The notes under the pieces: model-generated
What the model was told of the DNA's origin: nothing
The model's database searches: none
Seen by the model: the letters and a program-made list of their open reading frames with translations, nothing else
Part shown: positions 1 to 28,667 of the stretch, in pieces
Layout of the letters: each line of letters begins with the position of its first letter
How positions within the stretch are numbered: the first letter of the stretch is position 1
Program-made: the position numbers and the translations under genes
Source: a virus
IMG/VR virus record: IMGVR_UViG_3300030333_001988
Location: 1-28,667 of that record
Direction: 5' to 3' (one strand)
Length of the DNA stretch: 28,667 nucleotides

Positions 1-9
1 AGGTGACAT
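1..9 (-). CDS. Possible first codons of a gene running off the left edge
   Basis: An ATG followed by Ser and Pro codons begins 25 bases after the stop of the upstream membrane microprotein and runs out of the window. The spacing fits the tight gene packing here, but the upstream sequence (AAAGAGATCAAAG) is only a weak ribosome binding site and three codons say nothing about function. The call rests on position alone. Confidence 0.25.
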
Positions 10-34
10 CTTTGATCTCTTTTCTGCGTTTCTT

Positions 35-169
35 TTATTCATTTGTTGTTAATGAATCTATTGTTATTCCGTTAACTATACTATTAAGTACTTCTCGGTA
101 TCCTATTATTGCTAATATAGTTGTCCCTGCTACTGCTGTAGCTAATAACGATGCTTTCCATTTTTTCAT
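35..169 (-). CDS. 44-residue single-pass membrane microprotein
   Basis: A short gene preceded by a strong GAAGGAG ribosome binding site five bases before its ATG. It encodes a basic N-terminus (MKKWK), a hydrophobic stretch at about residues 8-23 rich in Leu, Ala, Ile and Thr, and a short polar tail ending TTNE. This is the plan of a small inner-membrane protein or an uncleaved signal anchor. Its ATG overlaps the stop of the cysteine-rich gene before it (ATGA), so the two are probably translationally coupled. Holin, spanin or a membrane-remodelling role are all possible; nothing in the sequence picks between them. No homologue is recognised. The ribosome binding site and the coupling make a real gene likely, although it is too short for coding statistics. 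Confidence 0.6.
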   Translation of the reverse strand: MKKWKASLLATAVAGTTILAIIGYREVLNSIVNGITIDSLTTNE

Positions 170-315
170 AGTACTCCTTCCCACATACAATTACACTCTT
201 CATTTATATTATACTCTATACAATCTAATTCACATTCCCACATGCAATGATCTATGTGGCAACCACTCCCATCAAACTCTGAAAGAGCCATATAGTCATC
301 TGTAACCGACCACAT
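166..315 (-). CDS. 49-residue cysteine-rich microprotein
   Basis: An open frame begins three bases after the protease stop and ends in an ATGA overlap with the membrane microprotein. It encodes 49 residues with six cysteines (19, 24, 28, 32, 41, 43) and two histidines (20, 23), a pattern of C-x4-C-x3-C-x3-C-x8-C-x-C, and a net acidic charge. Such density suggests zinc or iron-sulfur binding, or disulfides if exported; there is no signal peptide. The start is uncertain: the ATG used here has only a weak GGA-like site, and the ATG at residue 9 would remove the first eight residues without losing a cysteine. I recognise no family. Support comes from the exact fit between flanking genes, the stop/start coupling and the non-random cysteine content. 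Confidence 0.55.
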   Translation of the reverse strand: MWSVTDDYMALSEFDGSGCHIDHCMWECELDCIEYNINEECNCMWEGVL

Positions 316-317
316 CT

Positions 318-1631
318 TTAATTCCATTCGAAACTTGATGTCTCCGGATTGTATTTAGGGGCTATAGGCATGGCTAGGCCGGCTAGTATACCTGCAGCCC
401 ATCCAAGATTTCCTATACCTGCCTTCTTAGATTTTTTCTTTCTTCTAAATCTTTTTTCAAAATCTAAAAAGGTTTTAGTGATTGAGATTGTCTTAGTCTT
501 CTGTCTAGATTTATTTTTATCGCTTGTTTTAAATGTTGGAGCATCTTCATCATGCTTATCTCCAAGCATTTCACCTGCTTGATTTACAATTCCGGGTTTA
601 TAAGATACTATATTTTTCCCATCTTTGCTTTGTTTTCCATGTATTACAGTTGCATATCTTAATGTTTCAGGGGCTAATTCATTAGGGAACTTCATTCTAT
701 CTAATAAATTATTATGTTCTTCTATTCTTCCCCCTGTATTATGTAGAGTAGTAAACGATTCTTTAGCTGTTAAAGGGTCTTTAGCCTTGTTTATAATAGT
801 ATCATTATAATTTACAAAGGTAGTTAAGAAATCTATTTCAGTATCTGATTTAAAGAATAATTCTTTTTTAATTTTAAGGTCAGGCATCTTTATTTTTAAT
901 TCTTCTTTCCCTTCCTCTTCTTCTTCGGCTTTTAATAAGTCGAAAGAAGCTGATTGATTAACACCCTTTTCACATACAGTTACTTCAGCTAGTTCCATAT
1001 CATCTACTCTCATATATGGTACTAACCCTTTCTGTACATTTTCTACTTTAGTAGCACTTCCAGCGATTGAATAGCTCTTTAGTTTCCCTTCATTCACTTG
1101 TTCCATAACTCTCTTAGCAATTCGAGTATCATCTCTTATTTCACAGACAAAGAACAAGCCTTTATCATCTACACCACTTTTAAATATCTGTCCACCTTTA
1201 CTTATATAAGCTGGTAAACACCATCCTACTTGAACATCCGAGTGTAAAACCATTGCATTTCTAGTTCTAAAACTCTTCATATAGTTTCCAAAAGCCTTTT
1301 TTAAAGCTCTAGAAGTAATCATATGACCTTCTCTATCTATTAATTCTACAGAAGCCGGCCCTCCAACTACCATTGGTTCTATATCTTTAAAAGGTTTTGC
1401 AGCTTCTGTATACTCAGGGCTGTCAGGAAAAGCTCTTGATAAGGTTAATATCTCAGCTTTTGAAGCTATCCCTGCTTTATATAACTTTTTATACTCTTCT
1501 AAAGCATCCCCAATTTCATCCATTGTAGTTCTTCCATCAGTTGCTTTCTCTAATGGAAGAATTTCAGCATCATCTTCTACGAATTGGTATAAAGCTTTAG
1601 ACCAAGTATCTTTATCTATTTCAGTTGTCAT
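318..1631 (-). CDS. Prohead protease with long C-terminal extension
   Basis: Residues ~85-235 match the caudovirus prohead serine protease fold (HK97 gp4/herpes assemblin type), which cleaves scaffold and capsid termini inside the procapsid. Visible features are the catalytic histidine in NAMVLHSD (His130), the nucleophile region KSYSIAGSA (probably Ser188), and the ELAEVTVCEKGVN segment that follows in the family. HK97-type proteases are usually about 200-250 residues; this one has 437. The extra ~200 residues contain a Glu-rich linker (235-244), an unrecognised segment, a basic patch (RFRRKKKSKK, 394-403) and a hydrophobic stretch (404-423). An AAAGGA ribosome binding site lies seven bases before the ATG. 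The gene sits after the capsid, decoration and two other virion genes, whereas the classical order is portal-protease-capsid. The C-terminal half could be a self-cleaved tail or a fused virion protein. Confidence 0.8.
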   Translation of the reverse strand: MTTEIDKDTWSKALYQFVEDDAEILPLEKATDGRTTMDEIGDALEEYKKLYKAGIASKAEILTLSRAFPDSPEYTEAAKPFKDIEPMVVGGPASVELIDREGHMITSRALKKAFGNYMKSFRTRNAMVLHSDVQVGWCLPAYISKGGQIFKSGVDDKGLFFVCEIRDDTRIAKRVMEQVNEGKLKSYSIAGSATKVENVQKGLVPYMRVDDMELAEVTVCEKGVNQSASFDLLKAEEEEEGKEELKIKMPDLKIKKELFFKSDTEIDFLTTFVNYNDTIINKAKDPLTAKESFTTLHNTGGRIEEHNNLLDRMKFPNELAPETLRYATVIHGKQSKDGKNIVSYKPGIVNQAGEMLGDKHDEDAPTFKTSDKNKSRQKTKTISITKTFLDFEKRFRRKKKSKKAGIGNLGWAAGILAGLAMPIAPKYNPETSSFEWN

Positions 1632-1642
1632 AAATTAGTCCT

Positions 1643-2107
1643 TTAACCACTAGCTATAAATAGTTCTACGTCTATAGCATTACTACCGGGGTCTACTTCA
1701 ATACTAGATAAATCTGTCATTGTTCCGAAACTTGGGTCTGTATCAGCTTCGGCTAACATTAAAGTATCAGGACTTCCTAATACATGACTTTCTCCTGCTC
1801 CAAGTTCTACCATATAGTTTGTTGCTGCTCCTATTACCCCTAATTCTAATGCATTAGTATCATCTTTATTTGTTATTCTGATATATTTAACATCTTCCAC
1901 ATCCAATGCCCCTGCTGCTCCATATACATTAGAATTAAAAGAAGCAATAACTGTAACATTACTTGCAGGGCAAGTTACTATTCTTTTAAATACTTCGTTA
2001 ACACTAGATATAGTTAAGCTGTTTGACGAGCCTTGATCGTAACCATTTAAGGTTACTGCTTCAGTAATTGTTACTGTTAATGTCGCTGCTGAAATTGTTG
2101 AAGCCAT
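1643..2107 (-). CDS. Virion-associated structural protein, small
   Basis: A 154-residue beta-rich protein, low in charged residues, with many Ser, Thr, Val and Ala. The segment VEDVKYIRITNKDDTNALELGV resembles small phage structural proteins in which a KYIRI-N-D motif recurs, and the preceding CPASNVTVIASFNS fits a beta-sandwich. The start has an AAGGAG site nine bases upstream. It lies between a carbohydrate-binding-like virion protein and the protease, all in one direction, so a head decoration, head completion or tail-tube-associated role is plausible. No catalytic motif is seen. The structural assignment is inferred from composition and context; the precise role is unknown. Confidence 0.55.
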   Translation of the reverse strand: MASTISAATLTVTITEAVTLNGYDQGSSNSLTISSVNEVFKRIVTCPASNVTVIASFNSNVYGAAGALDVEDVKYIRITNKDDTNALELGVIGAATNYMVELGAGESHVLGSPDTLMLAEADTDPSFGTMTDLSSIEVDPGSNAIDVELFIASG

Positions 2108-2122
2108 AAATTATTCTCCTTA

Positions 2123-3073
2123 TTATCCTGAATGAATTCCCCAAATAACTCCACTAACTGTAGGAGTATTTTGAGCTGCTATGACCGAAACTTTATTTCT
2201 AAAGTCTAATGGCCAATTTGAATAAAATTCGTTGGGGCCTGCGTTTGCAGAAGCACCGGGGATTGCTATTCCTGTTGATGTTGTAGCTGTCTGATCAAAA
2301 GCTACATATACTATATCGGCTGCTGTAGTAGATTCATTTCTAATAAAAATTCCTCTTATTACTTCCAAACCAGCTCTTCTTCTTGATTTAGTTGTTTCAG
2401 CTGCTCCTTCCCATTCATAATTAAGTCCTTGAGCTCCATCAACATAGTCAACTACGTTTCCATCTGCTCTTTGTTCGACATGAATTTTATCTGTATACCA
2501 ATTTATATTATGTTGGGTCTGTGATAAAACAGCTATTCTGTAGGCTGCTGGATCACTTGTTTTAGGTAGCTTATAAACTACTGATATTTTAACGAAACCT
2601 GTAGTTAAGCTATGTGTATCGGATGTAGCTAACGCAGTTCCACTTGAATCTTGTATCTGTATGTGTACAGTTCCACTTGCAGAAGCCCCTCTGACTTCAC
2701 AAGTAGCCATTAAAAAAGATTCTCCTTGATTATAATTAGCTGCTATAGTATCTGATGTCCAATAGAAGCCTTCTCCTGCTGCTGAGTTTGCAGGATTAAC
2801 TAGTAAGGAAGCTGCTCCTGAAGACGATTGTCCTGTGTCTCTTGAAATAGCAGAACCTGTAGCAGTATACATACTGATAGTTGAGTCTTCAATTCTTGGG
2901 TTAGTTACCAAATTTACAGAAGGTATTCCTCTGTCTACAGTTAGAAGAGTTGAAGCAGTTGTGGAAGTTGCTGCTCTAAAGGGATAATATTTTGTGAAAG
3001 CATGTACACTAGTTCTAGTACTTGGGTCTCTTTCCCAACCATGCCATCCCTCTGAAAAATTAAATTCGGACAT
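2123..3073 (-). CDS. Virion protein with carbohydrate-binding-like domain
   Basis: 316 residues. Residues ~54-215 look like a CBM4/9-type jelly-roll module often found in phage virion proteins: it opens with NLVTNPRIEDSTISMY, has the characteristic SSSGAASLLV strand, and closes with a DGAQGLNYEWEGAAETTKSRR segment, the Y-x-W-x-G-x-x-x-x-S pattern at the end of such domains. The N-terminus carries an aromatic segment (EGWHGWERDP) and the C-terminus (~225-316) is a second beta-rich domain ending in IWGIHSG. The likely role is a surface-exposed head or tail protein that binds glycans. The GAGGAG ribosome binding site five bases before the ATG is strong. Its place directly after the capsid and repeat-bearing proteins suggests a capsid-surface fibre or decoration as an alternative to a tail fibre. 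Confidence 0.6.
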   Translation of the reverse strand: MSEFNFSEGWHGWERDPSTRTSVHAFTKYYPFRAATSTTASTLLTVDRGIPSVNLVTNPRIEDSTISMYTATGSAISRDTGQSSSGAASLLVNPANSAAGEGFYWTSDTIAANYNQGESFLMATCEVRGASASGTVHIQIQDSSGTALATSDTHSLTTGFVKISVVYKLPKTSDPAAYRIAVLSQTQHNINWYTDKIHVEQRADGNVVDYVDGAQGLNYEWEGAAETTKSRRRAGLEVIRGIFIRNESTTAADIVYVAFDQTATTSTGIAIPGASANAGPNEFYSNWPLDFRNKVSVIAAQNTPTVSGVIWGIHSG

Positions 3074-3156
3074 TTGATCTCCTCATATATATAAATATGT
3101 ACTGTTTGAACCATCAAAATTAATTGATGATTCAATACAATACGTTAAATTAATTA

Positions 3157-3951
3157 TTAATGACCTAGTATAAAAGCTCTTATGCTAGTCTGTAATGACA
3201 AGTTTCCTGTTGCTTGTACTTCAGCTGATTCTGATCTATCACTTACTACTGTAGATGTATGAACGGATACATCAGCGTTACTTGGTGTTACCAAGAGCCA
3301 CTTATCATAAGTGTTAGAAGCATTGTCATCGAAGTAAACAGCTACTCCATTAGATGAAGCAGAGTCGTCATTGTACAGAGTTAGGTAAGAACCATCACTC
3401 AAAGGAACATATAAGTCAGTTTCTGTAGTGTCGTTATCAACTAAGAACTTAGCTCCTGATAGAGAAGTATCCCCATCCTCATCTACATAGACTTGAAGTC
3501 CACCACTAGCTGCTGCATCATCATCCCACATAGTACCTGTAGCACTATTGGAAGATGTACCTGTAAAGTAAACAGTAGCATTATTAGCTGTAACTGATTC
3601 TAAATGGGCTATTTTTCTATCAGCATCTGTTCCTACTGTATCAATATGAGCATATACAGCTACTCCATTAGAAGCTGCTGAATCGTCATCTTTTATTTTT
3701 ACAGGAACAGGAGCTACTCCGTAAGCTTTTACTTTACTATTTGTATAGTCATAAGCAAAACTCATTCCATCAGTAGGTTCTATTTGAGCTAATACAATCT
3801 GATCAAATCCAATATCGCTAGCAGTTAGTGATTCACCACCTGTAGGATATGAAGAATCAAATGTAATCTCAATTACCTTATATTTTAAGTCACCTATAAC
3901 TCCTGATGGATAGTCTACTCCATTAGATGACGTTGTTATTGATAATGCCAT
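3157..3951 (-). CDS. Probable head decoration protein with three internal repeats
   Basis: 264 residues, acidic, rich in Ser, Asp, Ala and Val, lacking cysteine. The N-terminal ~80 residues (beginning MALSITTSSNGVDYPSG) resemble small phage structural proteins. The rest carries three copies of a DDD-S/A-AAS-x-G-V-x-VY motif starting near residues 86, 141 and 192, each followed by a variable acidic loop and a beta-like strand, giving a period of about 50-55 residues. It is the first gene after the capsid and its terminator-like hairpin, the usual place for a decoration or cement protein. The Asp-rich loops could bind divalent cations. The ribosome binding site is AGGGGGAAATAA before the ATG. 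The repeat is seen directly; the decoration role is inferred from context. Confidence 0.55.
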   Translation of the reverse strand: MALSITTSSNGVDYPSGVIGDLKYKVIEITFDSSYPTGGESLTASDIGFDQIVLAQIEPTDGMSFAYDYTNSKVKAYGVAPVPVKIKDDDSAASNGVAVYAHIDTVGTDADRKIAHLESVTANNATVYFTGTSSNSATGTMWDDDAAASGGLQVYVDEDGDTSLSGAKFLVDNDTTETDLYVPLSDGSYLTLYNDDSASSNGVAVYFDDNASNTYDKWLLVTPSNADVSVHTSTVVSDRSESAEVQATGNLSLQTSIRAFILGH

Positions 3952-3979
3952 TTATTTCCCCCTAATATTTAAGGTTAAA

Positions 3980-3995
3980 TTTTTATTAATAAAAA
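3980..3995. repeat. Perfect 16-base AT palindrome upstream of the decoration gene
   Basis: Both halves (TTTTTATT and AATAAAAA) are exact complements. It lies between the hairpin that follows the capsid gene and the start of the decoration gene, so on the minus strand it provides the U-rich tract after that hairpin. It may simply be part of a terminator, or an AT-rich regulatory site. Confidence 0.4.
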
Positions 3996-3999
3996 GATA

Positions 4000-4034
4000 T
4001 TTATAAGGGGTAGATCAATTCCACCCCTTATAAA
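4000..4034 (-). terminator. Intrinsic terminator-like hairpin after the capsid gene
   Basis: A 12-base-pair perfect stem (arms at 4000-4011 and 4023-4034, with GGGG/CCCC at the loop end) closes an 11-base loop. It starts eight bases after the major capsid stop codon. On the minus strand it is followed by TATCTTTTT, a short U-rich run. This is the strongest hairpin I found in the window. It probably ends or attenuates capsid transcription so that capsid mRNA outnumbers the downstream decoration, fibre and protease mRNA; it may also protect the capsid mRNA 3' end. Confidence 0.75.
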
Positions 4035-4041
4035 ATATGTT

Positions 4042-5382
4042 TTAGCTGTTTAAGTCAGCAATCTTTGCTTGTACAAAGAAGTTGTGACATCTCATTTCAG
4101 CCATAGTGTAAAGAAGACCTCTTACAACCAAAGCATTGGCTGCGAAGTAGTCTCTATTCTCAACATACTGAGTAGGTTGAGCTACAGCTATTTCAAGATA
4201 GTCAGTATCCAAAACGTAAACGTTTGAACCTAGAGCAGTATCTGAAGAGTTAATTGACTTCGGAGTATCTGCATCAGGTAATATTGGAATACCTTGATAG
4301 GTTGCAAGAACAAGACCTGTTCTAGTACCGGGGAAAGTCTTTTCTGATCCGACACCAACTTGGTATTCTTCTTGTCCCATATACCTCTGTTGAGAGTTTA
4401 ATAATCTCTCTAACTTGAAGTACTGATCATGACCCATGATGATTACTTTAGGTTCACCACCATTGGTTCTGATTTTCTGGATAGCAGTATCTAAAAGGTT
4501 TAGAGATAAATCTCTTCCTGTACCACTATTGTAAGAAGCACTAGCAGCTGCATTCCATGCTCCTGCTGTTCTTCCTGCGACTGTTAAGTCATAAGCTGAA
4601 GGTGAAGCATTTACGCCACCTACTGCCATTCCGTCTTCGGCAACAACATCATCAAGGGATGTTATTCCAGCTCTTCTCAAAGCGAAAATAACGTCTCCGT
4701 CTGCTAGAGTTACTCCTGCAGCTCCGTGAGTAATTGTTGCTCCTGATACGCTAGATACAGTCACACTAGCGTCTGTTTTAATATTAGCTGTGGCTGAAGC
4801 ATCGTAGAAAGCTACTGTGTCGCCTACTTTAAAGTGGGCTGCTTCAGTTGAGTTTGAACCAAGTACCGATGTGGTAGTTGAACCACCTGATAATTGATAT
4901 GCAGAACCAGCTAATAATTCTTGGTTCATTTCTTTTACATGGTCAAGTTGAGCATTTTCGTTTTCTAATGCTAATACGTCACCTACACCACCTTCTAATT
5001 GGGCAGTAAATACGGACTTGACTGATGCTCCAAAGGTTGTTGATACAATCTTTGGTAGGGAGCTGACGCTTTCTATATTTGAAACGTCAACAGTAGGTAG
5101 AGTTCCTGTTTCAGTAACAGGTCGTGATCTTCCTGAACCTCTATCGGTTCTGATCCTCCAACCAGCTGTATTACCCCATACAGTTCTTGGTATTGCATTA
5201 AAAGCACGAGTTTGGTTGTTCAAAGCTTGCCATACTTTTCTTCCGTAAGTCGTATTGAATATGCCTGTTGCAGTATCTACAGTAAAGTAGGTCTGCTTCA
5301 TTAAATATTCAGGGCCAAATACTGAAGAGTATAGGCCTCTTTGACTCTGAGAAATATATTCCGATAAGGATGGATTTGCCAT
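4042..5382 (-). CDS. Major capsid protein
   Basis: 446 residues with the features of an HK97-fold major capsid protein: an N-terminal arm (1-35), a conserved region WRIRTDRGSGRSRPVTETGTLP (75-96), a long helix region around 125-160 (GDVLALENENAQLDHVKEMNQELLAG, the spine helix), and a C-terminal half with KVIIMGHDQYFKLERLL, GLVLATYQGIPILPD and a final ALVVRGLLYTMAEMRCHNFFVQAKI strand. Residues ~168-236 form an insertion of beta-rich type (FKVGDTVAFYD, followed by TLADGDVIFALRR), like the GD-rich insertion domains of other phage capsids. It follows the acidic probable scaffold and precedes a terminator-like hairpin, as expected for the most highly expressed gene. A GAGGAAATAAATATT site precedes the ATG. 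Procapsid maturation is probably by the protease encoded further downstream. Confidence 0.85.
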   Translation of the reverse strand: MANPSLSEYISQSQRGLYSSVFGPEYLMKQTYFTVDTATGIFNTTYGRKVWQALNNQTRAFNAIPRTVWGNTAGWRIRTDRGSGRSRPVTETGTLPTVDVSNIESVSSLPKIVSTTFGASVKSVFTAQLEGGVGDVLALENENAQLDHVKEMNQELLAGSAYQLSGGSTTTSVLGSNSTEAAHFKVGDTVAFYDASATANIKTDASVTVSSVSGATITHGAAGVTLADGDVIFALRRAGITSLDDVVAEDGMAVGGVNASPSAYDLTVAGRTAGAWNAAASASYNSGTGRDLSLNLLDTAIQKIRTNGGEPKVIIMGHDQYFKLERLLNSQQRYMGQEEYQVGVGSEKTFPGTRTGLVLATYQGIPILPDADTPKSINSSDTALGSNVYVLDTDYLEIAVAQPTQYVENRDYFAANALVVRGLLYTMAEMRCHNFFVQAKIADLNS

Positions 5383-5440
5383 AATATTTATTTCCTCATG
5401 TTTTTTCTGTGTTTATAAAATAATTAAAAAATTGTAATGA

Positions 5441-6268
5441 TTATTTACCAATTAATTCTCGTGGAACACCATCGGTATCGCCCATTTCAATTTTACTTTG
5501 TAGGTCTCTCAATTCTTTATAAGAAAGAGAAGCAAGTTGGTCTACAGTATCTGCAGGATTATCTCCTTTTACGATAGGTGTAGTTCCATCTGTTCCTAGT
5601 GGGTGAGTAATTTTAGGGGCTTGTAGAGAAGTTTCTTCTCTGAATCCCATTTTTCTCAACCGACTTTCAGACTCTTCCTGAACAGCTTTTTCGATATTAG
5701 ACTCTGCATCACCTAATTGTTTTTTAAGTGCATCAAGTTCTTTTCTCATTGCTGTTATTGTGTCGTCTTCAGCTTTGTCCATTTCTTTTTCATCATCATC
5801 ATCTTCTTCTTTAGCTTTTGCCATTTCTTTTTCAGCATCGTCTTCTTCTTTGTCGTCATCTGCTTTCATTTTCACGCTAGCTTTTTCGGCATCTTCGTCA
5901 TCATCTTCTTCGTCAGCCTTTTGCATAGCTTGGATTGTTGCTTGCTGATCTTCTATTTTTGTGGTAGGTGAAGCTGGTTTTTCTTCGTCAGCTTGGCCTG
6001 CTGGGCCTTGTGAAGCTGATCTAACTTTATCACCATCTACATCCATGCCTTGATCGGCTTTCAATGTAGCGATAACGCTATCAGTAATGGACTTGACTAA
6101 AGCTTCTTGTTCAGCTTCAGCTGCCTTTTCCATTTCTTTCTCTTCTTCGTCTTCTTCTTCTTTCAGTAATCGAGCATCCATCTTTTGTAACACTTCTGCT
6201 ACAGCAGCAAGAGCTAGCTGATTGCCTTCCATGTGTTTTTCTAGATTCGCTAAGATTTCGTCAGACAT
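5441..6268 (-). CDS. Probable scaffolding protein, very acidic
   Basis: 275 residues dominated by Asp, Glu, Lys and Ala. After a short N-terminal helix (MSDEILANLEKHMEG) come several charged blocks: EEEDEEEKEMEKAAEAE near residue 35, then from ~110 to 170 a series of DDDKEEDDAEKEMAKA / EEDDDDEKEMDKAEDD repeats. A coiled coil follows (TITAMRKELDALKKQLGDAESNIEKAVQEE) and the C-terminal ~75 residues are more ordered. Length, charge, coiled coil and position immediately before the capsid gene are typical of phage scaffolds, which nucleate the procapsid and are cleaved or expelled. I chose the ATG with GGAGG six bases upstream rather than an upstream ATG giving six more residues. The function is inferred from context and composition, not from a recognised family motif. 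Confidence 0.6.
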   Translation of the reverse strand: MSDEILANLEKHMEGNQLALAAVAEVLQKMDARLLKEEEDEEEKEMEKAAEAEQEALVKSITDSVIATLKADQGMDVDGDKVRSASQGPAGQADEEKPASPTTKIEDQQATIQAMQKADEEDDDEDAEKASVKMKADDDKEEDDAEKEMAKAKEEDDDDEKEMDKAEDDTITAMRKELDALKKQLGDAESNIEKAVQEESESRLRKMGFREETSLQAPKITHPLGTDGTTPIVKGDNPADTVDQLASLSYKELRDLQSKIEMGDTDGVPRELIGK

Positions 6269-6286
6269 AAGTTTCCTCCATTCCAA

Positions 6287-6427
6287 AACTTAACTATTTA
6301 ATTGGAAAGCTGGTCTAAGCCACTCCCGGCCTTCGTTAAATATAATTTATAAAATAAAGGGTATAATACCCCTCAATTATATTATACTATGAAAAGTGAA
6401 AAATTTCACAAATTGAATAGGAAATAG
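6287..6427 (-). promoter_or_regulatory. 141-base leader upstream of the scaffold and capsid genes
   Basis: This is the largest non-coding gap in the window. In transcription order it holds: a perfect inverted repeat GTGAAA-AA-TTTCAC (6396-6409); a TATAAT -10 hexamer (complement of 6381-6386) with a possible TTGTGA -35 (complement of 6406-6411) at 19-base spacing, the inverted repeat overlapping that -35; a small hairpin GGGTA-TTA-TACCC (6359-6371) followed by TTTATTTTAT; and a GC-rich block (6304-6334) in which GAAGGC can pair with GCTTTC around an inner TGG/CCA stem. The simplest reading is a promoter with an operator for head gene expression, plus a weak terminator or leader structure. No known riboswitch is recognised. 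Confidence 0.5.
6359..6371 (-). terminator. Small hairpin followed by a U-rich run
   Basis: GGGTA-TTA-TACCC forms a five-base-pair stem with a three-base loop, followed on the minus strand by TTTATTTTAT. It may terminate readthrough from the upstream 70-residue gene or act as a leader structure, since it lies only about 10 bases downstream of the candidate -10 box. The stem is short, so termination would be inefficient. Confidence 0.35.
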
Positions 6428-6640
6428 TTAGTTATCTTCTACTTTTTGGCCATCGGAAATGAATTTCAACATCTCATTTCGATAATCATATAAAGGTTGC
6501 TGAATTAATTTCTTCATTTTCTCACATTGATTACCTTCAGGCATAGAAGCTTCTATTAAATCTAAGACTTTCCCTACCATTTTAGAATGTCTAGACATTA
6601 TATACTCTTGATCAGGCGTAATTTTTATAGATTCTGCCAT
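6428..6640 (-). CDS. 70-residue hypothetical protein in the head cluster
   Basis: A short, helical, charged protein with no recognised domain. It reads MAESIKITPDQEYIMSRHSK at the start and ends in a polar, acidic tail (SDGQKVEDN). One cysteine (QCEKMKKLIQQ). The AAGGAG ribosome binding site six bases before the ATG is strong. It follows the gp10-like neck gene by ten bases and is the last gene before the capsid leader region, so it probably belongs to head assembly; a connector or accessory role is only a guess. Confidence 0.6.
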   Translation of the reverse strand: MAESIKITPDQEYIMSRHSKMVGKVLDLIEASMPEGNQCEKMKKLIQQPLYDYRNEMLKFISDGQKVEDN

Positions 6641-6650
6641 AGTTTTCTCC

Positions 6651-7109
6651 TTATTTAACTCTATAATACTTTGCTAATTCTTCTTTTAAGATTTTTTCAT
6701 ATCTTTCACTAGCATCCTCAAGGTGTTTATCTATAAATCCTGAACCCTCTGAACCTTTTACTTCAGAAAGAGTTCTAAATACACCTTCAGATACTTGTAC
6801 AGGTCTCTTATCCCTAAGAATGTAGGAAGAAGCTGGTACATAAGACATTCTTCCATTCTTAGTTCTTCTTTGATAAGCTTTTCTATTTACTGTATAATCT
6901 CCTGTAAATTTTCTATCTTCTCCTACACCTTCATTAACTTCAGATGAATAAGGAGCAGCTACAGAGATAACAGCTTTAGGATAAGTTCCTGCTACAGATA
7001 TCGAATCTCTGAGATTTCCACTTTTTACAGGGGCAGATTCCTTTACCTTTTGTAAAGTATCAATTTTAAATCTATTGAATGTGTTTTTGAAAACTTTATC
7101 TAAAGACAT
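6651..7109 (-). CDS. HK97 gp10-like head-tail joining protein
   Basis: 152 residues. The N-terminal part contains KVKESAPVKSGNLRDSISV, the A-P-V-x-T/S-G-x-L-R-x-S-I motif of the HK97 gp10-like family of neck and head-tail connector proteins. It continues with a beta-rich section (ISVAAPYSSEVNEG, typical of the A-x-Y-A-x-x-V-E-x-G strand of that family) and a C-terminal helix (FIDKHLEDASERYEKILKEELAKYY). The family helps join the tail tube to the connector. The start was chosen at the ATG with GAGGTGGAA just upstream rather than a GTG two codons earlier. The location between portal and capsid fits. An AGTATAATA motif lies 15 bases upstream of the start. Confidence 0.75.
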   Translation of the reverse strand: MSLDKVFKNTFNRFKIDTLQKVKESAPVKSGNLRDSISVAGTYPKAVISVAAPYSSEVNEGVGEDRKFTGDYTVNRKAYQRRTKNGRMSYVPASSYILRDKRPVQVSEGVFRTLSEVKGSEGSGFIDKHLEDASERYEKILKEELAKYYRVK

Positions 7110-7123
7110 TTCCACCTCTTTTA

Positions 7124-7132
7124 TATTATACT
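7124..7132 (-). promoter_or_regulatory. AGTATAATA -10-like motif before the neck gene
   Basis: The motif sits in the short gap between the phosphoesterase and the gp10-like gene. A transcript starting seven bases after TATAAT would begin just before the GAGGTGG ribosome binding site. No -35 box is visible at 16-19 bases. It is one of six copies of this nonamer on the minus strand. It may be a promoter for a virus-encoded sigma factor, or simply an AT-rich coincidence. Confidence 0.35.
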
Positions 7133-7153
7133 AACGAAGTGTGTATTTTTCTC

Positions 7154-8488
7154 CTAGTCAGCCCAAATTTCAGGTAAAACATCTTCAAATGCTTCTTCAC
7201 TTGAATCATATCGATTTAAATATATAACATTTTTACTTAGATATCCGTATTTAGGATGCCACCAAGTAATGATTTGTTTAGGTTTAGATATTAAATGAAG
7301 TCTATTTAAAGCATATTCGTCTCCACCTTTCATAGTTCCACATATAAATAACTCTCCTGTACCAATATCTATCTCATCTACTCTATGAAAATGTCCCATC
7401 ATAACAGTATCAAAATCATATCCTATCGGAGCAGCACTATCTATATTAAGCCTAGATACTTCTTCTTCTAGACCTTTCCTATATTGCAATACTCCTCTTA
7501 ATTTAGCAGCTGAGTTATTCATTCCTACTAAACTTCCTGAACCACTTATAGAATCTCCATGTAAAATAAGGAATTTTCTGTTTGCTGCTTCAAAGATATG
7601 AGCAAAACTTTTAGGTATTTCAAACTTTATATTCTTTTGATTTCTACAAAAAGTTGCTACCCATTGATACAACATGTAATCCCAATCTAAATATTTATCT
7701 TTAGCAGGTATCTTTCTAGTCATACGACCATGATTACCTACAACACAAGGAACTCTTATTTCTTCGTAGTGTGGAGCTAAATACATTAAAGCTTGAGCTA
7801 TTAAATTGGCTCCTCTAATCATTTGACCTAGATTATTGTCTGCATTTGTTCTAGCTAACTCATCATGTATATCCCCACTAATCATATCTCCAAGCATTGG
7901 AATTACTAAATGAGTGACTTCTGTATGAGTTCTTTGAAAGTTAGTTAGGTTTAATACTTGTTCAGCCCACCCATATAACCTTTTATTAAAGATATCTATG
8001 TCATAAGCATTTAATCCTAGCATTTGATCGGCACGAACAACGTCTCCAACATGAGTATCAGTCAAAGGAGCAATAGCTGTTACAGGACTTTTCCCTCTTA
8101 CTTTTCCTTTGGGTTTTGGGTATTTAATTTTAGGGTGACTTTTAAAAGCAGGGGCATAATCCTTAATAGCTTCTATGATAAGATCGACTTTTGTATTCTC
8201 TTTTAAAACCTTCTCATACATTTTTTTGAAGTATTTAGATTCAGCTTTATGGGTAATAACTTTCTTATCTAATTTTATCCTGTCTTCTTCGGATAGGTTT
8301 ACTTCAATTTCTATATCTTCTTCTTCTTTAATAGGTCTTGAATAAACCTCTTTTGCGTGCCATCTTGAAATGGTTGTTCTGTGAACCTTCACCCCATACT
8401 CTTCTTCCAACCAATTCCTTATGGCTGTCCAAGTCTCCCCCATTGCGTGTTTTCTTATTATCTCTGATTTTGCCTTTTCCGGTATCAT
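7154..8488 (-). CDS. Helix-turn-helix plus metallophosphoesterase fusion
   Basis: 444 residues in two parts. Residues ~8-48 (RKHAMGETWTAIRNWLEEEYGVKVHRTTISRW) form a helix-turn-helix like those of terminase small subunits and transposase-type DNA binders. A charged linker follows. Residues ~136-420 are a calcineurin-like metallophosphoesterase with the full metal-binding set: DTH (144-146), GD (200-201), GNH (251-253), HGD (310-312) and GHFH (365-368). Enzymes of this fold include phosphatases, 2',3'-cyclic phosphodiesterases and the Mre11/SbcD/T4 gp47 nucleases. No Rad50/SbcC/gp46 partner is in the window, so a standalone nuclease or phosphodiesterase recruited to DNA is the more likely reading. 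The gene lies between portal and neck genes, an unusual position. AGGAG with five bases spacing supports the start, inside the upstream zinc-ribbon frame. Confidence 0.8.
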   Translation of the reverse strand: MIPEKAKSEIIRKHAMGETWTAIRNWLEEEYGVKVHRTTISRWHAKEVYSRPIKEEEDIEIEVNLSEEDRIKLDKKVITHKAESKYFKKMYEKVLKENTKVDLIIEAIKDYAPAFKSHPKIKYPKPKGKVRGKSPVTAIAPLTDTHVGDVVRADQMLGLNAYDIDIFNKRLYGWAEQVLNLTNFQRTHTEVTHLVIPMLGDMISGDIHDELARTNADNNLGQMIRGANLIAQALMYLAPHYEEIRVPCVVGNHGRMTRKIPAKDKYLDWDYMLYQWVATFCRNQKNIKFEIPKSFAHIFEAANRKFLILHGDSISGSGSLVGMNNSAAKLRGVLQYRKGLEEEVSRLNIDSAAPIGYDFDTVMMGHFHRVDEIDIGTGELFICGTMKGGDEYALNRLHLISKPKQIITWWHPKYGYLSKNVIYLNRYDSSEEAFEDVLPEIWAD

Positions 8489-8612
8489 AACTTCTCCTAA
8501 TCTTTAAAACTATTATTTTTCCACAATATAAACATTGTAAATCTTTATCTTGATTTAGAAACATTTTCCCTGTACATTTAGGGCACTCCTGTTTAGATAA
8601 AATATTACTCAT
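8328..8612 (-). CDS. Zinc-ribbon protein overlapping the next gene out of frame
   Basis: 94 residues. The N-terminal part is a classic zinc ribbon: CPKC (10-13) and CLYC (27-30), separated by 13 residues, followed by GK. Such ribbons bind nucleic acid or stabilise small virion or regulatory proteins. Residues 42-94 are basic, lack recognisable structure and are encoded in the same DNA as the start of the phosphoesterase, one frame away, for 161 bases. Without this gene there would be a 116-base hole between its neighbours, and its ATG overlaps the upstream stop, so the ribbon portion is probably real. The C-terminal tail may be translated only because a nearer stop codon is absent. The ribosome binding site is weak, so it may depend on coupling. 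Confidence 0.55.
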   Translation of the reverse strand: MSNILSKQECPKCTGKMFLNQDKDLQCLYCGKIIVLKIRRSYDTGKGKIRDNKKTRNGGDLDSHKELVGRRVWGEGSQNNHFKMARKRGLFKTY

Positions 8613-9534
8613 TATCTACTTTTCTTAGTGCTTGGAACAGGGTTATTCCATCTTTATCTGCTAATTCTAACGCTTTTTCAAGTGAATGTAAAGGCTTATT
8701 AGCATCTAACTCTAAATCTATCTTGTCTTCTTCCTTTGATTTGTCTTTCTTGGCTCCTCTTAATAATTCATCATCTTGAGGATTTCCAAATTTATTAGGC
8801 TGTTTTGACAGTTGAACTATCCCTGCTGTTGCAGAAACTTCAGCGTCTAATTCTTTAGTATCTCTTCCTCTTGTTTTTCTTTTATTATCATCATCCATTT
8901 CAGTTACCTTCCTTTCAAAGTCGTTTTGTTCTATTACAGATAAATTTTGTTTTTTATCGTTATCTTCTCCTCTTTCTACATATTTAGGTGGATCATTTTC
9001 TTCGTGTCTAATCATATCTTTGTGTGGTTTTTGCCAATCTATTCGCATAGGATTGTTTACAGGTTGGGTTTGATATCCTGAAGAACTTCCTGTAAGAAGT
9101 CCTGATTGATTCCCTTTAGATATTTCAACATCCTTCTTTAATTTTTTTACAGGTGATCTGTCTGTCATCCATCTTTGAAGTCTTTCTACTCCTGATCTTT
9201 TTTTAGCACTTATTAATCCTTGACCTTTACTTCTTTTATCACGGATTTTCTTTTTTCGTTTGCGTGTTGACTTTGAACTACCATAAGTGGGAGTAAAGAT
9301 TCCTGAATTAGTTGAAGTGAAAACTGTACCACTACTTCCGTTAAAACCTCCCCCATTTTCTTTTCTCAGGTCATATACAATACTTTCTATTAATTTAGTT
9401 ATGTTCCCTTCTTGAAAACTTTTTTGATATCCTGATGCGTAAGCTGCTTGGGCAACTTGTTGGGCTTTCTTTTTTGAATTAAAGGGGCCTTTACTTCCCC
9501 AATACCATCCCTTATTGGTTTTCTTAATTGGCAT
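8605..9534 (-). CDS. Portal-adjacent basic accessory protein
   Basis: 309 residues. The N-terminus (KGWYWGSKGPFNSKKKAQQVAQAAYASGYQ) matches a short motif common in small phage proteins, W-G-S-K-G-P-F-x-S-K-x-K-A followed by A-x-A-x-Y-A-S-G. A very basic, apparently disordered stretch follows (STRKRKKKIRDKRSKGQG, ~90-107), then a long polar region with many Lys, Asp and Glu, and a C-terminal helix (HSLEKALELADKDGITLFQALRKV). Its ATG shares a base with the portal stop (TAATG), so the two are translationally coupled. The basic low-complexity region could bind DNA, for example as an internal head or packaging-associated protein. I recognise no enzyme domain; the role is unknown. Confidence 0.6.
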   Translation of the reverse strand: MPIKKTNKGWYWGSKGPFNSKKKAQQVAQAAYASGYQKSFQEGNITKLIESIVYDLRKENGGGFNGSSGTVFTSTNSGIFTPTYGSSKSTRKRKKKIRDKRSKGQGLISAKKRSGVERLQRWMTDRSPVKKLKKDVEISKGNQSGLLTGSSSGYQTQPVNNPMRIDWQKPHKDMIRHEENDPPKYVERGEDNDKKQNLSVIEQNDFERKVTEMDDDNKRKTRGRDTKELDAEVSATAGIVQLSKQPNKFGNPQDDELLRGAKKDKSKEEDKIDLELDANKPLHSLEKALELADKDGITLFQALRKVDNE

Positions 9535-11471
9535 TAATCTTCCTCGTCATCTTCTTTATCCTTTCTAGTATTTGAACCTGTAGGATTATATGAAACTGAA
9601 GGAACTGATGGTGTAAAAGAAGCTTTCTCAACATTTACTACTCCTGAAGGTGACAATGAAGCCACATAATCAACATTGTTTTGAGAGAACCACATTTGAG
9701 AGCCATCATCAGTTACAGATTTAATAATTGGAGATGTAAAACCTTGATCTGATAAATCTTCTATCCAAGATTTTTGATAATTTTTAGGATTTCCTCCTAT
9801 ATCTTTAAAACCATATGCTCTATCTTCTGCTTTTTTCTCTCTTTTTTTAGCCCATTCATCTATATCTCTTTCTTTATCGGGGCCTTTAGCATGAAAATCA
9901 GGTGTAAAAGCTTTTGCTACAGCTGTTTTTATAGCTTCTTCATCTATATTTAAGGATTTTTCCATCTCTTCGCCTTCTCCTTGCTCACTATCCCCTTGTT
10001 GCATAGCTTTCATCTGTTCAGCTTGTTCTTTTTGCTGTTCAATAGCCATAGCTGTCTGTTCTCCTTGCATTTTAGCTGTTGGAACAGGTTCTCCTGCTAT
10101 TATAAATTCAGCTTCATCTATTGGAACATCATCCTGTTTTAATTTAACATCGAATCCCATCTGTAAGTACTGATTAGCAATTTGAGCTCTTTGAGTAGCA
10201 AAACTTATTCTAGTTGCTTCTGCTTTTTCTTCAGGTTGTTCTAATTGAATAACCCAATCTTCAACAGATAAAGCATCCATAAGTAAAGGGATAACTTTTT
10301 CATGGAACAATCTTTGATCTGCTTCAACCACACGACCCATAACAACTAATTGTTGGGTTTGTGTTGATAAACCACCAAAAGCATCAGGAGTACCTTGCCA
10401 TGCAGGAGTAACACCCCACATTGCAGCTACTCTTTCTCTTATTTCCTGCCTAACAGGCAAATAATCCATTTCTTGTAAAGTATGGAATAGTCTAACCATA
10501 TCTACTCTACCTCTATTATTTCTAGAAGATACAGCTACCATAGGTATATAGTTAGGGTCTATTCTAGTTTGAGCTGCTATATGAGCTCTTTCCCTTCTTA
10601 AACTTTCAGGATCGTCTGTTGTTACCATTACCATAGAAGCAGGCATTTTTCTTTCGAAGAAATACCTATAAATATTTTTATCCATACCTATAAGAGTTAA
10701 AGCCTTTTCAAATATGGTTAATATAGGAGACCAACCATATGTTTCTGATGGAGAGAATTTAGAAGTGTGTATAACTTCCCCATCAAATAAATATACATGT
10801 TGATTTCTATGATAGTATTTGTACATAGCAGGCCATAATTTATGGCTACAGCCTGAAGATTTACAAATACCGGGTTTTTCGCTTACATCTTCTCTATGTA
10901 TAGGACATAAGAAATGAGAATTTTTAGGTAAACCAGCAGTATCTAAATCAAATTCTACTAGAGCTGGATTCAACCTTCGTATTTCTTTAACTCTAGAAGT
11001 TATTCTATTATCTTCTTTGGATGTATACTCTTTAACTAGATAAATAAACCCATCATCTATAGAATTTATGTCATAATGAACTTGTCTAAATACTTCTTCT
11101 AGGGTTTGATCAAAAATATTACAATCTAGAATTAGTTCTTCTAATCGTTTTTTCTCATCCAAGCTCGGATTTTGAACTTTAGGGACAATTTTTACTCCTC
11201 TTCTAAATACTTCACTAGTTATATGTCCTAGTGGAGACCTTATTTCAGCAACCGAATAAGTAATAGTTTGTAAATCCATTACTAATTGTTGTCTATAAGC
11301 CATTTGATGTCTGACCCATGTATTTACCACATGATCAAGACCTAATGTTGGGGCTGATGAAGTCTCTGAACTTGCTTTCATTAACTGCAATAAATTCAAA
11401 TTCTCGTTAAATTCAGTCATTTGATTAACTAATTGAGGTACTTCAGGAAGGTAATCACCTAATTTTGCCAT
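9534..11471 (-). CDS. Portal protein
   Basis: 645 residues. The order of motifs is that of a phage portal: an N-terminal region with TWVRHQMAYRQQLVMDLQTITYSVAEIRSPLG, a wing with a gene-specific CxxC-type insert (CPIHREDVSEKPGICKSSGCSHKLWP, ~190-215), HTSKFSPSETYGWSPILTIFEKALTLIGMDKNIYRYFFERKMP (stem and clip region), and VAAMWGVTPAWQGTPDAFGGLSTQTQQLVVMGRVVEADQRLFHEKVIPLLMDAL, the characteristic G-V-P-P followed by a long helix near the crown. The C-terminal ~180 residues are Gln/Glu-rich and then unstructured, ending in KEDDEED. The portal is the dodecameric DNA channel at one vertex and docks the terminase. AGGTGAAAAT precedes the ATG. The insert with His and Cys suggests a metal site and is unusual. 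Confidence 0.85.
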   Translation of the reverse strand: MAKLGDYLPEVPQLVNQMTEFNENLNLLQLMKASSETSSAPTLGLDHVVNTWVRHQMAYRQQLVMDLQTITYSVAEIRSPLGHITSEVFRRGVKIVPKVQNPSLDEKKRLEELILDCNIFDQTLEEVFRQVHYDINSIDDGFIYLVKEYTSKEDNRITSRVKEIRRLNPALVEFDLDTAGLPKNSHFLCPIHREDVSEKPGICKSSGCSHKLWPAMYKYYHRNQHVYLFDGEVIHTSKFSPSETYGWSPILTIFEKALTLIGMDKNIYRYFFERKMPASMVMVTTDDPESLRRERAHIAAQTRIDPNYIPMVAVSSRNNRGRVDMVRLFHTLQEMDYLPVRQEIRERVAAMWGVTPAWQGTPDAFGGLSTQTQQLVVMGRVVEADQRLFHEKVIPLLMDALSVEDWVIQLEQPEEKAEATRISFATQRAQIANQYLQMGFDVKLKQDDVPIDEAEFIIAGEPVPTAKMQGEQTAMAIEQQKEQAEQMKAMQQGDSEQGEGEEMEKSLNIDEEAIKTAVAKAFTPDFHAKGPDKERDIDEWAKKREKKAEDRAYGFKDIGGNPKNYQKSWIEDLSDQGFTSPIIKSVTDDGSQMWFSQNNVDYVASLSPSGVVNVEKASFTPSVPSVSYNPTGSNTRKDKEDDEED

Positions 11472-11482
11472 ATTTTCACCTT

Positions 11483-11929
11483 TTAATCTACTGCAAGTTT
11501 GTTTACATCATCTATAGCTGCAAGTTTCATAATGTTATTCATAGCTAATTTCTTTATCATAAAACTTTCAGATGTAGGTTCTTGCTTTAAAATGTTATTT
11601 TCTGTTTCATGTTTAGTAGCATCAGCTTTTAAATCTGATATTTCTTCTTCTAAACCTAAAATCTTATCTTCTAATTCTTCAACTTCTTCGACATTAGAAA
11701 GGTTCACATTCTGTAAAACTCCTAATCTAGCTGCTTCTTTTACTATAGACAGGAATTGTCCTTCTGTTAGTACATTAACTGCTTTACTATCATCAGGTAT
11801 TTCATCATCCGGATCTAAATTTTTTAATTCTTCATGCCATGTGTCTAAAATTCTCCACGTTTGAGTGGTATCATCCTTCATAGCCACATACTGAATTTCT
11901 CTATCTCTAAGCATATTGCCTACTGCCAT
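11483..11929 (-). CDS. 148-residue coiled-coil hypothetical protein
   Basis: The N-terminal half is mixed (REIQYVAMKDDTTQTWRILDTWHEEL, then DPDDEIPDDSK and LTEGQFLSIVKEAARLGVL). Residues ~80-115 form a strongly predicted coiled coil (VEELEDKILGLEEEISDLKADATKHETENNILKQE), followed by a short C-terminal helical tail. No family is recognised. An AGGAG ribosome binding site stands six bases from the ATG. Sitting directly before the portal gene, it may be an assembly or packaging accessory. An AGTATAATA motif just upstream would place a transcript start immediately before the ribosome binding site. Confidence 0.6.
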   Translation of the reverse strand: MAVGNMLRDREIQYVAMKDDTTQTWRILDTWHEELKNLDPDDEIPDDSKAVNVLTEGQFLSIVKEAARLGVLQNVNLSNVEEVEELEDKILGLEEEISDLKADATKHETENNILKQEPTSESFMIKKLAMNNIMKLAAIDDVNKLAVD

Positions 11930-11945
11930 TCTATACTCCTATTCT

Positions 11946-11954
11946 TATTATACT
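11946..11954 (-). promoter_or_regulatory. AGTATAATA -10-like motif before the portal cluster
   Basis: Lies in the 32-base gap between the basic protein gene and the coiled-coil gene that precedes the portal. The expected start point, six to seven bases after the TATAAT hexamer, falls directly on the AGGAG ribosome binding site. No -35 hexamer is visible. It would be a sensible place to start transcription of the head genes. Confidence 0.4.
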
Positions 11955-11961
11955 AAATTTT

Positions 11962-12399
11962 TTACTTTTTTCGATACTTTGCTGTTTTTCGAGCTATTCT
12001 CTTGGGTTGGGCTGAGAATTGTTTCCCTTGTTTAGTAGCCTTCCTTTTAGCTCTTGTACTAGCTCCATATTCTTGTGGAGATAAAGCTTGTCTAGCTTTT
12101 TTAGGTAAATACCTTTCTCCTGTCTTTCTACTAGGTTTACCTGATTTAGTTCCCCATTTCTGTTTAGTCCACCTACTTAATCCTGTTTTACCTGTCTTCT
12201 TTCCTTTATATCCCCCACCTGATTTTTTATATCTTTGTACAGCTAATTGAGCTTTACGAGCAGACCATTGACCTGCTCTTCCACCTTTACTACCTGCTTT
12301 TACAGCAGATTTTATTCTAGACCATAAAGCAGGATTCCGTTTCTTAGCTGTCTTCTTTGCTTTACTTATTATATCCGAAAAGATTTCTTTATGCAACAT
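11962..12399 (-). CDS. Small very basic protein, DUF5872-like
   Basis: 145 residues, extremely rich in Lys and Arg. It contains GRAGQWSARKAQLAVQRYKKSGGGYKG, then LSRWTKQKWGTKSGKP, then ERYLPKKARQALSPQEYGASTRAKRKATKQGKQF. This ordered set (ARKAQL, GGGYKGKK, W-x-x-x-x-W-x-T, RYLPK-A-x-x-x-LSP-x-E, KR) matches a family of small basic proteins found in phages, bacteria and large DNA viruses, which I recall as DUF5872 but cannot verify here. The function of that family is unknown to me; a nucleic-acid-binding or DNA-condensing role is inferred from charge. I chose the ATG that overlaps the end of the ribonucleotide reductase by 11 bases; an upstream start would add twelve residues. Confidence 0.7.
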   Translation of the reverse strand: MLHKEIFSDIISKAKKTAKKRNPALWSRIKSAVKAGSKGGRAGQWSARKAQLAVQRYKKSGGGYKGKKTGKTGLSRWTKQKWGTKSGKPSRKTGERYLPKKARQALSPQEYGASTRAKRKATKQGKQFSAQPKRIARKTAKYRKK

Positions 12400-14260
12400 G
12401 ACAAAGACTCCAACCACATGATTTACAAGTTTCACATCCTGACTCTTCTACTATATTAGGTGAATCGCAACACATAGAAACTTCTTCTTCTTTTTTATCG
12501 GTTCCTTTTACTAAAACTTCTTTTTCTCGGCTTCCTGCCCTGTAAACTGTAATACCTTTACAACCTGTTTCCCATGCCAATAGATATGCTTCTTGAACAT
12601 CTTCTCTAGTAGCTTCGTTTGGAAAATTGATTGTTTTAGATATACCTGAATCAACAGACTTTTGAAAAGCTGATTGCATTAATACATGAGCTTCAGGTGA
12701 AATTTCAGGAGAAGTAATATACACATCCTTTATCCATTGTGGAACTTCATCTCTATCTTGTAAAGAACCCCCATTAGATAAATATTCCATTAAATCTTCG
12801 GAATAAAATCCGTGTTTTTTCGCATCTGCTTCAAAATACTTATTAGAATAGTATAAAGTTTTACCTTCTAATATGTTAGCTTTCTTCCAAACTAATGCGA
12901 AAGAAGGTTCTATTCCACTAGAACAACCTGCAATCATAGAAATAGTTCCTGTTGGGGCTACTGTCATTCTACAAGCATTTCTATATTCATCCTTCCCTTC
13001 TCCTGCAGGATATACTCCTCTAAGATTAGCTAAATGTTTTGAGTAAAGATCAGAATGTTCTCTAATAAATTTCATTAGAGATTCTCCCACTTCTCTAGCT
13101 AGTTCTGTATTATATGGAATTCGCAATTGAATTAATAAATCAGCAAAACCCATAACACCTAATCCTATCTTTCGAGTAGATTTTGTCATATCTTCTATAT
13201 CTTTAGTAGCATATTTATTTGCATCAATTACATTATCTAAAAAGTGTGTAGATAGAGTAGTAACTTTTTTCAAATTATCCCAATCTATTTTATCTTCCCA
13301 ACTTCCTTCAACATTCCTATAAAATTTAGCTAGGTTTATTGAGCCTAAATTACAACTTTCATTTCCTAAAAGTGGTTGTTCCCCACAAGGATTAGTTGCA
13401 ACCATTTCTCCGAGAGTATCTATAACAACATTATCTTCGTTTACTTTGTCCAAGAAAATCATGCCGGGTTCTCCATTTCTCCAAGCCCCATCTACTATAG
13501 TACTAAACAATTCTCTTGCATCTATCCATTTAGTAATTTGTTTAGTGTTTGGATTAACAAGAGGATAACTAGTATTATTCTTCACAGCTTCCATGAACTT
13601 GGTATCTACACCTACTGAAATATTAAAATTATGTATATCGCCTTCTACAGCTTTACAAGAAATAAACTCTTCAATATCAGGATGAGATACAGCCATTACT
13701 GCCATATTTGCCCCATCTCTTTTACCCCCTTGAGTTATCATTGAAGATACTTGAGATAGTGTTTTTAAAACAGCTATAGGGCCACAAGCAATTCCATGAG
13801 TAGTTTTTATTTTATCTCCTTTTGGTCTTAGGTGTGATAAGGCAAAGCCTGTACCCCCACCAAATTTTTGAACCATAGCTATATCATGAGCTGTTTTCAT
13901 TATGTCTTCCATAGAGTCTTCTAGTGGAAGTACAAAACAAGCTGACAATGTTCCTTGTTCAGTTCCTGCATTCATAAGGGTAGGTGAATTAGGAATAAAT
14001 TCTAATTTTGACATCATAGAATAGAAATCTTTTTCTAATAATTCTGATTCTACAGGTAAAATTTTATAGTCTTTTTCTATAGAAGAGACAGCTTTTGCTA
14101 CTCTCCTAAACAAATCTGAACTATTTTCGGTAACTTCCCCTTCAGTATCTTTTAAATAATACCTATGGTTTAATACTACCTCAGCTTGTTCGGTCAGCTC
14201 TGATTCAGACTCTGATACTTCTTCGGTTTGTTCATTAAGAGATGTTGTTATATTATCCAT
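12389..14260 (-). CDS. nrdJ: Adenosylcobalamin-dependent ribonucleotide reductase, class II
   Basis: 623 residues. Reduces ribonucleotides to deoxyribonucleotides for phage DNA synthesis, using a B12 cofactor radical instead of a separate radical-generating subunit. Diagnostic segments: IPNSPTLMNAG then SACFVLPLEDSMEDI (Cys108, first redox cysteine), KFGGGTGFALSHLRPKGD, RDGANMAVM, NPCGE (290-294, with active-site Cys292 and Glu294), CNLGSINL (Cys303, second redox cysteine), and APTGTISMIAGCSSGIEPSF. The C-terminal tail has six cysteines (597, 598, 609, 612, 615, 620), which probably form a zinc ribbon and/or shuttle reducing equivalents. No ATP-cone is visible. No small subunit or activase is seen nearby, in keeping with class II. 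AAGGAG is five bases before the ATG. It sits between terminase and portal, outside the replication block. Confidence 0.93.
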   Translation of the reverse strand: MDNITTSLNEQTEEVSESESELTEQAEVVLNHRYYLKDTEGEVTENSSDLFRRVAKAVSSIEKDYKILPVESELLEKDFYSMMSKLEFIPNSPTLMNAGTEQGTLSACFVLPLEDSMEDIMKTAHDIAMVQKFGGGTGFALSHLRPKGDKIKTTHGIACGPIAVLKTLSQVSSMITQGGKRDGANMAVMAVSHPDIEEFISCKAVEGDIHNFNISVGVDTKFMEAVKNNTSYPLVNPNTKQITKWIDARELFSTIVDGAWRNGEPGMIFLDKVNEDNVVIDTLGEMVATNPCGEQPLLGNESCNLGSINLAKFYRNVEGSWEDKIDWDNLKKVTTLSTHFLDNVIDANKYATKDIEDMTKSTRKIGLGVMGFADLLIQLRIPYNTELAREVGESLMKFIREHSDLYSKHLANLRGVYPAGEGKDEYRNACRMTVAPTGTISMIAGCSSGIEPSFALVWKKANILEGKTLYYSNKYFEADAKKHGFYSEDLMEYLSNGGSLQDRDEVPQWIKDVYITSPEISPEAHVLMQSAFQKSVDSGISKTINFPNEATREDVQEAYLLAWETGCKGITVYRAGSREKEVLVKGTDKKEEEVSMCCDSPNIVEESGCETCKSCGWSLCHVA

Positions 14261-14269
14261 TTCTACTCC

Positions 14270-15943
14270 TTATCCTCTGTAATTGCAATATAAACATAAT
14301 TTATTTTCTAGAACCCAAAATTCCGGTACACAAAACTGTTCCCTACAGTTAGGGTTTAATGATTCCATATCTCTTTCCTGAACTCCGTCAATCGAGATTG
14401 TTGTTTTAGTGTCTCCTTCAAATTTTAATTTTTTAAGTACAGGATGTTCTTTAGGTTTAGGCGATTCGTCAGGTGATATAGCATCTAACCAATCTCCAAG
14501 CCCTCCCACAGCCTCGTATTTGTATTCTTCTGTTTCGTGTATAGCTTGTAAAGCCATAGCTATTGAGAAGAAAGCATCTCCATGACCCATTGGGGTTTCA
14601 GGAGCTTTTAACTCATTATTAACTGAGATTATTTGTTGTTTTTGTCTCTCATCTTTTATCAACTTTAAGTTTCCTGATACTATAAATTTCTCAAAGACTT
14701 GAGCCATTGTATTTTTAGACTTTCTTGTAAAAGACATTGATCTCCAAAGTCTATGTAAGCCCCTATCTTCTAACTCTCCTCTAGTATTATCTACATAACC
14801 TCCATCTAATTGGTAGTTTTCAGCTACGTCATTCAGATACTTTACTTGGTCTGTATATGCCCACCCATCTAAAAAGGAAGAATGGATTTGTTTTACTTGA
14901 TCTTTTATTCTACTGAATAAAACTAAATGGGAAGGGTGTCTCTTTTTACCTACATCAAACCCCCCAAATATTTGCTCATCCATAGATTTTAGATATGTTT
15001 TATTATACGATAAATTTACTAATTTTTCGTCTTCACAAGCAGTAATTTGATCCTCTTCAAAATAAGATTCAGTAGAAAAGTGTGGTTGCAATAAAAACTC
15101 TGAAGCAAAAGACTTAGGTCTTGCTTTTTGTTGATTTAATAACCACTCCTCTGAATATAATTCAGGCATCAATACTCTTCTTTTTGGTTCAGGGTCTAAA
15201 GCAGGTAATGTTCTTGCTATAAATCTTTCGTCTTCTTGTAACTTACTTAATAAATCTCCGGGCATCATGGGTGTTCCTAATACAATAACAGGAACTCCTT
15301 TTAATGGTATGAACATTGATTCTGTCATGAAGTGGTCTTCAACTTTAGTTATCTGCCCCATATTCAAAGGGTTTTCAGGGTCTCTTAATACGTCATCGGC
15401 AATCAAAGCTCCATTGACGTGCATACCTCTTTTAAAGGAAAACAATCCTCCATGCATAATTTCCATAGGGTTTTTATTTATATAATACCTAAAAGAAAAA
15501 TCTGCTTTCGGTGATCTATTTACCATCATACTTGTTAAGATAGGGTTTCTTTGAACTGATTTATTTATTTCTGATAAATGATATCTAGCCATTCCATCAC
15601 TAAATGATAGATAAAGAACTGACATATCTCTTTTTGATTGTAATAATCTCCATACACTAAAAGCATGACCTAGAATAGTAGATTTAAAATGAAATCTTGG
15701 GAGAACAGCTACATAGTTTTTATCCTCTTCCAAGCATCTTTCTATATCTTCTGCTAAAACCCCTATATGCCAAGCATTAAAATATTCAGGGTGATCGAAA
15801 CTATAAGCCCAAACATCTGTTAAAAAGGAGTGAAAACTTCCTTCAAACTTTTTGCCATCTGTAGATACTAACCCATCTGCTAATGTTTCAAAAGCGTCTG
15901 TATATGAAATTAATTCTTTTTTAAAATCTGATTTTTTATTCAT
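14270..15943 (-). CDS. terL: Terminase large subunit
   Basis: 557 residues; the ATP-driven motor that packages DNA and cuts the concatemer. ATPase: a deviant Walker A PRFHFKST (82-89) and Walker B ALIADDVL (Asp183-Asp184), followed by the coupling motif VIVLGTPM (219-226). Nuclease: RNase H-like acidic residues Asp330 (GGFDVGKK), Asp385 (YVDNTRGE) and Asp456 (GHGDAF). The P-R-x-x-x-KS/T form of Walker A is known in phage terminases that lack the classical G-x-x-x-x-G-K. The last ~30 residues carry four cysteines (533, 538, 550, 553; C-x4-C-x11-C-x2-C), a zinc-ribbon-like tail not common in this family. The gene overlaps the small subunit by eight bases. Confident identification from motif order and neighbours. 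Confidence 0.92.
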   Translation of the reverse strand: MNKKSDFKKELISYTDAFETLADGLVSTDGKKFEGSFHSFLTDVWAYSFDHPEYFNAWHIGVLAEDIERCLEEDKNYVAVLPRFHFKSTILGHAFSVWRLLQSKRDMSVLYLSFSDGMARYHLSEINKSVQRNPILTSMMVNRSPKADFSFRYYINKNPMEIMHGGLFSFKRGMHVNGALIADDVLRDPENPLNMGQITKVEDHFMTESMFIPLKGVPVIVLGTPMMPGDLLSKLQEDERFIARTLPALDPEPKRRVLMPELYSEEWLLNQQKARPKSFASEFLLQPHFSTESYFEEDQITACEDEKLVNLSYNKTYLKSMDEQIFGGFDVGKKRHPSHLVLFSRIKDQVKQIHSSFLDGWAYTDQVKYLNDVAENYQLDGGYVDNTRGELEDRGLHRLWRSMSFTRKSKNTMAQVFEKFIVSGNLKLIKDERQKQQIISVNNELKAPETPMGHGDAFFSIAMALQAIHETEEYKYEAVGGLGDWLDAISPDESPKPKEHPVLKKLKFEGDTKTTISIDGVQERDMESLNPNCREQFCVPEFWVLENKLCLYCNYRG

Positions 15944-16445
15944 GTTCTTTCAAAACACCTTGCAATTTAATACTTATCTTCTTTAATAATTCTTTATCTT
16001 CAATTTCGTCTACGAGAACGCCTACTATATCCTGAACAAAACTTAAATTAATTAAACCTTCCATTACTTTTCTTTCTCCTTGTATACCCATATCTAATGC
16101 TTTGGCAGCCCCCTCAGCAGTTTTAAAGTCTAATACACCTAATTCTGCTAAGGCTTTACTTCTAAGAGTAGTATATTCATCTAAATGTTCTAGCTGTGTT
16201 CTAGCTGCTCTTTGACTTTGGGTTTCTACTACTGAATCTTTAACTTTCTTAGCTACTTTAGAATCTATTTCTTGCATATCCTCATCCCATTTATTTCTTG
16301 ATGGCCAAGAATAAACTGTAGATTTAGCTATATTTTCTTTAGGGTAGGTTTTAAGTAATTCTTCATATACTTCGTTAATTGTTTTGCCCTCTAAATATAA
16401 TTTTTGAGCTTTTTGTTTCATTTCTTTTGGTAATATTTTCGGCAT
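15936..16445 (-). CDS. terS: Terminase small subunit-like protein
   Basis: 169 residues. The N-terminus (ALPKEMKQKAQKLYLEGKTINEVYEELLKTY-type region, residues ~5-52) forms a helix-turn-helix ending in STVYSWPSRNKWDEDM, the S-T-x-x-x-W-x-x-x-x-x-W signature of small terminase subunits that recognise the packaging site. The rest is helical and probably mediates ring formation. The overlap with the large subunit (eight bases) is the usual arrangement of the pair. The ribosome binding site is weak; translation may depend on the preceding gene, whose stop lies three bases upstream. An alternative is a transcriptional regulator with the same domain, but the neighbour makes packaging more likely. 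Confidence 0.75.
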   Translation of the reverse strand: MPKILPKEMKQKAQKLYLEGKTINEVYEELLKTYPKENIAKSTVYSWPSRNKWDEDMQEIDSKVAKKVKDSVVETQSQRAARTQLEHLDEYTTLRSKALAELGVLDFKTAEGAAKALDMGIQGERKVMEGLINLSFVQDIVGVLVDEIEDKELLKKISIKLQGVLKEHE

Positions 16446-16448
16446 ATT

Positions 16449-16901
16449 TTAATAATCCATATCATAATTTAAATGTTCTTCAGGGTGTACAGCTTGAGAG
16501 TTCAAACTTCCACCAAAAGGTGTTCCATCAGATTGTAACATTTTTGAAAAATCCATATGTCCTGTTTTACCATTTTTAGCAGGTACAAAACAAATTGGAG
16601 ATTCTTGTTTGGCTCCTCCTTTTGTAGTTCTTCTTTGGAACCTAATTGCTATTTCATTAGGTCTTCCACAAATACCAACCCAAGATTCATCTTTAGTTCC
16701 TAAAGGTCTATAGTATCTATTATTTAAAACACTTCCTACAGTTCTCTTTAACCCTTTGGGTCTTGAGTTCCAAAAACAATCATTAAAATCACACCAAACT
16801 AATTTTCCATATTGTTTAAATAAATCTTCTTGTGTAACCCCTTCAGGTAAACTATCCTTTGGTAACTCTTCTTTTTTTGTCTTCTTGCTTTTCTTGTTCA
16901 T
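16449..16901 (-). CDS. 150-residue hypothetical protein before the terminase
   Basis: The N-terminus is strongly basic (NKKSKKTKKEE), followed by a compact region with several aromatic and cysteine residues (LVWCDFNDCFWNSRPKG), then NRYYRPLGTKDESWVGICGRPNEIAIRFQRRTTKGG and a C-terminal segment ending HPEEHLNYDMDY. No family is recognised. The start is an ATG with GGAG seven bases upstream, inside the end of the RuvC-like gene, giving a 50-base overlap. Context (RuvC before, terminase after) suggests a DNA-processing or packaging role, but this is only inference. Confidence 0.6.
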   Translation of the reverse strand: MNKKSKKTKKEELPKDSLPEGVTQEDLFKQYGKLVWCDFNDCFWNSRPKGLKRTVGSVLNNRYYRPLGTKDESWVGICGRPNEIAIRFQRRTTKGGAKQESPICFVPAKNGKTGHMDFSKMLQSDGTPFGGSLNSQAVHPEEHLNYDMDY

Positions 16902-17370
16902 CAATTTTCTCCAACTCGAACTGTCTTTTTATCCATAATGCTATACAGGCTGCATCTGCAAAATCCTGTTCTTCAAAAGTCTCTCCCCAATGTTTCTCAG
17001 CGAAAGCTTTTATCTCTATTTTAGAGGCGTTTCCTTTTCCTATAATATCTTTTTTCCATTTAGTATTATCGATTGGAACACAATCAATTCCATACTTATG
17101 ACAAAGATATCTTACACATCCTACTACTGAAGCTAAAGCTATAGTAGATTTAGGATTCTGTATAAAGATAGCTGCTTCTACAGCTGCTTGAGCCTCTTTA
17201 CTTATTGTACTTAAATAGTGATCAAAGTCTGACATAAAATTAAAGAATCTTTCATCAAAATCTTTGGCTTTATGTTCCCACTTTACTTGTTTTAATATAG
17301 ACCCTCCATTGCCTAACCACACAGAATGTATAGCTTTGCTTGAACAATCTATTCCAATAAAATTTTTCAT
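16852..17370 (-). CDS. RuvC-like Holliday junction resolvase
   Basis: 172 residues with the RNase H-like fold of RuvC. Four acidic residues are in the expected positions: Asp8 (FIGIDCSS), Glu65 (AAVEAAIF), Asp136 and Asp139 (QDFADAACIAL). The strand YGIDCVPIDNTKWKK and helix GKGNASKIEIKAFAE match the central part of RuvC, where G-x-G-x-A-x-K is typical. It cuts four-way junctions in replicating or recombining phage DNA, which removes branches before packaging. The charged C-terminus (DEQEKQEDKKRRVTKG) is extra. Its ATG overlaps the preceding stop (ATGA). The start was placed at MKNFIGID because it gives the canonical RuvC N-terminus. Confidence 0.8.
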   Translation of the reverse strand: MKNFIGIDCSSKAIHSVWLGNGGSILKQVKWEHKAKDFDERFFNFMSDFDHYLSTISKEAQAAVEAAIFIQNPKSTIALASVVGCVRYLCHKYGIDCVPIDNTKWKKDIIGKGNASKIEIKAFAEKHWGETFEEQDFADAACIALWIKRQFELEKIDEQEKQEDKKRRVTKG

Positions 17371-17570
17371 TCTTGATCTGTGTTTCGGTCTAACATCACA
17401 GATTCTAAAGCTTCTAAACAAGTATGTGCTTCTGAGACAATGTCTAACATTAACTCAGCATCTTCTTTATAAGCAGCATATCTCATGCCACTTACAGTTT
17501 TTGATAGATCATTTATCAGCTCACTTACTGCGTAATCATCCCATTCATGTATAAATTCTGAAACATCCAT
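17367..17570 (-). CDS. 67-residue acidic hypothetical protein
   Basis: A short helical, acidic protein (MDVSEFIHEWDDYAVSELIN at the start, then a helix through AYKEDAELMLDIVSEAHTCLEALESVML). No motif recognised. Its start shares a base with the stop of the preceding gene (TAATG) and its stop overlaps the RuvC-like start (ATGA), so it is tightly coupled on both sides and may be a partner of either neighbour. AAAGGAG lies 11 bases upstream. Confidence 0.6.
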   Translation of the reverse strand: MDVSEFIHEWDDYAVSELINDLSKTVSGMRYAAYKEDAELMLDIVSEAHTCLEALESVMLDRNTDQE

Positions 17571-18085
17571 TATCTATTATACTCCTTTTTATCTTGATCT
17601 CTTGCTGTAATAACTCTAGAAATTGCATTATACATAGAAGTATAAGATTTTAATTCTCCTTCTATTAGTATATGTCTTCCTGTCGCTTCTCTTATTTGTT
17701 CTTTATATTTTTTAAGGTCTTCGGATTCAGACAAAGCTGCTCCTTCTAAGCCTTCTTTATTAAGTTTTATTAATCCTTCCTCTGCTCTTCTATCTACTAT
17801 TTTATATGTGGTAATAGAAAGAATCTCATTATACATATCCTCTAGTAAAGCTGTCTTAGATTGTATATCAGATAGCTCTACTTCTAAAAAAGCTTTGCCT
17901 GCTCCATAATGATATAAAGCATTTTGTAACTCTTTGTCATTTAGGTCTACTAACTTAGCTACTTGAAGTTTGGGTCTTTCCTCCCCTTCCTTTACTTCAT
18001 CAAAAACTTCTTCAAAATCTAATTTATCAATAGGTAAATTTGAAACATACTTAGTTATATTTCCTAAGGTTCTTTTAGGTGACAT
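17570..18085 (-). CDS. 171-residue helical hypothetical protein
   Basis: Mostly helical with two likely coiled-coil regions: residues ~60-95 (KAFLEVELSDIQSKTALLEDMYNEIL) and ~120-160 (SEDLKKYKEQIREATGRHILIEGELKSYTSMYNAI). The N-terminal part (TLGNITKYVSNLPIDKLDFEEVFDEVKEGEERPKLQVAKLVDLND) is mixed. No cysteine or catalytic motif. AAGGAG is strong. It follows the PD-(D/E)XK nuclease and precedes the resolvase, so it may belong to recombination, for example as a mediator or DNA-binding scaffold. I recognise no family. Confidence 0.6.
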   Translation of the reverse strand: MSPKRTLGNITKYVSNLPIDKLDFEEVFDEVKEGEERPKLQVAKLVDLNDKELQNALYHYGAGKAFLEVELSDIQSKTALLEDMYNEILSITTYKIVDRRAEEGLIKLNKEGLEGAALSESEDLKKYKEQIREATGRHILIEGELKSYTSMYNAISRVITARDQDKKEYNR

Positions 18086-18095
18086 TTATTTCTCC

Positions 18096-18758
18096 TTATT
18101 TTACTAATTTACAGTTGCAATAAGATTCGCCTGTACATTTCTCAGGTATTCTTCTCATCCCCATAATTTTAAATAATCTTTCTAATATATTATCCCACAT
18201 TACAGGGTCTTTTTCAACTTTAAAAGCTTTTAATCTTTGATCGTTTTTATTTTCATATAAAACAATTCCATGATCATAAGCTGCTAAATTTAAATAAATT
18301 TGTATTTGAATCATATGATCTTCTTTAGGAGCAAGTTTTAATAGCTCAAAGTTTCTACTATTGATAGATTTTAATTCTAGTATAACTTCCTGATGTTCAG
18401 GATGGCTTATAATGAAGTCTATCCTACCTGATATATGTGGAGTTTCTAATTTTACAGGAGATTCTCTTTTTCTTACTATACCCAACTTTTCAAAGTATTT
18501 ATTTATCCTATACTCTAAATAATTACCATTGTCAAAAATTCTTTGCAAATTTCCTGCTATAGCTTGAGCAGGTAGTAAACCATTATAAGATAAATAAACA
18601 TATCTATCACATGGATTAGATACTATGGAAGGATAAAAAACTCCTTTCTTACCAAAAACTTTATTAGAAGATAATAAATCTTCCATTGCTTTCAAAAGCC
18701 ATCTATCTTGGTTTGAAGTTCTTCTTTTAGTTGCCCCTATTTGTCTAATTCCTGCCAT
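18096..18758 (-). CDS. PD-(D/E)XK nuclease, RecB/Cas4-like
   Basis: 220 residues. The nuclease core is GRIDFIISHPEHQEVILELKSIN (Asp114, Glu128, Lys130), the D-x(n)-E-x-K signature, followed by HMIQIQIYLNLAAYDHGIVLYENK, the Q-x-x-x-Y motif of RecB-type nucleases. The N-terminal YPSIVSNPCDRYVYLSYNG resembles the S-x-x-x-x-C-x-R-x-x-x-Y region of phage and Cas4 exonucleases. Cys50 and the C-terminal Cys208, Cys214 and Cys216 are placed as in iron-sulfur members, although spacing differs. The probable role is a 5' or 3' exonuclease for recombination or repair. AGGAGG six bases before this ATG decides the start, which overlaps the preceding nuclease gene by 14 bases. Confidence 0.78.
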   Translation of the reverse strand: MAGIRQIGATKRRTSNQDRWLLKAMEDLLSSNKVFGKKGVFYPSIVSNPCDRYVYLSYNGLLPAQAIAGNLQRIFDNGNYLEYRINKYFEKLGIVRKRESPVKLETPHISGRIDFIISHPEHQEVILELKSINSRNFELLKLAPKEDHMIQIQIYLNLAAYDHGIVLYENKNDQRLKAFKVEKDPVMWDNILERLFKIMGMRRIPEKCTGESYCNCKLVK

Positions 18759-19077
18759 TATCTTCCTCCTCAATCTCATTTAAAACTTGTTCTATTAAAG
18801 GCATTATTTTCTTTTTGCTTGTTTCTGAAATATGAAATACTTTTCTTATTTCTTTATTATAATCTTCTAATAAATTAGCATCTCTTTTAGCATCTGCTTT
18901 TTTTAAATGTCCAAACATTCCATCTGCCTCGATTACTAGTTTAACTTCAGGTATATAAAAATCTACTGTATAGGGTGGAAAAGAGTATTGGGTTTCATAG
19001 CGAAGACCAAATTCTTGTATACACTTAGCAAAAGTTTTTTCTTGTGGAGTGTAGTCTTTATGATAATAGGTCATCAT
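18745..19077 (-). CDS. DUF559/Vsr-type endonuclease
   Basis: 110 residues. Matches the pattern of DUF559 and very-short-patch-repair-type nucleases: TPQEKTFAKCIQEFG (Glu13), YSFPPYTVDFYIPEVKLVIEADG (Asp39, Glu50, Asp52), His57, then DAKRDANLLEDYNKEIRKVFHI. The V-D-F-x-x-P-x-x-x-x-x-I-E-x-D-G block is diagnostic. It probably nicks or cuts DNA, perhaps in mismatch or recombination repair, or degrading host DNA. Two adjacent ATG codons are possible starts; the gene overlaps the RecA-like gene by about 20 bases and the next nuclease gene by 14. The stop is TAG. The ribosome binding site is weak, so coupling to the recombinase gene is likely. Confidence 0.72.
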   Translation of the reverse strand: MMTYYHKDYTPQEKTFAKCIQEFGLRYETQYSFPPYTVDFYIPEVKLVIEADGMFGHLKKADAKRDANLLEDYNKEIRKVFHISETSKKKIMPLIEQVLNEIEEEDNGRN

Positions 19078-20008
19078 TCACTTCTTTAGTTAATTGTTCG
19101 TACATATTTGGATTATCTACAAAATACTGTCTTACTCTATTTTTACCTTGAATTCTTTCTTCCTTATAAGAATACCAAGCTCCTGATTGTTTTATTAAAC
19201 CTTTCTCTAAAGCTTCATTGATAGTCACTTCTATTAGATCAATTCCCCCACCTACTTTATAAGGTAATATAATTGAATCCCAATCATCTCCACCTTGTTT
19301 AGTCTTCTTTAGTCTTACTTCCATTTCAAATCCTATCTTCTTTTTATCTTCTTCTATCCAAGCTGATCGTCTAACTTCTAATTGTAAATGCGTATAAAAC
19401 TGTTGTCCTATCCCACCGGGCATATTATTATAAGTTACTCGGCCTACATTACTTCTTAATTGGTTTATCGCTACTAAAGCTGACCCATGTTTTAAATGTG
19501 TTAATAGTTTAGGCAAAGCTGAATTTAAAAACCTTGCTTGCCAAGCCATTGGATTATATCCAAACTCTTCGTCTTGAACTGAAGCTGGAACTAAACCAGC
19601 AAAACTATCTATTACTACAATATCTACTCCTTCTTGCAAAGCTGAACTAGCTAAATTAAGCCCTTCTTCCCCATTTGCAGGTTGTAAAACTATAATTTTA
19701 CTTGTATCCACCCCATTCTTCTCATTCCATATAGGGTCAAAAGATTGTTCAGTATCAATCCATACTGCTGTTCCCCCATCTTTTTGAACATTGGCTACTA
19801 ACTGTGAAGCTAAAAAAGACTTTCCAACATTAGTTGCTCCATATAACATACTAAATCTCTTCTTTGGTATTCCCCCACCTACTAATTTATCTAATTTAGG
19901 TACTCCAAAAGAGATTCTTTCATAATTAAATACATCATCGTCTCCTATTTTCAAATCTATTTTAGGATTTGCTTTCTGTAATCGTTCAAATAGTTTATCA
20001 TTATCCAT
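19058..20008 (-). CDS. RecA/UvsX-like recombinase
   Basis: 316 residues. Walker A GATNVGKS (57-64), catalytic Glu87 in WIDTEQSF, Walker B VDIVVIDS (Asp134), and the loop L2 region INQLRSNVGR then NMPGGIGQQFYTH that binds ssDNA. It forms filaments on ssDNA and drives strand exchange for recombination-dependent replication and repair. The lack of the C-terminal domain of cellular RecA and the length match phage UvsX-like proteins. GAGGAATAAA precedes the ATG. Neighbours (two nucleases, a RuvC-like resolvase) complete a recombination module. Whether it is closer to cellular RecA or to T4 UvsX cannot be settled by eye. Confidence 0.88.
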   Translation of the reverse strand: MDNDKLFERLQKANPKIDLKIGDDDVFNYERISFGVPKLDKLVGGGIPKKRFSMLYGATNVGKSFLASQLVANVQKDGGTAVWIDTEQSFDPIWNEKNGVDTSKIIVLQPANGEEGLNLASSALQEGVDIVVIDSFAGLVPASVQDEEFGYNPMAWQARFLNSALPKLLTHLKHGSALVAINQLRSNVGRVTYNNMPGGIGQQFYTHLQLEVRRSAWIEEDKKKIGFEMEVRLKKTKQGGDDWDSIILPYKVGGGIDLIEVTINEALEKGLIKQSGAWYSYKEERIQGKNRVRQYFVDNPNMYEQLTKEVNDDLLS

Positions 20009-20009
20009 T

Positions 20010-20282
20010 TTATTCCTCTTTTGAATTCTTTCTTCTTAAATATTCAGCCCAAGCCATTAATAAAGAAGCCCCTTGTATAACTTCTGAATATAAAATATCT
20101 TGGGAATCTTCCTCATCAACAATATCATACATTTTATGTACTATTCTAGAAGTGATGTTTAACCACTTAGTATCTGAGTTTTTAGTTTGATCTCCCCATA
20201 GGGCATCTTGTCTTTCTCTCTCTGCTAAAAGTGAGTGTAAAACTTCTGCTCTTGTAATTTCTGTTTCTTTAGGATCAAACAT
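20010..20282 (-). CDS. 90-residue protein, possibly MazG-like
   Basis: The segment VLHSLLAERERQDALWGDQ (15-32) has the E-R-x-R-Q-D-x-x-W-G motif found in many small phage proteins that often have a MazG-like all-alpha fold, where the next helix contributes acidic residues (here DIVDEEDSQDILYSEVIQGASLLMAWAEYL). MazG-like enzymes hydrolyse nucleoside triphosphates and can affect (p)ppGpp or nucleotide pools. The expected E-x-x-E-x(n)-E-x-x-D catalytic set is only partly visible (EEDSQD, EV), so the enzyme may be degenerate or a different family. Starts in a TAATG overlap. Confidence in a real gene is high; the family is uncertain. Confidence 0.7.
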   Translation of the reverse strand: MFDPKETEITRAEVLHSLLAERERQDALWGDQTKNSDTKWLNITSRIVHKMYDIVDEEDSQDILYSEVIQGASLLMAWAEYLRRKNSKEE

Positions 20283-20503
20283 TAACTTTTCGTCTCGTCT
20301 AGAATCTCGTCTATTTTACTGTCTACTTGTTTTCTTACCTCTTCCCAAACTTTGTCTACAGTCTCTTTACTTTTATCTAGTTGGTCTTCTATAGGTAAAT
20401 CAGTATCAACATCGCCAACTGTAACATCGACTCTACTATATTGATTACTATTTACATCTCCAACTCTGAATGTAAATCCTAAGTGTATATCTATTTTTGC
20501 CAT
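20282..20503 (-). CDS. 73-residue hypothetical protein next to the polymerase
   Basis: An N-terminal beta-like segment (KIDIHLGFTFRVGDVNSNQYSRVDVTVGDVDTDLPI) is followed by a charged helix (DQLDKSKETVDKVWEEVRKQVDSKIDEIL). No family recognised. The AAAGGAAT site supports its start; its stop overlaps the next start (TAATG). It sits between the DNA polymerase and the MazG-like gene. A polymerase accessory role is possible but not shown. Confidence 0.6.
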   Translation of the reverse strand: MAKIDIHLGFTFRVGDVNSNQYSRVDVTVGDVDTDLPIEDQLDKSKETVDKVWEEVRKQVDSKIDEILDETKS

Positions 20504-20513
20504 TTTTATTCCT

Positions 20514-22562
20514 TTAAACTCCTACTGTATCCCAATCAATATGATCTTCGATTTTTTCAGGTTCTTTTCTAGAAGGTAAGTCTGATAAATCTATCTTCCC
20601 TCCCAAAACCCAATGAGAATCTCCTTGTTTCACAAAAGTTACATCTCTTTTTGAAGCCCAAGAAGGTTCACAAACCTCCACATCTACTTTTAATGGGATA
20701 TTTAAACTATTGTTTTCTAATAAATTTTTAATTTCGTATGTTATAGTGTTTACCTCATCATTATGAATTTCACATATAATCTCGTCATGTACTTGTAATA
20801 GTATATTACTTTGAGTATCTTGTAAATATTTATGTACTTCTATCATTCTTTCACTTAAAATGTCAGCACTAGTGCCTTGAACTAAATAGTTTACTCCTTT
20901 GTAAGCATATTTTGATTCAATAGCATAATACCTTTTATACTTATTATATAAATATCCTCTATCTAAAACAGCCTGCATTACACCATTAATAAAATCTCTT
21001 GAGCCTTCGATATTCTTAAAATAATCTTTTTTATATTTCTTAGCATCTTCGACTGTAGCCCCCAATTGAGTGGCTAATTTCTTATCGCCTATTCCATATA
21101 TAATCCCAAAGGTAATAGCTTTTGCAGCTTGCCTATAAGTTTTAAAATCTGCATGGTTCTCTGAAATATTAAAAGCTAACTTAGCTGCTTCGGAGTGAAA
21201 ATCTAAATCACCCTTCTTTAATAAGTCATCAAACTTTGGATTTTTTAAATAACTTAGAAATACCCTTACTTCCATTTGAGAATAATCAAAAGAAATTAAA
21301 GTGTAGTCTTTTCTAGGTACAAATAATCTTCTAATAGATATTTCTTTTGTATCTGTCTCATCAAAAGACTCATCTCCTATAAATCCCCAAGTATCTAATA
21401 CTTCATCGTCTAAACTCTCAATAGGTTCTCCACCTTTAGAAGTTAGAGAAGCATTTATTCTTTTTATAATATCTTGTCTCTCATCGCTATCAAACTTTCT
21501 ATCAGATAATTTAAAATGGTTTCTAGGTATGTTTTGTAGATTAGGGTCTCTAGATGATAACCTACCTGTTAAAGTACCCCAATTACAGAAAGACGAGTGT
21601 AAAACAGGGATTTCATAAGGCTCTATTAAAGATTCTACATAAGTACTCTTTAATTTGTCTAAAGTTCTATACTGTCTTACTAACCCAGCAATAGGATTAT
21701 TTATTCTAGCTAAAGCTTCTTCACTCCAAGACTGTTTTCCTTTCGGAGTTTTCACAGGAGATTTAATACCTCTTTTGTTAAGAGCTTCCCCTAATTGTTT
21801 AGTACTCCCTATATTTATTTCAGGGTCATCTAGTAAAGTTTTAACCTGTTTTTCTACTTCTTGTTTTCTAGTTTCTAACTTATCTATCAAATCTTTCGCA
21901 TACTCTAGATCAATCGGAATACCTGTTCTTTCCATATGATTTAATACTTTAGTTAATTCACATTGTGCTTCAAATAATTCCGTTTGATCGGATTCTTTTA
22001 TATCTAACATTCTATCTTCATGTAATTTAGCAGTCCATTTCACATCTTGCTCGCAATATTCCCCTAATATATCTACAGGAGCCAAAGAAAAATCTTTGTG
22101 CCATTTATTAGACTTTAAAATCTTCTTAGTTTCTATGTCATACGAAGCTGCTTTCTTCCCATAACTCCTAGATATTGTAGAAGTTAAATCTAAATCTCGG
22201 ATAGTAGTAGGTTCAGTTAAACGTACCATTACTAAGACATCAACTAGTTTAATGTTGTCGGTATCTAATCCTTCCAATTCTAGAAATTTTAAATCGAATT
22301 TAATGTTATATCCGATTAGAGTCTCTCTTTGACTCATAACCTCTATTAAAGGTTTCAAATATTTCTTGATAATTAGATTCCCACCCTGTTGATGTCGAAA
22401 GGGAAAGTAATAAGTATCTCCTTCCTCTGTTCCTATTCCTATTCCACATAATTGGTTACTGTGAAAAGGGTCTAAACCATTGGTTTCAACATCTACTATC
22501 CATGATTTCTTTGGGAGAATTTTATCAATAACTTCTTGATAATTTTCTGTGTTTACTATCAT
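20514..22562 (-). CDS. polA: Family A DNA polymerase with 3'-5' exonuclease
   Basis: 682 residues, replicative polymerase of the phage. Exonuclease: WIVDVETNG (Asp24, Glu26), IGYNIKFD (Asp90), EYCEQD (Tyr169, Asp173), a complete set. Polymerase: TGRLSSRDPNLQNIPR (332-347), motif A ISFDYSQMEVR (Asp426), motif B RQAAKAITFGIIYG (477-490, Lys481, Phe485, Tyr489), motif C LLQVHDE (Asp593). Phe485 is equivalent to Escherichia coli Pol I Phe762, which favours deoxy- over dideoxynucleotides. There is no 5'-nuclease domain. Between NLQNIPR and RRLFVP, normally ~15-20 residues apart, there are ~60 residues, so an extra loop of roughly 40-45 residues (~355-405) is present. Its start shares a base with the preceding stop (TAATG). 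Confidence 0.95.
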   Translation of the reverse strand: MIVNTENYQEVIDKILPKKSWIVDVETNGLDPFHSNQLCGIGIGTEEGDTYYFPFRHQQGGNLIIKKYLKPLIEVMSQRETLIGYNIKFDLKFLELEGLDTDNIKLVDVLVMVRLTEPTTIRDLDLTSTISRSYGKKAASYDIETKKILKSNKWHKDFSLAPVDILGEYCEQDVKWTAKLHEDRMLDIKESDQTELFEAQCELTKVLNHMERTGIPIDLEYAKDLIDKLETRKQEVEKQVKTLLDDPEINIGSTKQLGEALNKRGIKSPVKTPKGKQSWSEEALARINNPIAGLVRQYRTLDKLKSTYVESLIEPYEIPVLHSSFCNWGTLTGRLSSRDPNLQNIPRNHFKLSDRKFDSDERQDIIKRINASLTSKGGEPIESLDDEVLDTWGFIGDESFDETDTKEISIRRLFVPRKDYTLISFDYSQMEVRVFLSYLKNPKFDDLLKKGDLDFHSEAAKLAFNISENHADFKTYRQAAKAITFGIIYGIGDKKLATQLGATVEDAKKYKKDYFKNIEGSRDFINGVMQAVLDRGYLYNKYKRYYAIESKYAYKGVNYLVQGTSADILSERMIEVHKYLQDTQSNILLQVHDEIICEIHNDEVNTITYEIKNLLENNSLNIPLKVDVEVCEPSWASKRDVTFVKQGDSHWVLGGKIDLSDLPSRKEPEKIEDHIDWDTVGV

Positions 22563-23230
22563 TAGTCAAATAGACTTACGTCTTTAGACTCTTTACCTGT
22601 TTCTAGGTCTGCAGAATATCTGTTTTTATAATACTCATCTATAGATATTAACTCTGAAGTATCTTTATCAGAAGTGCTAAGTTCTCTTGTAGAAGCTGCT
22701 ATACTATAGGTAGTTTCTAATCCTGCTCCATTTCTTTTTACTCGGATTACACCTTTATTAAGGGTTCCCCACTCTTCAAAGACATCTACTAATTGATTCC
22801 AAACATACCCACCTCTTCCAAAAGGTAGAGCCATTATTCTAAAATCATTAAGTTCTTCTTTATATAAGGTTTTACCACTAGGGCCTTCTATTGCAGTCCA
22901 ACTATCTACTCTTCTTTCTACATGTAAGGCTTCATATATATGTACCCACATTGCAAACTTCTTTTGAACTCTAGAATCTTCAGGTATATTTAATGATACT
23001 CTGATTTTATCTACATCATCATCTTCTGTTATTAAAACGCTTCTAAATCTATTTCCTTCTCTCCACGTCAGCATCTGTATTTCAGAAACAAAAGGGTCTC
23101 CTTCTTTACCATCTCCTGCTGCAGAAAGGAAAACTTGATCTCCATCTCTTAAAAAGTATTCTTTAGAATCTACGTTTTGGGTTTGTAATCTTTCTTGTAT
23201 TCTTGATTGTATTCGTGCTATTCCACTCAT
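22562..23230 (-). CDS. Probable single-stranded DNA-binding protein
   Basis: 222 residues. There is no confident family motif. The protein is mixed alpha/beta with several aromatic residues (LTWREGNRFRSVLI, KKFAMWVHIYEALHV, FGRGGYVWNQLVDVFEEWG), a beta strand GVIRVKRNGAGLETTYSI, and an acidic C-terminus that ends in LFD, as in phage SSBs such as T7 gp2.5 and T4 gp32, whose acidic tails contact replication partners. It lies between primase and polymerase. AGGAG eight bases before the ATG supports this start rather than an upstream one. The function is inferred from location, length and tail; a structure prediction for an OB fold would settle it. Confidence 0.5.
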   Translation of the reverse strand: MSGIARIQSRIQERLQTQNVDSKEYFLRDGDQVFLSAAGDGKEGDPFVSEIQMLTWREGNRFRSVLITEDDDVDKIRVSLNIPEDSRVQKKFAMWVHIYEALHVERRVDSWTAIEGPSGKTLYKEELNDFRIMALPFGRGGYVWNQLVDVFEEWGTLNKGVIRVKRNGAGLETTYSIAASTRELSTSDKDTSELISIDEYYKNRYSADLETGKESKDVSLFD

Positions 23231-23247
23231 ATTTATTTCTCCTATTT

Positions 23248-24090
23248 TTACCAAAAATTTCTGTTGTTAATAATTGTATTTAATGTTACTGTATTTTTTA
23301 TTTCTTGAACATCTTTAAATTGCTTTGGTAAATCTATTAATGATACTATACCATCTTTAGAAAGTGTTGTCAAGGCATTATCAGCAGCTTTTTTACCTGT
23401 TTCATCATTATCTAAACAAAGAACTAATTCTTGTGTAGGCAATCCTATTAATAGTTCTGCTTGTCTTCTAGATAAATGTGCCCCTAATAGGGCTACCGAT
23501 GGATGTCCATGTTTGTCTAACCACATAGCATCTAAAACACCTTCGGTAATACAAACATAATTACTACTGTTAATTCTATTTGAACCAAATAAAACTAAAG
23601 ATTTCTTTAACCCATATGAATATAGATATTTAGGGACTGCACTAACTCTTCTAGCAATCCAACCCACTAATCTAGTTCTATCATCATATATAGGTATGAT
23701 TAAATCGTTGTACTTATTGGTTCCACACCCCCATTTAAACAAGGTTTCTTCATCAAATCCTCTATCAAATATCCAACTTGGATAAGATTCTGATATAAAA
23801 TCTTCAGGTAGAGTGACTTCTTTTAAATCGCCTTGCTCTTCTTCAAAAGTATAGAATTCATCAAATAAATCTACATTGTATTCAACATCAACATCATGTC
23901 CTAATCTCTCTGCAAAGGTTTTTAATGTACCTGACCCACAACCTGCGAAACAAATCCAAGCTTCTTTTTCTATATTAATAGAACAAGATGACCTTTGATC
24001 ATCATGAAAAGGGCATAGAATTGAGAATTGATCTCTATCTAGAGGAACATTTATTCCTATATTTAATAATGTTGATGTCCAATCAGCCAT
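23248..24090 (-). CDS. DNA primase, CHC2 zinc finger plus TOPRIM
   Basis: 280 residues. The N-terminal zinc finger has Cys26-x2-His29-x17-Cys47-x3-Cys51 (ILCPFHDDQRSSC and WICFAGCGSG), as in the CHC2 domain of bacterial primases. Residues 125-170 form the mixed RNA polymerase basic core. The TOPRIM domain has ITEGVLDAMW (Glu183) and VLCLDNDETG (Asp227, Asp229), which bind catalytic magnesium. It makes RNA primers for the lagging strand. It lacks the C-terminal helicase-interaction domain of DnaG, and the helicase is a separate upstream gene rather than a T7 gp4-like fusion. The C-terminus ends NNRNFW. Strong identification. Confidence 0.9.
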   Translation of the reverse strand: MADWTSTLLNIGINVPLDRDQFSILCPFHDDQRSSCSINIEKEAWICFAGCGSGTLKTFAERLGHDVDVEYNVDLFDEFYTFEEEQGDLKEVTLPEDFISESYPSWIFDRGFDEETLFKWGCGTNKYNDLIIPIYDDRTRLVGWIARRVSAVPKYLYSYGLKKSLVLFGSNRINSSNYVCITEGVLDAMWLDKHGHPSVALLGAHLSRRQAELLIGLPTQELVLCLDNDETGKKAADNALTTLSKDGIVSLIDLPKQFKDVQEIKNTVTLNTIINNRNFW

Positions 24091-24094
24091 TTAC

Positions 24095-24265
24095 TTATTT
24101 CTTAGCCGATGTTTCTAAAGCTTTTACTAAAGCCCAAAACTTCTTCATCAAAGCACTTCTTTCTTTAGCAGATATTTTACCATCTTGCATACTTGCAACT
24201 GATACTTCTACTAAATCTAAGAGCTCAGGAAGAATACTTCTGTACTTAAAAATCATTCTAAGCAT
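24095..24265 (-). CDS. 56-residue small protein between helicase and primase
   Basis: A short gene with a strong AAAGGAG ribosome binding site five bases before its ATG, fitting exactly between the helicase stop and primase start. It reads MLRMIFKYRSILPELLDLVE at the N-terminus, continues as a helical segment (SVASMQDGKISAKERSALMKKF) and ends in a short basic tail (ETSAKK). No transmembrane segment or known motif. Its position suggests a partner of the helicase or primase, for example a loader or adaptor, but that is a guess. Confidence 0.65.
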   Translation of the reverse strand: MLRMIFKYRSILPELLDLVEVSVASMQDGKISAKERSALMKKFWALVKALETSAKK

Positions 24266-24286
24266 GTTTACTCCTTTAACTTCTCT

Positions 24287-25570
24287 TTAATAATCATTCT
24301 CATATTTATTATACTCTTCAATTATACCTTTGTCTACATCCCATTTTAAACTTACTTGGTAAGTTGGTAGCTCACCATCTCTATATTTTTGAAATTTAAT
24401 ATCTCGTTTTCTATTTTCTTTCTGACTTGATAAACTTATCTCAGAAATTTCTGTTTCAGGTTTTCTCATTGCAATGGCTACGTCTGCAGCTCTAATTAAA
24501 GCATCTCCAAAAGCTACATGTTCAGGTCTTGGGAAAGCTGAAGTGTCAGCTGCTTCTCTAGTGGCTTGAGTAGAAACAACTATTGGAATATTAAAAGATA
24601 AGCAAAGATTTTTAATACCATAAAATAGTGCGTGGGACTGCTCCCACATCTGCTTCTTACCCCCACTTTTAGTAGTTACTAAGTAGATACCATCTAAAAC
24701 TACTAATTCAGGATTATATTTTCTAATTAAACTAGCTATACCTTCTAGAGATATACTAGATTCTCCTTCTATATGATCACATATCAGTAAGTTTTTAGAG
24801 TTTTGATTAGCTAAAAATTCCTTGTAAGACTTTTCTTCTATCTCTCCACCTGTTCTTAAACCTGTATGAGAGAAACTATAACCCATTTTATGTGCTAGTA
24901 CAACATCTAATCTTAAACTTATGGCTTCTACAGGCATCTCAGTAGATATTAATAAGGTCTTAACACCTTCTTTAACTGCTGTAGCTGCTATATCTACACA
25001 CATCCAAGTCTTACCTACAGTTGGTCGAGCATAAAAAGCTATTAATTCACCGGGTAACCACCCTACTCCCATATCATTTAACATGCTAAAAGGAGTTTTT
25101 ACCCCTCTTAAACCATCTTTAGTGTTTTCCTTCTCTTCTTTTCTCTTAATCCACTCTTTAAATCTTTCATCACTACCTTTATCATACTCTACTATATCAT
25201 CATCTCCATGAATCATAACATCATCTAATAAAGAACTTATTTGAGATATGGCTTTTTTAGGATTTTCCTGTAATAACTCTTTGTTATTTTGAAAGGCTTT
25301 AACAGCCCCCCTAAAAGTGACTTGATTTTTAAAAACTCCGATTAAATAATCTAAATTAGTATCGGCAGCTTCAGGATTAAGTTCCGGAAAGTTTGCTGTC
25401 AAGAGTCCTTGAGGAGGAAACTCTCCATTTTCATCTACATATACATTTAGCCATTTAAATGCTTTGCCATGTTTAGCAAAATCTGAAGAAGAATATTTAA
25501 ATTTTCTTAAAGCTACTTTACTATTTAAATTAAAAATTAAACCTGATTCTATAAACTCGTTATTTTCCAT
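24287..25570 (-). CDS. DnaB-like replicative helicase
   Basis: 427 residues. The N-terminal ~130 residues are helical and related to the DnaB N-domain. The RecA-like ATPase domain has GVGWLPGELIAFYARPTVGKT (Walker A 181-188; the GARPGVGKT of DnaB becomes ARPTVGKT), STEMP (Glu211), Walker B LVVLDG (Asp293), and VVSTQATREA (Gln335). FGDALIRAADVAIAMRK and KYRDGELPTYQVSLKW are the last DnaB motifs. It forms the hexamer that unwinds the fork ahead of the polymerase. Primase and helicase are separate. The gene is preceded by a small unknown gene with only a two-base gap. Confident identification. Confidence 0.87.
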   Translation of the reverse strand: MENNEFIESGLIFNLNSKVALRKFKYSSSDFAKHGKAFKWLNVYVDENGEFPPQGLLTANFPELNPEAADTNLDYLIGVFKNQVTFRGAVKAFQNNKELLQENPKKAISQISSLLDDVMIHGDDDIVEYDKGSDERFKEWIKRKEEKENTKDGLRGVKTPFSMLNDMGVGWLPGELIAFYARPTVGKTWMCVDIAATAVKEGVKTLLISTEMPVEAISLRLDVVLAHKMGYSFSHTGLRTGGEIEEKSYKEFLANQNSKNLLICDHIEGESSISLEGIASLIRKYNPELVVLDGIYLVTTKSGGKKQMWEQSHALFYGIKNLCLSFNIPIVVSTQATREAADTSAFPRPEHVAFGDALIRAADVAIAMRKPETEISEISLSSQKENRKRDIKFQKYRDGELPTYQVSLKWDVDKGIIEEYNKYENDY

Positions 25571-25572
25571 TA

Positions 25573-25806
25573 TTATCCTATTGGGTATATTATTCTATTA
25601 CTATTATTTTCTAAATACACATAATATTCTACATCATCTTTTGTATTGTTGTCAACATATTCTTTAGCTATTTTAAAAATTGTAGTTTTTTCCTGTTCCC
25701 ATGTTTTATTTGTTTTTTTATTGTAACCTATAATAGTATATATTCTTTTTTCTGCATCTTCTTTTTTATAAAACCCACCACTTCCCTTTCTGTTTTTAAG
25801 AGGCAT
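25573..25806 (-). CDS. 77-residue hypothetical protein after the sigma factor
   Basis: Basic N-terminus (MPLKNRKGSGGFYKKEDAEKR) then a beta-like segment (IYTIIGYNKKTNKTWEQEKTTIF) and VEYYVYLENNSNRIIYPIG at the end. The plan resembles a small OB or beta-barrel-type protein but I recognise no family. The ATG lies inside the end of the sigma gene (11-base overlap) with AAGGAG ten bases upstream; an alternative upstream start adds ten residues. It links the regulatory and replication blocks. Confidence 0.55.
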   Translation of the reverse strand: MPLKNRKGSGGFYKKEDAEKRIYTIIGYNKKTNKTWEQEKTTIFKIAKEYVDNNTKDDVEYYVYLENNSNRIIYPIG

Positions 25807-26329
25807 GTTCAATCTTCTCCTTATATAAGTTTTCAAACTTCTTTCTAATTTTATTTCTAACTCTATAAGCCGATTCTTCTAAATCTTCACTAATTTCTAC
25901 CATTGTTAAATCTTCAAATCTTAATTCTATGTACTTTTTTTCTTTTTCAGTTAACTTTAAATTATCTAAAATATCAAATATCTCAATTTCATCTATAAAC
26001 GCTGAAGCTCTTATATCTTCTAAAGCTTTAGAGATTTTAAATGGTACATACTCTGATTCGCTATACATAATTAACTTATCCATACTAGTAGGATGTATTT
26101 TTTTCTGAGCTTGAGATATAAAAGTTCTTATAGTGTTTATCATAGCTGTATGTAAATAGGTATGGAAGGAAGTATTTTTATTAGGGTTAAATTTTTTAGC
26201 TGCTTTTACAATTACTATTCGTAATTCTTGAACTAAATCTTCTTTATCCATACCTTGAACTGATGTAGTAGCTAAGATTTTATGTATTTTAGCTTCCCAT
26301 TGTTCAACTAATTGATCTGTAATTTCCAT
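25796..26329 (-). CDS. Sigma-70 family RNA polymerase sigma factor
   Basis: 177 residues, the size of an alternative or phage sigma factor. Residues ~27-72 form region 2 (DLVQELRIVIVKAAKKFNPNKNTSFHTYLHTAMINTIRTF): regions 2.1-2.2 bind core polymerase and 2.3-2.4 contact the -10 element. Residues ~122-170 form region 4 (LKLTEKEKKYIELRFEDLTMVEISEDLEESAYRVRNKIRKKFENLY), a helix-turn-helix for -35 recognition. The linker is a helical segment; no region 1.1 or 3. It probably redirects host RNA polymerase to phage middle or late promoters. The start is the ATG with AGGA five bases upstream; an upstream GTG frame was rejected. The gene directly follows a helix-turn-helix/zinc-finger gene. Confidence 0.85.
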   Translation of the reverse strand: MEITDQLVEQWEAKIHKILATTSVQGMDKEDLVQELRIVIVKAAKKFNPNKNTSFHTYLHTAMINTIRTFISQAQKKIHPTSMDKLIMYSESEYVPFKISKALEDIRASAFIDEIEIFDILDNLKLTEKEKKYIELRFEDLTMVEISEDLEESAYRVRNKIRKKFENLYKEKIEHAS

Positions 26330-26330
26330 T

Positions 26331-26774
26331 TTAATCCTTGAATTTTTTGTCTTTTGTCTCGCAAAGTTTCCCACAATATATTTTTTTAGAGCCTAGATTA
26401 TACGCTTGTAGTACTTTAGACCTTTCTTTTATAAAAGGTTTTCCTTCTCTTGGGCAATCCTTATAGGAACAATTTAATTCTATATTATAATAAGTCGTTT
26501 TACAAGCTTTAGAACAGAATGTTTTCTTGGCTTTTTTCTCGTTATAACGATTTTTTCTTCTAATTGTCATAACTACTTCTTTACATTGGAGACAATATAC
26601 ATGTCTACTTTTAAACCCACTTGGAATTCTAGTAACGATTCCATGTTGTTGTAAAACTCTATTGACATATTGCCTACTATAACCCATTCTTTTAGCTATT
26701 TCACTAGTACGCATAAAGGGGTTCTGCGTTTTAAAACGTATAACTTTAGTTTTTGTAGGTATTCTTGCAGGCAT
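26331..26774 (-). CDS. Helix-turn-helix and zinc-finger DNA-binding protein
   Basis: 147 residues. Residues ~21-49 (MRTSEIAKRMGYSRQYVNRVLQQHGIVTR) form a helix-turn-helix. The remainder has eight cysteines in four pairs: 61/64, 87/91, 102/107 and 134/138, consistent with two zinc sites, embedded in strongly basic sequence (MTIRRKNRYNEKKAKKTF). It probably binds DNA; the sigma gene starts one base after its stop, so it may regulate with that sigma factor or act at an origin. HNH-like residues are not seen, so a homing endonuclease is unlikely. The ATG was preferred over a TTG two codons earlier. Confidence 0.7.
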   Translation of the reverse strand: MPARIPTKTKVIRFKTQNPFMRTSEIAKRMGYSRQYVNRVLQQHGIVTRIPSGFKSRHVYCLQCKEVVMTIRRKNRYNEKKAKKTFCSKACKTTYYNIELNCSYKDCPREGKPFIKERSKVLQAYNLGSKKIYCGKLCETKDKKFKD

Positions 26775-26780
26775 AATCAA

Positions 26781-28667
26781 TTAGAAATGAAATAGATGTG
26801 AATGTTCTATATCACTATCAACAAATTTAATATTATAAGTAACAGGATGTACTTTATTTGTTGCAAAATCATGTATTGTAGCTACGTCTGTTCCTGTAGC
26901 GTTCTCCTGATTACTTTGTCCTCCTTTTATAATACCTATTACTACCGAATCTTGGGGAAAATCTGTAGATGTCCAATCTATTATAGTCTGTACTTGAAAC
27001 TCATTTGGATGTTCATCATTCCAATACAATATATAATGGCTATTTAATCCCATGTCACCATTTAACATATCTGAGTCTTTGGTTGAACCTGCTCTAATTA
27101 CATATTCTTCGCCTGTATCTAATATTAAAGTTCTAGAAGCTGCTGATTGTTCTTTATGTGGTTGGCTTGAACTATATCCCCAACGAATTTCTTTTGCTCT
27201 TTGAACAAAAACGGCTACATCATCAGCATGAGCCGAACTTCCATTGAATGCTCTTACTACTGTAAGGTCATTGCTTGAAACATTTGTTACTACCATATGT
27301 TCGCTAGCTGTAGCATTAGAAACACATAATACTTGTCCTGCAGAAAAATGGGCTCCATTATCTACAGTAACTGTTGTATCTGTAGTATTAGCTATTGCCC
27401 CATTTAATAATGATCCTGATGGAGCCATATTTGAAATATGCATAGGCTCATTAGTGTCTTTTCCTAAAGCAAATTTTTGTTGTGATCTATTTCTTTTAAT
27501 ATGATAAATACTTCTTTCTACACTTTCATTACTTAAAATTTCAGTTGTAATAGGATATTTTATTATATTTGAAGTTTCTTTTTTAATAGTTTCAAATTCT
27601 GTCCTTAAAATATTATTTAAATCAGTAAAAGTTAAACTAGAGACTAAGTGATCGTTGTCTATATTTGCTATATCATTGTCTACTCTTACTATATCTCCTG
27701 CTCTAATTGGTACATGTACTTTTACAAACTGTCCTGCAGCTAATGCTGTATCATCTGCCCATTCTTCAGTAGTTCTTCCATTTATTTGAATACCTTGAAT
27801 TGATCCTGAAGCACTTGCTGTTTTATCTGTTCTATCATCTAATACATCTGAGATATATGCATGAGGCCATACTTCTTTTATTACGGCTCCTACTGCATGA
27901 TCTTCATCTATAGTATAAGTATGGGCTTCATTTCTTTGTACTCCTGTAAAAGTATCTGATGTTTTACCACTATAATCAAATAATTCGTTTCCTATCTCAA
28001 TAGTTCCTGAAGATGGGAAGTTTGCAGTTGCATTAGCATCTATTGTGCCTGATCCTGTCATAGCAGTTGAAGAAGATATAGCAGTCCTTACTGTAGTTTG
28101 GGCAGGGTCTTTAGTAAAATTGATATCTTCGTATTTTTCTATCGCCATCCCTGTTTTTATACCCCATTTTCTAGGGTCTATATAATGTGCTGAATTAGAT
28201 AATAGAGCTATATCTACTCCATGACCTGTTGAAAGATTACTAGTTTTTCCTACTATACTAGAATATGGGTACTTAGTTATGGCAAACAATCCATTAAGAC
28301 CATTTGTTTGATGACTAGTAATTAAAGAAGCTGTAATAGCTTCTCTTATATCTCTTTTATTATTTATGCCTGTTAATCTAACTCTTCTTACTCTAGGCAT
28401 TCCATATTTTTCTCTTAATCTCCCTTCTTTAGGTTTTATATAAGAGGTTATTCCTGAAGTATTTCCTACCATTTGAGTTAATAAATATACTTTAGTATTA
28501 TCATCATGAGTCGCTGCTACTGTAGAACCTACTCCTCTTGTACAACCTGTTAAATTCTCACTACTTATTCCTGTATAAGTTATAATTTCGTTGTCTATCA
28601 GAATTGCCCCACCTGCACTTGGCAAGTCACTAGCATCATCTAAGGTTATAGTAGTCTCACTATCATC
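26781..28667 (-). CDS. Large virion or tail protein, 5' end beyond the window
   Basis: 628 residues are visible and the frame is open to the right edge, so the true start lies outside. Three copies of a module seen in phage tail and fibre proteins are present: GGAILIDNEIITYTGIS with GCTRGVGSTVAATH at the right edge, GTIEIGNELFDYSGKT with GVQRNEAHTY midway, and GQVLCVSNATASEHMVVT with VVRAFNGSSAH near the C-terminal third. Each has a G-x-I/V-L-x-x-x-x-E strand followed by a G-x-x-R-x-x-x-x-x-x-H loop. The rest includes VHVPIRAGDIVRVDND and LDTGEEYVIRAG. No lyase or peptidase motif is visible. It is probably a late tail, baseplate or fibre protein, the last gene of a block that precedes the regulators. 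Confidence 0.65.
   Translation of the reverse strand, partial: DDSETTITLDDASDLPSAGGAILIDNEIITYTGISSENLTGCTRGVGSTVAATHDDNTKVYLLTQMVGNTSGITSYIKPKEGRLREKYGMPRVRRVRLTGINNKRDIREAITASLITSHQTNGLNGLFAITKYPYSSIVGKTSNLSTGHGVDIALLSNSAHYIDPRKWGIKTGMAIEKYEDINFTKDPAQTTVRTAISSSTAMTGSGTIDANATANFPSSGTIEIGNELFDYSGKTSDTFTGVQRNEAHTYTIDEDHAVGAVIKEVWPHAYISDVLDDRTDKTASASGSIQGIQINGRTTEEWADDTALAAGQFVKVHVPIRAGDIVRVDNDIANIDNDHLVSSLTFTDLNNILRTEFETIKKETSNIIKYPITTEILSNESVERSIYHIKRNRSQQKFALGKDTNEPMHISNMAPSGSLLNGAIANTTDTTVTVDNGAHFSAGQVLCVSNATASEHMVVTNVSSNDLTVVRAFNGSSAHADDVAVFVQRAKEIRWGYSSSQPHKEQSAASRTLILDTGEEYVIRAGSTKDSDMLNGDMGLNSHYILYWNDEHPNEFQVQTIIDWTSTDFPQDSVVIGIIKGGQSNQENATGTDVATIHDFATNKVHPVTYNIKFVDSDIEHSHLFHF

Follow-up and report, generated by a model that had tools for sequence, protein, structure and literature searches.

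A candidate zinc-ribbon reading frame over the DNA-binding domain of a head-cassette metallophosphoesterase in a lineage of uncultured tailed phages

Why does a tailed phage encode a metallophosphoesterase (MPE) with a DNA-binding domain among its head genes, and what else does the DNA for that domain encode? We addressed this question in an IMG/VR virus record (IMGVR_UViG_3300030333_001988), the whole 28,667 bases of which we term the window; it has 33% GC, and its identified genes all lie on the minus strand. An earlier note on this DNA had described a protein that joins a small-terminase-like helix-turn-helix (HTH) to a complete calcineurin-type active site, is encoded between portal and neck genes and has no visible Rad50-like partner. 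The open reading frame (ORF) is real and exact (7154-8488, minus strand), the portal (9534-11471) and an HK97-gp10-type neck gene (6651-7115) flank it, and both halves of the protein were confirmed by motifs and by a profile match to the small terminase (TerS). The note missed a second ORF, for a zinc-ribbon protein (8328..8612), that lies over the HTH-coding region. The cassette runs from the terminase subunits through a class II ribonucleotide reductase, the portal, a 309-aa protein, the MPE gene, the neck, a 70-aa protein, an acidic protein and the capsid to the prohead protease, and the features discussed below are:

15936..16445, minus strand: small-terminase-like protein (TerS); weak terminase matches, hhalign
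14270..15943, minus strand: terminase large subunit; PHROG 38, E 8.8e-24
9534..11471, minus strand: portal protein, upstream side of the cassette; PHROG portal, E 6.4e-41
8605..9534, minus strand: uncharacterised 309-aa protein between portal and zinc ORF; conserved position, no informative family match
8328..8612, minus strand: predicted zinc-ribbon protein ORF, 94 aa, CxxC...CxxC; translation, relatives, wobble-site test
8523..8585, minus strand: zinc-ribbon core, C10 to C30 of the 94-aa protein; Cys conservation in aligned proteins
8494..8498, minus strand: Shine-Dalgarno-like AGGAG of the MPE gene, within the zinc ORF; conserved ahead of the MPE start in the relatives inspected
7154..8488, minus strand: HTH-MPE gene, 444 aa, PHROG 284 family; ORF and translation
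8339..8488, minus strand: HTH domain, MPE residues 1-50; model (pLDDT about 79-92 in this part), profile match to the phage's TerS
8156..8290, minus strand: long helix joining HTH to catalytic domain, residues 67-111; model
7208..8083, minus strand: metallophosphoesterase domain, residues 136-427; alignment, fold match to PolD DP1 and Mre11
6651..7115, minus strand: HK97-gp10-like neck protein; Pfam PF04883, 23.8 bits against a cut-off of 21.4
4042..5382, minus strand: major capsid protein, downstream side of the cassette; Pfam SU10_MCP, 52.2 bits against a cut-off of 24.1
318-1631: prohead protease

Several neighboring genes deserve separate mention. The class II (B12-dependent) ribonucleotide reductase gene (12389-14260) occupies the terminase/portal interval, also in the related loci that extend that far, and is adjoined by the gene for a very basic, uncharacterised 157-aa protein (11962-12435). 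A RuvC-like resolvase gene (16852-17421) lies one gene from the small terminase gene in the window and related loci. A very acidic, repetitive and uncharacterised 281-aa protein (5441-6286), possibly a scaffold, precedes the capsid gene. The prohead protease, capsid and portal are related to proteins of haloarchaeal Druskaviridae (HVTV-1, HCTV-1), and the same phage encodes a sigma-70-like protein and bacterial-type PolA and RecA.

The MPE protein belongs to the metallophosphoesterase superfamily, with all five motifs, namely DTH (D144/H146), GD (D201), GNH (N252/H253), HGD (H310) and GHFH (H366/H368), and all seven metal ligands (D144, H146, D201, N252, H310, H366 and H368) present, and with H253 as a catalytic-type histidine. 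In an alignment of 59 sequences, made after 12 distant loci without a clean ORF had been excluded from the distant-relative set and including relatives at 20-30% identity, D144, D201, N252, H253, H310, H366 and H368 are invariant and H146 is at least 90% conserved. The PHROG 284 ('exonuclease') profile matches residues 18-415, HTH included, at E 1.2e-45 (profile positions 20-385 of 398) and also matched 10/10 further members tested. Pfam Metallophos (PF00149) had no match in the window, and phmmer and profile searches of PDB sequences with the MPE gave no usable relative (SbcD, E 0.65). Relatives detected by tblastn are present in 110 of 50,697 phage records, all at less than 60% identity, and the N-termini of distant members, assigned by eye, comprise an HTH, a Cys4 segment (S-CBS1 type) or a zinc ribbon (L091). 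Since the PHROG 284 profile spans the HTH and other phages carry HTH or Cys4 heads on the same domain, the pairing of HTH and MPE is not unusual, as it had been thought to be; judged from sequence, the enzyme is in itself a typical member of its family, and its fusion is of a known kind. The earlier note had also considered that the fusion might be common in packaging operons with a known role: it is indeed common in phages, and the literature searched yielded no packaging role for it. Neither of the two outcomes that the note named as refuting its view has thus come about in full. In the Actinomycetia phage DSL-LC01 (L083:1299-2551), two neighboring genes encode the HTH-like part and the MPE separately, the upstream HTH-like ORF being annotated as 'terminase small subunit'.

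The new element, and the most interesting feature here, is the predicted dual-coding zinc-ribbon gene over the HTH. The zinc ORF begins at 8612 and overlaps the MPE gene by 161 nt (8328-8488, stop included) in another frame, spanning the whole HTH-coding part. The MPE start and its own Shine-Dalgarno sequence lie inside the zinc ORF. Relative to the zinc frame, the MPE frame is +1 in every case, and a stop 15 nt upstream closes it. We reduced 202 loci to 130 unique genes by removing truncated, edge and duplicate genes; the zinc ORF is found with 99 of these, including two (L115 and L116) set by hand to zinc-positive as their Cys spacing is longer than the pattern, and it is open for 149-197 nt into the MPE gene in 99/99. 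None of the 31 genes without it is open for more than 98 nt in the zinc frame. C10, C13, C27 and C30 of the zinc protein are invariant in 17/17 aligned proteins; the protein had no match above the curated cut-off in the one Pfam listing with cut-offs (P0002), its best Pfam E-value over 17 members was 1.1e-4 (TackOD1, from a summary without bit scores), and its PHROG matches are weak.

Over the overlap, the zinc frame is free of stops to a degree that chance does not explain. Synonymous recoding of 19 representatives gave an expectation of 107 ± 6.6 zinc-frame stops in codons 1-49, against 0 observed, and in seven other 49-codon blocks the observed stops were about as expected in six and higher in one (106 vs 85.3). 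At the stop-creating wobble sites of zinc-positive genes, T occurs at 0/1116 in codons 2-49 versus 4731/8789 in codons 63-440, and harmless wobble positions of codons 2-49 in these genes carry T at 642/2168; zinc-negative genes have T at 112/316 stop-creating sites, and as many of the tested genes are related, these counts are not independent. One relative (L088), zinc-negative in the 130-gene count, was omitted from this test. The zinc-negative genes are also short of stops in codons 1-49 (35 vs 50.6 ± 5.1 expected, in 11 related genes). In a tree of the non-overlapping part, they form one clade (support 100/99) nested among the zinc-positive genes, and because of this nesting the overlap was probably ancestral to the lineage and lost once. 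The overlap has an internal control in the clade that lost the zinc ORF, which has stops there. In the same tree, the window is sister to all other close rows, with the root less sure owing to long outgroup branches. We found no description of a zinc-ribbon/HTH overlap in the literature searched, including that on phage overlapping genes and alternative reading frames.

The domain beneath this overlap is modeled as a three-helix HTH (helices 4-15, 20-31 and 37-49). With hhalign, a profile of the first 66 residues aligned to the profile of the phage's TerS over 50 columns (probability 73.6, E 2.9e-5); run against single sequences, the same profile gave probabilities of at most 0.3 for four other window proteins and a weak 5.0 for TerS. 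A relationship between the MPE HTH and that of the phage's own small terminase is thus supported at the profile level, and the generic nature of HTH domains counts against TerS-based targeting. We reject the MPE protein as the small terminase of this phage: another gene, TerS-like and located ahead of TerL, is a better fit, and the rest of the protein is an MPE.

The structural model from the 59-sequence alignment (pLDDT 85.1), which superseded a poor one from 25 sequences (pLDDT 66), consists of the three-helix HTH, a long helix (67-111) and an MPE fold (136-427). In Foldseek, DP1, the exonuclease subunit of archaeal PolD, fills the first nine rows (best E 2.5e-11). VIA-align, queried with about residues 121-429 of the model, likewise ranks DP1 best (Z 18.7, rmsd 3.6, 237 residues aligned), followed by an archaeal phosphodiesterase (15.3) and Mre11 (14.8); Vps29, LpxH and cyclic phosphodiesterases match the MPE fold too in these searches. 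The DP1 ligands (D, H, D, N, H, H, H) and catalytic H451, as given in PMC10721889, correspond in type and order to D144, H146, D201, N252, H310, H366 and H368, with H451 equivalent to H253, when paired by order and aligned range. The structure prediction proposed by the earlier note and the comparison of ligands return the Mre11/DP1 ligand set, which does not alone settle the substrate: this set is common to MPEs with many substrates, and that counts against reading DNA from the ligands.

We considered and rejected two assignments. Membership in DP1 fails on domain composition, as residues 1-135 of the model hold only helices and loops, with no beta barrel and hence no OB domain, and an HTH and long helix instead; lacking DP1's OB domain, the protein is filed as neither DP1 nor Mre11, with a predicted DP1/Mre11-like working. 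The phage's recognised polymerase is a family A PolA with an exonuclease-type domain of its own (RNase_H_2), and therefore proofreading by the MPE is not needed. A cyclic phosphodiesterase that removes a host signal or defense nucleotide, as had also been suggested, is without specific support, and Rv0805 (3ib7; Foldseek E 1.1e-6) ranks behind DP1. The Rad50-type AAA_23 domain (PF13476) was matched in 0/9 viral records of the lineage, the window and eight others that may be fragments.

With a probability of roughly 0.5, we posit that the MPE is a PHROG 284 metal-dependent DNA nuclease, aimed by its HTH at phage DNA, late and linked to packaging, the HTH DNA being dual-coding; the data show the motif set and the fold (by alignment and prediction), synteny throughout the lineage, the kinship of the HTH with TerS and the avoidance of stops in the second frame, and we infer DNA as the substrate, the polarity and timing of the activity, its link to packaging, dimerisation and any cooperation with the zinc protein. 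Catalysis would be DP1/Mre11-like: two Asp, one Asn and four His would bind a pair of metals, and an additional His would serve as acid. The TerS-related N-terminal HTH would bring the enzyme to phage DNA. There, independently of a Rad50-type ATPase, its probable action is to trim 3' ends or to nick DNA that is branched or single-stranded; it may dimerise through the long helix, potentially as a coiled coil. Encoded with the late head genes, the MPE would most likely clean up ends, gaps or branches in phage DNA that is replicating or concatemeric, either ahead of packaging or in its course. The DNA for the HTH would also be read in another frame as the C-terminal tail of the zinc-ribbon protein, so that 149-197 nt would be dual-coding. 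The 'exonuclease' family name, the DP1 fold and the location of some relatives among recombination genes (S-CBS1, KBS-S-2A, BU2-1) all favor a nuclease, as does the DNA-degrading activity reported for another phage MPE, A10ZJ24 gp48 (PMC12287305). DNA processing, as earlier proposed, is accordingly plausible and the leading guess in light of PHROG 284 and the DP1-like fold, with the packaging role remaining conjectural.

The genomic position bears directly on the packaging link. Among 80 IMG/VR loci with a close relative, the denominators being those with enough flank, the portal or 309-aa gene lies upstream in 52/52 and head genes lie downstream in 34/34; both flanks are head-type in 23/23 loci having both, and the upstream genes are on the wrong side in 0/80. 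The lineage is at about 55-60% protein identity to the window, and other inserts vary around the fixed MPE position. A relative at 47% identity (L088), on a groundwater contig binned as Candidatus Daviesbacteria, has downstream a neck-like gene, a homologue of the 70-aa protein and a protease homologue; the neck-like gene and the protease homologue appear to be interrupted by what we take to be intein-like insertions (L088:9939-11674 and 12865-14754). In the seven annotated phages inspected, the MPE is not beside portal or packaging genes and lies in or near recombination, replication and other non-head genes: near exonuclease VIII in S-CBS1 and KBS-S-2A, flanked by an annealing protein and DNA polymerase in Bacteroides phage BU2-1 and by endonuclease VII and holin genes in Vibrio phage 1.204, elsewhere and away from the portal in the Alicyclobacillus and Actinomycetia phages, and, in ct7QV12, at a distance of a few genes from those for a DNA injection protein and an endonuclease. 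The nearest catalogued capsid and portal relatives are mostly from haloarchaeal Druskaviridae, whose own MPE is near 15.6 kb, away from head genes. Tabulating the fusion against portal genes, as the earlier note had advised, gives co-occurrence within the marine lineage and none in the seven annotated relatives inspected; the head-cassette position is fixed in the marine lineage and lineage-specific.

The same distribution could be read differently: the MPE would be a general recombination and repair nuclease, whose site among head genes was reached once in an ancestor, kept by descent and devoid of functional meaning. Whole-cassette synteny can persist by descent, and S-CBS1, KBS-S-2A and BU2-1 do have the family among exonuclease, single-strand-binding/annealing and polymerase genes. 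Nevertheless, the position is kept in every informative locus despite varying inserts in a lineage at about 55-60% identity, the 47% identical relative likewise has head genes downstream, and the HTH resembles the phage's TerS, and we regard this reading as unlikely. Counter-defense, in which the enzyme degrades host DNA or a nucleotide signal instead of tending phage DNA, has precedents. The MPE gp48 of mycobacteriophage A10ZJ24 is described in PMC12287305 as DNA-degrading, early and counter-defensive, and T5 A1 orthologues are proposed to act on defense signals (PMC7824862). Yet there was no PADLOC match, the place among head genes suggests late expression as opposed to the early expression of gp48, and the HTH resembles a small terminase, making counter-defense improbable relative to a packaging-linked nuclease.

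What the zinc tail does is less sharply indicated. At codons 37-48, similarity in the zinc frame rises above the null (z 7.8), and does so only in zinc-positive genes; at codons 1-12 it is likewise raised (z 8.2), but zinc-negative genes score about equally there. Codons 25-36 fall under the null (z -3.3), and sixteen downstream windows range between -1.3 and 2.4. Close pairs show little synonymous change at codons 2-12 (0.06, 0.10), also in zinc-negative genes, and the values are 0.20 and 0.47 at codons 13-36 versus 0.22 and 0.40 at codons 140-440; among distant representatives, codons 1-20 alone stand out clearly in column-wise synonymous conservation. Of the 18 representatives whose start was called, 17 have a basic tail (net charge +6 to +11; 0 in L056), which fits a nucleic-acid-binding role. 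Taken at the sequence level, the tail is probably translated, yet much of its sequence appears free to change. This freedom at codons 13-36, together with the stop deficit and the low change at codons 2-12 in zinc-negative genes, speaks against strong selection on the tail.

Accordingly, one might suppose that the frame is open for the sake of translation itself, regulating or coupling the MPE gene, and that the tail peptide is functionless. The lack of clear synonymous constraint between close pairs at codons 13-36 and the below-null conservation of the zinc frame at codons 25-36 speak for this, but start-codon coupling would not require 149-197 nt of further reading, and neither the excess at codons 37-48, confined to zinc-positive genes, nor the basic character of the tail in 17/18 representatives would be expected; we hold it to be somewhat doubtful. 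A +1 shift from the zinc ORF into the MPE frame, yielding a zinc-ribbon-MPE protein without the HTH, would accord with the constant frame relationship, with the zinc stop at MPE codons 50-66, close to the junction of HTH and linker, and with relatives bearing a Cys4 or zinc-ribbon head fused in frame. However, the end of the zinc ORF has no conserved codons or stop (TAA, TAG and TGA all occur), and a Shine-Dalgarno sequence and start codon serve the MPE separately; with no conserved site there, we reject such a fusion as highly improbable. More speculatively, and with low confidence, a single DNA-maturation machine could have both the zinc ribbon and the HTH as targeting heads, the two being encoded by the same nucleotides. 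The zinc protein would then be the in-trans counterpart of the fused Cys4 or zinc-ribbon heads and would assist or regulate the nuclease while DNA is packaged, and neither head could evolve independently of the other because they share their DNA.

If these predictions hold, part of a second protein is encoded by the same DNA as the entire DNA-binding domain of an enzyme from a tailed phage. An ORF of this kind will probably be dropped by gene callers that restrict overlaps on one strand, and other phages may therefore conceal comparable cases, which the wobble-site test would find. Likewise, the predicted Rad50-free, HTH-targeted nuclease among head genes becomes directly testable.

Comparison with known systems places both elements. 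According to PMC2268670, overlapping genes can form by loss of the upstream gene's stop codon, whereby, as here, the upstream gene continues into the next gene in another frame; the overlap in the window differs in covering a whole DNA-binding domain over 149-197 nt and in being kept across a diverse uncultured phage lineage. DP1 is the closest solved fold, with the same metal ligands and catalytic His as the modeled MPE, but has an OB-like domain before its catalytic domain where the MPE has an HTH and long helix. Mre11/SbcD shares the MPE nuclease core (Z up to 14.8) and ligand set, whereas the window MPE has an N-terminal HTH, no Rad50/SbcC-type ATPase found in the nine records searched and a weaker fold match to Mre11 than to DP1. 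A10ZJ24 gp48 is likewise a phage MPE, likened to ours by description and not by sequence; the reported nuclease activity is that of gp48 itself, as are the early expression and counter-defense role. Finally, PHROG 284 members such as Synechococcus phage S-CBS1 gp28 and Vibrio phage 1.204.O gp30 resemble the window protein in catalytic domain and profile match, and it is the head-cassette position and the overlapping zinc-ribbon ORF that set the window lineage apart from them.
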